NCBI GenBank assembly: GCA_010906965.1
Contig: JAAFHB010000001.1
Span: forward strand, 1 to 64,000
Origin: Mariniphaga sp.
GTDB taxonomy: Bacteria > Bacteroidota > Bacteroidia > Bacteroidales > Prolixibacteraceae
Direction of reading: 5' to 3'
DNA length: 64,000 nt
Under the pieces are notes generated by a model. It had not been told where the DNA came from and ran no database searches. It saw only the letters and a program-made list of their open reading frames with translations. This document shows, one piece after another, positions 1 to 64,000 of this stretch; positions within the stretch are counted from its first letter, which is position 1; each line of letters opens with the position of its first letter. Made by a program: the position numbers and the translations under genes.

Positions 1-208
1 CATAGCCTAATTGTCGAACTCAATGGTTTTAAGTTTAAAGATTTATTTCCGGTAAAAAAAATCTCCCATCTGATGCAACAGAGTTGGTACATTAACTCCT
101 TTTATATTAATTGATTTCATTAATTTTTAGCACAAAGAAAATTCCTATATGTGTGAAAGATGTAACCCTTTTTAGTCACGGTGTAATACGACCCAGCAAA
201 ACTGGTCT

Positions 209-216
209 TATTTTTG
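209..216 (+). promoter_or_regulatory. Candidate Bacteroidota -7 promoter element (TAnnTTTG) upstream of the 263 CDS
   Basis: TATTTTTG about 47 bp upstream of the ATG at 263; matches the TAnnTTTG consensus. No clear -33 TTTG. Confidence 0.35.
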
Positions 217-262
217 CATGGTTCTAAGATAAGTAATAAAATATAAATTAAAATTCAAGGAT

Positions 263-886
263 ATGAAAGCTTTAAAATTACTCACTTTGGGCTTTATGCT
301 GTTTTTAGCAGGCGCAGTTCAGGCACAAGTTTCAGTTCGTTTTAACATAGGAGTGCAACCACAATGGGCTCCTGTAGGCTACGAAAATACGCGTTATTAC
401 TACTTGCCGGATGTGGAGTCTTATTATGACGTTGATAATTCCTTGTTCGTTTACTACGAAGGAAATTCATGGGTGCATCGTAGTTATCTTCCCAGACGAT
501 ACCGGAATTACGATTTGTACGGCGGTTATAAGGTTGCGATGAGAGATTATCGCGGAAACATGCCATACTATAAACACTGGGAGTATAGAGACCGTTACTC
601 ATATGGCAGGAACAGGACCATTCAAAGAACGATTGGCCATCGTCCCGGAAGAGAATATTACAACGATAGAAATGATCGCGAAAGAAACCAGGTTAACAGA
701 GGTCGTTACTATAGAATTGACGGCAATGACGGACGAGGTGATAACAGGTACGACAAACGCGGTTATGAAAGAAATCAAAGATTTGAGCGTGATCACGACA
801 ATGGAAAGTATAACAGAAATCGTAACAATGGCTATGATCATCATGATAACAGAAACAAAAACAAGAAAAAAGATCACGATCATTAA
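263..886 (+). CDS. Secreted protein with basic, Arg/Asn/Asp/Tyr-rich low-complexity C-terminal tail
   Basis: Signal peptide MKALKLLTLGFMLFLAGAVQAQ; C-terminus dominated by RDNYGHK; followed by a terminator-like hairpin. Confidence 0.75.
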   Translation: MKALKLLTLGFMLFLAGAVQAQVSVRFNIGVQPQWAPVGYENTRYYYLPDVESYYDVDNSLFVYYEGNSWVHRSYLPRRYRNYDLYGGYKVAMRDYRGNMPYYKHWEYRDRYSYGRNRTIQRTIGHRPGREYYNDRNDRERNQVNRGRYYRIDGNDGRGDNRYDKRGYERNQRFERDHDNGKYNRNRNNGYDHHDNRNKNKKKDHDH

Positions 887-925
887 CTCACATATTGGTG
901 TTAAATAATTGTCGTTTAAAATAAA

Positions 926-970
926 GAGGCGGCCTCAAAAGTGAAATTTGAGACGGCTTCATTTTTTTTA
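926..970 (+). terminator. Rho-independent terminator-like hairpin plus T tract
   Basis: GAGGCGGCCTCAAA / TTTGAGACGGCTTC near-perfect inverted repeat (G-U pairs) with loop AGTGAAA, followed by a T run. Confidence 0.7.
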
Positions 971-1065
971 TTGTACCAGGATATCGCAATTCAGCAGAAC
1001 TTAATTTTTCTGACAACCAATATCATCTAAGATAAGTAATTAGAATAATATAATGCCACATTTCA

Positions 1066-1254
1066 CTAATGTCCACTAAAAGTTAAAAAAAATTCTTTGA
1101 AATTGTTGTATGAAATAAAAAGCTGACCACTCATCCAGCCTGTAACCAGACCAACGACCAATTTAATGTTGTACTTCTGCGCCAGATCGGCAAATTGACG
1201 AAAATGAGCCAAAGCTTCAACACTCACCCCATCTATTATCTGTACTATAATCAA
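1066..1254 (-). pseudogene. Fragment of a TIM-barrel glycoside hydrolase
   Basis: VEALAHFRQFADLAQKYNIKLVVGLVTGWMSGQLFI resembles the (L/I)GL(I/V)TGWMSG-LF segment of GH5-like enzymes; truncated both sides. Confidence 0.45.
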
Positions 1255-3155
1255 TTCAGAATATAACTTTTTGGCTTGATGGTTTTATCATCAAAGATAT
1301 ATTCAGTATCCCCAAAATTTACCACCACTTTCTTTCCTGAAGAAAAAACCGATTCCTGAACCTTGTGATCGTCGGTTATAAAACTGTGCGAAACCAACTC
1401 ATCGTAACCAATTTGCTGCAACCAGGGGCAAACTTTTTTATAACTATCGATAAATGTGTTTTTGTATTCTTCCCAACGCTCACGATCCAGATTCCACAAC
1501 GGAGCATTACCGTAAAGCATGTTGAACAAATCTTTTTTCCACCAGATTTCGGGTGTATGATGGTTGCCGTCTTCCCATCGCCACGAAGTAACCACCGCAT
1601 CGTGATAAACCAATTCGTACAATGGAACACGGGTATATTCATTAATAGAATATTTCAGATAAGTATCATTGGCCACCCTTGTTCCTACCATCTGTGTCGG
1701 ACGAGGATTGCTTTTCCAGTCACCGGTATAATAAATGGTACCCTTTTTCTCGATACCTGAACCCCACCAAGTACGTTGCAACGTCATCATGCCATGTACA
1801 TAGGCAACATGTGCATTTACATATTCGGCTCCCCATTCTCCACCCAGATAAAGCTTGTATTTATCTTCAATGATCTGGTGATTTTTTACCACTGCTTCGG
1901 CAAATTGCTGACGCGTTAAGGGATGATCCTTTGAATAACATTCAAATAACCCATTGGCCTGATAAACATCCAGAAAGAATGTTTCGTGCGGAAATTCCTT
2001 CAGTTTGGCATCTACTTTCCGGTAAATTTCGGGGCGGATGGCTTCGGGACAAGTGGTATGCCCAAACTGGTTGAAATAGGTTTTGCCATCGCTTTTACGG
2101 GCAGCCAACTCGTTAAATTTTCCGGGATAAACAGTATGTGCAAAGCGCATCGGGCCATTCATGTCAATTTTATATGAGGCTGTATCCCTGGTTTTTAAAT
2201 CAGTAAAAAGCTCATATCCACCAGTTGCGAATCCCAATTCCTTCAATTGATTATCAAAGCCAATTTCAGGATATGGTGTATGATTTGCATCCCAAAGTAT
2301 AAGCGCCTTTTCGATACCTGACGATTTTAGTTCTTTGGCAAATTCAACTTTACGCGCTTTATCCCAGACATAAATATGTACCCCACCAATCATTTTATCA
2401 AGTTCCGGAAACCTTTTTTGCTTTTCTTTTAAACTGATCACCTGATTCTTTCCCCAGATGTATTCCCTGTATTTTTTGCATTGAGCCACATATCCGCCTT
2501 TATCGAAAAAATAATAAGTAACTTTTCGCTTATAACCAAATTTTTCCATCGAAGACAACCATATCGGGGAAAAAGTTACCAGTGCGTTTTCGCGTTTTGT
2601 CCGTAAAGCAGCATCATAAGGTGTTTCCAGTATAGCCATGTAACCGGTTTCAAATTTTGTATCCACAACCCCCATCCAGGCCATTGAAAGACCGCCGCCG
2701 CAAAAATAAGTAACTCCATTTCCAAGCGGATAATTCTGATCATCTACCGAAAGCAACATTCCCTCACCATCTGTTTCGAGTAGGTAGTGGTTTTTATCCG
2801 GGGTTTTGAATGCTGCAGGAAAAGCTAATTCTTTCATTGGCATTTTTTCATCAGCTTGAATCATCACTTCTAAATCAGAAGCTTCAGTTAAACGAAATAC
2901 TGCCTTGAAATCAAAAGCTCCGGAAAGGATTACTGTCAACTCATTGCCTTTTTGATTTACTTTTTTTACTCGTATTTGGTTGTCAAAAGGAGCTTGCTCC
3001 CACGCTTTGTTGCAGCGTTTGTCGAAAACTTTTAATAAAGCTGTTTGGTCGTCGAACCGAACTTCCAGATTGGTGTCCGAAAGAATCCAAATATTTGAAT
3101 ATGATATTTTTATCGAAAATAAGAATAGCATAAAAACGAACAATATTTTTTTCAT
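1251..3155 (-). CDS. Secreted putative glycoside hydrolase (634 aa, family uncertain; DUF5696/GH101-like TIM barrel suspected)
   Basis: Signal peptide MKKILFVFMLFLFSIKISYS; barrel-like motifs GVHIYVWDKARKVEFAKELKSSGIEKALILWDANHTPYPEIGFD and HETFFLDVYQANGLFECY. Confidence 0.55.
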   Translation of the reverse strand: MKKILFVFMLFLFSIKISYSNIWILSDTNLEVRFDDQTALLKVFDKRCNKAWEQAPFDNQIRVKKVNQKGNELTVILSGAFDFKAVFRLTEASDLEVMIQADEKMPMKELAFPAAFKTPDKNHYLLETDGEGMLLSVDDQNYPLGNGVTYFCGGGLSMAWMGVVDTKFETGYMAILETPYDAALRTKRENALVTFSPIWLSSMEKFGYKRKVTYYFFDKGGYVAQCKKYREYIWGKNQVISLKEKQKRFPELDKMIGGVHIYVWDKARKVEFAKELKSSGIEKALILWDANHTPYPEIGFDNQLKELGFATGGYELFTDLKTRDTASYKIDMNGPMRFAHTVYPGKFNELAARKSDGKTYFNQFGHTTCPEAIRPEIYRKVDAKLKEFPHETFFLDVYQANGLFECYSKDHPLTRQQFAEAVVKNHQIIEDKYKLYLGGEWGAEYVNAHVAYVHGMMTLQRTWWGSGIEKKGTIYYTGDWKSNPRPTQMVGTRVANDTYLKYSINEYTRVPLYELVYHDAVVTSWRWEDGNHHTPEIWWKKDLFNMLYGNAPLWNLDRERWEEYKNTFIDSYKKVCPWLQQIGYDELVSHSFITDDHKVQESVFSSGKKVVVNFGDTEYIFDDKTIKPKSYILN

Positions 3156-3289
3156 CTGTTTATAATTTGTTTTTTAATTGCCACATGGAACTCGTATATG
3201 AGATATTGACAAACGCCGATCTTCGATTCACCTGTGTTTGTGTTTAACGAACATGCTCGTTTCATAGTCTGATGTTTATAATGGCTTAT

Positions 3290-3682
3290 TTATTTAGAAT
3301 TTCTGAAAACTCCTTTCTCATTTATCCATTCCAGGTTATCCGTTTTATTACCAGATGTTATTTCAGGTATGCCGTATTTATCAAAATCGGCGTAAGCCCA
3401 AGCCAGATATCCAGGTGTTTTGTCCATTGTTATTGATGGAGAAAATGGCAAATCAACGTACATGTAATTAGATGAATAATTCCAATATGAGGTTGTTTTA
3501 TTAACCTCTAAATTGGGCTTAATATGGATAAAGTTACTCATCGGTTTAGACTTGGTCCAACTTTGAGCATAACAAAATGTTATGCTCAAAACCAAAATAA
3601 GGAACGAATACATGAATTCCATTAAAAATAAGCAATCGTATGAATAATGGGGGATGGGTAGTTGCCCAATCACGAACACCAA
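3290..3682 (-). CDS. Short secreted hypothetical protein, possibly a truncated gene
   Basis: Open frame with signal-like MYSFLILVLSITFCYAQS; no family recognised; probable start internal to the listed ORF. Confidence 0.35.
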   Translation of the reverse strand: MVFVIGQLPIPHYSYDCLFLMEFMYSFLILVLSITFCYAQSWTKSKPMSNFIHIKPNLEVNKTTSYWNYSSNYMYVDLPFSPSITMDKTPGYLAWAYADFDKYGIPEITSGNKTDNLEWINEKGVFRNSK

Positions 3683-3810
3683 TTTTTTTTAATCCCGTTC
3701 GTAAAGTCCGATTTTGATAACTACCAAAACACTTGAACGATTGCGGGAAAGGGGATATGAAGCTTTGCTAACATATTCCGGGAAAATTGCTCCATCCCGA
3801 TGCATCAGGA

Positions 3811-3896
3811 AATCGCTGTATACGAAAACCTTACGTACAGTGATGTGAAAGCCTCTCCCCGTCAGCTTTCGCTGATGAGGCGGACTATTCGATTAT
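3811..3896 (+). ncRNA. Possible group II intron 3' remnant (domain V/VI-like hairpins)
   Basis: CGCTGTATACGaaaaccTTACGTACAGTG hairpin, then a GC-rich hairpin ending GAGGCGGACTATTCGATTATAT, resembling bacterial group II intron DV, DVI and 3' end. No RT ORF upstream. Confidence 0.4.
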
Positions 3897-3910
3897 ATGC
3901 TGACTTATTC

Positions 3911-4660
3911 TTACTGCATTACAAAAGACACTGAATTAGTAGGGGCTGTATTCAAATTAGGGAATACCTTTCTTCCTAAATTTAAATCGTCATACTCATT
4001 ACTCCAGAATGAATCACCATAAACTTTCACATAAATTGTTTGTCCGGATAAAAATCCTGCTTTAGATAAATTGGCAGATGTAAGGGTTACTTCCTTGGGA
4101 TTTATTTGAGAAACTAATCCGGGTGAAAAATATGTATAATTTTCAGCACTTACATTTGTTGAGGTTGATAGGAAATACCGAATGTATCTGGTACTTCCAT
4201 TACTTCCGGCAGGATTTGTTGTAATTGACACGACAACATCTTTTCCGATTAGACTTACAATTAAGTTTGTTACTTGTGTTGATGAACTCTGACCCAATGA
4301 AGGTGCGTTGATTATAATGGCAGTAGATCCATTGTTGCTATGTTCTAAACCAAATTTTTTAAATGTACCAAACCCAGATTTCTCATAAGTAAGTGTATAA
4401 GTGCCAAATGGCACATCGATAAGTGTAAATCGCCCATCAACATCTGTAGTAGCTGAAATAACAGATGTGATTCCCACGACCTTCACAGTCATCGCTGATT
4501 TATCTATTTGTATTTTGCCTTCATCATATAAATTAACAGTGCCAATGATGTTAGCTTTTGTAATTGGTGGTGAAGTTGAATCTTTGTCCTTACCACATGA
4601 CGTAATTACTATTATTAACAGTAAAACAACAGTCAAATAATTTAATTTCATACTATTCAA
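3911..4660 (-). CDS. Lipoprotein with carboxypeptidase-regulatory-like (CarboxypepD_reg) domain
   Basis: Lipobox-like LLLIIVITSCGKDKDS; GTVNLYDEGKIQIDKSAMTVKVVG...TDVDGRFTLIDVPFGTYTLTYEKSGFGTF. Confidence 0.7.
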   Translation of the reverse strand: MNSMKLNYLTVVLLLIIVITSCGKDKDSTSPPITKANIIGTVNLYDEGKIQIDKSAMTVKVVGITSVISATTDVDGRFTLIDVPFGTYTLTYEKSGFGTFKKFGLEHSNNGSTAIIINAPSLGQSSSTQVTNLIVSLIGKDVVVSITTNPAGSNGSTRYIRYFLSTSTNVSAENYTYFSPGLVSQINPKEVTLTSANLSKAGFLSGQTIYVKVYGDSFWSNEYDDLNLGRKVFPNLNTAPTNSVSFVMQ

Positions 4661-4861
4661 TTTTTAAGTTAATTTCTTCATTTGTTTGCATATAGCGACC
4701 AAGGCTAAGCACTGGCGGGTACTTTTGAAAATATTCCGTTCCGGCCAGCAGAATTTTTCTATAAATGTACAATCTCACTCTTCGCAATCATGCGCCCGAT
4801 AGCGTTTAGCCATGGTGTGAATGTCGCAATTTAGGGAAAATAGTTTGGATTTAGTTGTAAA

Positions 4862-5646
4862 ATCCACGCTATTTTCCAATATAGTACATAAATGGAACTG
4901 CCTCACCGATTTTAAAGTCCTTCTGCATTTGGGCAAGACTCTCAGCTCCAGAACACATAATGGTAACTTTACCTACCGTGATATTACTTACTTTACCATT
5001 GTATTTCTTCAAAATAGCTTGAAGCGATGCTACCAATTGCGGTCCCATAGTTGCTTTTACCTCGATTACATCTTTATGAGTTCCATCAGGTACTAATGAT
5101 TTAATTGATTCACCGTTGCTGACTCGCAGCCCTACGGGAATAACCTTCGGTCAATTAACTCCTGAAGGCATGACACTTGCTGACTCTACGCCGGGAATTT
5201 TTAAATTTTGGAGATTCGTTTTCAATGCGATATCTTCCATGGCAGCTTTGGTTGCTTTTCCGCCTTTATTCAAAACCTGGATCTGCGATTCGTATTCCAT
5301 CTGGTTTTCGGTAATTTTACCCTTGGCGGTAATTTTGTTTCCTGAAACAGAAATTGCAGCCTGATGCGCATCGGCGAGTCGAATTTTTCCTGAAATCATT
5401 CCTTTTTTGCTGGCGGTGAGGCGTAACACAATGACTTTATCAGGATAACTGGCAAAGCATTCGCGCAGGTAGTTTACGCCATTTGATTTAAAACTTACCC
5501 GATGAACAGCTTCATTCAAATCCAGCTTCAAGCCATTTTGAGGCCGGTTTAACATACCACAATTTCAAATTGTCAGATTTCGGTTCCTTACAAAATGAGA
5601 ATATCGGCGATGCAAAAAATATAAGAAGGAAAAGATACTTATTCAT
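4862..5646 (-). pseudogene. GH95 (alpha-L-fucosidase-like) remnant, internally deleted, fused to an unrelated tail
   Basis: ATG at 5646 gives MNKYLFLLIFFASPIFSFCKEPKSDNLKLWYVKPASKWL (GH95-type N-terminus). A frame jump leads to LKLDLNEAVHRVSFKSNGVNYLRECFASYPDKVIVLRLTASK...MEYESQIQVLNKGG (GH95 middle), then an in-frame TGA (5151-5153) and PEVIPVGLRVSNGESIKSLVPDGTHKDVIEVKATMGPQLVASLQAILKKYNGKVSNITVGKVTIMCSGAESLAQMQKDFKIGEAVPFMYYIGK*. Confidence 0.75.
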
Positions 5647-5652
5647 TGTATG

Positions 5653-7371
5653 TTATTTTTCGTTCTCAGTTCGAATTAATGGTACCGCCACGTTAAACGA
5701 CATCGTTTGCGCCTTATCGGCCCTTGTTGCCCCGTACAAATATTTAGGCACCCCTTTTTCAAGATAAAGACAGGGCCGTTCTAGTTTCGAACCGCCGGCA
5801 ACCCCGCCTTCCCAGTAAAATGTACTTCCAAATACTTTCGGGTGTTTGGCCGGTTGCCAGTCGGTGTAACGATTTTCGAGAAAAAGATTTCCGTATTCAT
5901 TAAAAAAATGATACCCACCTCTCCTTCCTGCTGTTACGTCGAGGTTAAAAACAACCTGCTGGTTGGTTGCCAGACTTACTTTATCCAGAAACTTCCTAAA
6001 ATTGAGTTCAGCCATTTTGTCGGGCTGGCTTACTCCGTCAATTTTGAAGGTTCGGATGCCGTATTTTTGGTAAAGGCCAATCAGCGCATCGGCATCTTTT
6101 TCCCAGTTTTCGTTGCTGTTGTCGCGGCTTGGATTGTACCAAAGACAAACTTCGATACCCAACTCTTTTCCTTTTTTCACAACAGGTTCAAGCCCGTTGG
6201 GAAACCGTTCAGGATGCGGTTCCCAATATTTGGGATTATTCCAGATTGATTCGAGCGAACCGCCTTTAAATGCCGAATTGGAAGATTGCCCCAACTGCCA
6301 GCCATCGTCGAGCTGAAAATGTGTAATTCCCAGTTTGGCGCATTCTTCGAGTTCGGACATGGCAAAACTTTCACACACCCGGCTATCTTGTCCGCGGTCG
6401 CCCCAGGTGTTCATCAACACCATTTCGTCGCGGCCAGACTCAAGTATCCGGAGATTTTTCTGATAATTGCGCAACGCTATCACCCCGTTCTTTTTGTTGC
6501 CCGAATATATACCGGTAACAAAACCATACCCACGTTTCCATTCATTCGGGTTCAAGTCGTCTGGGTTGAGCCCAATTCCCACTGCACGAAAAACGCCGTT
6601 TTCGGTAATAAAGTCGCTACCAGGATAAGCCAACTGTACATTGGAAGTGGGAGCTTCTTTCAGGATAAACACGCCATTATCAGTCGCATTGTCATAAGCA
6701 AAAAGCATATTTTCCCGATAAAAATTGGGTCGGTATGAGAGAGCGCGGACACTCTTTACCAGGTTATTGAAACGGTCGGTCACATCGAAAAATTCTACCG
6801 CATTGAGCTGCCAATGGTGGCCGCGCAGTTCGATTTTTTCGAGTACCGGGGCATTGCTGCCCGAATTACTACCGGTCAGTTTATCAAGGTTCACCATGTC
6901 GGCCAGGTTGGTTCCTGACTGAACCCAACTATTGGCAGACTCGCCCCTGAAATACAGATCGCAGGCAATCGCCGGACAGTTGGGGTACAAACGGAACACC
7001 CGCATGACCTCCAGCTTGCCGAGTGAATAAATTATTTCGGCTTCCAGATGCGCCGGGGCAATCGAAGTTGCGGCAACTAATTTCGGGCTAAAAACTGCAT
7101 TTTCAACTTTTTCTGTTTCGCCTGGCAAAGCCAGATCAGGCTTTTTGCTGTTCATCTGCTAGACTTTATCCTTGGCTTTATCGGTTAACGAATGGGTGAT
7201 GATGTTTCCCCCGTTCCACTGGTAAGTCGGCGAAATACGGGAGTTTTCAAGTGTCAGTACATCGTTTTCGAGCCTCGATGAACAATCGGAATAAACTGTT
7301 TTATTTTGAGCGTATGTGGATAGTGCCAAAAGGACGGCCACCACCAGGAGTAATTGTGAAATGAGTTTCAT
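5653..7371 (-). pseudogene. Alpha-galactosidase-like (GH36/GH27-type) gene interrupted by in-frame TAG and carrying a C-terminal segment from another glycosidase
   Basis: Signal peptide and N-terminus at 7371-7159, then TAG (7159-7161), then CAG-ATG in the same frame (7155). Melibiase-like LGITHFQLDDGWQLG...LGIEVCLWYNPSRDNSNENW...IRTFKIDGV. After NRYTDW the tail GSKLERPCLYLEKGVPKYLYGAT...MSFNVAVPLIR looks like a beta-propeller glycosidase C-terminus. Confidence 0.75.
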
Positions 7372-7424
7372 TAATTTAGTTTTTTTGCTCCTAAATATAG
7401 TTTATTCGGTCAAACAAATTTGAA

Positions 7425-9353
7425 TTAATACGATCCGCGGTTCATACCTTTCTCCGGTCTGGTTTTTCCATCCAGATCAACGGAAGACATATCTGTGAAA
7501 TTCTGCACTCCTGAATTAATGGCCGGACTGCCTGGTTTCAGACGGAAATCGGCGACCGAGGGATCAAGCGAAGGATTGACAAACATAGGGTCGGCAACAA
7601 TATCGCCGGTACCAGGAATGTTAGGCATTGCACCACCATAATACAAGTTATTGATACGGGTTACGTTTTCAACTTTTCGGTCAGCTTGGTGTAAGAACCA
7701 ACGATCAAGAGGACAGTCTGGCAAGGCTACCACAATATTGTTGATTAAGCGAACATCTTTACAGAAATCCAAACCGATATTTCCCCATTTAATGTCAATA
7801 CCGTTATGATAGATTGTATTGTTTGTAATGTCCAGCCTGTGGCTACCCCAGTTTTGGATACCACCACCACCATTGCCATACACAAGATTATTTTGAATAA
7901 GCGTTCGACCCAAGTAAAAATCAGGGTAAATGTAATCTTCACAATTAGCATCAAATAAGAGTCCATCACCATTGAACTTACTTGTCCGAGCTTTACAAAT
8001 ATTGCCATAAGCTTGATTGTTACGAATTAAAATTTTGGTAACATTATCTGCTTTATCAAAATCGGCATACATCATCACTCCCAATCCTGCCGAAACTAGA
8101 TCTGAGGTTGTCCAACAATTGTTACGCATAATAGTATTCTCTACTGTCAAATAATCAACAGTACGGGTAAAAATACCGAACCCACCGCAATACTCTACCA
8201 CATTATCGGCCAATCGAATGTGGTGATACATTCTGGTAGGACCATTATCGCCAGATACGCTAATTCCATTCACTTCAGTATTATTCGTAGATTTACCCAA
8301 TTCTGTGGGAAAAAGTTTACCTGCTTCATCAGCATTTCCACGAATATGCAATCCACGAACTTCCAGATAACATAAAAGTGGAGATTCTTTTGCTGTAGAA
8401 TCATTTCCCAGAGCAATGTTCACACCAGTTTTGCCATGCGCCAAAATAGTTGGAGTATGTCCCGGATAGTTTTTCAAGGTTATCCACGCCGATGGGAAAC
8501 CGGAGTGTTTGAAGCTCGCTACCGAACCAGAACCTTTTGTTCCTGTATATTTGCCGTTCATCATCAAAATAACATCACCTGGTTTGGCTTTATCAAGCGC
8601 AATTTGTGGATTTGCAAAAGCCGTTTTTTCAGTGCGGCCATCGTTACTATCTTTACCGGTTGGGCTTACATAGTATGCTGGACTATTGTACATAACGTTG
8701 TCTACCCGCAATTCACTTTTGCTCTCACCTGCATCCCCAATAGAGAAGCTAAAGTTAACGAACGGGTCTTGTGGATTGAATTTACCGTCGCCAAAAGTTT
8801 TCATGTCCGACAATTCGAATGCCGAACGCAAGAAAAAATTTGCAGTTGCCGGATAAACAAATTTTTCTAAACCTCCTGTGCGGACTTTATTAGCATCGAA
8901 CGATTCTATTCTTACCAACACCGGGCGAACAGAAGACACCCAGTTGTCGAAACTAAAGGTAAGCTTTCCCAAATTTGCTTCTGTGTTTTTTGCTGCCAAT
9001 AATCCGGATGTAATAGCTGCCGACCAGTCTTTAGCCTTTTCCGGACTTTCTATCGATAGTACCAAAGCTTCGGAAGGAAGTGCTGTACCTGCTACATCGA
9101 TAGTACCAAACTTGCCCCAACTTACAGCAGCTTTGATATCGGCATTACTTGATGTTGCCGATACATTCACCCATTTTTCGTTAGCTCGATAATCTTCAAA
9201 ATAAACAATTTCTCGGTTGAAATCGGTTCGGATAATTTGTACGGCACTAACATTTAACACTACAACGAATGCCATGCCCCAAAGCAAAATGGCTTTCGGG
9301 AGACTTGCACACATTTGTTTTTTTACGGATTGAAAAGGATTTTTTAGTTTCAT
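7425..9353 (-). CDS. Secreted right-handed beta-helix protein (DUF1565 / PL6-like or pectate-lyase-like)
   Basis: YYVSPTGKDSNDGRTEKTAFANPQIALDKAKPGDVILMMNGKYTG followed by parallel beta-helix rungs (NNVVEYCGGFGIFTR, NNLVYGNGGGGIQNW). Confidence 0.8.
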   Translation of the reverse strand: MKLKNPFQSVKKQMCASLPKAILLWGMAFVVVLNVSAVQIIRTDFNREIVYFEDYRANEKWVNVSATSSNADIKAAVSWGKFGTIDVAGTALPSEALVLSIESPEKAKDWSAAITSGLLAAKNTEANLGKLTFSFDNWVSSVRPVLVRIESFDANKVRTGGLEKFVYPATANFFLRSAFELSDMKTFGDGKFNPQDPFVNFSFSIGDAGESKSELRVDNVMYNSPAYYVSPTGKDSNDGRTEKTAFANPQIALDKAKPGDVILMMNGKYTGTKGSGSVASFKHSGFPSAWITLKNYPGHTPTILAHGKTGVNIALGNDSTAKESPLLCYLEVRGLHIRGNADEAGKLFPTELGKSTNNTEVNGISVSGDNGPTRMYHHIRLADNVVEYCGGFGIFTRTVDYLTVENTIMRNNCWTTSDLVSAGLGVMMYADFDKADNVTKILIRNNQAYGNICKARTSKFNGDGLLFDANCEDYIYPDFYLGRTLIQNNLVYGNGGGGIQNWGSHRLDITNNTIYHNGIDIKWGNIGLDFCKDVRLINNIVVALPDCPLDRWFLHQADRKVENVTRINNLYYGGAMPNIPGTGDIVADPMFVNPSLDPSVADFRLKPGSPAINSGVQNFTDMSSVDLDGKTRPEKGMNRGSY

Positions 9354-9382
9354 TTTTTGGTTATTAAAAGTGATTATATTTT

Positions 9383-11992
9383 TTACTTTAGGAACAATCT
9401 GAAGGTCTCCATTCGGTTATGACCAAGGTTTGTTTTTAGTGTTCCGGAAACGGGAGCAATGGTTTCAACATCGGTTTCAATATGAGTAGTTTGTTTGGCA
9501 CTTTGTACTATTAAATCTGAAGTAAAGGTGCAATCAACATCTTTGTTGTCCATGTTCCAAGCTCGGACGATAACACCTTTGTCGATACCTTCCTCGGCAG
9601 GTTTTACTGACCAGATTAACACATTGGAGTCACTTACTGTCAGCAACGAATACTCGTTTTGTTTTGAAGCAGATTTGCCGCCCGAAACTTCACCAGTTAG
9701 CAATGGATTCTGGTGTTCCAGCGAAAACTTCATGGAACCAACGGCATCAAAACCAGACTGGTGAGTGGATAGCGCAAAGTTGTAATGAAAACTGGTTTCG
9801 CCATTCTGGTTTGGAAAGCCTAGGTAACCTCCATCTTCCCATTTTTTATCCACCTGTCCGCCAGCAAGTGCGCTTAATTGCGAAGCATTTTCGTCTAAAG
9901 TGTAAACCGAACTTCGGCCAAGTTTAAAAAAACTGCAATCGAGGTTCGAGATGGTCACCCCATAATCCGCTTCGCTCATGTTGGCAAAATGATTGAAGGT
10001 TTGCCAGTCGTAACGGGCATTCTGAGAGGAGTAATGTCCGCCGTTGGTTTCTGTTTTGGCTGTAATTACTGCACCCAGTTCTTCATGTCGGGTGGTTGGA
10101 TTGTTCAGGTCAAAAGAGAAAGCCCATGTTTTTACATCCCCAAAGTTGACATCAATGCTGTTTTCAATTTCAATACGTGGACTGTTGGCGTATAAAGTTA
10201 CCCTAACTGTGTGTTTAACAGGATACTCGGAATTTGCCTTTAAAGTGACCGAAATCGGACCAGCATTTTCGACCTCAATCGGCTTTCCACTATCGACATC
10301 GCCACTTCCCAAGTCGTTCAGATATCTGCCTTCAATAAATTTCACCAACTGCCGGTTGTTTGCACGTTTGTCGGTAATTTCGGTAATCGCACCCGAACGG
10401 CTAAGGCGTAAACTGTAAAACGAATTGCTGATTGTTTCGCCTGAAACAGTAATTGCAGCGGGGAATTCCGCAGGTTTTTCTTTCCTTATTTCGAATACTT
10501 TATAACCTACTGAAGGAATGTTTTCAGCAAAAATGCGGATATATATTTTTTCTGATTTAGTGACCAATTGACTGGGTATTTCCTTTTTAGCCTGAAGGTC
10601 GATCACTTTTACCGGATAATCGTCGTCCCATGCCAAATCGGCCACATCGTTTCGGTTCCAGCTCAACGAATTAAAAACGAAAAAGCGCGGATTCACCGAT
10701 TGGCTGATTTGATTGCCCAACAGTTTTGCAGAAAGGTTTTGCAGCGTATCGACATAAGTTGTCAGGTTCTTTTGCAGGTTTATCTGCCAGGCAGGTCTTT
10801 CGTTAATAGCCACCTTGCTGTCGCCGGTCCAGTCGTGTTCCCAGTAATAGCCAAATGAGTCCCACGCTTTGTTTTTCGCGTCAATCAATTTATCAGCAAA
10901 ATGAGGGTTTGTCAGACTAACAACAGTAGCCAATGCTTCAGCTCCCCTGAGCTGCTCAGTTGCGCGCCGCATTTTAGCCGTGGTTTCGTTCATCGAGGCT
11001 GATAAAAAATCCCACTCATTTCCGTAAGTCACTGACTCTGAAGGCAGTTTGGTATAGTTTTTTTCAACATCTCTAAAGAAATCTTCCAAGACTGAAACGC
11101 GAACCTTTCGATTATGCGTAGTTCCATTTTTAGCAACTTGAATAAACTCCGGTGAGAGATAGGTTTCAAGGTCGTCGTGACCATAACCATAAGCGGCTAC
11201 GGAATTAAACGGGTATTTCGAGTTTGGTGAAATCGTATCGCACATCGCATCGAGCCGGGGAATCAAACTTCCTATTTCTTTCACCGCATCTTTCGAGGGG
11301 ATAATGGTGCGGGTTTCGGCATATCCACCCAAAGGGGCAGTCTTCCTTTCATCATAGATGTACCATTTCATCAGCACCGATGAACCATCCAGCCCGGTAT
11401 AATTGTACAACTGATTCCGTCGGTCGGCACGGTATTCGTAACTCATTTGACTGCCATATCCACCAATGCCATACCAACTGTATTTTGCACCCGAACCTGC
11501 CCAAATGGAACTCATGCCAAGTGGTATGGTATTATTTTCCATGGCTCCGGCCATCCGAAAACGGAGGTCGTATTTCCGCTCAATTTGGCCTGCATAATAC
11601 ATTCCGCGAATGGCTGCTTCGGTGGGCATCCCGCCATAGCAGTTAATGAGTGCATGCAAAGGAACACTGATATGACCCGATTTAATGGCTGAAATTAGTC
11701 GTTCAAATTGCTTTGGTGATCGGTACTTTTGATAGGTTTGCATCCAATAGCTTCCATCGCAGTTAAAACGTGCCTGAAAATCGTCTGGATTTGTTTTAGT
11801 AGAATCAATCTTTTCTAAGTAGTAATCGAGCATGTGAACGAAAGCTGAGTCGTAAGTTGCCACGTTGCCCGTCCACATAAAATCGGTATGGTCGTCATTG
11901 GCCAGGTATAGTCTTTTGATGGGTTGGGCGTTCAAAACATTAAAAGACTGCAAAACGATTGCGGTCAACAATGTAATTATTCTATATTTCAT
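9383..11992 (-). CDS. Secreted GH38-like (alpha-mannosidase-type) glycoside hydrolase
   Basis: LYLANDDHTDFMWTGNVATYDSAFVHMLDYYLE, FQARFNCDGSYWMQTYQKYRSPKQFERLISAIKSGHISV, consistent with a GH38 N-terminal domain; 869 aa. Confidence 0.75.
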   Translation of the reverse strand: MKYRIITLLTAIVLQSFNVLNAQPIKRLYLANDDHTDFMWTGNVATYDSAFVHMLDYYLEKIDSTKTNPDDFQARFNCDGSYWMQTYQKYRSPKQFERLISAIKSGHISVPLHALINCYGGMPTEAAIRGMYYAGQIERKYDLRFRMAGAMENNTIPLGMSSIWAGSGAKYSWYGIGGYGSQMSYEYRADRRNQLYNYTGLDGSSVLMKWYIYDERKTAPLGGYAETRTIIPSKDAVKEIGSLIPRLDAMCDTISPNSKYPFNSVAAYGYGHDDLETYLSPEFIQVAKNGTTHNRKVRVSVLEDFFRDVEKNYTKLPSESVTYGNEWDFLSASMNETTAKMRRATEQLRGAEALATVVSLTNPHFADKLIDAKNKAWDSFGYYWEHDWTGDSKVAINERPAWQINLQKNLTTYVDTLQNLSAKLLGNQISQSVNPRFFVFNSLSWNRNDVADLAWDDDYPVKVIDLQAKKEIPSQLVTKSEKIYIRIFAENIPSVGYKVFEIRKEKPAEFPAAITVSGETISNSFYSLRLSRSGAITEITDKRANNRQLVKFIEGRYLNDLGSGDVDSGKPIEVENAGPISVTLKANSEYPVKHTVRVTLYANSPRIEIENSIDVNFGDVKTWAFSFDLNNPTTRHEELGAVITAKTETNGGHYSSQNARYDWQTFNHFANMSEADYGVTISNLDCSFFKLGRSSVYTLDENASQLSALAGGQVDKKWEDGGYLGFPNQNGETSFHYNFALSTHQSGFDAVGSMKFSLEHQNPLLTGEVSGGKSASKQNEYSLLTVSDSNVLIWSVKPAEEGIDKGVIVRAWNMDNKDVDCTFTSDLIVQSAKQTTHIETDVETIAPVSGTLKTNLGHNRMETFRLFLK

Positions 11993-12011
11993 GAGAAATT
12001 AACGTTTTTAA

Positions 12012-13277
12012 TCATTTCCATTCAACTACCACTTTTCCGGCGGCTTTGGTCAAATTAATTTCTTTGGTTTGACCGTCAACGGTCACTTTGTATTTTCCGA
12101 AAAATGCCTTTACCGAAAGCTGGCCGTTGCTGTTGATTTTGCCTTCTTCAATGGTCCACCATTCTTTAAAGATCAGGTTTCTGTATGCTTCTGCCGCCGG
12201 AGTTGGTGACCAATCGCGTTTATACAACGATGAAACCGGAATCCAGTTAGCCCCTTCCCAAAAACCCCACATGATCATTCCTTCAACTGCCGGATGGGCA
12301 AAACAGATTTTGTAATAGTCAACCAGTTCAGTTGCCTTTTGCACCTCCTCTTCATCTGTCAGTTTCAATTTTCTGTCCTCGTAATATTTCGATCCCTGTC
12401 CGGGAATATTAAATTCGGTAACCCTGATTGGCAGATTAAACTGTGCAAGCGAATCGAGCGCATTTTTTAATTGGATGCGGTCGAACGTTTCGGCATGAAG
12501 GTGACCTTGTACCCCAATACCGGCAATTGGCATGCCCTGCTTAAGTAGTAAGCGGATTTGAGCCATGTATTCGGGCAGCTTTTTACCTGTGAGAATATCA
12601 TAATCGTTAAGGAAAAGTTTTACTTCAGGATCGCCGGCTTGAGACCACTCTGCCATCTTTTTGGTAATGTCGGCTCCCAGACGCTCTTCATAATAATTCC
12701 CGTGTACCATTTCGTTGTTCAGATCGTACTCAGTAAACCGGCCTTTGTAACGGGCAGTTACCGTTTCAGCACGGTTTTTAATAGTAAGTTCAAGGTCCTT
12801 GTCCGACAGTTCTTTCACCCATGGTTGAATAAATTGCGGAATTCCCCAGAAAAGGTTGTGCCCCCGGATCGGAATGTTGTTCGCCTCGGTCCAATTCAAA
12901 ATACCATCTATGACTGAATAATCTACTTCCCCTTTCCGGCGCTCCATTGTTCCCCATTTTACGGCATTTTCGGTTACTGCCGAGTTAAAATTTGCCAGAA
13001 ATTTTTCTTCAAATTGTTTTTTATCATTTTCCGCCATCGAACCATCAACAAAACTGTTGGGAATAGCACACCCAAACCAAAATTCATGGGCGACCTGCTC
13101 CACTTGTACTTTAGCGCCTGGCTTAGCTTTTATGACTATTTCACCCTTCCGGTTGGCGTCAATGGATTGTTCTATTTCTGATTTCTGCGCTGTACAGTCA
13201 AACTGCAGCATGACTAAAGTTGCCACTATAAAAACGGCTGCAATTCTCTTTTTGAGCAAACATTCTACTATTCTCAT
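12012..13277 (-). CDS. GH10 endo-beta-1,4-xylanase
   Basis: NAVKWGTMERRKGEVDYSVIDGILNWTEANNIPIRGHNLFWG, YDLNNEMVHGNYY, IRVTEFNIPG. Start moved to the internal Met (MRIVECLLKKR) because the listed ORF overlaps the upstream gene. Confidence 0.93.
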   Translation of the reverse strand: MRIVECLLKKRIAAVFIVATLVMLQFDCTAQKSEIEQSIDANRKGEIVIKAKPGAKVQVEQVAHEFWFGCAIPNSFVDGSMAENDKKQFEEKFLANFNSAVTENAVKWGTMERRKGEVDYSVIDGILNWTEANNIPIRGHNLFWGIPQFIQPWVKELSDKDLELTIKNRAETVTARYKGRFTEYDLNNEMVHGNYYEERLGADITKKMAEWSQAGDPEVKLFLNDYDILTGKKLPEYMAQIRLLLKQGMPIAGIGVQGHLHAETFDRIQLKNALDSLAQFNLPIRVTEFNIPGQGSKYYEDRKLKLTDEEEVQKATELVDYYKICFAHPAVEGMIMWGFWEGANWIPVSSLYKRDWSPTPAAEAYRNLIFKEWWTIEEGKINSNGQLSVKAFFGKYKVTVDGQTKEINLTKAAGKVVVEWK

Positions 13278-13285
13278 TTTATGAT

Positions 13286-14743
13286 TTATTTTGTTATGAA
13301 TGATTTTTCGGTAATCAAAACCGGCGAATCGTACAACGGAATATTGAAAGTGCAATTGCCGTTTGATTTACTCCATTGCGATTTCTGTATTTCGTAAATG
13401 CTGCCGGTCATTAAATCTACCCAAACCGGAGATTTAAAATTGATGTTTTCAAATGTAATACTAACAGTTGTAGTTTTGAATGAGTTTGTTGTATTTTTTC
13501 CATCAAGCCAAAGTGCTACCAACGGTGTATTGTCCGGGGCGTGCTGATAACCATACACCGAAAGTGATTCGTTGGTGGTCGATGTGTATTTAAAATCAGG
13601 GGTTAAAGCCATATCATTATCGAATATTGCGGCTAAATTCTGAACCGCATAGTAGGCTACTTTTGGCCTGATTGCAGCCATTGTAATATCCGACTGTATC
13701 AAACCTTTGGTGTTTAGTACTGCGCGATCGCCCCAATTGTAATAGATGTCTATAATTGTGAAAACCGAAGTTTCAATATCATGACCCAAATCGCCCAGCA
13801 TTCGGCGCATATCGTATTTAGCCTGCGTGTATTCGGTCCAATAATATTCTGACAAGGCAAAACTGGGAATATAGGTTGAAGGTGCGCCGTTTTCGCCCTG
13901 ACGTAAAAGAATTTTATCTGAATATTTTTTGATCACCGACCTTAGACCAAGTACTTTTTCATTGGTATATGCATCTTCAGGTCTCATGGTATAACTGTGG
14001 TAGCTAATCCATTGAAATAAATCCAGTTTCCCGGCGTCAGTAATGACTTTCAGAAAAGTATTGAGATATTCCTGGTTGCTGTTGGAGGCAAATGCAAGCC
14101 CGGCAATTTTTGCATCAGGCTGAATACGTTTGATGATTAAAGCGGTGCGGATATTAAGTTTCGCTATTGTAACCGCATCAATGTGTCCGTTAAGATCAGG
14201 CTCATTCCATATTTCCCATTCTTTTACACGGTCTTTGTATCGGGTAACCAAAGCCTCCGCCCAGCGGTCCCATGCAGCGTATGCTTCATCTGATTGCATT
14301 AGGCTGTTTAAAAGATTTATCCCACCTCCTCCGGAGTATGCAGGATTTCCATAAGATAGCTGAAGCCATGGTTCGAGACCATTGTCCACAGCATAGTTGA
14401 TAATGTCATCGAGCCATTTCCAGTCATAAAGACCAGGAACTTTCTCGCATTTTGCCCAACCTGCCTGCAAACGGATTTTTTTCACACCCAAAGGTGGTAA
14501 ATAATCCTTGTAGTTGTCCCAAACAGTATGATCCCTGTCGAGTGTTTCACAGCCTACGGTAATTCTGGAGGATTTTATTGCTTTGGTGCTGAGGGGTTTG
14601 ATACTTCCGATCCGCTTCATGCTCACTTCAAGCGGAGTTTTTACCCGTTCGATGGAAGTATCGATGAATTGCGCCAAGGAAATCTGGGCTGAAAAGAAAA
14701 CAAGTAATAATACCGGAATGAAAATCTGCTTGAAGCTATTCAT
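13286..14743 (-). CDS. GH39-like glycoside hydrolase (paralog 1)
   Basis: LGVKKIRLQAGWAKCEKVPGLYDWKWLDDIINYAVDNGLEPWLQLSYGNPAY, VKEWEIWNEPDLNG, LLRQGENGAPS; closely related to 25691-27166. Confidence 0.75.
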   Translation of the reverse strand: MNSFKQIFIPVLLLVFFSAQISLAQFIDTSIERVKTPLEVSMKRIGSIKPLSTKAIKSSRITVGCETLDRDHTVWDNYKDYLPPLGVKKIRLQAGWAKCEKVPGLYDWKWLDDIINYAVDNGLEPWLQLSYGNPAYSGGGGINLLNSLMQSDEAYAAWDRWAEALVTRYKDRVKEWEIWNEPDLNGHIDAVTIAKLNIRTALIIKRIQPDAKIAGLAFASNSNQEYLNTFLKVITDAGKLDLFQWISYHSYTMRPEDAYTNEKVLGLRSVIKKYSDKILLRQGENGAPSTYIPSFALSEYYWTEYTQAKYDMRRMLGDLGHDIETSVFTIIDIYYNWGDRAVLNTKGLIQSDITMAAIRPKVAYYAVQNLAAIFDNDMALTPDFKYTSTTNESLSVYGYQHAPDNTPLVALWLDGKNTTNSFKTTTVSITFENINFKSPVWVDLMTGSIYEIQKSQWSKSNGNCTFNIPLYDSPVLITEKSFITK

Positions 14744-14806
14744 TTTAATTGGTTTATTTATTTTACCCCTAAATTAAAGCCTTTTTCGGCTCTTCCAAGA
14801 TAAAGG

Positions 14807-15613
14807 TTAATGACTTTGATTATCGAGTAACTTCCTCATTTCACGTGCAAAACGTTCACCTAACAAACGCTGGCTTTCCGAATTAAAATGTGTTCCATCG
14901 AAGGTGGTAGTCGAATCAGATGAAATAACCGCCATTTTTTCGATTCTTTCAGGCAGATGAATTAACATATGGTTGAATGCTTTTCGTTGAGAATTGTCTT
15001 CTGACAGCTGCGCTGCCACAAATGGCAAATCATTAATTTTAAAATCATTACGCAAGCTATTGATCAAGCCATTTATTTTTTCAGGATATGCATCAATTTT
15101 ATCCACATCCGATTCGCCCTGAAGCCAGATGACACCTTTTAACGAACCATGTATAAGGGCTAATTTTGTTCTTGATAAGGCTTCTTTGTACAACTCTTTT
15201 CCGGGTGCCCACTCATCAATAGAAGTACCTCCTTTGGCATTTACTACCAGCCCAATTTGTTTCCCTTGCAGGTTGCGGGACATTTTTTTTGCAAAAGTGT
15301 ACCCAGGACCTAATTTCTGCATCGACAGCTCTTTGCGAACCGTTGAATATTTATTTAGCGGGTTGGCTGCTTTTTCCCATTCCTGACCATAAATCCCGGT
15401 AAAAAGGAATACACTTTCAAGTGTGTCACTGTCCTGCTTTTGTATTTCGGCCCTGCCAGCCATATTTGATTGACCGATGAGTAGAAATATTTCAAGGTTC
15501 TCCGGGGGGATTCCAGACTTTGCGTAAATATTTGGCTGGGATTTTAAATGCAGTGGTTGGAGCAGAATAACAAATCCACAAAGAAATATCGTGCGGTAAG
15601 TTTTTTTGATCAT
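14807..15613 (-). CDS. Sialate O-acetylesterase-like SGNH carbohydrate esterase
   Basis: EIFLLIGQSNMAGRAEI, GVIWLQGESDVDKIDAYPEKINGLINSLRNDF, DGTHFNSESQRLLGERFA. Confidence 0.88.
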   Translation of the reverse strand: MIKKTYRTIFLCGFVILLQPLHLKSQPNIYAKSGIPPENLEIFLLIGQSNMAGRAEIQKQDSDTLESVFLFTGIYGQEWEKAANPLNKYSTVRKELSMQKLGPGYTFAKKMSRNLQGKQIGLVVNAKGGTSIDEWAPGKELYKEALSRTKLALIHGSLKGVIWLQGESDVDKIDAYPEKINGLINSLRNDFKINDLPFVAAQLSEDNSQRKAFNHMLIHLPERIEKMAVISSDSTTTFDGTHFNSESQRLLGERFAREMRKLLDNQSH

Positions 15614-15626
15614 ATATCAGCTTCTG

Positions 15627-16568
15627 TTAGAAATTACGTTTTTCGAGAAATTTATCCAAATCGACTCTTGTCATGGGCAATTTACCCTGATAAGTGTCTA
15701 ACCAGCTTTTGAAATCTTTTTTAATTTCGTCCGACCATTTACTGTCAATTATCCCGGCAGTATATTTTCCGTCCTTGATGCGTTGTTGTCCAAAGATATC
15801 AAATAGTTCGGTAACCTCGCCGGTCAAAACAATATGTTCCACCAAATGTGATGGAATAAAAACAACACCATCTTTCTTTGCCAATACTGCATCGCCCGGT
15901 AATACAGTTACTTCGCCAATACGTACAGGCGAATTGATGGTAGTTAACAAAGTTTTGCGCATATACGAAGGATCGGTGCCTTTTATCCACGCATTAAAAT
16001 CATTGATTTTACGTAAATCTTCGGTATCGCGTATATGTCCGTAAACAATGGCTCCACGATGCGAGTGAGACCAAACACCATTACCCAGATTTGAACCAAC
16101 TACCGTTCCATACGATTGTTTATCGTAACCATCGGCCACATAAAAATCACCTTCAACCAGGGTTGTCATTGCCCATGAAACAGTCCGGCGTTGTTCCCAC
16201 ATTCGGCCTTCTGCCTTTCCCTGTTCAATCACCTGATTTTCCAGATCCGGGCGAGCAGGCATAAATTGGGCTGTAACGGCACGTCCTGTCATCACGTAGT
16301 TGTCATTTTCATTGAGCAACTTCCAATTACCTTCAAATTGATTGAAATACTCCAGATTAATCAATTCAGCCCATGCCTCTTCCAACGTAATTTTTTTCAG
16401 TCTTTCAAGCAGGTCATCCGAAACCTTTGGGCGTCCGTCGGCAAAACGTTCGCCTTTCCATTCGGCTGTTAAAGCTTTAATGTATTCAGGAGAAGCGCCG
16501 ACATTCTGTGCCTTGGCAAAGATGAAGGCAAAGATAAAGATTACAAGTAAACTAATTTTCCGATTCAT
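15627..16568 (-). CDS. RraA-family protein with N-terminal signal peptide
   Basis: MNRKISLLVIFIFAFIFAKAQN signal; YGTVVGSNLGNGVWSHSHRGAIVYGHIRDTEDL and VLPGDAVLAKKDGVVFIPSHLVE are RraA-like. Confidence 0.75.
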   Translation of the reverse strand: MNRKISLLVIFIFAFIFAKAQNVGASPEYIKALTAEWKGERFADGRPKVSDDLLERLKKITLEEAWAELINLEYFNQFEGNWKLLNENDNYVMTGRAVTAQFMPARPDLENQVIEQGKAEGRMWEQRRTVSWAMTTLVEGDFYVADGYDKQSYGTVVGSNLGNGVWSHSHRGAIVYGHIRDTEDLRKINDFNAWIKGTDPSYMRKTLLTTINSPVRIGEVTVLPGDAVLAKKDGVVFIPSHLVEHIVLTGEVTELFDIFGQQRIKDGKYTAGIIDSKWSDEIKKDFKSWLDTYQGKLPMTRVDLDKFLEKRNF

Positions 16569-16586
16569 AATCTGAAGTATTTATTG

Positions 16587-18515
16587 TTAGAATTTTATTT
16601 TTTTTGATTCGACGAGGATGTATTTTTCCCAATCGCCTTTGGATGTGAAGAATTTATTTTTATTCCAACCTGCTCCTGCATAATAACTGAACGGAACATT
16701 GGTTTTTACTTTCATAAGAATAAATTCGTCGGCTCCAATACGGGTATAGCCAGCGAAATTTTTAGGATTTATCAGAACAGCAGTTCCTAAACTTCCGTGA
16801 ATCGTGTCCATTTTCTCCCAGACTGATAGTACGCCAAGTTTTTTATTCTGAAAAACTTCCTGTTTTCCATAAGTCGTAAGTCCAATGGCGACCGTAACTT
16901 CCTGATTTTGATCACTTTTAAGGATGTTTGTCACTTTGAAAAGGTTTGTTCCCAGTAGCATCTCCACCTTTTTTTGCTCTTCAATTTTCAGACCCGGAAC
17001 ATTCCATGTTTGGTACATAACTTCAAAGGCAATTTTGTTCTTTTGGTTCTGAAGGATTTTAAATGAATCGTATGTTTCTGATGAATAAGGCTTTCCATCG
17101 ATCATGATTGCCAGACCGCCACAACCCAGATTTTTCGCCATGTGGTAAAAATCGCAACCTTCACCACGGTCAGTATGATAATCTTTTCCTTCTGCATTCA
17201 GTTTGTACCATTTGTCCAGTATCGGGTAATCAACCGATTTGGCCCAGATATCTACACCGCTGCGCACTTTTTCGCGAACAGTTGGTCCACCGTAAACACG
17301 GAATCCAATCCGGTCGTTTTCCCACGAAAGATCAACCCCACGGGCAGGAGTAACATAGGTTCTTGGTATTTTGGTCGAATCGACAGGAACATAAAAACCA
17401 GACTTATGCAATGGTTTTATTTCTTCGAACCCCATTTTCAAGGCTTGTGTGTAAGCCAAAACCACCGGCCCGAAAGCATGGTAATCGTTCAATTCCCATT
17501 TGCGGTTTTTATAATCTTCCTTTGTTCCTTTTCCGGGACACAAACAACCGATACAGGTATTACTCACCGATCCTTCAGGTGAAATATAATCGAGATAACT
17601 CCTTAATCCCAGGCTCAGGTTTTTCATGTATTTTTTATCCATCAATCCCTTTTCGATCATGATGCCTAAACCATAGAGAAAAATGCCACTTCCGGAAGTT
17701 TCTATATAAGAAGTTGGGTCACTCATCTCCTGATGCCACAGACCTTGCTTGTCCTGATATTTAAGGATGGAAGAAAAGAACTGTTTGGCTAATTCAACAA
17801 CTACTTGTCGTTTGGGATGCGATTCGGGCAAGTCCCTGACCAGGATAGCGAGTGCGAAAGCCCCCCAACCATTTCCGCGGCTCCAGTTATCTTCCGAAAT
17901 CTTGCCTTCACCCTGAAAACCTCTTCCCTGATGGATAAGCCCGGTTTTCTCATCCTTCAAAATCCGGAACGATTCCAGAGTCTGGAATACAGCATAATCA
18001 ATGTATTCCGGTTTGTTGAATTTCAGGCCGGAATACAACAAATAAGGTGTGACAGCAAAAGTGACATCTATAAAAATTTGATGTGACATGGTTTTTATAG
18101 TCATCAACCCATCAGTTGAACGTTTCTGCTCTTTCATCATTTTTTCGGCTGCAGCTGCTACCTGATTGTCCAATTTTGTGGTAGCGCCTTTCCATGCCAG
18201 ATAGGCTGAACCAGAGCCTCCTGCTTCGTACGAAATAAAATTCCCGGCAGCTTTAATATCGCCGGTTCCAAATTTGGCCAGCGCATCAACCACTTTGATA
18301 AGGCTTGCCTCATTGCCTTTCAGAATCGCAAACTCGCTCATCCCATGGAGCAACAAAGTACCCGGATAGGTGCTGATGTCCATATATTGTTGCCCATTTT
18401 CGTAGGCCTGATTGACTATTTCTCTTGTAGATATTTCTTTTTTGTTTTGCCCCTGTAGACTGCTAATAAATAGAAATATAGTAAAAAAGAAAAGTGATAT
18501 TTCTTTAAGTTTCAT
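16587..18515 (-). CDS. GH88/GH105 unsaturated uronyl hydrolase fused to DUF4861-like domain
   Basis: N-terminal (a/a)6 barrel motifs SEDNWSRGNGWGAFALAILVRDLPESHP; C-terminal VDLSWENDRIGFRVYGGPTVREKVRSGVDIWAKSVDYPILDKWY (DUF4861-like). Confidence 0.85.
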   Translation of the reverse strand: MKLKEISLFFFTIFLFISSLQGQNKKEISTREIVNQAYENGQQYMDISTYPGTLLLHGMSEFAILKGNEASLIKVVDALAKFGTGDIKAAGNFISYEAGGSGSAYLAWKGATTKLDNQVAAAAEKMMKEQKRSTDGLMTIKTMSHQIFIDVTFAVTPYLLYSGLKFNKPEYIDYAVFQTLESFRILKDEKTGLIHQGRGFQGEGKISEDNWSRGNGWGAFALAILVRDLPESHPKRQVVVELAKQFFSSILKYQDKQGLWHQEMSDPTSYIETSGSGIFLYGLGIMIEKGLMDKKYMKNLSLGLRSYLDYISPEGSVSNTCIGCLCPGKGTKEDYKNRKWELNDYHAFGPVVLAYTQALKMGFEEIKPLHKSGFYVPVDSTKIPRTYVTPARGVDLSWENDRIGFRVYGGPTVREKVRSGVDIWAKSVDYPILDKWYKLNAEGKDYHTDRGEGCDFYHMAKNLGCGGLAIMIDGKPYSSETYDSFKILQNQKNKIAFEVMYQTWNVPGLKIEEQKKVEMLLGTNLFKVTNILKSDQNQEVTVAIGLTTYGKQEVFQNKKLGVLSVWEKMDTIHGSLGTAVLINPKNFAGYTRIGADEFILMKVKTNVPFSYYAGAGWNKNKFFTSKGDWEKYILVESKKIKF

Positions 18516-18763
18516 CTGTTTGTAATAGTTTTTTATTTGTCAGATGGAACTCCCAAAAAATCATCCTTCTGTTTGAGAAAGACTTTCTCATGGTCGTTTC
18601 ATGTTTAATCGTTTAGCTAATTGGTCGATTGCATTTTTACATGGCTTTGATCCCAAAAGTTGAAAAGTCCGGCAACCTTTTGAACCGAAAGATGAGCAAT
18701 TCTAATTTTCGTAAATATTTCTGTAGTATCTAATGGTTAATTTTGCAAGGATTTAATATTGCA

Positions 18764-18832
18764 AAGAAGGTGTCTAAAAAGTATAAATTGACAACATAGC
18801 AATGAGCCAAATAACTATCCAGGCACCTTCTT
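18764..18832. repeat. Imperfect inverted repeat between susD and the next downstream gene
   Basis: AAGAAGGTGTCT (18764-18775) versus AGGCACCTTCTT (18821-18832): 11/12 complementary, 45-nt loop. Confidence 0.5.
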
Positions 18833-18867
18833 CAAAAAGTTTAATATACTTCGAACCAGGCAGGGAA

Positions 18868-20592
18868 TTAATACCCAGGGTTCTGTTCCAATACTACGTC
18901 TTTATTTGCTTCAATTTCGGCAGAAGGAATTGGGAATAACGCATTGAAATCTTTAATATTGCCTGCGTTTTGAGGGTTATGCAAACGTACTCTTTCAACC
19001 AGTTTTCCTGTGCGTGACAATGTCAATCGGCGTTGTTCTTCATAAACCAGTTCTCTGGCACGCTCATCTAAAATATAGTCGATAGTAACATTTACATCAG
19101 CAATTGGATTGGCCTTTGCGCGTGCCCTGACCACATTGATGTCTATTGCAGCATTGCCTTTATCTCCTTTTGCAAGATAGGCTTCAGCTCTTAGTAAATA
19201 AGTTTCGGCTAAACGCAGCATATACATATCCCGATAAGTACTAGAGGCTGATGCTTTTAAAGTACCCAGTTCTTTATTCTCATATACTGCGTCCGGATGT
19301 TGACCGGGAGTTGTATTTTTTGAGGGATACGGATACCATCTCCATTTCTGATTTGTCCATGTAGAACTATTTAATGTGCCATTGGGCAATACTGCACTTT
19401 TACCATAATATGCTGATGCAGGATTGTTGTAAACAAGATCTCTTACAATATTATGAGGTGCATTACGAATATCATTATTAAAATCGCTCACCCATAAATC
19501 TTTCAAAAAGAAATCAGTGCATTTGATAAATGATATCCCACGTCCTCCACCATTATAATCAGAATATGGTTTGGTTGTCATACCTTGTTTTCCTGCAGGA
19601 TCGTTCATCGTCAGCCAACCAGCCGGGTTACAATTTCTTTCCCATCTGTTAGGTCCGGAGGTAGTACTTTCAATCAATCCTCCTGGTATATCGACCTCCA
19701 TTTGTATCACCCAGAGGGCTTCCTTGTTGCCGCTTTTCCGATTTTGATTCCCAACCTGAAATAAATCCCAAAAAGGGTCGCCAGGTTTGGTGAATTTTAA
19801 TAACGCGTCATAAGGGTTTTGGGTTGCCCTTGATCCAAACCTTGTAGTCATTAAAGCTGTATTCCCATCATTGATAGTAACAGAGGCTGCTGCAATGGCT
19901 TCATCATACCGTCCCAATGCAATCAATGTTTCAGCCAGGTAATGTGAAGCTACAACATTTGAAACTTTACCATCAGCCACTTTATCTATTGTTGGAAGGC
20001 CACTCGCCGCCGCAGTTAAATCGGATACAACCTGGTTTAACACATCCGTTTTTGATGCCCTGGTAAAATCAGCTTTTGGGACTGCGACTTCTTCCAGAAT
20101 TAATGGTACACCACCATATAAATATACCAGATTTCTATAAGCAAACCCTCTGAAGAATTTAGCTTCAGCCTCAACTTTCACCTTCTGGACATCGGTCAAT
20201 TTTGACGCGTCTAACCGGGCCAACATGGTATTTGCATTTGAAATTATCTTGTACCAGTCTCTCCAAAATTGAAAAATGGTCCAATTGGTAGGAATAACAC
20301 CTGTTGCATAATTTCCCAAACGATCATCGGTACCTCTGGCGCACACAATAATATCAGTCCCAAGTAGATTATAAGTATTCAAATACTCATCTCCACTATA
20401 GTGAATTGCGCGGACTTTGGCATAAAGGTCGGTAAGTGAACTTTCGAAATTAATCATATTTACATATGAATTTTCAGGGCTGTAAAAATCAGATGGAACT
20501 TCTTTCAGAAAATCATTTTCATTGCACGAAACCATCAATGAAACAACGATGATCAGAAGTCCGTATTTTATATTTTTAATTTTATTTTTCAT
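18868..20592 (-). CDS. susD: RagB/SusD-family nutrient-binding lipoprotein
   Basis: Lipobox IVVSLMVSCNENDFL; SusD features KFFRGFAYRNLVYLYGGVPLI, YMLRLAETYLLRAEAYLAKGD, ILDERARELVYEEQRRLTL. Confidence 0.96.
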   Translation of the reverse strand: MKNKIKNIKYGLLIIVVSLMVSCNENDFLKEVPSDFYSPENSYVNMINFESSLTDLYAKVRAIHYSGDEYLNTYNLLGTDIIVCARGTDDRLGNYATGVIPTNWTIFQFWRDWYKIISNANTMLARLDASKLTDVQKVKVEAEAKFFRGFAYRNLVYLYGGVPLILEEVAVPKADFTRASKTDVLNQVVSDLTAAASGLPTIDKVADGKVSNVVASHYLAETLIALGRYDEAIAAASVTINDGNTALMTTRFGSRATQNPYDALLKFTKPGDPFWDLFQVGNQNRKSGNKEALWVIQMEVDIPGGLIESTTSGPNRWERNCNPAGWLTMNDPAGKQGMTTKPYSDYNGGGRGISFIKCTDFFLKDLWVSDFNNDIRNAPHNIVRDLVYNNPASAYYGKSAVLPNGTLNSSTWTNQKWRWYPYPSKNTTPGQHPDAVYENKELGTLKASASSTYRDMYMLRLAETYLLRAEAYLAKGDKGNAAIDINVVRARAKANPIADVNVTIDYILDERARELVYEEQRRLTLSRTGKLVERVRLHNPQNAGNIKDFNALFPIPSAEIEANKDVVLEQNPGY

Positions 20593-20612
20593 AATTGAAT
20601 TGATTAAGATTA

Positions 20613-23600
20613 TTAAAATGAAACTTCAAAACCTAGAGAGAATGATTTCATCACTGGCAAAGTGGGAGCACCACTAAATTCAGCATTGTTGCGAATTCCC
20701 TGACCAGTTTCAGGATCCCAGCCATCCCATTTGGTGAATGTGAGCAGGTTCTTCCCACTTACAAAAACCTTCAAACTATTTAGTCCGATTTGTTTTGCTG
20801 TAGCAGATTTCAGGTTGTATGCAAATGAAACATCCTGAAGCCTGACAAAACTGCGGGAATAATATGCAGAACCACCAATTGCGGTTGGTATCCATGAAGC
20901 CGGGTATTTTGCATTGGGATTGGAAACTGACCAATAGTCATAAAAATTGAACCAATTTTGGTTTTGGGCAGTACCTGTTGTTCCGGGCATTCCATCTGGA
21001 TTGTTTGCCTTTCTATACCCATCTTTTCCACCCTGAATTGAATTAATAAAAAATCGCAAGGTGAAATTTTTATAGTTTAAGGTATTTTGAATTCCAAATT
21101 GATAAGCAGGCTCTTTGCGACCTAATATTTTCCGATCATCCTCAGCTTTAATAGCATAAGTGTCGCCTGGATTTTGGTCGACAATACGATACCTACCTAA
21201 TCCATAACCGGCGGGTATCTGATCTGTTAACTGCCAAAGGCCATTAACTTCATAATCATAGATTGTTCCGATCGATTGGCCGATAAACAATCCGCTGGAA
21301 ATTAGATCATCCTCCTTACCATCTCCATTGAGATCTTCACCTAATAGTTTGACAATTTTATTTTTGTTGGCAGAGAAATTCACATCCAGATTCCAACTAA
21401 AATCAGACGTTTTAACAGGTGTTGTTTGTATGGCAAATTCAAGGCCCTGATTGGCGATCTCTCCCAGGTTTGTTTTAATTTGATTGAAACCGGTTAAAGT
21501 TGGCAACACCTTATCCCACAACAAGTCAGAAGTTTTAGTAGTATAGTACTCCACATTACCTCTGATACGATTGTTAAGTATTGCAAAATCAAGCCCCATA
21601 TTAAATCCGGTGGTAGTTTCCCAACCCAGATTGTTATTGGGCAATGTTGAAACTGACTGTCCAATGGCTGTAGATGAACCATCACCAAATACATATTTTG
21701 AACCATCTTCAGCAGAGATCCGTGCCAATGAACTGTATCTGCCTGTTTGGTTACCATTTATCCCATAACTACCCCTTAATTTGAAATAGGTAATAACAGG
21801 AACTTTAAAGAAAGATTCTTCAGTCAAAACCCAACCTGCACCAATTGAAGGAAAAATACCGAATTTTTTATTTTGAGCAAATCCGCTAAATCCATCACGA
21901 CGTACTGTTCCCGTTAACAAATATTTATTTTTGAAATTGTAATTTACACGGCCCATTTGGTAGATGGATGATTCTGACCATGCATCAGAATTTATCTCCT
22001 GAACGATTGCCTGCTCCAAACTATTATATGACAAACCTAAATTTGGAATGTTGCTACCTTGTGCCCTTGTAGCCTCATAATTAATTTTATTATATCCAGC
22101 AACCAAGGTTACTTTTATCGAATGATCACTGTTTATTTTTTTATCGTAGGTAATAATATTGTCCAACATAGCATCCAAAGTGGAGTTGTTATTTTTATAG
22201 GCCGATCCGGTGAGACCCGCACCATAAATATTGCTATTCGCATGATATCCTGTACGCAAATTATTGCTGTAATTAATCTGGTAGGTTAATCCTTTAATTT
22301 GCGGAACGGAGATGATGGCAAAGAAATTTCCGGACAAATTGTTGTTGGTTTCCTTATCATCTGCTGAAGGTGACAGAAATGGATTTAATTGGAAACTATT
22401 AAAAGGATTTACACTATAATCTCCATTTTCATCTTTCGAACTAATTAAGGGTGAAGAGAATGCCAAACTCTCCATATTTGGTGAAAGTCCTGAATAATTG
22501 GTAAACGAACCAAATACATTCGCACCAATAGAAAACCAATTCGTAATATCAGTTTTAATATTTATTCGCGCTGAATTTCTCTTGTATTTATCGTTTAAAA
22601 TAAACCCCTTTTGAGCAGTATTTCCTCCTGAAATAAAATAGGTGGTGCTCTCTGTACCTCCATTAATACTTATTTGATTATCAATAATATATCCTGGAGA
22701 AGTTGCTTCGCCATACCAGTCAAAATCGGTGTTTGCATCAATACCTGCCCTGTAAGTCGGATTTAACTCCGAATTACTATAATTCCAATCCGGTTTTGGC
22801 TGAGTATAGTCTGGACCCAAATACGATCTTTTGTATTCAATATCCCTTACTTTTTGTAAAACCTCTTCACGGTTAAGCAATCGCGCATTTGAAGTTGGTG
22901 ATTGGGTAGAAAAAGAAGATGAAAGATTGATAATTGGTTTCCGCTGTGCTTTTCCTTTTTTAGAGGTAATAAGGAAAACACCATTGGCAGCCTGAGCGCC
23001 ATAGATGGCCATACTGCTGGCGTCTTTTAAAACATCAACCGCCTGGATATCCGATGGGTTGATATCTGTAATCCTACCCCTGTAAATAATCCCATCAAGT
23101 ACAATTAATGGATTTGTACTACCACTTAATGTCGTTTGCCCACGAACAGAAAGGGATGGTTCTGCACCTGCCTCTGTAACCTGACCGATTTGAAGTCCGG
23201 GAACTGTCCCTTTAAGCGACTGCATGATGTTTGTATTTGGAGATTCCCTGAATGCTTCAATATTGGCTGAAACAGCGGCTCCTGTCAAATCGCTTTTTTT
23301 CATGGTACCATATCCTATGGCAACAACTTCTTCAATACCGATAGCATCCTCAGCCAATACAACATTTATTGTTGCTTTTCCACCAACTGCTATTTCCTGC
23401 ATCTTCATTCCCACAAATGAAAACTGCAAAATGGCATCTTCAGGAACACTGGGTAATGAATAAGCACCATTGTTGTCTGTAATTACTCCCATTGTAGTTC
23501 CTTTTACAACTACCGACGCACCAGGCAAAGTAGCACCTGTATTGTCAGTAACCTTTCCTGAAACCTTTTTCTGCTGAGCAGCTATTTCCGATCCTGCTTC

Positions 23601-23735
23601 AGTCTTGAAAGGGTTATTACTTGCCGACACAGCAAATAGTCCGGCAAAGAAAAACGCACCCACAAGCATCATCTTTCTTTGCTGATTCCCGATACATCTA
23701 TACCGGAAACCCGAATTCATTTTTTTTCGTTTCAT
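20613..23735 (-). CDS. susC: SusC/RagA-family TonB-linked outer membrane protein
   Basis: CarboxypepD_reg domain (GKVTDNTGATLPGASVVVKGTT), plug DVLKDASSMAIYGAQAANGVFLITSKKG, C-terminal SFSLGFEVSF. Confidence 0.97.
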   Translation of the reverse strand: MKRKKMNSGFRYRCIGNQQRKMMLVGAFFFAGLFAVSASNNPFKTEAGSEIAAQQKKVSGKVTDNTGATLPGASVVVKGTTMGVITDNNGAYSLPSVPEDAILQFSFVGMKMQEIAVGGKATINVVLAEDAIGIEEVVAIGYGTMKKSDLTGAAVSANIEAFRESPNTNIMQSLKGTVPGLQIGQVTEAGAEPSLSVRGQTTLSGSTNPLIVLDGIIYRGRITDINPSDIQAVDVLKDASSMAIYGAQAANGVFLITSKKGKAQRKPIINLSSSFSTQSPTSNARLLNREEVLQKVRDIEYKRSYLGPDYTQPKPDWNYSNSELNPTYRAGIDANTDFDWYGEATSPGYIIDNQISINGGTESTTYFISGGNTAQKGFILNDKYKRNSARINIKTDITNWFSIGANVFGSFTNYSGLSPNMESLAFSSPLISSKDENGDYSVNPFNSFQLNPFLSPSADDKETNNNLSGNFFAIISVPQIKGLTYQINYSNNLRTGYHANSNIYGAGLTGSAYKNNNSTLDAMLDNIITYDKKINSDHSIKVTLVAGYNKINYEATRAQGSNIPNLGLSYNSLEQAIVQEINSDAWSESSIYQMGRVNYNFKNKYLLTGTVRRDGFSGFAQNKKFGIFPSIGAGWVLTEESFFKVPVITYFKLRGSYGINGNQTGRYSSLARISAEDGSKYVFGDGSSTAIGQSVSTLPNNNLGWETTTGFNMGLDFAILNNRIRGNVEYYTTKTSDLLWDKVLPTLTGFNQIKTNLGEIANQGLEFAIQTTPVKTSDFSWNLDVNFSANKNKIVKLLGEDLNGDGKEDDLISSGLFIGQSIGTIYDYEVNGLWQLTDQIPAGYGLGRYRIVDQNPGDTYAIKAEDDRKILGRKEPAYQFGIQNTLNYKNFTLRFFINSIQGGKDGYRKANNPDGMPGTTGTAQNQNWFNFYDYWSVSNPNAKYPASWIPTAIGGSAYYSRSFVRLQDVSFAYNLKSATAKQIGLNSLKVFVSGKNLLTFTKWDGWDPETGQGIRNNAEFSGAPTLPVMKSFSLGFEVSF

Positions 23736-23917
23736 ACATTTTCCTTTTTTTTGTTGTTAAATTTATTGGCATTAATATTTATTTAATAGTGTGTAGTCAT
23801 TTTATGCAGATCGTTTATTTATTTAAACCGAAATGTTAATAAGAATGGCGTTGGCGTTTTTCAGATAAAATAATTTTAAACCAGCAAAGCCAAGTAATCC
23901 GGCTCGTTCGGGTAGTA

Positions 23918-24913
23918 TTATTCCAGATTAATTCCTGCGGATTCGCAAATCCCTTTAATATAACCTACTGCAAAAATATGTCCTAGCATATCGTAACCCG
24001 CAGAAATCCCTCCCTGAAAGTTCTGGTGCGTTTCACCATACATTGCGGGGGCATGGTCAGACCGAATAATGCCATCAAAACCGCAATCATGGTAATGCCT
24101 GATCATTTCTGCCATCGGAGTCGGGCCATTGTCGATAAACGTTTCGTGGAAATAGTTTACATCGCCGGCAATATCACGCAAGTGGATGAAGAAGATTTTG
24201 TTCGCTTTGATCCATTTGGCAGAAACAGCTTTTAAATCTTCGCCCATGGTTTTGAACGTAGCCTGACAAAATGCAACACCATTGCTTGGACTGGAATTGT
24301 GTGCAAGTACTTTTTCATAAGCGGCAGCGGAAGTCAGGATGCGGCCAACACCACGGAAAGGACTGATGGGCGGATCGTCGGGGTGCAATGCCATTTTTAC
24401 GCCATTGGCTTCAGCAACCGGCAGAACTGCATCAAGAAAATAAAACAGGTTTTCCCATACCTTTTCTTCGGAAATTTGAAATTCTTCGGGAACCAGGTCA
24501 TTTTCCACCGCTTTGAAATTAAAACCGCTGGTCAAAGCGCCGCCCCTTTCCTGAACATCCGTTTTTGAGCGATACCACCCGGTTACTGCCATAAAGTTAT
24601 AACACAATAAATTGATCCCGAGCTGTCCCATGTTCCGGATCATTTGCTGGTATTTTTCGATCAGTTCATCCCGACCTGGCAATCCCAATTTGATGGGCGA
24701 CATATCGAACTGATCGCCTTCGAGGCCATACAATTCAAAACCTGCTTCTCTAAATTCATCCTGGATCGCCTTCAACGCCTCAAAATCATACGGTGCGGCT
24801 CTTCCGGACAGTTCAGGCATAGCCTTGATAATGACGTATTTTACACCGATCTGACGCGCTAAAGTCCATTTCCGCTCGTCGTATTTAGCAGGCAATAATA
24901 ATGATAGCTTCAT
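23918..24913 (-). CDS. uxuA: Mannonate dehydratase-like protein
   Basis: MALHPDDPPISPFRGVGRILTS, IFFIHLRDIAGDVNYFHETFIDNG, FDGIIRSDHAPAMYGE: UxuA signatures; 331 aa. Confidence 0.88.
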   Translation of the reverse strand: MKLSLLLPAKYDERKWTLARQIGVKYVIIKAMPELSGRAAPYDFEALKAIQDEFREAGFELYGLEGDQFDMSPIKLGLPGRDELIEKYQQMIRNMGQLGINLLCYNFMAVTGWYRSKTDVQERGGALTSGFNFKAVENDLVPEEFQISEEKVWENLFYFLDAVLPVAEANGVKMALHPDDPPISPFRGVGRILTSAAAYEKVLAHNSSPSNGVAFCQATFKTMGEDLKAVSAKWIKANKIFFIHLRDIAGDVNYFHETFIDNGPTPMAEMIRHYHDCGFDGIIRSDHAPAMYGETHQNFQGGISAGYDMLGHIFAVGYIKGICESAGINLE

Positions 24914-24922
24914 AACTCGTAA

Positions 24923-25666
24923 TTAAAAATATCCGCCTTTTTCGGTAATGTCTTTAGCCGACTGACCCTCTTTCACCCAGCCAAAAATCTTCTTCTCATT
25001 TTCTTTGATCTCTTCAGCACGAACCAACACATCAAAAGCAATGTCGCGAGGTACAACCAAAACGCCATCCACATCGCCCATAATCACATCACCCGGCTTA
25101 ATAATTACCCCGCCAATTTCGAGCGGGATCTGGTAGTGGGTAATCAAACAGCGCCCAAGACTTCCATTTGAGGAACGGTACTTGTAGAAAACAGGAAAAT
25201 CGGCTTCTAAAATCTGGTGCGTATCACGGATGCCACCATCAAGACAAGCTGCCTTTATTTTCTTCTTCTTTGCAGTTGCGGTCATTACACCGCCCCATGA
25301 TGTAGATTTTTCATCACCGCTGCTATCCCACAGCACAAAAGCATCTTCGTGCATTTCGTCAAGCATTTTTGTCCGGAATTCCATTTCACCTTTTACCAGC
25401 ATATTTGGTGAACTTTTCACAGTAAAAGCAATTCCTGCAACAGTACGGTATTCGCGAAGCGGTACGATATGATTCGGTAATGCCTGGTTCAACAGGCAAA
25501 ATTCACGTAATACATCGTTAATAGCCCCTGTATATAATTCTTCAAAGCGGGTAAGTAGTTCTTTTTCAGGAATTGGAAACACTGCTTTTGATATTCCTTC
25601 ACGCATTTCGATGAGCTTATCCAGCTTCATCATGCCAACTTCCTTTTTGTATTGTTCTACACTCAT
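24923..25666 (-). CDS. RraA-family protein (cytoplasmic)
   Basis: AACLDGGIRDTHQILEADFPVFYK and VIIKPGDVIMGDVDGVLVVPRDIAFDVL. Confidence 0.88.
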   Translation of the reverse strand: MSVEQYKKEVGMMKLDKLIEMREGISKAVFPIPEKELLTRFEELYTGAINDVLREFCLLNQALPNHIVPLREYRTVAGIAFTVKSSPNMLVKGEMEFRTKMLDEMHEDAFVLWDSSGDEKSTSWGGVMTATAKKKKIKAACLDGGIRDTHQILEADFPVFYKYRSSNGSLGRCLITHYQIPLEIGGVIIKPGDVIMGDVDGVLVVPRDIAFDVLVRAEEIKENEKKIFGWVKEGQSAKDITEKGGYF

Positions 25667-25690
25667 AATTTTATTTTTTTGGATGTTGTT

Positions 25691-27166
25691 TTATTTTTTG
25701 ATCAGGATCAGACTTTTGTCTGCAATCAGTATTGGACCATCATAAACCGGTATGTTTTTGAACCGGTAAGTGGAACCCTTTTTGCTCCAGTCTGATTTGG
25801 GAATCTCATAAACATTTCCGGTGATAATATCAACATAAACAGGCTTTTTGAAATTTCCATTGGTGAATGTGAAATCAACATGCTCCTTTTCGGTTGAATT
25901 TGTCGGAGTTTCGCCATTGGCCCAGATCGTATATACCTGTTTTCCGCTGGCCTTGTTTTTGTAGGCATAAACCGACAGACTGGTTTTTGTGCTTTTGGTA
26001 TACCCATGTTCAGTATTTTTCAGTGACACTGTGCTTTCACCTGACAATTCACTTACATTTTCAATCCTTTGTAAAGTATTGTCAAAGACAGAAGCCACAT
26101 GCTGAACTGCATAATAGGCCATTTTAGGACGGATTGCTTTTTTTGAACTATCAGACTGGATAAGCCCTTTCACATTAAGTTTTTTGATTGGCCCGTCGGT
26201 GTCGTAAGCAATATCGATAATCGTAAAAACACTCGATTCGATATCGTGGCCTAAATCTCCCAGCATCCTGCGGGTGTCCCATTTGGCTTGCGATAGTTCA
26301 GTCCAGTCGTGGTCACCCAACGCACCTCCTAAGCGGGCACCCGACGGGGCGCCATTTTCACCTTGCCGGAGCGGTAATCCCGGAACATATTTATTCAGAA
26401 TTGCCCTAAGCTCCATCACTTTTGGATAATTAGAATCGGGATTGTACACATAGTCGTGATAAACAATATTATCGAACATTTTCAACCTGCTTGAATCAGC
26501 CAATATTTTAATAAAGGTTTCTGCAAAATTGAGATCAATATGACCCATTGTAAGTCCTGAAACACGCGCTTCTGGTTGAATTTTCTTTACGATATCAATC
26601 GTTCTGATATTTAAGGCAGCGGACGATTCGGCTGTGTTTGCAAATTTTTCCAGATTCCCAAAATTTGGTTCATTCCATACCTGCCAATCCTGCACTTTGT
26701 CCTTGTAACGCGTAACCATGGCTGCCACCCATTTGTCCCAGGCGGCCAATGCCTCTGCCGAATGTGGTACTCCGGCCGCAAGGTTTATTCCGCCACCCCC
26801 TTCGTAAATTGTATTTCCGTAGGAGAACTGAAGCCATGGTTTGAGCCCTCTTTGTGTGGCATCATTCACAATATGGTCGAGCCATTCCCAATTGTATTGT
26901 CCTTTTACTTTCTCAGTTTTAGCCCAACCTGCCTGAAATCTCAAACGTTTTATTCCCAATGGATTGAGATATTCCTTATACTGATCGTAATCGGCATAAT
27001 CACGATCGAGGGTCTCACAACCGATAATCCAGTTGGAGGAAACTATTTCACTGGCATTCCGTGGCTGTACTTTACCAATCAGGGGAAAGGATATATTCAT
27101 AGCTGATTGACTGTAACCAATCATCACCAGTAATAACAAAAAAGAAAGAAATCCATTTTTTTTCAT
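25691..27166 (-). CDS. GH39-like glycoside hydrolase (paralog 2)
   Basis: LGIKRLRFQAGWAKTEKVKGQYNWEWLDHIV, VQDWQVWNEPNFG, LRQGENGAPSG; paralog of 13286-14743. Confidence 0.75.
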   Translation of the reverse strand: MKKNGFLSFLLLLVMIGYSQSAMNISFPLIGKVQPRNASEIVSSNWIIGCETLDRDYADYDQYKEYLNPLGIKRLRFQAGWAKTEKVKGQYNWEWLDHIVNDATQRGLKPWLQFSYGNTIYEGGGGINLAAGVPHSAEALAAWDKWVAAMVTRYKDKVQDWQVWNEPNFGNLEKFANTAESSAALNIRTIDIVKKIQPEARVSGLTMGHIDLNFAETFIKILADSSRLKMFDNIVYHDYVYNPDSNYPKVMELRAILNKYVPGLPLRQGENGAPSGARLGGALGDHDWTELSQAKWDTRRMLGDLGHDIESSVFTIIDIAYDTDGPIKKLNVKGLIQSDSSKKAIRPKMAYYAVQHVASVFDNTLQRIENVSELSGESTVSLKNTEHGYTKSTKTSLSVYAYKNKASGKQVYTIWANGETPTNSTEKEHVDFTFTNGNFKKPVYVDIITGNVYEIPKSDWSKKGSTYRFKNIPVYDGPILIADKSLILIKK

Positions 27167-27190
27167 AGTAAATGCCTTTTTGTGTTGATA

Positions 27191-28033
27191 TTAAACGCCG
27201 GGACACGAAAGAAATCCTCCGTCAACCGGTACGGTTATTCCGGTAACAAAACCTGCATTTTCTTCGCTGATCAGCCAGTTCATGCAGCCAATTAATTCAG
27301 GTGCTTCGCCAAAACGTTTCAGTGGTGTTTGCCGAAGTACATTTTGTGCCCTTTCGGTTTGCGAATCATCTTCATTGAACATGATTTTGCGGCTTCTGTC
27401 ATTCAGAAAGAAACCCGGCGCAATGCCATTTACACGGATATTGGCCGGAGCAAGGTAAGCTGCCAACCATTGGGTGAAGTTGACAATGCCGCCCTTTGCC
27501 ATGGAATAAGCTGCAACCCTTGTGATTGGACGATAGCTTGTCATAGAAGCAAAGTTGATGATTGAACCCCGTTTTTGTCTGGCCATACTACGGCCAAAAA
27601 CAAAACAAGGAATAACCGTTCCCATTGTGTTAATGTCGATTACGCTTTGAAAGACACTCATATTTAAATTAAAAAAACCTTTCACTGATCCGTCATCCAA
27701 AAGTTCTTTCTCATCGAATTCAACCAAATTGGGAATTGCTTCATTTTGGTTACCCCCAGCCCCGTTGATTAGGACACTGCACATCCCCAGTTCTTTTTCA
27801 ATTATAATTTTTGCAGCAATCATTGACTCTTCGCTGGAGACGTCAGCAGTTACTGAAATCGCAATACCTCCGGCTGCTTTAATCTCTTCCTCAACAACTT
27901 TTAGTTTTTCAATTGTTCTGCCTATCAGAGCAACCTTGTAACCTTGCTGAGCCAGGTTCCTGGCCATTTCGGAACAAAGTGTTCCCCCTGCACCCGTAAC
28001 GACGGCTATTTTATTATTCGATTGGATTGTCAT
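27191..28033 (-). CDS. SDR-family oxidoreductase, probable D-mannonate/fructuronate reductase role
   Basis: TGAGGTLCSEMARNLAQQG NAD-binding motif, YSMAKGGIVNFTQWLA catalytic motif; flanked by uxuA-like and uxaC genes. Confidence 0.85.
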   Translation of the reverse strand: MTIQSNNKIAVVTGAGGTLCSEMARNLAQQGYKVALIGRTIEKLKVVEEEIKAAGGIAISVTADVSSEESMIAAKIIIEKELGMCSVLINGAGGNQNEAIPNLVEFDEKELLDDGSVKGFFNLNMSVFQSVIDINTMGTVIPCFVFGRSMARQKRGSIINFASMTSYRPITRVAAYSMAKGGIVNFTQWLAAYLAPANIRVNGIAPGFFLNDRSRKIMFNEDDSQTERAQNVLRQTPLKRFGEAPELIGCMNWLISEENAGFVTGITVPVDGGFLSCPGV

Positions 28034-28037
28034 ATCG

Positions 28038-29441
28038 TTATTTTTTAAGAATCATATTCTTACTGTTGTTGTATGAAATATCTGCAACCAACTGGTTCAA
28101 AAGAGTTGAATCGTTGGGCAACAACCCTTCTTCAACCCACTGGCCGATCAGGTTACACAAGAGTCGACGGAAATATTCGTGACGCGAAAAAGAAAGGATG
28201 CTGCGCGAATCGGTAGTCATACCAATAAAGTGACCCAATAATCCGTAGCTTGATAAAGCGATTAACTGCTGACGCATCCCGTCATAATGATCGTTATACC
28301 ACCATGCAGGGCCAAACTGTACCTTCCCCGCAAGACCATCTTCGGTAAAAGATCCTGTAATGGTTGCAAAGGCTTCATTGTCAGATGGATTAAGGGTATA
28401 TATAATAGTTCTTGGCAATTTTTCCTCTTGTTCGAGAGCATCTAAAAAGTGGCACAAACCTTCAATGTTGCTACTTTGGCCGATGGTAGCATAACCACCT
28501 GCAGTTCCGGCAATTTTCCGCAGCCGGGAACTTGTGAAGCGTTGTGCGCCAATATGCAACTGCATAATCCATTTGCGTTTACTGTATTCTTTACCCAGAA
28601 AAACAAGCAGATGAGTTTTCAGTATCGCTAAATCGGTAACAGAAAGTTGAGTACCGGAAAGAATGGAGGCAAATAATTGGTCAGGATTAGCACTTGATGA
28701 AAAATCGAATGTAAAACCACCATCCAGTGAATGGTCAGACAGCCGGCATCCTGCTACCTCAAAATTGTTCAATTTCGATACAATTGCTTCTTTAAACTGA
28801 TCGAGTGTTCTGATTTCCAGACCTGAACATCCGGAGAGTCTGGTGAGCCATCCGGTAAAACCTGGAGTTTCGAAGGCTATCATCGAATCGCTTCTCAACG
28901 AAGGCAAAACAGTCAGCCCTAATTTTAGATTAGTAGCTGTTTGATGTGGTGTTAAATCGTCGAGCAAATCGTCCGAAGTACAAACCGTTTCGGCATTCCA
29001 TTTACGAAGAAGATCGACAGCCCTGAATCCATCTTCCTGAAGAAGAGTATTGCAATGGTTCCAAATTTCTTCGGCATTTTGTGCCGAGAGCAGTTCATCA
29101 ATTCCGAAGATATGTTTCAGTTCGAGGCAAGTCCAGTGAAACAGCGGATTTCCTATTGTTTTTGGAAATGTTTTTACCCAATTCAGGTACTTTTCCTTGT
29201 CGGTTGCATTACCAGTAATTCCCTGCTCAGGCATTCCGTTAATCCGCATTGCCCTGTGCTTGTATGGATCACCAGTAACCCAAAGTTCTGCAATTGAATT
29301 GAACTGCTTATTTTCGGCCAGATGCTTTGCGTCCAAATGGTTATGGTAATCAACAACCGGTAATTGATGGGCGTGCGAATGGAAAAGCGTTTCGGCTGTT
29401 TTGTTGGAAAGCAGAAAATTATCTGTTATAAATGAATTCAT
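28038..29441 (-). CDS. uxaC: Glucuronate isomerase
   Basis: PVVDYHNHLDAKHLAENKQF, WKMQLHIGAQR-like WIMQLHIGAQR, FIGMTTDSRSILSFSRHEYFRRLLCN. Start placed at MNSFITDN to avoid overlap with the upstream gene. Confidence 0.95.
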   Translation of the reverse strand: MNSFITDNFLLSNKTAETLFHSHAHQLPVVDYHNHLDAKHLAENKQFNSIAELWVTGDPYKHRAMRINGMPEQGITGNATDKEKYLNWVKTFPKTIGNPLFHWTCLELKHIFGIDELLSAQNAEEIWNHCNTLLQEDGFRAVDLLRKWNAETVCTSDDLLDDLTPHQTATNLKLGLTVLPSLRSDSMIAFETPGFTGWLTRLSGCSGLEIRTLDQFKEAIVSKLNNFEVAGCRLSDHSLDGGFTFDFSSSANPDQLFASILSGTQLSVTDLAILKTHLLVFLGKEYSKRKWIMQLHIGAQRFTSSRLRKIAGTAGGYATIGQSSNIEGLCHFLDALEQEEKLPRTIIYTLNPSDNEAFATITGSFTEDGLAGKVQFGPAWWYNDHYDGMRQQLIALSSYGLLGHFIGMTTDSRSILSFSRHEYFRRLLCNLIGQWVEEGLLPNDSTLLNQLVADISYNNSKNMILKK

Positions 29442-29445
29442 GTGT

Positions 29446-31113
29446 TTATTTATTTTTTTCAATGATCATTTTAAAATAAACCCACAAAGCAAAAGCGCCC
29501 AACATGCACATTATTCCTGCGCCCATGCTTAATTGTCCGGCGAAAAGATGAATGGAAGGAATGCTCATTCCGGAGAATAAACCTCCGGCAATCAGCAGGG
29601 AGAAAACGAACAGGTAAATCAATGTGCGTTTATATTCAAACGAAATGACGGGTTTATCTTCTTCTTTGATGGGAGTCGCCATTTGAACAAAGAAATCGTC
29701 CACTTCCCGGATATGGCTCTCTTTCCCTTTCATCAAATACCCTGGCAGGAAGTAGGTAATTGAACAGATGACCATTTCGATGAGGGTGGCCCATTCCCAT
29801 GATAAAGAAGGAATTGCATTTAAAACAACTCCTGAAAGCGCCCCAACCAGAATGGTCAGGATTGCAGAAGTTGAATTGGGCCTTTTAAAAACAATTCCCA
29901 ATATGAGCGGAAAACCCAGTGGAATAGCAAGGATGCCAGTAAAGAGTTTGTTGGCTTCGAAAGCCCCTCCAAAAACATTGACATACATGGCGCCCAGAAC
30001 AATCAATGCGCCTACCATTCCGGTTGCCAAACGCGCTACCAGAAGCAAGCGTCTTTGATCAGCTTTCGGATGGATCAATCTTTTATATACATCATTGGTC
30101 AATACACCTGACATGATGTTGTATTCGGCATTAAGCGACGACATGGTGGCGGCAAACATCGAAGAAAACAAAATTCCCATGATCCCTGCGGGCAGCAACA
30201 TTTTAGAAACGACCACATAAGCCATTTCCGGGTCAGCCAATTCAGGCACAATTAAACGCGAAGCAACTGCTGGCAAAAGGAATACTGGTGTGAAAACAAA
30301 AAACATTATGCCGGTGGCAACGCCTACTTTCATGGCGGCTTTTTCGTCCTTCACACAGTAAAATTTCTGGATAAAAGTCCAGTTTTCGTTGTATTTGAAG
30401 ATGATCATCAGGTAAAAAACGGCCAACCAGAAAAAGTTGCCTTTGGGCCCGTTGAACCAGTGCATGTGTTCCGGGATTTTTTGGTACAGCACATCAAAAC
30501 CGCCGATTTCGGTCATTGAAAGCGGGAAAAGAATGAGTACGGCTAAAATGAGAATGAAAAATTGAACGGTGCTCATAACAATTACTGACCAGACGCCACC
30601 AATGATGTTGAAAATTGTAACAACGATTCCTGAAATAACGATGGCCCATTCGAGTGATAAGGGGGTTACAACTGTTATAAACACACCTATGGCATACAAA
30701 CGAACCATATTGTCGAGAAAACGCATAATCAGTCCGAACCACGTAATCGTCTGTCGAACCGACAAATTGTAACGTTGTTCCAGATACTCCATTGGAGTGG
30801 TATGTCCCGTCCTTCTCCAGCGTTTACCTAAAAAAACACCGCCAATAATGCAGGCCGGAACCGTTGACCAAAAAACAGTTATGGAAACCAAACCATGCTG
30901 AAAGGAAATCCCGGCGTAGGCCACAAAAACGAAAGTGCTGAACAGCGCCATAAAATTGCTGATTGCCGACATCACCCAGGGAATAGCTCCTCCGCCTTTA
31001 AAATAGGAGCCAATATCTTTGATAAACCATCCGAATGACAATCCGATAGCGGCCATCAGCGCCACATAAATGCCAATAGCCACATAGTCGAGGTTTTGTA
31101 AATGCGTTACCAT
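29446..31113 (-). CDS. Sodium:solute symporter (SSS) family transporter
   Basis: Multi-TM protein; TTPMEYLEQRYN, NENWTFIQKFYCVKDEKAAMK, FAATMSSLNAEYNIMSGVLTNDVYKRLI. Confidence 0.92.
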   Translation of the reverse strand: MVTHLQNLDYVAIGIYVALMAAIGLSFGWFIKDIGSYFKGGGAIPWVMSAISNFMALFSTFVFVAYAGISFQHGLVSITVFWSTVPACIIGGVFLGKRWRRTGHTTPMEYLEQRYNLSVRQTITWFGLIMRFLDNMVRLYAIGVFITVVTPLSLEWAIVISGIVVTIFNIIGGVWSVIVMSTVQFFILILAVLILFPLSMTEIGGFDVLYQKIPEHMHWFNGPKGNFFWLAVFYLMIIFKYNENWTFIQKFYCVKDEKAAMKVGVATGIMFFVFTPVFLLPAVASRLIVPELADPEMAYVVVSKMLLPAGIMGILFSSMFAATMSSLNAEYNIMSGVLTNDVYKRLIHPKADQRRLLLVARLATGMVGALIVLGAMYVNVFGGAFEANKLFTGILAIPLGFPLILGIVFKRPNSTSAILTILVGALSGVVLNAIPSLSWEWATLIEMVICSITYFLPGYLMKGKESHIREVDDFFVQMATPIKEEDKPVISFEYKRTLIYLFVFSLLIAGGLFSGMSIPSIHLFAGQLSMGAGIMCMLGAFALWVYFKMIIEKNK

Positions 31114-31213
31114 TTTCGATGTTTAGAGTGAGAATTAAAAATTGTAATTCGGATTGTCAAAACTATATGGAAACTGACCGAAAAAATAATATCCTATTTG
31201 CCAACTATTGCAC

Positions 31214-31221
31214 TATATTTG
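31214..31221 (+). promoter_or_regulatory. Candidate -7 element (TATATTTG) for the AraC regulator
   Basis: Matches TAnnTTTG in the divergent symporter/AraC intergenic region, about 45 bp before the likely ATG. Confidence 0.35.
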
Positions 31222-31264
31222 CACTAATTCATTGATTTTGTCAAATATTCAACAATTAAGTATA

Positions 31265-32137
31265 ATGAAGCCTATTTTTCTTGAAAAAGATACGAAGGTA
31301 GGGGAAAACTCTTTTTACACCAGGTATGCCGAAGTTCCCCATACCTATAATCAGTTCCATTTTCACAAAGAGTACGAATTACTCTACAATATCGAAAACA
31401 GCGGAACACGATTTATTGGCGACAGCATCCGTCGTTTTAGTAATCACGACCTGGTTTTAGTAGGACCCAAAATTCCACATTACTGGCATAGCGACGACCA
31501 GTATTTCATGGGCGACCCCACCATTAAAGCCCGGGTAGTGCTGGTTCAGTTTGTGGCTAATTTTCTGGGTGATGAATTTCTAAAGGCACCAGAAATGGCG
31601 CTGATCAGAAATCTGCTCGACCGGGCAATACAAGGAATTCAGATCAGGGGAGACGAAGCCCGGACGATTGGTGAAAAACTCTACCAGGTTACGCAACTAT
31701 CGGGATGGAAAAAGGTGATGGTGCTGATTGAGGCGCTTTGCCTCATGAGCGAAGCGAAAGATTTTATTCTTCTGGCCAGTCGCGGTTTTTGCGAATCACA
31801 TAAAGTCGGAAATGAGGAACGGATCAGTTCGATTTTCAACCATATAATAAAAAATCATCACCGTGATTATAAGCTCGAAGAAGCAGCTGAATTAGCCAAT
31901 ATGAACCCGTCGGCTTTTTGCCGTTACATTAAAAAAACCACTTCCAAAACATATTCCGAAATTTTGAATGAAATCCGTATTGGCTTTGCTTGCAAAATGC
32001 TGATCAATACAGAAGATTCAATTTCTCAGGTAGCCTACACCTGCGGATACCAGAATGTGCCTTACTTCAATCGGCAGTTCAGATCCATTAAGGACAAGAC
32101 TCCAATGGAATATCGAATGAATTATAAGGTGAGATAG
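31265..32137 (+). CDS. AraC-family transcriptional regulator
   Basis: C-terminal LEEAAELANMNPSAFCRYIKKTTSKTYSEILNEIRI...YTCGYQNVPYFNRQFRSIKDKTPMEYR; N-terminal cupin HFHKEYELLYN. Start trimmed to MKPIFLEKD. Confidence 0.93.
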   Translation: MKPIFLEKDTKVGENSFYTRYAEVPHTYNQFHFHKEYELLYNIENSGTRFIGDSIRRFSNHDLVLVGPKIPHYWHSDDQYFMGDPTIKARVVLVQFVANFLGDEFLKAPEMALIRNLLDRAIQGIQIRGDEARTIGEKLYQVTQLSGWKKVMVLIEALCLMSEAKDFILLASRGFCESHKVGNEERISSIFNHIIKNHHRDYKLEEAAELANMNPSAFCRYIKKTTSKTYSEILNEIRIGFACKMLINTEDSISQVAYTCGYQNVPYFNRQFRSIKDKTPMEYRMNYKVR

Positions 32138-32232
32138 AATTAAGATACCTAGATGCAATGATCCGATCTGATGTTTTCTAACAGTTTTTAGTGATACTGT
32201 GAAAATACAGCATCGCCATATCCCTTTCATTC

Positions 32233-32349
32233 CTATTTCCTTAATAGAGACAAACCGACAATCAGCACCGGGCTGTCGTAAAACGGGACTTTAAATTTGT
32301 AAGTTGTGCCGGTTTTACTCCAGTTCGATACAGGTATTTCATAAATAAG
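32233..32349 (-). pseudogene. C-terminal fragment of a third GH39-like paralog
   Basis: Minus-strand LIYEIPVSNWSKTGTTYKFKVPFYDSPVLIVGLSLLRK* aligns with the last ~38 aa of 13286-14743 (YEIQKSQWSKSNGNCTFNIPLYDSPVLITEKSFITK) and 25691-27166 (YEIPKSDWSKKGSTYRFKNIPVYDGPILIADKSLILIKK). Confidence 0.85.
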
Positions 32350-32674
32350 GCTATGAAAAGAGGTCAACCCAGACAGGTATAATGAATCTCCCAGTTGCAG
32401 AGCTGCTAGGTATCAGTGCTCAGTAGATGTCATTCGAACAAACTAAGCTGCAACTCGCCTTTGTATATCTGTTTATATTGTTTTCCTTGACCTTGTATAT
32501 ACTTCTGTATTACCGCTTCATTACCATAGTGTCCAACGGTGTTGATATATTAACCTGTTGTCTATATCGCCCCTCCCCAAAGTTTTTTATTTTATTTCTG
32601 GGTGTTTTCGGTATAATTCCTTTGCTGTTATGCTTTTTATTATTTGAACTGTTACGAAGGAAGGTGATTTTGTC

Positions 32675-33064
32675 TCAAACCGGATAATGCTTCCCCAAAT
32701 GTGACGAAGAACCTTGAACCGTTACCGGAATTTCATAATTAATGGAAGTGCTGAAACCGACTACATCAATCAGCTGAATACCCAAAGCCATTTCAAGTTT
32801 TGAAATAGTTTCAAGCGAAAGATTCTCACTACCTTTCACTATTTTATTGATGTATTGAGCTGACACTTCCATTTTTTCGGCCAATTTCTTCTGACTGCTT
32901 CCCTGGTCACTAATTGCCCTAAGAATTTTAATAGCAATTAACGATGACTTATCGAGCCAGGCATGGTTCTCTTGTCTCCATTTTGCTTTTTCAAGCCATC
33001 CGGATTTTTCCTTACTTACTAACTTTTCAAAGTTGATTATTCTTTCCGTTTTCATGGTCTTCAA
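32675..33064 (-). CDS. HTH (XRE-type) antitoxin-like regulator
   Basis: GSSQKKLAEKMEVSAQYINKIVKGSENLSLETISKLEMALGIQLI HTH; overlaps the toxin ORF end by 4 nt. Confidence 0.85.
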   Translation of the reverse strand: MKTMKTERIINFEKLVSKEKSGWLEKAKWRQENHAWLDKSSLIAIKILRAISDQGSSQKKLAEKMEVSAQYINKIVKGSENLSLETISKLEMALGIQLIDVVGFSTSINYEIPVTVQGSSSHLGKHYPV

Positions 33065-33579
33065 ATAACTAATTCATTAAAAGAATCAACATCAATAACA
33101 CCTTGATCTTTTAAATAGTTCCTGCATTTATCCAACTTAATTAATTCTTTTTCTGTATGAAGTCTTCCCTCCATTTTATGCGTAAGTTTTATGGCACCAC
33201 CGGTTATTACATAGGTATTTGTATCAATTCGTAAAGCATATAATCTCAGCCATCTTCTTTTTGATTTTTGTTTTGCCAAATCAAGAATTCGCCATTCACT
33301 ATTGTCAAGGTTAACAAACATGGAATCAAAATTTGGCCTGAATACCGATGATAAACTTAGAAACTTATTGCGCAGAGGTGATGCTTATTTACTTGTTTCA
33401 AAAATGGCCTTATCTACATCAATTTTATAATATTTTAAATCTTTACTGTTTGCTTCAAAGAACTTTCGGAGCATTTCGATATCACTCCACTCATCGAATA
33501 ACCTTTCAAGTTCATCAAATTCTTCATCAGCGTATTTAAACGAATATAAATATGGCTCAAATATAGGAACTATTTCCAT
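33061..33579 (-). pseudogene. Partner toxin-like gene interrupted by in-frame TAA
   Basis: ORFs 33385-33579 and 33061-33321 lie in one frame. Read-through gives ...YYKIDVDKAIFETSK(TAA)ASPLRNKFLSLSSVFRPNFDSMFVNLDNSEWRILDLAKQKSKRRWLRLYALRIDTNTYVITGGAIKLTHKMEGR. Confidence 0.75.
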
Positions 33580-34041
33580 TAAATCAACTTATAGGTTTAT
33601 TATTTTGTCGTAAATTGTCTTTTAATATTTTGATTGTCGTTTGCAATTTCAATAAAATGCATTTGTGGATCACCTAACTTCGATTTAAGTTGATTACTCT
33701 TATTGCATCAATATTTTAGAATCAGTGATAAAGGTATTGAAAATATCAGCTTGCCCAGAAAATTAAAGAAAAAGTTGTTAACAAGAAAACAACCGATTCT
33801 TCCTTTAAAACTTTTGAAGTTCTCGAAGGGAAGTTTTAATAGGGTTACCCCACTCAAATTTTCACAAGTTATTGATCGCTCCTCGATACGGTAAAGGGGT
33901 TCCGGTGGCCCTAAATCCTTCGGATGCGTTCAGTTTGCCGGCGAGAATTTCCTCCCTTTGGGTGGGACGGCAAACAGACATGCACCCCGTTCAACTGTTG
34001 TGGATACAAATAAAATAGTCCCGCAAGTTTTCAGTGATTAT

Positions 34042-35418
34042 TTATTCCTCCCCAATCTGATAGCAAACCATTGTTGTTTCCCCGCGCAGGTAAAGTTTCC
34101 CGCCCACGATCATTGGTTGCTGAGGGATACCAAGCGGAATACCTGGCGCTACCCTGCCAAATTCCTTGTAACCATTCCGGCCAGCTTCCGCAAGGACCAG
34201 CTCATCCTTTTTGGTAATAGCAAAAATCAACCCATCAGCAACTGTTAATTGACGGTCGGTCCTCCATTCCTCGCCCTCCTGTTGCCAAATCAAACGCCCA
34301 TCCTCCAGAGAAGTGCATTGCATTGCATCGTGCTCCGTGCCCTTACCAAAACCGAATATTGCACCATCAACGATACTTGGGGTATGGTACATATTGCATT
34401 GTAACCGCGCATCCTTATAAATTAGCTTCGGAATGATACTATCTCCTTTAACCGTCATCTCCAGGCATTGCGAAAAACTCACAGCACCCTGGAAGGCTGA
34501 CAAAAAGAGGCGCGACCCAATGGCTACCGGTGTAGGCACGATTCCCGATGAGGTCGGATTTTCCAGTTTCCAATGCCAAAGTACCTGACCCGTAAGCGCA
34601 TGAACACCCATAATATCATTACGAAATACCGGGACAATTATTTGCGGGATATCACCAACCATCTGATAAGTAAGCGATGCTCCAGTTACGAAGACACGCT
34701 CATGCCCGGCATCAATGCTCTCGGGGACTTTCCAGAGAAGCTTCCCGGTTCGCTTATCCACGGCTGCCAGGGCGTTTTCACGACCTCCCCCTCCAATATA
34801 AAGTACATCATTGACAATTAGTGGTGTGCTGCCCTCCGAGCAATTGAATTCTTTATGCTCACTCCAGATGATGCTGCCGTCTTCAGTATTCAGGCAGAAG
34901 CATGGACAACGTGGTTCCCAGAGATCATCATTCTCAGCCTCATAAGGGAAAACATACAACCTGTTGCCGTCCAGAATTGGTCCGTTCACAGGCCCGGTGA
35001 CAACATGGTGATTATCTTTGGACACAAGTAACTTTTTCCACAAAGTCTTGCCGGTTGCAGCTTCCAGACAAATCGCATACTGCTGTTTGTCGGTCTGCAC
35101 AAGTGTGTATATTCGTCCGTTCCCAGCTACAATCGAGCTCTTGCCGTTGCCAATTGCTACACGCCAAAGTTCTTGCGGCCCAACGGCCGGCCAACTGCGA
35201 AATAACCGCGACGACTCTTGAACATTATTTCCGTTATTAGGTAAAAAACGGTTCAGGCTGGCTTCTTTCTTTTGAATTTCAGGTATCCGGGCGGGATTTT
35301 TAAGAAGGTCCTTTTCAGGATCGGAAGTGATTGGTGCTGAACCCACTGTCGCGGTAAAGGCAGTCAAAGAAAATGAAAGAATCAGTAGCAGGCAATTTAT
35401 GATGATGAGCTTTTTCAT
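34042..35418 (-). CDS. PQQ-like beta-propeller repeat protein (BamB-like fold)
   Basis: Repeats such as YAICLEAATGKTLWKKLL, LAAVDKRTGKLLWKVPE, VHALTGQVLWHWKLE. Confidence 0.88.
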   Translation of the reverse strand: MKKLIIINCLLLILSFSLTAFTATVGSAPITSDPEKDLLKNPARIPEIQKKEASLNRFLPNNGNNVQESSRLFRSWPAVGPQELWRVAIGNGKSSIVAGNGRIYTLVQTDKQQYAICLEAATGKTLWKKLLVSKDNHHVVTGPVNGPILDGNRLYVFPYEAENDDLWEPRCPCFCLNTEDGSIIWSEHKEFNCSEGSTPLIVNDVLYIGGGGRENALAAVDKRTGKLLWKVPESIDAGHERVFVTGASLTYQMVGDIPQIIVPVFRNDIMGVHALTGQVLWHWKLENPTSSGIVPTPVAIGSRLFLSAFQGAVSFSQCLEMTVKGDSIIPKLIYKDARLQCNMYHTPSIVDGAIFGFGKGTEHDAMQCTSLEDGRLIWQQEGEEWRTDRQLTVADGLIFAITKKDELVLAEAGRNGYKEFGRVAPGIPLGIPQQPMIVGGKLYLRGETTMVCYQIGEE

Positions 35419-35425
35419 TTGTATC

Positions 35426-36079
35426 CTATTTAGCTGTTAATGTATTGATGTGGAGGTTGCGATACTCCATTTGTCCGCGATCAGCTTCCAAACCAATTGG
35501 ACCGGTAGCAGGAAGAACAAGCGCCTCTTCGAGTACTTCTCCGTTACAAGTGCAGCGGGCAACATTGTTTTTTACAACAACCTCAATCAAATTCCAGTCT
35601 TGCGGTTTGTACATTTTAAGCTCTTTGTAGGGACCTGCAACGAGGTAGTCACGACATTGTAATTGCATTCCACGAATGAAAATGCCGCTGTCGGCATTCA
35701 CTGAAGCACGGAACTCAACGGTGAAAATGAAGTCTCCAGGGTACTCTTGTTTTGTATATAGCTGACCGTACCGCGAACCACCTTCGATGAAAGGATGAAC
35801 AGTGATGATTCCATCCTGACCGGAATAGCGATGGTCTGAGGATTCTGTCTTGCCATCGAATGATTCAAAAACTGTACCATCCTGTTTCTTAATAAGGTAT
35901 CCCCAGCCGGTTAAATCTTTACCATTGAATGGATTACTAAAAGTCGAAACCTGCATGGCAATCAATTGCATGGTTCGTTCCATGATTGGGGCATTGTTCC
36001 CGATGGGCTTAGCGGACAAATCGGTTAGTGTCGTCACTGTAAGAAAAAATAGTATGACAAGTCTGAGTAAACAGCTCAT
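35426..36079 (-). CDS. DUF1080 (3-keto-disaccharide hydrolase-like) protein
   Basis: FSNPFNGKDLTGWGYL, YPGDFIFTVEFRASVNADSGIFIRG, DWNLIEVVVKNNVARCTCNGEVLEE. Start at internal Met likely. Confidence 0.85.
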   Translation of the reverse strand: MSCLLRLVILFFLTVTTLTDLSAKPIGNNAPIMERTMQLIAMQVSTFSNPFNGKDLTGWGYLIKKQDGTVFESFDGKTESSDHRYSGQDGIITVHPFIEGGSRYGQLYTKQEYPGDFIFTVEFRASVNADSGIFIRGMQLQCRDYLVAGPYKELKMYKPQDWNLIEVVVKNNVARCTCNGEVLEEALVLPATGPIGLEADRGQMEYRNLHINTLTAK

Positions 36080-36178
36080 CGGCCTGCATCCTATTTTGAT
36101 TTTATCAATGTAACAATTTCGTAAGGCAAATTTTCCTGGCATATGTTTAGTTTTAACTACTTATGCTGACAAATGTAA

Positions 36179-36590
36179 TTATTTATGCGAATTAATTGAC
36201 CACCTGAAGCTTTTTGCCTGTATAATTAGTAACTTGTCGCCAGCTTTATGGGTAAGTTTTTCGCTTGCTTTGGTTTGACCCAACCAGTTGTTATATTGAT
36301 CGTTAAACTGAGTATGCCCATAGTCTTCCGGGTGTGTCTGAAAGTATTCTTTCCACAACGCTTCGCGTGTGCCTCCGGGAAGAAGCAATTGCAGTTTAAA
36401 ATACGGAAAACAGGAGGCCAGCTCTTCGTAACGATCACTGCCCGAAGCTGAACGAAAAGGGAAAAGCTCTTTCAATTCCACATCGCTCAATTGGAGTAAA
36501 GTAGTATATCAACTTCCCGTTGCTTTCTCCCCTGATTTCCAGATAAATTAATTGCCGAACTTCCTTGATATCTATCTGTTTTGCAGCCAT
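36179..36590 (-). pseudogene. istA: IS21-family transposase (istA) remnant
   Basis: MAAKQIDIKEVRQLIYLEIRGESNGKLIYY, then frame change to TLLQLSDVELKELFPFRSASGSDRYEELASCFPYFKLQLLLPGGTREALWKEYFQTHPEDYGHTQFNDQYNNWL...HKAGDKL: IstA-like with an internal deletion and truncated end. Confidence 0.85.
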
Positions 36591-36649
36591 ACCCCTGATT
36601 TAATTTGTCAGGGATAAGATAGAGATCATTCCTTTTAATTACGAGCATC

Positions 36650-36714
36650 TGGCACAACTTCGACCGAAACGCCTGGCATAACTTGAAGCGATATAAATGG
36701 CACAACTTCGACCG
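36650..36714. repeat. IS21-type multiple terminal repeats, 3 copies at exact 24-bp period
   Basis: TGGCACAACTTCGACCG at 36650 and 36698 (identical), TGGCATAACTTGAAGCG at 36674. Confidence 0.85.
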
Positions 36715-36793
36715 TTTTATCTAATTGAAGAAAGATATCCGGTAATTTTATAAAGATTGAAGCAAATAGTAGGAGGTTAATCCATTTAAAAAC

Positions 36794-37324
36794 TTAGCCT
36801 TTAAGAAGGAATTCTGTTATCGTATCAAAAGGCAACCGACTACCTTTAAACTTGACCGTATAAATAAAATAGTCGCAAGCTGCTTCATCCATTTTCCCGG
36901 TATGGTAAGCTTCTGCCAAAAAATCCATCGTAGTGAGATATACAATGTTATTTTCCTGGCAATATTGTGTAATATCCTTAAGATTACTGCTTCCGATCAC
37001 ATCGTTGTGGTAACGGCAATAAGCCATACAGGCGCTTTCGCCTTTCCCGTATTTTTTCTTCAACTGGTTATATTCTCTGAAAACGTTGATCTCTGTTTTA
37101 ATTTCAAGTTCTTTAACAAGCTTAAAGTTAAACAAGTTGTTAACCTCGATTTTGTGTTCTTGAGATAATGCTTCATGATAAACAATATCAGGAATATACA
37201 TTTTGTTGGTAAAAATATGGGGTAACTGACCTAAGGCACCCCCTTTACTAAAGTGAATGATCACATCAGCATCGAGAATAATCTTTTTTTTGGGATCAAT
37301 TTTCTTCATCAGAAACAATTTCAT
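36794..37324 (-). CDS. PIN-like domain protein
   Basis: KKIILDADVIIHFSKGG (PIN-type N-terminal acidic motif), PDIVYHEAL, GKGESACMAYCR, NNIVYLTTMDFLAEAY. Confidence 0.7.
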   Translation of the reverse strand: MKLFLMKKIDPKKKIILDADVIIHFSKGGALGQLPHIFTNKMYIPDIVYHEALSQEHKIEVNNLFNFKLVKELEIKTEINVFREYNQLKKKYGKGESACMAYCRYHNDVIGSSNLKDITQYCQENNIVYLTTMDFLAEAYHTGKMDEAACDYFIYTVKFKGSRLPFDTITEFLLKG

Positions 37325-38018
37325 TCACATCGATCCCGATTGATAACATTAATTCCTGGTAATGACTTTCCGAAATTTGATCCTTTTCGAACAGCTTATT
37401 GGCCAGCGAACCAAACGTTCCAAGGATTGCTTTGGCTCCGGTATATTCATACAAATCAACGGAATAACCATGTTGCCTGGCGCCTGTTTTAATCTGTATT
37501 GAATACTTTTCAACAAAACTCTTGCTTGCCAAATCCATTTTGGAGAGTTGATTTAGCAGTGCGGCACGCGAAGAACCGTATGTCTGTTCGATTCGAAGCA
37601 GAGTAGCCAGTTTTATCTGGTCTTTACCCAATTCTTCGTCTGAAATCAACTGCAAAATACCTTCTTCGGGTAATAGCAGATACGAAGCAAATATATCAGC
37701 CATCCGTTCATTGCCATTTTTTCTGGGGAAAAGCCCTGTCTGACATTTGTGCGGAGTAAAGTCTTTATCATAAAACAAATGATACAACTCGTGTCCGATA
37801 GTAAAATTCTGTCGTCCAACAGAGTGATTACAGTTAACTAGCATAAACCTGCTATCACCATCTTTAATGGAAAGGCCCGAAAAATCCTCGCTCAGAGGTT
37901 TAAATATCGAAAGGATATCCAACTTTTGCAATAGACTGTTGAATCCAATAGGTTCTGTACTATTGTAACCAAAACGATTTCTGAAATCAGCAACGTATGA
38001 TTTAAGCCTGTATTCCAT
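37296..38018 (-). CDS. ImmA/IrrE-family metallopeptidase
   Basis: FTIGHELYHLFYDKDF (HExxH) and NERMADIFASYLLLPEEGI. Confidence 0.92.
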   Translation of the reverse strand: MEYRLKSYVADFRNRFGYNSTEPIGFNSLLQKLDILSIFKPLSEDFSGLSIKDGDSRFMLVNCNHSVGRQNFTIGHELYHLFYDKDFTPHKCQTGLFPRKNGNERMADIFASYLLLPEEGILQLISDEELGKDQIKLATLLRIEQTYGSSRAALLNQLSKMDLASKSFVEKYSIQIKTGARQHGYSVDLYEYTGAKAILGTFGSLANKLFEKDQISESHYQELMLSIGIDVNEIVSDEEN

Positions 38019-38349
38019 CAGTATTTATTGTTCTCATTTTAAGATAGTTCTTTACTATCCTTTTGAAATAGACAATATGTTCGCGATCGGAGGCGGTCAA
38101 TTCATCGGCTCGGAATGCAAGAGCGAGGTCGGGCTGAATTTCAGAAGGATTCTCTTCCAGGAAAGTTTCTATATCAACATTCAAATATTCTGATATCTTC
38201 TCTAAGTGTAACAGAGAAACTTCTCTCTTCTCATTTTCATAGTAGGATAATACTTCACGCTTTATACCACAGTAATTAGCTATATCCTCTTGGCTTACAC
38301 CGATTTTTTCTCTAAACAATTTAATGTTCTTTCCTATCTGATTTGTCAT
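38002..38349 (-). CDS. XRE-family transcriptional regulator
   Basis: NIKLFREKIGVSQEDIANYCGIKREVLSYYENEKREVSLLHLEKISEYLNV HTH. Confidence 0.93.
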   Translation of the reverse strand: MTNQIGKNIKLFREKIGVSQEDIANYCGIKREVLSYYENEKREVSLLHLEKISEYLNVDIETFLEENPSEIQPDLALAFRADELTASDREHIVYFKRIVKNYLKMRTINTDGIQA

Positions 38350-38710
38350 GATATATCTGCTTTAAGCGTTACAAAAGAACGAATTAATTTTTACAAATCA
38401 AATTATTTGTAACATTTTTTATTTTTTTTTACTTCAATTTTAATTTTCATATAATTTGATATTGAATATGTTGCGGTTAAAAACAATTTTGTTAAATTAG
38501 CAGGCTGCATAACCCAAGACATAGATGAAAACAGTTCCCAAATTACGGAGGGCGTTTATGACATTGTAAAGGGATGGCTGATGCAGCGGGAAGAATTGTT
38601 CAAACAAAGGGCACCCGGGAATACTTGCTTATCGGCTTGGGCCGGAAGAGCTGGTTGATCTGTGGGAATCATGACACGGCCGAAAATGCAACATAACTCT
38701 CTTTTAAGTT

Positions 38711-38995
38711 TTAGGAATGATGCGTAATAGTATTTAGTGAGCCACCAATTCCTTTCAGCATGTCGCGGTGCCTGGCTCTGAGCAGACCTTCTGCGGTGAA
38801 CAGCGTCATCTGAGTATCATCAGTAAATTCACCAGTTCCATCAGCAAATTCAATGTAATCAGTTACTCCTGATGGGCTATAAAGTCCCTTTATTTCCTGG
38901 ATGCTCAAAAACTCAATAGGTGCACCCAGGGCATCACCGATTGCTCCCCCTAAAAGGCAGGCGATGTAGTTTTCCTTAAGACATTTAATGATCAT
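38711..38995 (-). pseudogene. Truncated ADP-ribosylglycohydrolase
   Basis: ACLLGGAIGDALGAPIEFLSIQEIKGLYSPSGVTDYIEFADGTGEFTDDTQMTLFTAEGLLRA is an ARH N-terminus; stops after ~94 aa (full family ~300 aa). Confidence 0.88.
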
Positions 38996-39191
38996 ATTTT
39001 ATGATTGCTAGATTCCAGGACTTTAAAGAACTTTTTCTATAACTCAGATTCGATATGACGGTAAAATCCATCAACTAATAGATGTCCATCATCAATAAAC
39101 CATATCATGTCGTCCGCATTTCCAAAAACTTCACTTGGATAATAGGGAACCAATATGACTGAATCCAAGATACTAAACCAGAAATAGTTCT

Positions 39192-41273
39192 CTAATTCTC
39201 TTCACTAATCGTAGTTTCCAATTGAATTGGAATACCAAATTCCAAATCACTTTCATCAAATTCGTATTTCGAGAATATTTTTTTTAATATTCTTATTTTA
39301 GTCATGGTATCGTTGGCCGTATAAATATAAAGACCTTCCGCAATTAGCCTATTCCAGGTTTCTTTTTTTGCCGAAAAATCCACGGAATTTTCTTCCAATA
39401 ATTGATAAAGTGGTGTCGAATCTATTTCATAGATCAATTTTGCAACATCAACTATCATATCAGACCATGCAGTCACTTTATATTGAATTCCCATAAATGT
39501 GAAAGAGGAAATAATTTTCCCTTTAAAAATAAAGTCTTCATCAAGAGGGTGTACTTCCGGGAATTGTATAATTGGTTCAAAAGTAGTAATTGAAAACTTC
39601 CATAAGTCAGTAGCCAACAGCCATAATTGGGAACGGCGAGTTTTCAATTCGTCTTCTCCCCATTTATCGCATTTAGATACATAACCATTTAATCGTAAAT
39701 TACTGTCTTTGAATCCGTCTTTAATATCTCGTTTTTCAATAAATGGACGATTCTTGTATTTACTGTTGTAACCGGTTAATGTCAAATTCGCAAGCGTGTT
39801 CAGCCAATCATTATAAATACGCTCATATTCCGGGCCAAGATCTCTTTTCCATTGTTCCGTAATTGTTTGTGGCATGATATGTTCCACAGAAAAGGTGCCT
39901 TCCGTCATGTTTTTAATTACTTCAACCTTTTCTTTACTATCCCTGTTTTCGAAGCGATTAAACAAATACATTTTGTTTTTCGAATTCATCGAATAGACAT
40001 TACGGGTCAGTAAAGCTTGTTTGAACTCGACATCATCAGGATATTTCGATGAACTTTTTTTGTTCAATAAAATATAAATAAATACATCGGAATAATTGTC
40101 ATTTTCAGATTTAAGCTTCATCACATCTTTGTGAAGGGTACAAAATATTTTATTCAAAGCATTTGTACCGTAACTGCATATCATCCGACGAAATATAAAT
40201 GATTCAATCGTTGAAAGTACCTTAAGGTAGGCATCTTCCTGTTCATTTTTATCTTCCGCATATTTGAAAAAAGCCATCAAAAATGAATTGATGATACTCA
40301 TATCCATTTGTGTCAATCGTTTCAGAATAGTACAAACTTTTGGTGTATATTTTGTTGCCTGTGTAAACTCCTGATAAATTTTAGCATAGCTAACCATCTC
40401 AGCCAATACTTTCTGAACATCCATCGGAGCTTTGGGATTCTCGATAAATTCTTTGAAGGTAGGGTGTACATTGTCGATTACAGGAATACGACCTTGTTTT
40501 AGCGATAAATAATCGCGAACAAAGGCACTTACTTTAAAATTAGTCAGCTTTTCAATTGGATTCCAGTAGTTTTCGTAATATTCTTCCTGTCGATCAGCAT
40601 CCAGTCCCATTAATACATAATTGCGAATTTTGTCGCTTTCCTCCAGGTCGAGACCAGTTGAGTTTAAACTTTCGAAAATTGACTGCGGTTCATCTTCCTT
40701 TTCAAGAAATATATCAATGATTTTCAGTTTATCAAGAGCCTCACTTAATTCTTCGAGCGTAATTTCCTTCAGTTGAATACGTTCGTAAAAATAAAGGTAA
40801 TTTGTTGTCACATTTGACTTGTGATCGAAGTTATCCTTTTTATTCAAAATGATATTGTCAAATGCATTGCAATCATTTTTAATCAGTTTCAATCGCATTT
40901 TACGCTCCGCAGGATTGTATCTGTCAATTAAGAATGTTTCCTCGATATACTTGCAAAGGTTCTGGTTTTGGGGTACGATTGTTCCTTCTTTAATCAGATT
41001 AACTATTGCAGCAAGTATAAGTGTAATACTCGTTAGTCGTTGTTGACCATCAATAATCAAGTAATCGTTTCTGCTTCCGTTATTCGCAGAAGCATAAACC
41101 ACGCTCCCAAAGAAATGGCTTTTTTTGTTGCATTTCGCAGTTTTAACCAAGTCGTTGAATAGCTGAGTGCAATTAACTTTTTTCCAATCATAATTACGCT
41201 GATAAACAGGTATGATAAATCTGTTTCTGGCGCCATCTATAAACTCTGTTAAAAATCGATCCTGTCCTTTCAT
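39192..41273 (-). CDS. DUF262-DUF1524 fusion (GmrSD-like type IV restriction protein)
   Basis: RFIIPVYQRNYDWKKVNCTQLFNDL...YLIIDGQQRLTSITLIL (DUF262); FSVEHIMPQTITEQWKRDLG...DWLNTLANLTLTGYNSKYKNRPF (DUF1524 HNH-like). Confidence 0.92.
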   Translation of the reverse strand: MKGQDRFLTEFIDGARNRFIIPVYQRNYDWKKVNCTQLFNDLVKTAKCNKKSHFFGSVVYASANNGSRNDYLIIDGQQRLTSITLILAAIVNLIKEGTIVPQNQNLCKYIEETFLIDRYNPAERKMRLKLIKNDCNAFDNIILNKKDNFDHKSNVTTNYLYFYERIQLKEITLEELSEALDKLKIIDIFLEKEDEPQSIFESLNSTGLDLEESDKIRNYVLMGLDADRQEEYYENYWNPIEKLTNFKVSAFVRDYLSLKQGRIPVIDNVHPTFKEFIENPKAPMDVQKVLAEMVSYAKIYQEFTQATKYTPKVCTILKRLTQMDMSIINSFLMAFFKYAEDKNEQEDAYLKVLSTIESFIFRRMICSYGTNALNKIFCTLHKDVMKLKSENDNYSDVFIYILLNKKSSSKYPDDVEFKQALLTRNVYSMNSKNKMYLFNRFENRDSKEKVEVIKNMTEGTFSVEHIMPQTITEQWKRDLGPEYERIYNDWLNTLANLTLTGYNSKYKNRPFIEKRDIKDGFKDSNLRLNGYVSKCDKWGEDELKTRRSQLWLLATDLWKFSITTFEPIIQFPEVHPLDEDFIFKGKIISSFTFMGIQYKVTAWSDMIVDVAKLIYEIDSTPLYQLLEENSVDFSAKKETWNRLIAEGLYIYTANDTMTKIRILKKIFSKYEFDESDLEFGIPIQLETTISEEN

Positions 41274-41338
41274 TTATAAAATATTTTTTTGTTTTATTAA
41301 TTCAAATCAAAATCCCTCTTCTTCCAATTCGACAGTAA

Positions 41339-44300
41339 TCAGCTTGCAAGTAAAATCCGTTTCAATGTGTCCTGCATGGCTAATTTGAAAGCATCATCTT
41401 TGGCAATTAACCGATATAAGTCAAGTTCGCTTTTACGTTGTTTCGACATGACTTCATCAAAGATTTTGTTAAAAGCAATTTCCCTGTTTTGAGTATCGGC
41501 ATTCTCCGAATATTTCTCCTTGAAATCAGGATGTGTTCTCATACTTTGTGCCAGATTCACAAACTTCACCCTTTGTTCTTCAGGTGTTGCCTCCCAACCC
41601 TGAAACCACCGTTCATTAAAAGCCAGGATAATTATATCGAGGGGATCGTCATCATCGTCACCACCATGTGCGCCTCGTGGATTTGGGTTTTGTGGATCTA
41701 ATTCAGTTTCCGTTGCATCCAGACCAATGCTTACATTTAATTTTACCCGCTCCAGTCCGTACGTCGAAAGGTCAACCGAATTTAGCAGTTCATCCATGGC
41801 ATCCTTACCAGGATCTTCAATAACCAGTTTTGGAATCAGAAATTTCAAGAACCAAAACAGCATTTCCCATTTTAGGACCTCGTAAGGTAAAATGGCAGCC
41901 ATTTGTCCATAAATTTTCACAAACTGCTTGGCTTTGATTTTGAAGTCAGCTTTTTCATTGTTGTCCAGCTCCAGCCCTGAATTAAAACGATCAGCCGCAA
42001 AATCAATAATCGGACTTAATTCCTGTGCATTCACATTGTCGAAATATTTATCAACAAAATCCTTTACCTCAGACCATTCATAAACACCAACACTATCCAG
42101 ATTAGATTTTAACTCATGCAATACATTTACATCAGTCGCTCTGTTTAAGGTAGTTGATGTATAGAAGGGGTCAAATGATATTCGGATATCCTCGGTCGAA
42201 TTGAAGAAATCGAGCACAAACAGATCTTCTGTTTTCTTCCCTAATTTGTCGGCAGAACGGTTTAACCTCGATAAAGCCTGCACTGCCATCACTCCTTGCA
42301 ATTTCTTGTCTACATACATCGCGGTAAGTTTTGGCTGGTCAAATCCGGTGAGGTATTTGTTGGCAACCACCAAAATACGGTACTCATCTTCATCAAATTT
42401 GACACGTGTATCTTTTTCAGCAAAACCATTGATGGCATCTTCCGAATACTCAATTCCATCTACTTTTTTCTTTCCGGAGAAGGCGATAAGGGCTTTAAAT
42501 GGATTTCCTTTTTCTTTCAGCAATCCTTTGATCGCAAAAAAATACCGGATGGCAGATTCAATATTTTGGGTGGCTACTATTGCTTTTGCTTTCCCCTTTA
42601 GCTTTTTCGGATTTACCACTTTTGTCAAAAAATGGTCAAGCATAATGTCGGCCTTTGTGGTAATAATTTGTTTGTCACTTTCCACATAAGCCCTGAGTTT
42701 CTTTTGTGCTTTTGCAGTATCAAACAGCGGATTATCCTCTATCGACTTTTCTATTTCGTAATAACTCCGGTAAGTGGTGTAATTGGCCAGCACATCGAGA
42801 ATAAAACTCTCTTCGATGGCTTGTTTCATTGAGTAAAGGTGAAAGGGTTTGAATTTTCCATCTTCCTGCTTAATCCCAAATTTCTCCAGGGTGTTGGGCT
42901 TGGGTGTTGCGGTAAAAGCCAGATACGAAGCATTTCCCTTCATTTTCCGCGAACGCATAGCCTCTAATATTTTATCTTGGGGATCGGGATCTTCTTCATC
43001 GTTCCCGTTGTTGCCCATTGCGCGGTTCATATTGTCGGCTGCCGATCCGCTCTGACTGCTGTGCGCCTCGTCGATAATAACTGCAAATCTTTTGTCGCTT
43101 AAATCGGCAATCCCGTCTACAATAAACGGAAACTTCTGAATGGTGGTAATGATGATTCGTTTACCACTCTCCAGGTTTGCTTTCAATTCCTTGGATGAAT
43201 AAGCCGGGGCAACAATATTTTTGACTTCCGAAAAATCTTTGATGTTATCACGTAATTGGTTGTCGAGCAATCTTCTGTCTGTCACTACAATCACCGAATC
43301 AAACAGTGGATTCGAAATGCCTTTGCTGCCGGGAACAGTATCACTTTCGGGATAGGTTTCGATCAGTTGGTAAGCGGCCCAGGTAATTGAATTTGATTTA
43401 CCCGAACCGGCAGAGTGTTGTATCAGGTAGGTTTGACCAACTCCCTTTTTACTTGCATCGGCAATGAGTTTCCGCACAACATCCATTTGATGGTATCGTG
43501 GAAAAAACAAAGTCTTTTTACCCAATGGATCTGATTCTTTGCCATCAAACCTTACAAAATGCTGGATGATATTTGCTATACTTTGCCGTGTAAGCACTTC
43601 ATCCCATAAATAGGAAGTTTTATGCCCGAATGGGTTGGGAGGATTCCCTTTCCCAAAATTATGACCAAGATTAAATGGCAGAAAAAAAGTATCTGCACCG
43701 TTGAGTTTCGTGGTCATATATACTTCGTCGGTATCCACTGCAAAATGGACGATGCAACGACCAAAGTTTAACAACGGCTGCGAAATATCACGCTTAAATT
43801 TATACTGATTTTGACCGTGAACCTTTGCATTCTGACCGGTCCAATGATTTTTAAGTTCCAATGTCGAAAAAGGCAAGCCATTTACAAACAGGCCCATATC
43901 TATCTCTTCCTTGGGGTTGACAATGGAGTACATTAACTGGCGGGTAACGCTGAATTCATTGCTTTCGAACAGGTTTTTCACCGTTTCACTGCTGCTTGCC
44001 ATGGGTAATTGGTAGAACAGGGTGAAATGAGCGTCGTCGATCTCTAATCCTTTACGCAACAACCGGAGAATACCATATTTCTTCATCAACCGGTCAAGCC
44101 GTTCCAGAATCTTTAATTTCCAGTCGCTATGCTTTTGCAGTTTCGCCAGCTCTTCTTTTTGAGTAGTTTCCAGGAAATGCCAGAAACGCCTTTCATCGAT
44201 GGCATACTTAGTATTGAAATCAAACGGTGAGCCAATATAATAGCCATTGCCGCTACGGTATAATTCTACCCGATCGGTAACCGCACTACCTGCAATTCCT

Positions 44301-44389
44301 TGTTCTTTGAGTTCCTCAAGACAAAAGCCGGTTAAGTGTTTTTCGATGGCTGATTCGAGAGCTTGTTCGTTGGTTTGGCTGGTTGTCAT
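41339..44389 (-). CDS. hsdR: Type I restriction endonuclease subunit R
   Basis: Walker-like TYLIQHSAGSGKSNSITWAA, VIIDEAHSSQSG, SYLAFTATPKPNTLEKFG, FDQPKLTAMYVDKKLQGVMAVQALSRLNR. Confidence 0.97.
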   Translation of the reverse strand: MTTSQTNEQALESAIEKHLTGFCLEELKEQGIAGSAVTDRVELYRSGNGYYIGSPFDFNTKYAIDERRFWHFLETTQKEELAKLQKHSDWKLKILERLDRLMKKYGILRLLRKGLEIDDAHFTLFYQLPMASSSETVKNLFESNEFSVTRQLMYSIVNPKEEIDMGLFVNGLPFSTLELKNHWTGQNAKVHGQNQYKFKRDISQPLLNFGRCIVHFAVDTDEVYMTTKLNGADTFFLPFNLGHNFGKGNPPNPFGHKTSYLWDEVLTRQSIANIIQHFVRFDGKESDPLGKKTLFFPRYHQMDVVRKLIADASKKGVGQTYLIQHSAGSGKSNSITWAAYQLIETYPESDTVPGSKGISNPLFDSVIVVTDRRLLDNQLRDNIKDFSEVKNIVAPAYSSKELKANLESGKRIIITTIQKFPFIVDGIADLSDKRFAVIIDEAHSSQSGSAADNMNRAMGNNGNDEEDPDPQDKILEAMRSRKMKGNASYLAFTATPKPNTLEKFGIKQEDGKFKPFHLYSMKQAIEESFILDVLANYTTYRSYYEIEKSIEDNPLFDTAKAQKKLRAYVESDKQIITTKADIMLDHFLTKVVNPKKLKGKAKAIVATQNIESAIRYFFAIKGLLKEKGNPFKALIAFSGKKKVDGIEYSEDAINGFAEKDTRVKFDEDEYRILVVANKYLTGFDQPKLTAMYVDKKLQGVMAVQALSRLNRSADKLGKKTEDLFVLDFFNSTEDIRISFDPFYTSTTLNRATDVNVLHELKSNLDSVGVYEWSEVKDFVDKYFDNVNAQELSPIIDFAADRFNSGLELDNNEKADFKIKAKQFVKIYGQMAAILPYEVLKWEMLFWFLKFLIPKLVIEDPGKDAMDELLNSVDLSTYGLERVKLNVSIGLDATETELDPQNPNPRGAHGGDDDDDPLDIIILAFNERWFQGWEATPEEQRVKFVNLAQSMRTHPDFKEKYSENADTQNREIAFNKIFDEVMSKQRKSELDLYRLIAKDDAFKLAMQDTLKRILLAS

Positions 44390-46293
44390 TTTTTATTTTC
44401 CAGTAGTTGTTTTAATGTTAATCCCTTTTCTGTTAAGCGGTATTGTTGGTTTGGATTGAATCGATTATCCGGATCGGTCATTTCAATGAAACCGGCTTCC
44501 AAAGCGGGTTTCAGGTAATTTTCCCTGAAATTCGGATTGTGCCTTAAATCAAGTATTTGCATGAGTTCCTGGCGACTTTGCGACTTTGAAAGTACCATTA
44601 ACAGCCGTTTTACAAGTTCGTCTGCCTGGTCGGTTCCCTGGTCGGTAGCTTGGTCGGTAGCTTGGTCGGTTACTTGGTCGGTTACTTGGTCGGTTACTTG
44701 GTCGGTAATATAATCATTAAAAGTTTTGTTAATCTCTCCGTCGAACTGCTTCTGGCTCGATGCACGAGCCAATAAACTATTCTTTAATTCTATTCCCTTC
44801 AGGGTAATTCTGTATTTTTGATGTTGACTTTTTAATTTACCGGACAGTGTCATCTCGATAAAACCATCTGCCAGTGCAGGTTCTAAATAATTTTTCACAA
44901 AGTGTGATCTATTTCTCAATTCAAGAGCATCCATCAGATGAACCCGACTCATTTCATTTTCGATGATCATTACCAAACGCTGCGCTAGTACTGCTATATC
45001 GATATAAGTAACGTTTGCATCATAACTATTAGTAGTCTCATCATGTATGGTATCATGTATGGTATCATGTATGGTAACAGCTGAAGGTCTCCAAATTGTA
45101 AGTTTAAAACCTTCATCAAGTATGATAAGTGGTGGTTTTAAACCTCGTTCATTCATCAGCTTATACATTTCAAGAGTACCAGTACCATATCTTTCAATAT
45201 CACCGGTTAAAAACATACAACCGGCAAGCAGTGGATTATGCGGATAAGAACTATGAGGAACTTTAAGATCAGCTATATCCAATTCAGGAGGCAAACTGCC
45301 CGGATTACTGATTTCAATACGGTCTCTAAAAACCGAGACCTGAATACTTCCTTTACTGTAATAATCCCGATGGGCAACAGCATTTATAATAGCTTCAGCT
45401 ATTACAGCCCTCGGGATTTCATAAATTGTGTCAACCTGGTTGCTTATATCCCTGGTTCCGGTTGACAAGTTTAATTTTGACAAGATAAAATCTACTGCTT
45501 CATCGGCCACTTCGAAAACCGTACCTCCAAATTCTTTATAATCGGGAATGGGCTTTTGAACATGTACCCCATGAAAATGGGCACATTTTATGGTTGACGA
45601 AGGAAAGTACAATTGCGGATCGGGAGCAAAAGCCAGTAACGCACTGTTCACCAATTTACCTTCCCGTGTCATACGCAGGTGTGTTAAAACCTTTTCAACC
45701 GAGGCTGTATCTCTTAGCGGAAAGTTTCGCTTTTTACGGGCGATAGAAACAAACTCCCTGATCTTATTTTCATCAACTACCTTAAAATCAGCAGTCGGGT
45801 GCAAACTGTCATCGAAGTCGTGGCTTTCAATTTTGCCTGTCTGTTTTAAAAACCAAACACAGGAACTGAAAACTGCTTCTTTCAATGATTCGATATCAGA
45901 AAACTTCTTCCGGGAAACATCCTGTTCAATTTTCCGGATAAAAGCCGATTCTTTAGTGTGGCGCTCAATTCCTTTCATATCTTTAATGAAAATCCACCTG
46001 GGCAAATGCTTGTTTTTAGCCTGATCATACTCCCTCTCGGTAGGCGAAATGCCTTCCGAATCTTCATAACCATAGGTTTCGCCTAACAATCCGATATATA
46101 TATCCGAATCTACTACCTCGTTGATGTAAACTTTGCCGGGGGAGTGCGTATTGGCGGGTACCTCTTCGAACAAAAACGGCTCAAAAAAAGAACCCATTAA
46201 AGGATCATGCCTGAAATAACGGGCTAGTTGCATCCGCTCTTCGGCAAATTCGTTTTGCACACTCGATATGAAAATTTTTAGTTTTTTCACCAC
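44386..46293 (-). CDS. DUF4062 plus AlbA_2/divergent-AAA4-like ATP-binding protein with winged-helix C-terminus
   Basis: KLKIFISSVQNEFAEERMQLARYF (DUF4062); AVIAEAIINAVAHRDYYSKGSIQVSVFRDRIEISNPGSLP (RecG-like/COG2865 ATPase); repeat linkers; overlaps hsdR start by 4 nt. Confidence 0.85.
   Translation of the reverse strand: MVKKLKIFISSVQNEFAEERMQLARYFRHDPLMGSFFEPFLFEEVPANTHSPGKVYINEVVDSDIYIGLLGETYGYEDSEGISPTEREYDQAKNKHLPRWIFIKDMKGIERHTKESAFIRKIEQDVSRKKFSDIESLKEAVFSSCVWFLKQTGKIESHDFDDSLHPTADFKVVDENKIREFVSIARKKRNFPLRDTASVEKVLTHLRMTREGKLVNSALLAFAPDPQLYFPSSTIKCAHFHGVHVQKPIPDYKEFGGTVFEVADEAVDFILSKLNLSTGTRDISNQVDTIYEIPRAVIAEAIINAVAHRDYYSKGSIQVSVFRDRIEISNPGSLPPELDIADLKVPHSSYPHNPLLAGCMFLTGDIERYGTGTLEMYKLMNERGLKPPLIILDEGFKLTIWRPSAVTIHDTIHDTIHDETTNSYDANVTYIDIAVLAQRLVMIIENEMSRVHLMDALELRNRSHFVKNYLEPALADGFIEMTLSGKLKSQHQKYRITLKGIELKNSLLARASSQKQFDGEINKTFNDYITDQVTDQVTDQVTDQATDQATDQGTDQADELVKRLLMVLSKSQSRQELMQILDLRHNPNFRENYLKPALEAGFIEMTDPDNRFNPNQQYRLTEKGLTLKQLLENKK
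44626..44709. repeat. Seven tandem 12-bp units in the CDS (encodes TDQ-x repeats)
   Basis: CTGGTCGGTTCC CTGGTCGGTAGC TTGGTCGGTAGC TTGGTCGGTTAC x3 TTGGTCGGTAAT. Confidence 0.95.
45040..45075. repeat. Three perfect tandem 12-bp units in the same CDS (encodes HDTI repeats)
   Basis: ATCATGTATGGT x3. Confidence 0.95.
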
Positions 46294-46328
46294 TCCAATT
46301 GTTTATGTTTTAAAGATATTGAAAATAT

Positions 46329-47633
46329 TCACTCAGTTTTGCCCTCCTTTAATTCAGACTTCCAGGGGAAAATAGCCCAGCCATCTTTAGTAGAAGAGAT
46401 TCTACCTTCAAAACCAACAAGGTCTAAAACGTGTACAAGTAGGAAAACTTCTATTTGTACTTGCATTTCATACGCCTCTTTTGTGGAGAGATTAGGAGGA
46501 AACATCCCGGAGTGAGCCAGCGAATCCCTTAATTCTTTTACTTTTTCAAAGTCAATTTCAATTTTCCAATTATTTTGAATCAAGTGATCTTTTATTTTTC
46601 TCACAAAAGCGGTATCCCAAGGTTGTATTCTTGAAATACTTTTAACAATAGCATTTTGCTGTTCATCGGAGAATGAATCGGTATGTTCGTCAAAGAATGA
46701 TTTAGCCTGTTCTTTGAGAAAATATTTTAATTGCTTTAGAATACTTTTTATCTGAAGCGAATTGTCAGAATTTAAGTTTTCAAATACTGTTTTTTGTCCC
46801 AGCCTTTCTAAAGACGTTGTCAGCACTAGAAGCCCTGTTTCCATTAAACCGCAAGCAGCAGATGTTGCTAAGGCGTGTCCAATATCGATGATGCTTGTTT
46901 TATCGAACGAATCAATTGTTTCAAGTTTTTGTAGTCCTCTATTTAAATAGTCAGGATACTGATGGGTACTTTCCAGAATGTTGCTTCGCATTCCGAAGAG
47001 TTTACCCATCATCTTTTTTTTAGAATATATTAAAGTGTTATTATTGCACTTCATGTATCCAAAATAGACTTCAGAGGCTGTTAAAGGCCTAATTAAGAGA
47101 CATATATCTCGCAACAAGTCAATTGCACTATCAATTTCAAGCTCGCTTCCTGAAATTGTTACAAAATTACCCTCTGAAACAGTTCCCGACATTCGTATGG
47201 TTCTTTGAGCCAACTCTTGAGATGTTGATGATTTGGAGAAAGCAATCTCGTAATCCTTAAATTTAAAAGAGAATTCATGAGGAAAGTAAAATCCTAACAA
47301 AACTGTTTCAATTGTATGAATCGATTGCGATTCCCCAATCATTAGTTCGGAACAATTTGCCACCATAAGTGAATTTTGTTGATTGTAGTCTCCAAATAAA
47401 CAGCCATTACAAATACGTCCATCCTCAAGTTTTCCATTGAAAGTTGCTCCATCAAATTCATCAAAACAATGAAATGGGGAGTGAAATGAAATATATGCCT
47501 TAGCAGCATTACAAGTAATTTGAAATGGCAAGTCAAAATTCTTTTCGCCAAAATGAAAAGTACCATCTCCGCAGAAAACTGTAATTGGAACCTCTTTAGT
47601 GATTGTACTATATATTGAATCTGTTTCTTGCAT
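46329..47633 (-). CDS. Putative HEPN-domain (ApeA-like) protein
   Basis: C-terminal helical region with Rx4H motif in KELRDSLAHSGMFPPN; N-terminal beta-rich region; sits between hsdS and the DUF4062 gene. Confidence 0.55.
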   Translation of the reverse strand: MQETDSIYSTITKEVPITVFCGDGTFHFGEKNFDLPFQITCNAAKAYISFHSPFHCFDEFDGATFNGKLEDGRICNGCLFGDYNQQNSLMVANCSELMIGESQSIHTIETVLLGFYFPHEFSFKFKDYEIAFSKSSTSQELAQRTIRMSGTVSEGNFVTISGSELEIDSAIDLLRDICLLIRPLTASEVYFGYMKCNNNTLIYSKKKMMGKLFGMRSNILESTHQYPDYLNRGLQKLETIDSFDKTSIIDIGHALATSAACGLMETGLLVLTTSLERLGQKTVFENLNSDNSLQIKSILKQLKYFLKEQAKSFFDEHTDSFSDEQQNAIVKSISRIQPWDTAFVRKIKDHLIQNNWKIEIDFEKVKELRDSLAHSGMFPPNLSTKEAYEMQVQIEVFLLVHVLDLVGFEGRISSTKDGWAIFPWKSELKEGKTE

Positions 47634-47664
47634 TATTCAATTATGTTATGATATTAATTATCAG

Positions 47665-49002
47665 CTAATTTACTTTTATTTTCCCCGTTACCGCACTATT
47701 TATCAAACTCGCCTTGTACTCCTTCAACTTCTCTATTTCCTGCTCTTTGAGCGAAATGGCAGTGGCGATTTTGGAAGTGATGGTTTCGATAAATTCTGAA
47801 ATTATGTTTTGCTCTTTTATTGCTGGAAATGGAATCTTAATATTTCCAATACTATTGGTCGAGATATTTGGTTGTTGACCAGTAATATCTATTTCTCTTT
47901 CAAACGATTGAACAAACAATGAATCTAAAATTATAAAGTAAATCCATTTCTTATTTAAATTTTCTAAAGGCTTTAAAACCGCATTTCTTTGATTCAATAA
48001 TATTTTAAAATCATCTTCTATGATTGTCGCTTTAATTCCAGTAGATATAATAGGACGGGTTAACGCAAAAACTAAATCATTTTTATTGACACGAAATTGA
48101 GGTAATTGATAATAGTATTTTTCATCAATAAAAGACTCATCTGACCAATCGGTCTTCATCGTTTGAATATTTGCAATCTTCATCACGCGTACGCCTTCAT
48201 CTTTAAATTCATTGCTATTAAAAGCATATCCATTAATAATTTTGCCGAGTTGTTTAATTTTCTTCACCTCCCAACCCTCCGGTATTTCCCCAATCCATTC
48301 CACGCCGCTGTCTTTTAGTTTTACGTCAGGATTTAAACCACGGGTAACAGCTTTGTGAATGAGTATTTGCCGGCGTTCTTTGAGCAAGTCTATTTGCTTA
48401 TCTTTGATGCCAATGGCTTGGTCGATCAAAGCGGTTTTGCGATCGAGAAAGGTGGCAATGGCAGTTTGCTCGGGAAGAGGAGGAACTAAAACTGTAACTC
48501 TTTTAAAATCTTCATAATGCATATCCCACTGTCCAACTCTGACTCCATAGGATATTCTATTATATTCACCGATATAGGAATTGCATCTAAGTAATCGATG
48601 AAGATATTCAGAGTAAATATTCTTAGAAGTAATTTTACATGTAATATATGCAGGACTGACAATTCCTTTAAAGGAACTGACCCCCATTGAACCTTGCCAG
48701 GCTTTCATTTTGTTGACAACTAAGTCGCCAGGCGCAACTGCTTTGTAATTAGTTTTGTCTAGTGAAGTGGCATTATGGTTATCATCCCGTGAATCTTTCT
48801 GAATTACTCCATATTCGCGATAAACTGATAAAACCTCAAAGTCAGGATGATTTTTATCACTTTTTAATTCCATTAAAGATACTAATGATACTGCCATCCA
48901 ATGTTCCGGAATTTCGCCCAACCATGCCTCTCCGGAGTGTTTGTAGGTGGGGTATTTGGGTAGGTTAATCATTGTCGAGTTCATATTTAATTTTGTCGGC
49001 AT
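47665..49002 (-). CDS. hsdS: Type I restriction specificity subunit S
   Basis: Two TRD-like halves: WLGEIPEHWMAVSLVSL...VPPLPEQTAIATFLDRKTALID and WIGEIPEGWEVKKIKQL...PAIKEQNIISEFIETITSKI. Confidence 0.96.
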   Translation of the reverse strand: MPTKLNMNSTMINLPKYPTYKHSGEAWLGEIPEHWMAVSLVSLMELKSDKNHPDFEVLSVYREYGVIQKDSRDDNHNATSLDKTNYKAVAPGDLVVNKMKAWQGSMGVSSFKGIVSPAYITCKITSKNIYSEYLHRLLRCNSYIGEYNRISYGVRVGQWDMHYEDFKRVTVLVPPLPEQTAIATFLDRKTALIDQAIGIKDKQIDLLKERRQILIHKAVTRGLNPDVKLKDSGVEWIGEIPEGWEVKKIKQLGKIINGYAFNSNEFKDEGVRVMKIANIQTMKTDWSDESFIDEKYYYQLPQFRVNKNDLVFALTRPIISTGIKATIIEDDFKILLNQRNAVLKPLENLNKKWIYFIILDSLFVQSFEREIDITGQQPNISTNSIGNIKIPFPAIKEQNIISEFIETITSKIATAISLKEQEIEKLKEYKASLINSAVTGKIKVN

Positions 49003-49948
49003 TAATTAATTGGCGCAATTCTTCTTCTTTTGGTAGGTATAAACGGTATTTGCTGGCAAATAACTTCTCATTTTCAGCCAGTACCGAATATTTCACAATG
49101 GTTTCATCTTTTTCAGTACACAGAATTAGCCCGATGGTTGGATTGTCGTCGTCACCCTTTTTCAAATCGTTGTACATACGAACATACATATCCATCTGGC
49201 CAATGGCTTCGTGGCTAAGCTTACAGGTTTTCAGGTCGATAAGCACAAAACATTTGAGGTAAAAGTTATAAAATACGAGATCGATAAAAAAATCGGAAGT
49301 GTCGGTTACAATGTGTTGTTGACGGGCAACAAAAGCAAAACCTTTGCCTAATTCCATTAAAAACAATTGCAAGTGGTTAATTAACGCAGTTTCAATGGTG
49401 TTTTCGGTATGCCGGGTTTCGACAGGCAAACCTAGAAACTCAAATATATAAGGATCTTTAATAATGTTTGCAGGTTTTTCATTTACGTCGGTCATGGGTT
49501 CAATTACCCGGCCTAAATACTGCGATGAAATATTCCGTTGTAAGGTTCGGGTATCCCAATTCCCCTCTGTTGCAAGTTGAATATAGCGATTCCGGGAGTC
49601 CGGCTTATCAATTCGACTTAGTATCCGATAATGTGTCCAACTCAATTTGGTACGCACCGCGTTCCAAATTGGGAAAGCCAGATAGAAAGCCCTGATGTTA
49701 TTCAGGTTTCTTTCGTCGAATCCTTTACCAAATTCGAGCGTTAATTGTTTACTTAGGTTTTTTAAAATAGATTTTCCATAAGCTGCTTTGTGTCTTCCCT
49801 CTTGCTCGTCTTCAACAATCAGGCACCCAATTTCCCAATACATTTTCAACAAAATAGCATTGTTGCTGCTATACGCAATCGATCGGGACTCGGCTATAAC
49901 AGCCGCAATTGAAGCAAGCAGCGAAGTATTATTTTCGAGTTTAGTCAT
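48965..49948 (-). CDS. DUF1016 (YhcG-type) PD-(D/E)XK nuclease-family protein
   Basis: MYWEIGCLIVEDEQEG, LSWTHYRILSRID, FFIDLVFYNFYLKCFVLIDLKTCKLSHEAIGQMDMYVRMYND. Confidence 0.93.
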   Translation of the reverse strand: MTKLENNTSLLASIAAVIAESRSIAYSSNNAILLKMYWEIGCLIVEDEQEGRHKAAYGKSILKNLSKQLTLEFGKGFDERNLNNIRAFYLAFPIWNAVRTKLSWTHYRILSRIDKPDSRNRYIQLATEGNWDTRTLQRNISSQYLGRVIEPMTDVNEKPANIIKDPYIFEFLGLPVETRHTENTIETALINHLQLFLMELGKGFAFVARQQHIVTDTSDFFIDLVFYNFYLKCFVLIDLKTCKLSHEAIGQMDMYVRMYNDLKKGDDDNPTIGLILCTEKDETIVKYSVLAENEKLFASKYRLYLPKEEELRQLINADKIKYELDND

Positions 49949-50026
49949 TGTTTTCTCTGTTCATTCTCTAATTTTAAATTGGCTTAATCTTCAACCAATT
50001 GTCGCTATAGTCTGGCGACAATGTTC

Positions 50027-52375
50027 CTATGTCATGCTTAATATTTCACGAATTAAACCATCGCTCTCACTTTCCAAAGTCAGAATATCAGCCGAAACGT
50101 CTTCAATGCTTCGCAGTGGTTTGTGCCGGTAGAAGTATTTGTTAAAACTAATCTCGTAGCCTGTTTTGGTGGCATCAAGGTTAATCCAGGCTTCCGGAAC
50201 ATGGGGTTTTACTTCACGGAGAAAATAATTGTAGATGTTTTCTTTGAGTGGCACGTTTTCGGTGTCGCGCAAATCACTTTCTGTTTCGTATTCAATATAT
50301 TCGCCCTTTTTACCCGAGGCAAAATAACCAAAGTCAGCCAATTGGTTTACAGTACATCCCAAATGGCCGAGCAGTTGTTCCAGTTTTTCGCCCGTCAGTT
50401 TTGTAATGCCTTTTACCACTTTTTCTGCCGATGCATCGTACCAGCTTACCGCATTTAAAATGGCATTCTTTTCGGCAGGAGATACGTTGCTCTTCAAGGC
50501 TTTTGCTGCTTCATTCACTTTATCGCGGAAAAGATTATAGTCGTTGTACTCGTTGGTGCCAATTGCTTTCATGAGTTCGGTTGCCCTGGTCATCAAATCG
50601 AGTTGCTTTTGCCAGGTTGAAGCGCTCACCAATGCCCGGCTTTGTTTGGAATTCAGGTTCAGTTCCTGTTTTTCGCACCAATCGAGGATGGTTTTTTCGT
50701 ATTTTGAAAGTTGGGTATAAATAGCTGCTCCAAACTGTTCATACGCCCATTGCATTGGTTCCCGCAACGATTTGTCAAAGCGTAATTCAGCAATTCGTTC
50801 TGCGGTAAATTGCGCTTTCAGTCGTTTGGGGCGCTCAATGCTGACTTTATAATAACCAAAATCTTTATTGTCAAATATTTGTGAAGCAATCCCTTCTTCA
50901 CCGGTGCGCTCAATTGTTTTCATCCCGGAATACACCGAAACTATTTCATGGATATGTTCAGGAGCAAATTCGCAGTTTTTGTTCCCGAGGTTTTTGCGGA
51001 GTTTGCGGTAAAGCTGTCCGGCATCAATCAACTGAACTTTACCTTTTCTGCCGGGCATTTTACTGTTGCTCAATATCCACACATAGGTAGTAATCCCTGT
51101 GTTGTAAAACAAATTGTTGGGCATCTGCACAATGGCTTCCAGCCAATCGTTTTCGATGATGTACCTCCGGATATTGCTTTCGCCGCCACCGGCATCGCCC
51201 GTAAACAGGCTCGATCCATTGTGAACTGAGGCAATCCGTGAACCCGCCGGACTTTGTTTTAATGTCTTCATTTTATTAACCATCTCCATCAGAAACAACA
51301 ACTGTCCATCCGAAGAGCGGGGTGTTGCATCGGCATCTTCTTCAATACCCCAGTAGTTTTTTAGCTTGACCTGGAAACGGGGATCGATAATCTCCTTCCC
51401 GTCTTTGATGTATTTTTGCTCGCTTGCCCACGATTTCCCGTAAGGCGGATTCGAAAGCATAAAGTCGAATGTTGTTCCGGCAAATTCATCGGTAGATAGG
51501 GTCGAACCAACACGGATATTCTCAGGATTGTTGCCCTTGATCATCATATCAGATTTGCAGATCGCATAAGTTTCGTCATTGATCTCTTTCCCATACAAAT
51601 AAACATCGCCTTTTGCACAAATTTCACCTTCGTCGTCCTTGATAAAGTTTTGAGATTCGGTAAGCATACCGCCGCTTCCGCAAGCCGGGTCGTAGATGGT
51701 CATTACAGGTGGCAATTTGTCTTTTACCGGTTCGAAAATAATATGTGTCATAAGGTCGATCACCTCACGCGGGGTAAAGTGTTCTCCGGCTTCTTCGTTG
51801 TTTTCTTCGTTGAACTTACGGATCAATTCTTCAAACACATAGCCCATTCCCAGATTAGAAAGTGGTGTTAATTTTCTTCCATCCGGGTCTGATTTCTCAA
51901 ATGGGGTTAGGTTGATATGTGGCGAAGTAAATTTCTCCAATACATCCAAAAGCACATCTTTCGAGGCCATGTGCCTGATCTGGCTTTTGAGATTAAATTT
52001 ATCAATGATCTCTTTGACATTGTCGCTAAAGCCGTTCAGGTAATTCTCAAAATTTGCCTGGAGAATTTGCTGGCTGTTGGTTGCGGTGTCGCACAATCGT
52101 TGTAATGTCCATTCGCTGGTGTTGTAAAACACATAACCAGATACATCACGAAGGCCCTTTTCGTCCCACTCAATAAACTTGGCATCATCTCGTTGGAAAA
52201 CCAGTTCTTCCATTACAGCATCTTTGGTCGGCTCAAGCAGGGCATCCAATCGGCGAAGAACAACCATTGGAAGTATTACGTCACGGTATTTACCGCGCAC
52301 ATAAACATCTCTCAAACAGTCGTCTGCGATTGACCAGATAAAGGAAACTATTTTATTGTGTGAAGCTGAATTCAT
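50027..52375 (-). CDS. hsdM: Type I restriction methyltransferase subunit M
   Basis: HFTPREVIDLM, TIYDPACGSGGMLTE, FDFMLSNPPYGKSW (NPPY motif). Confidence 0.98.
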   Translation of the reverse strand: MNSASHNKIVSFIWSIADDCLRDVYVRGKYRDVILPMVVLRRLDALLEPTKDAVMEELVFQRDDAKFIEWDEKGLRDVSGYVFYNTSEWTLQRLCDTATNSQQILQANFENYLNGFSDNVKEIIDKFNLKSQIRHMASKDVLLDVLEKFTSPHINLTPFEKSDPDGRKLTPLSNLGMGYVFEELIRKFNEENNEEAGEHFTPREVIDLMTHIIFEPVKDKLPPVMTIYDPACGSGGMLTESQNFIKDDEGEICAKGDVYLYGKEINDETYAICKSDMMIKGNNPENIRVGSTLSTDEFAGTTFDFMLSNPPYGKSWASEQKYIKDGKEIIDPRFQVKLKNYWGIEEDADATPRSSDGQLLFLMEMVNKMKTLKQSPAGSRIASVHNGSSLFTGDAGGGESNIRRYIIENDWLEAIVQMPNNLFYNTGITTYVWILSNSKMPGRKGKVQLIDAGQLYRKLRKNLGNKNCEFAPEHIHEIVSVYSGMKTIERTGEEGIASQIFDNKDFGYYKVSIERPKRLKAQFTAERIAELRFDKSLREPMQWAYEQFGAAIYTQLSKYEKTILDWCEKQELNLNSKQSRALVSASTWQKQLDLMTRATELMKAIGTNEYNDYNLFRDKVNEAAKALKSNVSPAEKNAILNAVSWYDASAEKVVKGITKLTGEKLEQLLGHLGCTVNQLADFGYFASGKKGEYIEYETESDLRDTENVPLKENIYNYFLREVKPHVPEAWINLDATKTGYEISFNKYFYRHKPLRSIEDVSADILTLESESDGLIREILSMT

Positions 52376-52427
52376 AAAAATATAATCTTTTTAAAGGCTA
52401 ACGTTAATTAATAATATGGCTTCAAAA

Positions 52428-53384
52428 TTAAGGATTAAGAGGATTAAACCCGTCTTTTAAGACTAATTTATCTGCATAATCTGAGAATTGCAGATATTGA
52501 ATTTCAATATCCGGCGATAACTTTTCATTTAATAATCCAACCAATTCTTTATCAATTAACAGATGAAGTTTAGGTGCAAGAAAATAGGCATTAATACCCT
52601 TACTCTTTGCTATTTTATCAAGATCCGGATCTGATTTTTCATGTTTAAACCGACCGCTCTGGACATTTTGCATAATACAGTAGTAAAAGTACAATTCAGT
52701 AATGATGCCTACTTTATTGTTGGCGTGTGCCTTCAGTTCGAAAAGCAGAAGCTCATTGTTTTTACTAATGCCCCATATGTCAATGGCACTTTTAAGTCGG
52801 GGAAAGATGGAGGTTAATTTTGATACGGATTTTTTGAAGACACCTACTGGCAATTGCCGGTTTAAGTAATCTGCATTTGTTTTCAATTTTAAGGGATCTG
52901 CCCAATCTCCTTTTGAAAATTTATCCTCAAGTATGCTCTCAGCGCCTTGCGGAATATTTTTATCCCTATTATTGGATGGCGAATTCAGGTAATAAGTTTC
53001 TGATTCATTAATTATCAAGGCAGTCAGATAGGGGATGCAATTTGATTTTATTTCAAACCACGAATTAAAGTCTTTGGAGAAATTAGTTGCCCGAAACAGG
53101 AACCGCTGATAATGGCCATTATCTGGTAAATTATTGAGATCCCACGAAAGAATTACTTTATCAAACTTCCCCCACCGCTTTAATACGAGCGCCCATCCTT
53201 CAAATGCGGCAGCGTCGTCCTGCATATTTTTCTCAACAGATTTTGACGAAATATGCATTTCTACATCATTGCCGACAATTGTAAACTCAATATCACGCGG
53301 CAGCCTGATATTATTGGACTTATTTCCTTCTAAGTTAAAGGTGGCTTTTATTCTTTTAAGAACATCCGTTCGGTCATTACTCAT
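52428..53384 (-). CDS. Hypothetical protein with candidate PD-(D/E)XK nuclease core
   Basis: KSAIDIWGISKNNELLLFELKAHANNKVGIITELYFYYCIMQ: D...ExK pattern followed by an alpha-helix, in a defence context. Confidence 0.5.
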   Translation of the reverse strand: MSNDRTDVLKRIKATFNLEGNKSNNIRLPRDIEFTIVGNDVEMHISSKSVEKNMQDDAAAFEGWALVLKRWGKFDKVILSWDLNNLPDNGHYQRFLFRATNFSKDFNSWFEIKSNCIPYLTALIINESETYYLNSPSNNRDKNIPQGAESILEDKFSKGDWADPLKLKTNADYLNRQLPVGVFKKSVSKLTSIFPRLKSAIDIWGISKNNELLLFELKAHANNKVGIITELYFYYCIMQNVQSGRFKHEKSDPDLDKIAKSKGINAYFLAPKLHLLIDKELVGLLNEKLSPDIEIQYLQFSDYADKLVLKDGFNPLNP

Positions 53385-53395
53385 TTGATTGTTTT

Positions 53396-54643
53396 TTAAA
53401 GTAGATATTCTTTCCCGTCTTCCCAGATTTCAACATTTGCAAAGCCCTCTTTTTCAAGATACTGCTTCATTTTATCCGGGCATTCTGTATGGATTGGAAC
53501 AATCTTAAGAGGATTGATTGCCATGACAAGCATTTTAATATCGGTCAAAGTTGCATGGCCGCTTGTGTGAATTAGCTCAAAATCGACCTTCCCTGATGTG
53601 TTCAAATCAATAATCGAATCACTGCAATACGTTTTGTGTCCATCTTCCAGGTAACCTTCATATTGTGAGTAAACTAATTTGATTACTCCTTTGGGCAATA
53701 ATGCTTCAATTAATTTCTGATTTGGGCAGCGTAAAAAATAGACAAACTCCTTTGGATTTTGAAAGATTTGATTGCCAATATCTTTCTTAATCACCCGATC
53801 CTTAAAGTCGCTAAATTTCGGATCACTAATCCTGGACAACTGGCTCGGATGATTGTAAACACAGATTGTCTCCCAATCGATGGTAGGCAATCCTTTCGAT
53901 TTTTCATGAACGACTTCTAAAGCCCAGGCATTGTATATGTCAATGATCAGTCTCTTCTTATGCGAATTACAAGCTTTCACAACCGAAACCAGGCGATCGA
54001 TATTCTGTGCCGAACTAACCACAAATGTTGCGTTCTCCTGATCTTTTATAATAGTGGAGATGGCTTCATAGACTGATTGTTCTGTGGGGTATTTTTGATT
54101 TGAACGTTCCACCATTGTACCTTCAGTCAAAAATAGATCAATGTTCTTAGGTGGTTCTTGTAGTAATTTGTAATAAAGCTTATTTTTCCAACCAGTTGAC
54201 CTGAAGTCCCCGCTATAGAACAGGCGCTTACCATCCGCCTCGATAACAAAAGCAAAAGCTTCAGGAGAAGAGTGATCCATCAGGTAAGGATAGACCTTGA
54301 AGGTATTTAGGACTATAAATTCTTTCCAGGGTTGGAAAAGGATGAAATTTGATTTGGGGGATTCTTTCCCAAGGAAGATTTTCGTTGCGGATATCAGGCC
54401 TAGCGATACCTGGCCAATATAAACTGGTACGTCAGTTCCAACATTTTCCATCAGCCCATAATGATCCTGGTGCGGATGCGATATAATCAAAGCATCGACA
54501 TTGTTAGCGGTATAACTTACATCCGGATTCACTGTACTCAGCGGTTCACCAAGATCAAGCCATAATACCTTCCCATTATCAGCAGTTAATTCAACACAGT
54601 TACCCCCAATTTCATGGGTGCCACGATAGATTTTGACTTTCAT
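53396..54643 (-). CDS. MBL-fold metallo-hydrolase (RNase J / beta-CASP-like)
   Basis: RGTHEIGGNCVELTADNGKVLWLDLG; DALIISHPHQDHYGLMEN (HxHxDH); FYSGDFRSTGW; IHTSGHATLTDIKML. Confidence 0.85.
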   Translation of the reverse strand: MKVKIYRGTHEIGGNCVELTADNGKVLWLDLGEPLSTVNPDVSYTANNVDALIISHPHQDHYGLMENVGTDVPVYIGQVSLGLISATKIFLGKESPKSNFILFQPWKEFIVLNTFKVYPYLMDHSSPEAFAFVIEADGKRLFYSGDFRSTGWKNKLYYKLLQEPPKNIDLFLTEGTMVERSNQKYPTEQSVYEAISTIIKDQENATFVVSSAQNIDRLVSVVKACNSHKKRLIIDIYNAWALEVVHEKSKGLPTIDWETICVYNHPSQLSRISDPKFSDFKDRVIKKDIGNQIFQNPKEFVYFLRCPNQKLIEALLPKGVIKLVYSQYEGYLEDGHKTYCSDSIIDLNTSGKVDFELIHTSGHATLTDIKMLVMAINPLKIVPIHTECPDKMKQYLEKEGFANVEIWEDGKEYLL

Positions 54644-54774
54644 TTAAAAAAGGTGAGATGTAAGTCTTTTGTACCGTAATTACACGAAAGACGATTGTCT
54701 TCGAAATATATTAAATCAAAAATTTTGTTACTAGAAAGCTCAAGCTCGAGTTTAAAAATCTCCGAAATTGTCAT
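54640..54774 (-). CDS. Unlisted 44-aa small ORF, overlapping the MBL start
   Basis: MTISEIFKLELELSSNKIFDLIYFEDNRLSCNYGTKDLHLTFFK*; its TGA (54640-54642) overlaps the MBL ATG (54641-54643) as ATGA. Confidence 0.5.
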   Translation of the reverse strand: MTISEIFKLELELSSNKIFDLIYFEDNRLSCNYGTKDLHLTFFK

Positions 54775-54974
54775 AGGACTAAATTAGTTTAAATATATGT
54801 TCGTTGGAAGCCACTATCAATCAATATAAAGTGATTATATATTATCATAATCCTCAGAACATCTATTTTTATTTATTAAATTTTAAAAGTAGTGAATATA
54901 ATTTTGAAAATAGAAATAAACTGCGCAATTTTTTAAAATAATAAATTGCGGATAAAGTATTCCGAAAATTTAAT

Positions 54975-55871
54975 TCAGTATTGCTTCAAAGCATTCTTAT
55001 AGGTTGCTTTCACTTGCTGAATTAAAATTTCAGGCTGAATGACTTTTACATTTTCACCATATTTGAGGATTTCCTGTAGAAAATCATGTGTCAGATAGAC
55101 CTTTAGTTTAATGCGGACTTCATCTGCATTGTCAACAATAACTTGCTGGGTTTCGTGCAGCGGCAATGATTTTATGTATTTTCCCTGGAAAGCATCGAAC
55201 TGAAGAATAACTTCGTGTAGTTCATGGTCGGTCGGACTAATTATTCCGAAGCAAAACTTGTAATATTCATTGATATCGAAGGTTTTTGAAGGTTTAAACC
55301 GGGTTTTGGAAATCTCCAGTTGGGATAAGCGGTCCAGAGCGAAGCTTTTAATCTGTCCGTCCTTCAAATCTTTGGCGAGCACATACCAGCGGTTGCTGAA
55401 TTCTTTCAACGCATACGGCTCAACAGTCCGATGGGTGATTTCATCCTCCCAGTATTTCTGGTAGGTAAATGAAATTCGCAGGTTATTTGTTATTGAATGA
55501 AGCAACCCATTTAGATTTTCAGTTCCCTGTGGCTTGCGTTTTTCAAATTGAATGGACCGGAAACTGCTTTCAGCCATTTTCAGCGCATTAAAAGTATCCA
55601 ATGCCTCCATTCTGCGTTTGCTTACTTCCGATAGTTCTTCTTCATTGATGGCGTAAACCTTCAGTTTAAAATCATAATTGATTTCAATATCGTTTATCGA
55701 ACAAATATCCTGCAGATCCCGTTGGAACTGCCGCTTTGAGATATTTAAATCATACCCCTGCATTTCAGACTGCCTTTTAAGATAAGCATCAATCTGCTCA
55801 AAAGTGGCAGGTCCCATTTTGAGTTTATTCAGGATGTGCATGTTGCGTAAGAATAATTCCCGTTTTGCCAT
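54975..55871 (-). CDS. WYL-domain transcriptional regulator
   Basis: N-terminal winged-helix-like region; WYL-type RTVEPYALKEFSNRWYVLAKDLKDGQIKSFALDRLSQLEIS. Confidence 0.92.
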   Translation of the reverse strand: MAKRELFLRNMHILNKLKMGPATFEQIDAYLKRQSEMQGYDLNISKRQFQRDLQDICSINDIEINYDFKLKVYAINEEELSEVSKRRMEALDTFNALKMAESSFRSIQFEKRKPQGTENLNGLLHSITNNLRISFTYQKYWEDEITHRTVEPYALKEFSNRWYVLAKDLKDGQIKSFALDRLSQLEISKTRFKPSKTFDINEYYKFCFGIISPTDHELHEVILQFDAFQGKYIKSLPLHETQQVIVDNADEVRIKLKVYLTHDFLQEILKYGENVKVIQPEILIQQVKATYKNALKQY

Positions 55872-56035
55872 AGCTGATAATTTTATGATTCAAAAGTAGC
55901 CGTAACCTACGCCAAAATCTGTCATAGGCACAAGAAAATTCAAATATTAAATTAATTGGTGCAATAATATATTCCCCAACGACACCTGCTGTCTTTCTCT
56001 CAAGGGATATTTGCAGCCAACCTTAAAATCAAACA

Positions 56036-56626
56036 TTGATGGCAAATACGAACATAGAGAAATCACAGGATTCAAACATCCGAGTATTAATTAACGGGAT
56101 GACAGCTGTTTCAATTGAAGTTAAAAACAGAGTGACTCATCAAAATGAGCTAAAATGGGGCTTTACTGATGCTGAAAATCATTTAGTCGTTGAACCCATT
56201 TACGATGAAGTCAACCCTTTCGAAGAAAATGGACTCGCCATGGTCATGTTAAGAGTTGATCAATCCAAAACAGAAAGATTCGGTTTCATCAACAAAAAAG
56301 GGAAGGTCATTTCACCAATCATTTATGAAATAGTTTGGTCGTTTAGTATCGCTTGCTTTGCAAAAGTCAGGAAGAACGGGAAATGGGGGTTTGTTAATGA
56401 ATCCGGTGAAGAGATCATTCCGGTGATTTACGAATTTATAAAACCTTTCCATATGGGTTTAGCTGCAACTAAGTGTAAAGGCAAATGGGGTTATCTGGAT
56501 ACCAGGGGTGAAATTCATATTCCTTTTCTGTATGATGATGCCAGGAATTTCGAGAATGGCACGGCGTTGGTGAGTCTGGGAGGTAAGTACATTTACATTG
56601 ATTCAAGCGGAAATAAGACACATTAA
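56036..56626 (+). CDS. WG-repeat protein
   Basis: Repeats KWGFTDAENHLVVEPIYDEVNPF, RFGFINKKGKVISPIIYE, KWGFVNESGEEIIPVIYEFIKPF, KWGYLDTRGEIHIPFLYDDARNF. Confidence 0.92.
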   Translation: MMANTNIEKSQDSNIRVLINGMTAVSIEVKNRVTHQNELKWGFTDAENHLVVEPIYDEVNPFEENGLAMVMLRVDQSKTERFGFINKKGKVISPIIYEIVWSFSIACFAKVRKNGKWGFVNESGEEIIPVIYEFIKPFHMGLAATKCKGKWGYLDTRGEIHIPFLYDDARNFENGTALVSLGGKYIYIDSSGNKTH

Positions 56627-56839
56627 ATTGATATACAACATTTTATTTTCTTTAATTTAAAATTTTCATTTTTGTAGAATAGCAGTAGGGTTTAGTCCCT
56701 CTAAAACCGCCAAAAATTTAAAAATAACAAGAACTCTTTTTTGTCTTTCATCCCGTCATCTTTTGTCGTGGTATTGGTGTAATTTCGGTCGACAATTGTA
56801 TAAGAAACGACAAAAGGAACAACTCTTAAAATCAATCAC

Positions 56840-57475
56840 ATGCACATAACCTGTATTTCTGATACTCATGGTTTGCACCGGCAACTAAAGCTTTCTCCAG
56901 GTGATCTGCTGATTCATGCAGGTGATATTTCGGAATATGGAACAGAAGAGGAGATATTTGATTTTACCCGTTGGTTTTCCCGGCAACATTTTACCAATAA
57001 AATCTTTATTGGAGGGAATCATGATCTGTTCCTTGAAACTATTTCCGTAAAAGCCTTCCGGAAACTGATAGGAAACGATATCATTTATCTTCAAAATAGT
57101 GTGGTAACGATTGAAGGACTGAAAATTTATGGATCTCCAGTAAATCAATCGGTGATGGGAATGGCTTTTGGCAAAAGCAAAGGGGCTGAAATCAGACGCG
57201 AATGGCGCAAAATTCCTACAGAAGTAGATATTTTAATCACCCATGAAGCTCCTTTAAGCATTTTGGATAATGGAAAAGGTTGTCCTGATTTGAAAATCAG
57301 ATCGGAAGTAATCAAACCAAAACTTCATGTTTTCGGTCATGTACATGATATCAACGGAGTAATTCAACAAGGAGATACCCTGTATGTAAATGCTGCACTT
57401 TGCGGCAATCAGGATGTCCTCCAGATGAGGCCGAAATTTACCAATAAACCGGTGATAGTGGACTTGCTGAGATAA
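56840..57475 (+). CDS. Metallophosphoesterase
   Basis: CISDTHGLH, LLIHAGDIS, FIGGNHDLFLE, ILITHEAPL, HVFGHVHDINGV. Confidence 0.95.
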   Translation: MHITCISDTHGLHRQLKLSPGDLLIHAGDISEYGTEEEIFDFTRWFSRQHFTNKIFIGGNHDLFLETISVKAFRKLIGNDIIYLQNSVVTIEGLKIYGSPVNQSVMGMAFGKSKGAEIRREWRKIPTEVDILITHEAPLSILDNGKGCPDLKIRSEVIKPKLHVFGHVHDINGVIQQGDTLYVNAALCGNQDVLQMRPKFTNKPVIVDLLR

Positions 57476-57861
57476 TTTCGGTGTTTTTTCTCTATGGTTC
57501 TTAATGTAAAAGAAATAATTACACAGAGTTTCACAGAGGGAAAATCTCAGAGTACCACAGAGTAGGAATATAATGTCATTCAGCGATCCGCAGAGAGTAA
57601 TTTTTAAAAATGCTATAAAATTTCTCATTGCCATTACCAAAGGCATCTCCAAAGGATATCGATCGGCTGCGACTGTTCAGAAGGGTTTATTGCCGATCTT
57701 CTCAAATGTTGCAGGAGTTTTCAGCAACTTATTTGTAATGTGAAAATAGTGCAATAGGTATCTCTTGTTGACATTTTAATAAGATTATGCGACAAAGATA
57801 TTCATAGTCTACGTCAATTTATGTCGTAGTAATATATAGTTTCATCGGACGGCAAAATTGT

Positions 57862-58518
57862 TCAATTGAGTTGCTGGCGTTCAATAATATGAGGATAGTT
57901 ATTTTTGAAGATGGTGTAAAACTGTTCATTACCTTGCCTGAATACCTCTGGAACTGACATTCTTACAGTTTCTTCAATAAACTGGTTGTGATCGAAGAAC
58001 AGCACATTTTCATTACTTGCGAGTTCTCTCATTTTCAGACTGGCATATTCATTTACCGAACGCCCTTCAGCCTTTACCGGAAGACTGCAGATTGCCAGGT
58101 AGCTTTTCTTCTCTGACTGCAGGTATTTCAGAAGGTTACTGATTAAACCCGTTCCGACGGAAGAACCAAGTCCGGTTAAAATAATATAGGAATCGTTTTC
58201 TTTGAATAAATTCTTCATCTGGTTTGTGAGCGGTAGTCTTTCCCGGTAACGAATCCCATTCACCCGAAAATCCTGCATCGATTCAAAAAATAGATAATCA
58301 ATATCTCGGGTGAGGTGCGACACATAAGAACTTGCAATACATGAATATTTTGCATCAATCCCCTTTTTATGGATATTCACCATCGCATTTGTTCCGGCCT
58401 GACCCAGTCCAATAAAATGCAATCGGGTTCCGTCCGGATTTCCTGAAACTTTAATATCCGGCATTAACATCATGACTCCTAAAGCAGCGAGTCCTTTTAT
58501 CATTTCACGTCTTTTCAT
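57862..58518 (-). CDS. FtsZ/tubulin-like GTPase-domain protein with Tat-like leader
   Basis: MKRREMIKGLAALGVMMLMPD twin-Arg leader; LHFIGLGQAGTNAMVNIHKKGIDAKY; SYIILTGLGSSVGTGLISNLLKYLQSEKKSYLAICSLPVKAEGRSVNEYASLKMREL resembles FtsZ GGGTGTG and flanks. Confidence 0.65.
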   Translation of the reverse strand: MKRREMIKGLAALGVMMLMPDIKVSGNPDGTRLHFIGLGQAGTNAMVNIHKKGIDAKYSCIASSYVSHLTRDIDYLFFESMQDFRVNGIRYRERLPLTNQMKNLFKENDSYIILTGLGSSVGTGLISNLLKYLQSEKKSYLAICSLPVKAEGRSVNEYASLKMRELASNENVLFFDHNQFIEETVRMSVPEVFRQGNEQFYTIFKNNYPHIIERQQLN

Positions 58519-58934
58519 TTTGACACTTTTTTTAGTGATTGTATCAACGAAAGTAGTCTGAGGGTGCGCCAAAGGATGACGTAGTTAAAAAATTTAATTG
58601 TGGAAACTTCCCATATTGAATTTTTAACGGCGGCGAGCGACGCGCTTCGAAAACAGGCTTATAATTTAGTCACTAAAAGCTTGCCATTTCTCAAGAAGCG
58701 AAGTATCATATATAATCTCTTCATTGTAATAACTTTAACTGTTTGTATATTATGGATAAAAACAACATTTTTTGTTCTGAAGTATTATTAATTTACAAAC
58801 AATTAATAACAAATATTAAACTGATTAAATGTCTATGAATCGTTAAATCAAATTATTAAATTTGGCGTCACAATATTTTGTTCAAATTTCATTTGTTTTG
58901 CCAAAATGCGGCAACTAAATCAAAAAACTTAAAC

Positions 58935-61900
58935 GTGAAAGTAGATTTCCATAAAATAATAATTTCATTTAATTTGGGAATCCGATATTGCTCTTTGATT
59001 CTGGTTATGCTATTAGGTGAAGTTGCAAATGGACAACCTTGTAACCTTATTGTCAATGCGGGAAATGATGTTTCAGTCTGTATTGGTTCTTCAATTACAT
59101 TAACAGCCATTTCAACCGATGCAGTTAATCCTGGAGCGGTCACCTATAAATGGGACTCCAACCCAGGCTTAAGTAATGAAAACATCGCGAATCCAGTTGC
59201 TAACCCTTCTTCAGCAACGACCTACAAGGTTACTGCGACAGAAGGTACTTGTACAGCAACAGACGAAGTAGTCGTTACTGTAAATCCACTGCCGGTGATT
59301 GATTTTACTTTTACAAATGACAATGCTTGTTCGGGTACTGTTGTTCAATTTACCTCTTCAGTTTCTTTAGGTACTGCACCTTTTTCTTATAAATGGAACT
59401 TTGGCGATTCATCTACATCAACTGATAAGAATCCTTCTCATGTGTTTTCTTCATTGGGCTGTGGCAATGGCACATTCACTGTTGAATTGACCGTGAAAGA
59501 TAAAAACGGATGTGAGAGTATAATTAAGAAGACGATATTCGTTAAACAACAACCGGATGTGAATTTTGAGGATGTTAATGCTTCAGGACCGGTAAACCAG
59601 TTTAGTAATTGTCAAAATGCTTCAGCATCTAATCCGAATTACATGATCACAGTTGGCAATACCTCTGTAAGTTCTTGTGCCACTTTTTCCGTTAATTGGG
59701 GCGATGGAAACTCTGAATCCAATATTACTTTCCCTAAATCACACACTTATTCGCAGTTAGGTGCATATAATATGGCTATTACTGCATTAGGAACAAATGG
59801 GTGCAGCACATCTAAAACCTATGTCATTAAAAATGTTTCAAATCCTTCAGGAGGAATTAATAGCCCGGGAAGTACACAGAATTTATGTATTCCAACGGCT
59901 GCAATACTATTTACAATTTCAAATTGGGACACGAATTCGCCAGGAACAACTTATTCAATTGATTACGGTGATAATTCTCCGTTATTGAATTTAACCCAAA
60001 GTCAATTAGAAAGCTCTCCGTATTACCACACACCGCTGGACGGTACATCTGCAAATTATCCAATTCCTTACTCCTACACAACAAATAGTTGTCCAAATGC
60101 TCAATTTACTGCAACATTAACAGTTACAAATGCTTGCGGAATTACAAAAGGAACAATTTCAAACATTACTACGATATCAAAGCCAACTGCAGATTTTACT
60201 GCTTCACAATATGCATGTAAAGGATCAAATGTTTTGTTTACCAACAAATCAAATTTAGGGTTTGACACCAACTGTTCAAGACAAACAAAATATAAATGGG
60301 ATTTTGGAGATTTAACTCCTACTCAAACAACCGGATGGACAACTAATACGGATAATATTTCACACGTCTTTTCAACCCCTGGAAATTATACCGTTACGCT
60401 TACATCTCTGAACAGTTGTGGAGAAACGACAAAAACTCAACAAATTTGCATCGAATCAGGAGTCACACCAATATTTTCATTAAATAATATTCAATACTGT
60501 TTACCATTGATAGTTACAGCAATCAATACGACCAATATAACAGATGTTTGTACCAGTGTTAGTTACTTTTGGCAGGTTACTTATTCAAGCAGTAATTGCG
60601 GAACTTCACCAGCTTATACATTTACAAACGGAACCAATGCAACCTCAAAAGATCCATCTTTTCAATTCACAAATTCTGGCACTTACGCTATAAAATTATT
60701 AGCTACGAACGGATGTGGTACGTTTACGAGTCCTGCACAAATAGTGACGGTAATGCAGCCTCCAACCGTCTCTATTGCAAACATATCAGCAATATGTCAA
60801 TCCCTTCCTTCAACAATAATTAATCCGTCAGCTACCGTTAACAGCTGTACTCCTGTGCTTAATACTTTAAGCTATGCCTGGAGTTTTCCAGGTGGCAACC
60901 CGGCATCTTCAGTTGACGAAAACCCTGGACCAGTTACCTATGATTCACCTGGCGACTATTTGGTGACATTAACCGTTACCAATGAGTGTGGTCCAACTAC
61001 TGCAACGAAACTATTCACGATAAAAACTGTACCAATATTAACTAATCCGCCATTAGATCAAACTATTTGCGCTGGCACTCAAGTGGCATTAGTAAACTTA
61101 ACTTCAAATACTCCCGGTACATTTTTCTCATGGACTGTTTCTGCCTCTCCAGGAATCACTGGCTATGCAATAGCAGGATCGGGTTCAGCCATTCCTGCAA
61201 GCACAATCAACAGTACAAATGCGACGCAAGAAACTGTAACCTATAATATTACTCCTTCAATTGGAGGATGTAGCGGAAATGTAACAACTTATACGATCAA
61301 AGTCAACCCAAAACCGGTTGTTACCTACACACCGAACAGTCAGACCATTTGTTCCGGACAACAGACAGCTCTGGTGACGTTAAATTCAAATGTAAGCGGA
61401 GCCGATATAGAATGGACGGTAAATCCAGTCCCGATAGCTGTTGTTGGTTTTACTGCAAACGGAACTTCAACCATTCCTGTCCAGACAATCACGAACAGCG
61501 GAACTACACCTAAAACTATTTCTTATCATATTGTTCCGTCTTTAAATGTGGGATTGAGTTGCCCGGGAACTCCTGTTGATTATAACATCACGGTCAAACC
61601 ATTACCTGTTATAATTGCAACGCCTGCATCTCAGTCGATATGTTCCGAAACTATAACTACGCCAATTAGGTTGGAATCAAATCTATCAGGAACCACCTAT
61701 TCATGGACAACAACTTCATCCCCGGGAATTACCGGAGCACCGTCAAGTGGTTCCGCTAACCCAATACCTTCATGGAAATTATTCAATGCAGAACCATTAA
61801 CAGGAACGGTTACGATAACTGTAACACCAACATCAAATGGCTGCGAGGGAATCCCTTATATTTATAAGATCGAAGTTAGTTCTAAACTGATAGTTAATAG

Positions 61901-64000
61901 CCCGATAAATCAAACGATTTGTTCGGGAGGGCAATCTGCTCAGGTAGATCTGACCGCTAACATTACCGGTGCAAATTTTACATGGACTGCGTCTTCAACT
62001 CCGGGAACAACGGGATCTAACGCAATTGGAACAGATATAATTGAGTCAAAAACGCTTTTAAACTCAACATTTGTAGACGGGGTTATAACCTATGTAATAA
62101 CGCCGAAGTTAGTCGGTTGCAACGGCAGTCCATTAAATTATACTGTCACCGTAAGGCCTGTAGCGAATGTTTCCAATAGTCCGATGATCAAAACGATTTG
62201 CTTAGGGAGCAATACCGCCGTAATTCTTACATCTAATGTTTCAGGAACGAGTTTCGACTGGTCAGCCTCAAACACAATTGGAACTGTCTCGGGTTTTTCA
62301 CTAACTGGCTCTGGCAATATAAATGATGTTTTAACTAATACAGGAACAATAGCGGGGAAGGTCAGTTATACAATAACTCCAAAGGCGAATGGATGTGTGG
62401 GTTTGCCGGTAAATTATGACATAACTGTCCAACCGGTTGCACACGCTACGCCCAATCCTTTAAGTCAATTAATATGCTCAGGGACAAAAAGTTCCGATGT
62501 AAACCTTGCATCTGACGTTTCTGGAACAATTTTCAGATGGACGGCTAATGCCTCTCCCGGTATTACAGGATTTACACCGTCAGGGAATGGGAATATAATT
62601 GCTGGAAGTTTGATTAAAAACACGCTTTCAACGCCGGGTAAAGTCACTTATTCAATTATACCATCAATTGGTGGCTGCGATGGGGTAATAGCAACGCATA
62701 TTATAACAGTAAATCCGAGTCCGAGGGTAATCAATTCTTTGGCACAGACAATCTGCTCCGGAAACTCGACGACTTTAGTGACATTGGGATCAGATGTCCC
62801 TGGCACTACTTTTAGTTGGAATGTATCGCCGGTGCCTTCATCTAATATTGTGGGAAACTTACAAAATGGAATAGGGAATATTGCTTCGCACCAGATTTCA
62901 AATAATGGAGCAATTGCAGAACATGTAATCTACCATATTATTCCGACTTCCGACATGGGACTCTCATGTAACGGAATTGAAGCAGATTATACAGTAACAG
63001 TAAATCCTTTACCTGTTGCGCAAGCCATTCCAGCCACTTCTGTGATTTGCTCTGGAGAATTTACAAGCATTAGATTGACATCAAATTTAAATAATATAAC
63101 ATACAGTTGGACTATTGAATCAGCTTCAATTGCGGTCGAGGGAGCGACAGATGGGAGCGGTTCCGTTATTTCGCAAAAATTAATAAATAGTTCAGCTGAA
63201 TCAGGGAATGTGAAATATAAGGTAATTCCCAAAGTTGGTATATGTGAGGGAGTTGCATTTTATGCCGAAATCACGGTTAATCCAAGACCTTCCCCTGATA
63301 TTATTGGTAATAGCAGTAATTGTTTGGGTAACGAGGTATATCGCACAGAAGCGAACATGTCAAATTACGTTTGGTCAGTTTCTTCTGGCGGAATAATTAA
63401 CACTGGGCAAGGTACTTTTAAGATATCCGTTAAATGGGAAAATCCTGGAAACCAAACTGTGAGTATCAATTATAAAAATTCATTTAGTTGCAATGCTGCA
63501 CCACCTGCCGTCAAAGATGTTAAAGTTAATCCAGATTTGCCGGTAAGAGTGACGATTACTCCCGATATGAATAATGTCTGCCCGGGCACAGAGGTCACAT
63601 ATCGTGCAACTCCTGATAATGGAGGACTCAACCCTGTTTATGAGTGGAAGGTTAATGGCATTGTTGCATCAACTAATGGATCTTCCTATACTTATGCGCC
63701 GATAAATGGCGATAAAATTGATTGCCAGCTTACCTCCAATGCAATATGCCCGGTAGAAAATCCGGCAAAGTCAAATGTCGTTTCAATGGTGGTTTATTCC
63801 AATTTACCAGCAACCGTTTCAATTATCGAAAACATTAACAATGTTTGTCCAGGAGATAATGTATCTTTTTTTGCGACCCCTTCCAACGAAGGGAGCAATC
63901 CAAATTATCAATGGTTTGTAAATAGTACAAAGGTTGGAAGTAACCTACCTGTTTTTAACTATAATCCGGTTAATAACGATGTAGTGACCTGTCTACTCAT
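58935..64000 (+). CDS. Giant PKD/PKD-like repeat surface protein, incomplete at right edge (>=1688 codons)
   Basis: Manual translation from GTG 58935 stays open to 64000: VKVDFHKIIISFNLGIRYCSLILVMLLGEVANGQPCNLIVNAGNDVSVCIGSSITLTA... PKD units (YKWNFGDSSTSTDKNPSHVFSSLG) then repeated TICSG...GTxFSW...PGITG...VTYxITP...GCxG...YxITVNPxP modules. Confidence 0.92.
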   Translation, partial: MKVDFHKIIISFNLGIRYCSLILVMLLGEVANGQPCNLIVNAGNDVSVCIGSSITLTAISTDAVNPGAVTYKWDSNPGLSNENIANPVANPSSATTYKVTATEGTCTATDEVVVTVNPLPVIDFTFTNDNACSGTVVQFTSSVSLGTAPFSYKWNFGDSSTSTDKNPSHVFSSLGCGNGTFTVELTVKDKNGCESIIKKTIFVKQQPDVNFEDVNASGPVNQFSNCQNASASNPNYMITVGNTSVSSCATFSVNWGDGNSESNITFPKSHTYSQLGAYNMAITALGTNGCSTSKTYVIKNVSNPSGGINSPGSTQNLCIPTAAILFTISNWDTNSPGTTYSIDYGDNSPLLNLTQSQLESSPYYHTPLDGTSANYPIPYSYTTNSCPNAQFTATLTVTNACGITKGTISNITTISKPTADFTASQYACKGSNVLFTNKSNLGFDTNCSRQTKYKWDFGDLTPTQTTGWTTNTDNISHVFSTPGNYTVTLTSLNSCGETTKTQQICIESGVTPIFSLNNIQYCLPLIVTAINTTNITDVCTSVSYFWQVTYSSSNCGTSPAYTFTNGTNATSKDPSFQFTNSGTYAIKLLATNGCGTFTSPAQIVTVMQPPTVSIANISAICQSLPSTIINPSATVNSCTPVLNTLSYAWSFPGGNPASSVDENPGPVTYDSPGDYLVTLTVTNECGPTTATKLFTIKTVPILTNPPLDQTICAGTQVALVNLTSNTPGTFFSWTVSASPGITGYAIAGSGSAIPASTINSTNATQETVTYNITPSIGGCSGNVTTYTIKVNPKPVVTYTPNSQTICSGQQTALVTLNSNVSGADIEWTVNPVPIAVVGFTANGTSTIPVQTITNSGTTPKTISYHIVPSLNVGLSCPGTPVDYNITVKPLPVIIATPASQSICSETITTPIRLESNLSGTTYSWTTTSSPGITGAPSSGSANPIPSWKLFNAEPLTGTVTITVTPTSNGCEGIPYIYKIEVSSKLIVNSPINQTICSGGQSAQVDLTANITGANFTWTASSTPGTTGSNAIGTDIIESKTLLNSTFVDGVITYVITPKLVGCNGSPLNYTVTVRPVANVSNSPMIKTICLGSNTAVILTSNVSGTSFDWSASNTIGTVSGFSLTGSGNINDVLTNTGTIAGKVSYTITPKANGCVGLPVNYDITVQPVAHATPNPLSQLICSGTKSSDVNLASDVSGTIFRWTANASPGITGFTPSGNGNIIAGSLIKNTLSTPGKVTYSIIPSIGGCDGVIATHIITVNPSPRVINSLAQTICSGNSTTLVTLGSDVPGTTFSWNVSPVPSSNIVGNLQNGIGNIASHQISNNGAIAEHVIYHIIPTSDMGLSCNGIEADYTVTVNPLPVAQAIPATSVICSGEFTSIRLTSNLNNITYSWTIESASIAVEGATDGSGSVISQKLINSSAESGNVKYKVIPKVGICEGVAFYAEITVNPRPSPDIIGNSSNCLGNEVYRTEANMSNYVWSVSSGGIINTGQGTFKISVKWENPGNQTVSINYKNSFSCNAAPPAVKDVKVNPDLPVRVTITPDMNNVCPGTEVTYRATPDNGGLNPVYEWKVNGIVASTNGSSYTYAPINGDKIDCQLTSNAICPVENPAKSNVVSMVVYSNLPATVSIIENINNVCPGDNVSFFATPSNEGSNPNYQWFVNSTKVGSNLPVFNYNPVNNDVVTCLL
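61039..63290 (+). repeat. About eight PKD-like protein repeats (~270-300 bp each)
   Basis: Unit starts near QTICAG, QTICSG, QSICSE, QTICSG, KTICLG, QLICSG, QTICSG, SVICSG in the same frame. Confidence 0.85.

Follow-up and report, generated by a model that had tools for sequence, protein, structure and literature searches.

An RNase J-like metallo-β-lactamase (MBL) fold hydrolase and a PD-(D/E)XK nuclease are encoded side by side across many phyla, a linkage that recurs beyond chance. The MBL is the constant member, and its partner belongs to one of at least six sequence families, which share a catalytic core and little else. We judge it about an even call that the two form a two-nuclease module, a constant RNase J-like MBL with an exchangeable PD-(D/E)XK nuclease, that acts jointly against invaders. 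The pair is described here from the window, a stretch of 64,000 nucleotides of a Mariniphaga sp. genome, where the original prediction had placed a candidate unit of three genes.

RESULTS

Layout of the locus in the window

The genes of the unit lie on the minus strand. In the order of transcription, they are a WYL/WCX-domain helix-turn-helix regulator (positions 54975 to 55871; Pfam WYL, 9.5e−16, plus WCX), a 44-aa ORF missing from earlier listings (54640 to 54774), the 415-aa MBL, an RNase J-like metallo-β-lactamase/β-CASP hydrolase (53396 to 54643), and its 318-aa PD-(D/E)XK nuclease-like partner of family B (52428 to 53384). On the same strand follow the type I methyltransferase gene hsdM (50027 to 52375), a YhcG/DUF1016 PD-(D/E)XK nuclease (48965 to 49948; PADLOC PDC-S02), hsdS (47665 to 49002), a 434-aa protein inside the restriction-modification (R-M) operon with a weak Apea-like HEPN match (46329 to 47633), a protein with DUF4062 and RecG-type ATPase domain matches (44386 to 46293), and an hsdR-like gene. 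The regulator gene is 200 nt upstream of the 44-aa ORF, whose stop codon shares the sequence ATGA (54643 to 54640) with the start of the MBL gene, just as had been predicted. The MBL and nuclease genes are 11 nt apart rather than the 12 nt first given, and hsdM starts 52 nt downstream of the nuclease gene, in agreement with a unit just upstream of hsdM.

With type I R-M, YhcG, and DUF4062-ATPase genes as its flanks, the unit sits inside a defense island. The adjacent hsdM is a member of the type I R-M operon on this flank and not of the MBL-nuclease pair, and proximity to hsdM is not a general feature of the module. Within this operon the YhcG/DUF1016 gene stands between hsdM and hsdS and overlaps hsdS, and the 434-aa HEPN-like protein is a candidate RNase effector. 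The DUF4062-ATPase protein has two Fic-like C-terminal domains with a TDQVTDQ repeat tract in between. Elsewhere in the window, a 236-aa protein (57862 to 58572, minus strand) is an odd FtsZ-like protein that matches Tubulin/FtsZ GTPase at 5.8e−10 and begins with what looks like a twin-arginine signal, and a repeat-rich PKD-like surface protein of at least 1,707 aa (58878 to 64000, plus strand) runs off the end.

The MBL is a distinct relative of RNase J

The second gene had been called RNase J-like, and Pfam, NCBIfam, and structure-profile matches agree. Pfam finds Lactamase_B_2 and RMMBL domains (RMMBL, 2.9e−6, above its cutoff), and a profile built from 20 MBL relatives retrieves, among known structures, EF2904 first (4e−39), followed by RNase J, CPSF/IntS11, and Cas14. 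The predicted HPHQDH motif is present as the HxHxDH motif at residues 56 to 61, and H124, D146, EGT (174 to 176), HTSGHA (359 to 364), and H385 complete the set. The motifs that define the MBL/β-CASP superfamily (HxHxDH, H, D, and C-terminal SGH/PxH) were found in 107 of 107 sequences. The RNase J metal ligands H56, H58, D60, H61, H124, D146, H363, and H385 are invariant in 107/107 relatives, as is H359. Because every metal ligand is kept, the MBL is expected to be catalytically active.

The protein shares the MBL fold and the HxHxDH, H, D, SGH, and PxH motifs with RNase J and EF2904 (PDB accession number 2az4). It differs from RNase J in being shorter (415 aa), in its link to a nuclease, and in its absence from most genomes of the order. 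Against the RNase J model TIGR00649 it scores 82.3 bits, where the cutoff is 400, and the MBLs of loci L121 and L137 are likewise below that cutoff (53.8 and 68.5 bits). Score, distribution, and context led us to reject a housekeeping RNase J, and the MBL is a distinct RNase J-like family and not RNase J proper. A search of the window genome for a second RNase J-like match of comparable strength gave none.

The window partner is a predicted PD-(D/E)XK nuclease

A nuclease-like core, IDIWGI...LLLFELKA, had been proposed for the third gene and is found as AIDIWGI...LLLFELKA, with D202, E216-L-K218, E230, and Y234 as the residues of note; D202, E216, K218, and Y234 are invariant in the family B alignment. 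An AlphaFold2 model made from six sequences (pLDDT 85.1, pTM 0.86) has a C-terminal half consisting of a helix, strand 171 to 179, strand 200 to 207 with D202, strand 211 to 217 with E216, helix 226 to 242, and a further strand, so that the partner is predicted to adopt the α-β-β-β-α-β order of PD-(D/E)XK proteins. The nuclease fold is thus present in the model. The top PDB matches of the model in Foldseek include NucS/EndoMS, Shedu SduA, and Card1, at borderline E-values of 0.0014 to 0.014, and all three are PD-(D/E)XK enzymes. Alignment, model, and Foldseek matches support the proposed core, and with its catalytic Asp, Glu-x-Lys, and core fold the window partner is a predicted PD-(D/E)XK nuclease.

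Sequence searches with the window partner gave no match in Pfam, NCBIfam, or PADLOC, a chance match only in the PDB, and nothing among plasmids by tblastn; a scan of viral contigs for family B found no relative. The family is rare, being present in 9 of 393 genomes of the order and 1 of 396 of the phylum sample. It adjoins the MBL in seven other loci from several phyla (L058, L074, L077, L082, L111, L125, and L184), and in a Deltaproteobacteria metagenome-assembled genome the MBL and a family B nuclease are naturally fused into one protein of 759 aa (L121:6980-9259). Family B is also found where there is no MBL. Such genes stand between hsdM and hsdS in genomes G041 and G065 (L040 and L041), accompany WYL genes (L185 and L186), or adjoin a family D gene on a contig of 5.9 kb (L039/L183). 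In L185 and L186, which represent one chromosomal site in two genomes, the family B domain is part of a protein of ~600 aa encoded next to a WYL regulator. The L039 and L183 contigs match each other, come from two genomes, and also carry an HU-like gene; they are perhaps a small plasmid or a shared contaminant.

The MBL and a nuclease are kept together

MBL relatives were drawn from plasmids, the order, GTDB genomes, and IMG/VR. In GTDB, at least 555 MBL loci from at least 18 phyla were confirmed with one pattern, and the best 80 of these at least 555 were used; removal of near-duplicates left 110 MBL loci in all. A PD-(D/E)XK gene lies beside the MBL in 88 of the 110 (80%), recognized in 81 by six hidden Markov model families on the same strand and in 7 by motif alone. 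The 81 divide into families A1 (27 loci), A2 (23), D (10), B (8), C (7), and E (6). No partner was visible in the remaining 22 loci, some of which are at contig ends. The spacing between MBL and partner clusters at −4 nt, the commonest gap. The rate of the nuclease motif is 65% among adjacent ORFs (72 of 111) and 4.4% among distant ones (26 of 585; Fisher P = 6e−47), a comparison that is a partial control only, several families having been first recognized beside the MBL and the motif written afterwards. Within the order the MBL family is sporadic (25 of 295 genomes, ~8%). It also occurs on plasmids, and tblastn with the MBL gave no match in 50,697 phage records.

The gene neighborhood survey therefore bears out the conservation of the combination for the MBL and the nuclease, in 88/110 loci, and reduces the proposed three-gene unit to a conserved core of two genes, the 44-aa protein being without a homologue. 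None of 20,000 first-order Markov sequences modeled on the region contained an ATG ORF of at least 44 codons in that frame; the 44-aa ORF is thus unlikely to have arisen by chance and may be coding, and it may be a real local gene. Searches for relatives of its product found none in 119 genomes, so that the trio as such is not conserved, and Pfam, NCBIfam, and PADLOC gave no match. The sister MBL in genome G287 has no 44-aa ORF, and an unrelated 115-aa ORF takes its position. Lacking a homologue and absent beside the sister MBL in G287, the ORF is ruled out as a conserved third component, and its product lies outside the conserved module. Other loci have different small ORFs upstream of the MBL. 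A protein of 130 to 150 aa with the pattern GIFW...PRGR...HY and no Pfam match recurs near the MBL, mainly in Proteobacteria (L005, L006, L007, L010, L043, L061, L064, L072, L128, and L134), and is a possible third component in these Proteobacteria-dominated loci.

The partner is exchanged between families

HHalign relates families A1, A2, and E to one another (96 to 99.5%) and C to D (90%), and aligns family B with the other partner families at the core only. The catalytic D and E-x-K are kept in nearly all members of all six. For one family A member an AlphaFold2 model was built (pLDDT 89), and its Foldseek matches, all weak (E > 0.3), include the Shedu nuclease domain, BstEII, FokI, and HamA; Pfam PDDEXK_9 matched family A at 0.0035, and PADLOC matched no model to five family A partners.

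On a tree of 107 MBLs, the superfamily of the partner changes at least 24 times, versus 23 with shuffled labels, and with six-family labels there are 38 changes versus 45.7. Phylogenetic coupling of the partner family to the MBL, tested on this tree, is therefore close to random. The exact numbers of exchanges are rough because the tree is of a quick kind with many open forks and its rows were picked by MBL similarity. Close relatives point the same way. The MBLs of the window and of G287 are sisters with 58% identity, and the partners, of family B in the window and family A in G287, occupy the same downstream place; L074 and L081 are another couple of sister MBLs with differing partner families. 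Together, the tree and the sister MBLs show that the kept unit is this MBL plus some PD-(D/E)XK nuclease, and that the partner has frequently been exchanged.

Regulators and defense genes in the neighborhood

A WYL gene is present in 27 of 109 MBL loci and in none of 20 control windows, all taken from the window's order (P = 0.006). WYL regulators such as BrxR/CapW are tied to defense loci (PMC12255303), and the WYL regulator of the window is a candidate transcriptional regulator of the MBL-nuclease unit. The PADLOC models matched among 149 close neighbors include WYL, IetA, Azaca, PD-Lambda-5, JetA, and a type II methyltransferase. Defense models are modestly enriched near the MBL: 251 PADLOC models were matched for 140 genes versus 96 for 123 control genes, a rough control counted by model and not by gene; we judged this count too coarse as a measure of defense. 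Homologues of the window's own defense genes, WYL excepted, are not enriched near MBL loci, and many of these loci have ordinary neighbors. UDG-superfamily and DNA polymerase III α genes lie near some. The pair has no self/non-self component, for example a dedicated methyltransferase, as a regular companion. In L011, L053, and L056 the MBL is immediately followed by a metallophosphoesterase. The window also encodes a member of this metallophosphoesterase family (56840 to 57475, plus strand); given its divergent orientation and its distance of 2.2 kb, the link is weak, and we rejected it as a third component. Overall, a defense setting of the MBL-nuclease loci is likely.

Comparison with named systems

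The original prediction recognized no named defense system in this combination, and the pair is unnamed in the libraries searched: the MBL, its window partner, and the 44-aa protein match no family of PADLOC-DB 2.0, and no PADLOC-DB 2.0, Pfam, or NCBIfam model names the pair. In plasmid records the partner genes are annotated as "hypothetical protein." Our search of open-access papers found no description of the pair.

Shedu is a single-gene system. Its nuclease SduA (DUF4263), like Card1 and NucS, has the PD-(D/E)XK catalytic core in common with the window partner, which in contrast to Shedu has no Pfam or PADLOC Shedu match and is adjoined by an MBL gene. The 6A-MBL anti-phage system (NF058524) also has an MBL-fold protein, but the window MBL reaches only 11.8 bits against its cutoff of 220; the open-access papers searched contained no description of that system.

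Among published ideas, the one that comes nearest is the trypsin-MBL module of Hachiman, AVAST, Lamassu, and DRT systems (PMC12799240), in which, as here, an MBL-superfamily nuclease is repeatedly associated with a second gene and has been acquired by many genomes. However, the MBL of that module is ComEC-like and activated by a trypsin-like protease (PMC12799240), whereas ours is RNase J-like and has a nuclease partner; no trypsin-like protease was found beside the MBL among the profiled window neighbors. Cas14 of type VII CRISPR-Cas is a β-CASP effector (PMC10910872) and thus, like the MBL, a β-CASP nuclease in a defense setting, with a weak profile match (5.4e−7). The window MBL nonetheless scores 28.3 bits against a Cas14 (NF045584) cutoff of 800, and no CRISPR neighbors were seen among those profiled.

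DISCUSSION

What does the pair do? Sequence comparison shows genes that recurrently overlap or lie close together, a natural fusion of the two, a catalytic site left intact in each protein, and a partner that is often exchanged. That two intact nucleases, of which one is constant and the other exchangeable, stay linked is best explained if they act jointly on a single nucleic acid, and we infer that both proteins act together on the same phage or plasmid nucleic acid.

The pair could instead serve the host as a nucleic acid repair or RNA/DNA processing module made of a β-CASP exonuclease and a NucS/EndoMS-like PD-(D/E)XK endonuclease. The nearest relatives of the two proteins, RNase J/CPSF/SNM1-type enzymes and NucS/EndoMS, would suit such a role, as would the UDG-superfamily and DNA polymerase III α genes among some neighbors and the lack of another comparably strong RNase J-like match in the window genome. 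However, housekeeping repair genes are not usually distributed like an MBL that is present in only ~8% of the order and on plasmids, and the partner turns over faster than the MBL tree can track; we consider a host module unlikely. A toxin-antitoxin or addiction role, in which one of the two proteins, be it nuclease or MBL, would be a toxin restrained by the other, sometimes with help from a small protein encoded upstream, for example the 44-aa one or the 130- to 150-aa one of Proteobacteria, would account for the overlapping genes, the sporadic spread, the plasmid location, and the small upstream ORFs, as well as for the family D and B nucleases found side by side on small contigs. Yet both partners have complete catalytic sites, which an inhibitory antitoxin would not need, and antitoxins usually coevolve closely with their toxin, whereas here the partner is swapped between families unrelated outside the core. 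A toxin-antitoxin pair is, in our view, distinctly unlikely.

The remaining alternative concerns the window nuclease, which might belong to the type I R-M operon and lie beside the MBL incidentally. That hsdM follows after 52 nt, and that family B stands between hsdM and hsdS in G041 and G065 where there is no MBL, speaks for this. We nevertheless hold it to be very unlikely, given that family B is the neighbor of the MBL in seven further loci of several phyla and its fusion partner in L121, that the window nuclease is nearer to the MBL (11 nt) than to hsdM, and that downstream of the sister MBL in G287 this position is taken by a family A nuclease.

Returning to joint action against invaders, the chemistry of the two enzyme classes suggests an order of events. 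PD-(D/E)XK enzymes leave 5′-phosphate ends, and RNase J/SNM1-type β-CASP enzymes start at such ends and degrade in the 5′-to-3′ direction; the partner would therefore cut and the MBL chew. In this "cut, then chew" scheme, the partner would recognize and cut invader nucleic acid, its variable N-terminal domain probably setting the target, and the MBL would degrade from the 5′-phosphate end made by the partner; in some loci the WYL regulator would control expression. Recognition, substrate, and target are what we infer here from the enzyme classes. The wider reading, that of a widespread unnamed immune system in which a conserved MBL and an exchangeable nuclease from at least six families destroy invader nucleic acid cooperatively, with specificity or effector swapped like a cartridge, we put somewhat short of an even chance.

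Should the inference hold, a two-nuclease system has gone unnoticed in hundreds of genomes from at least 18 phyla. Its profiles are simple enough for defense-finding tools to take up already, and with one MBL joined to many partners it can be tested cleanly whether the target is set by the PD-(D/E)XK half. RNase J-like β-CASP enzymes, which we found in defense only as Cas14, would then join the parts of bacterial immunity.
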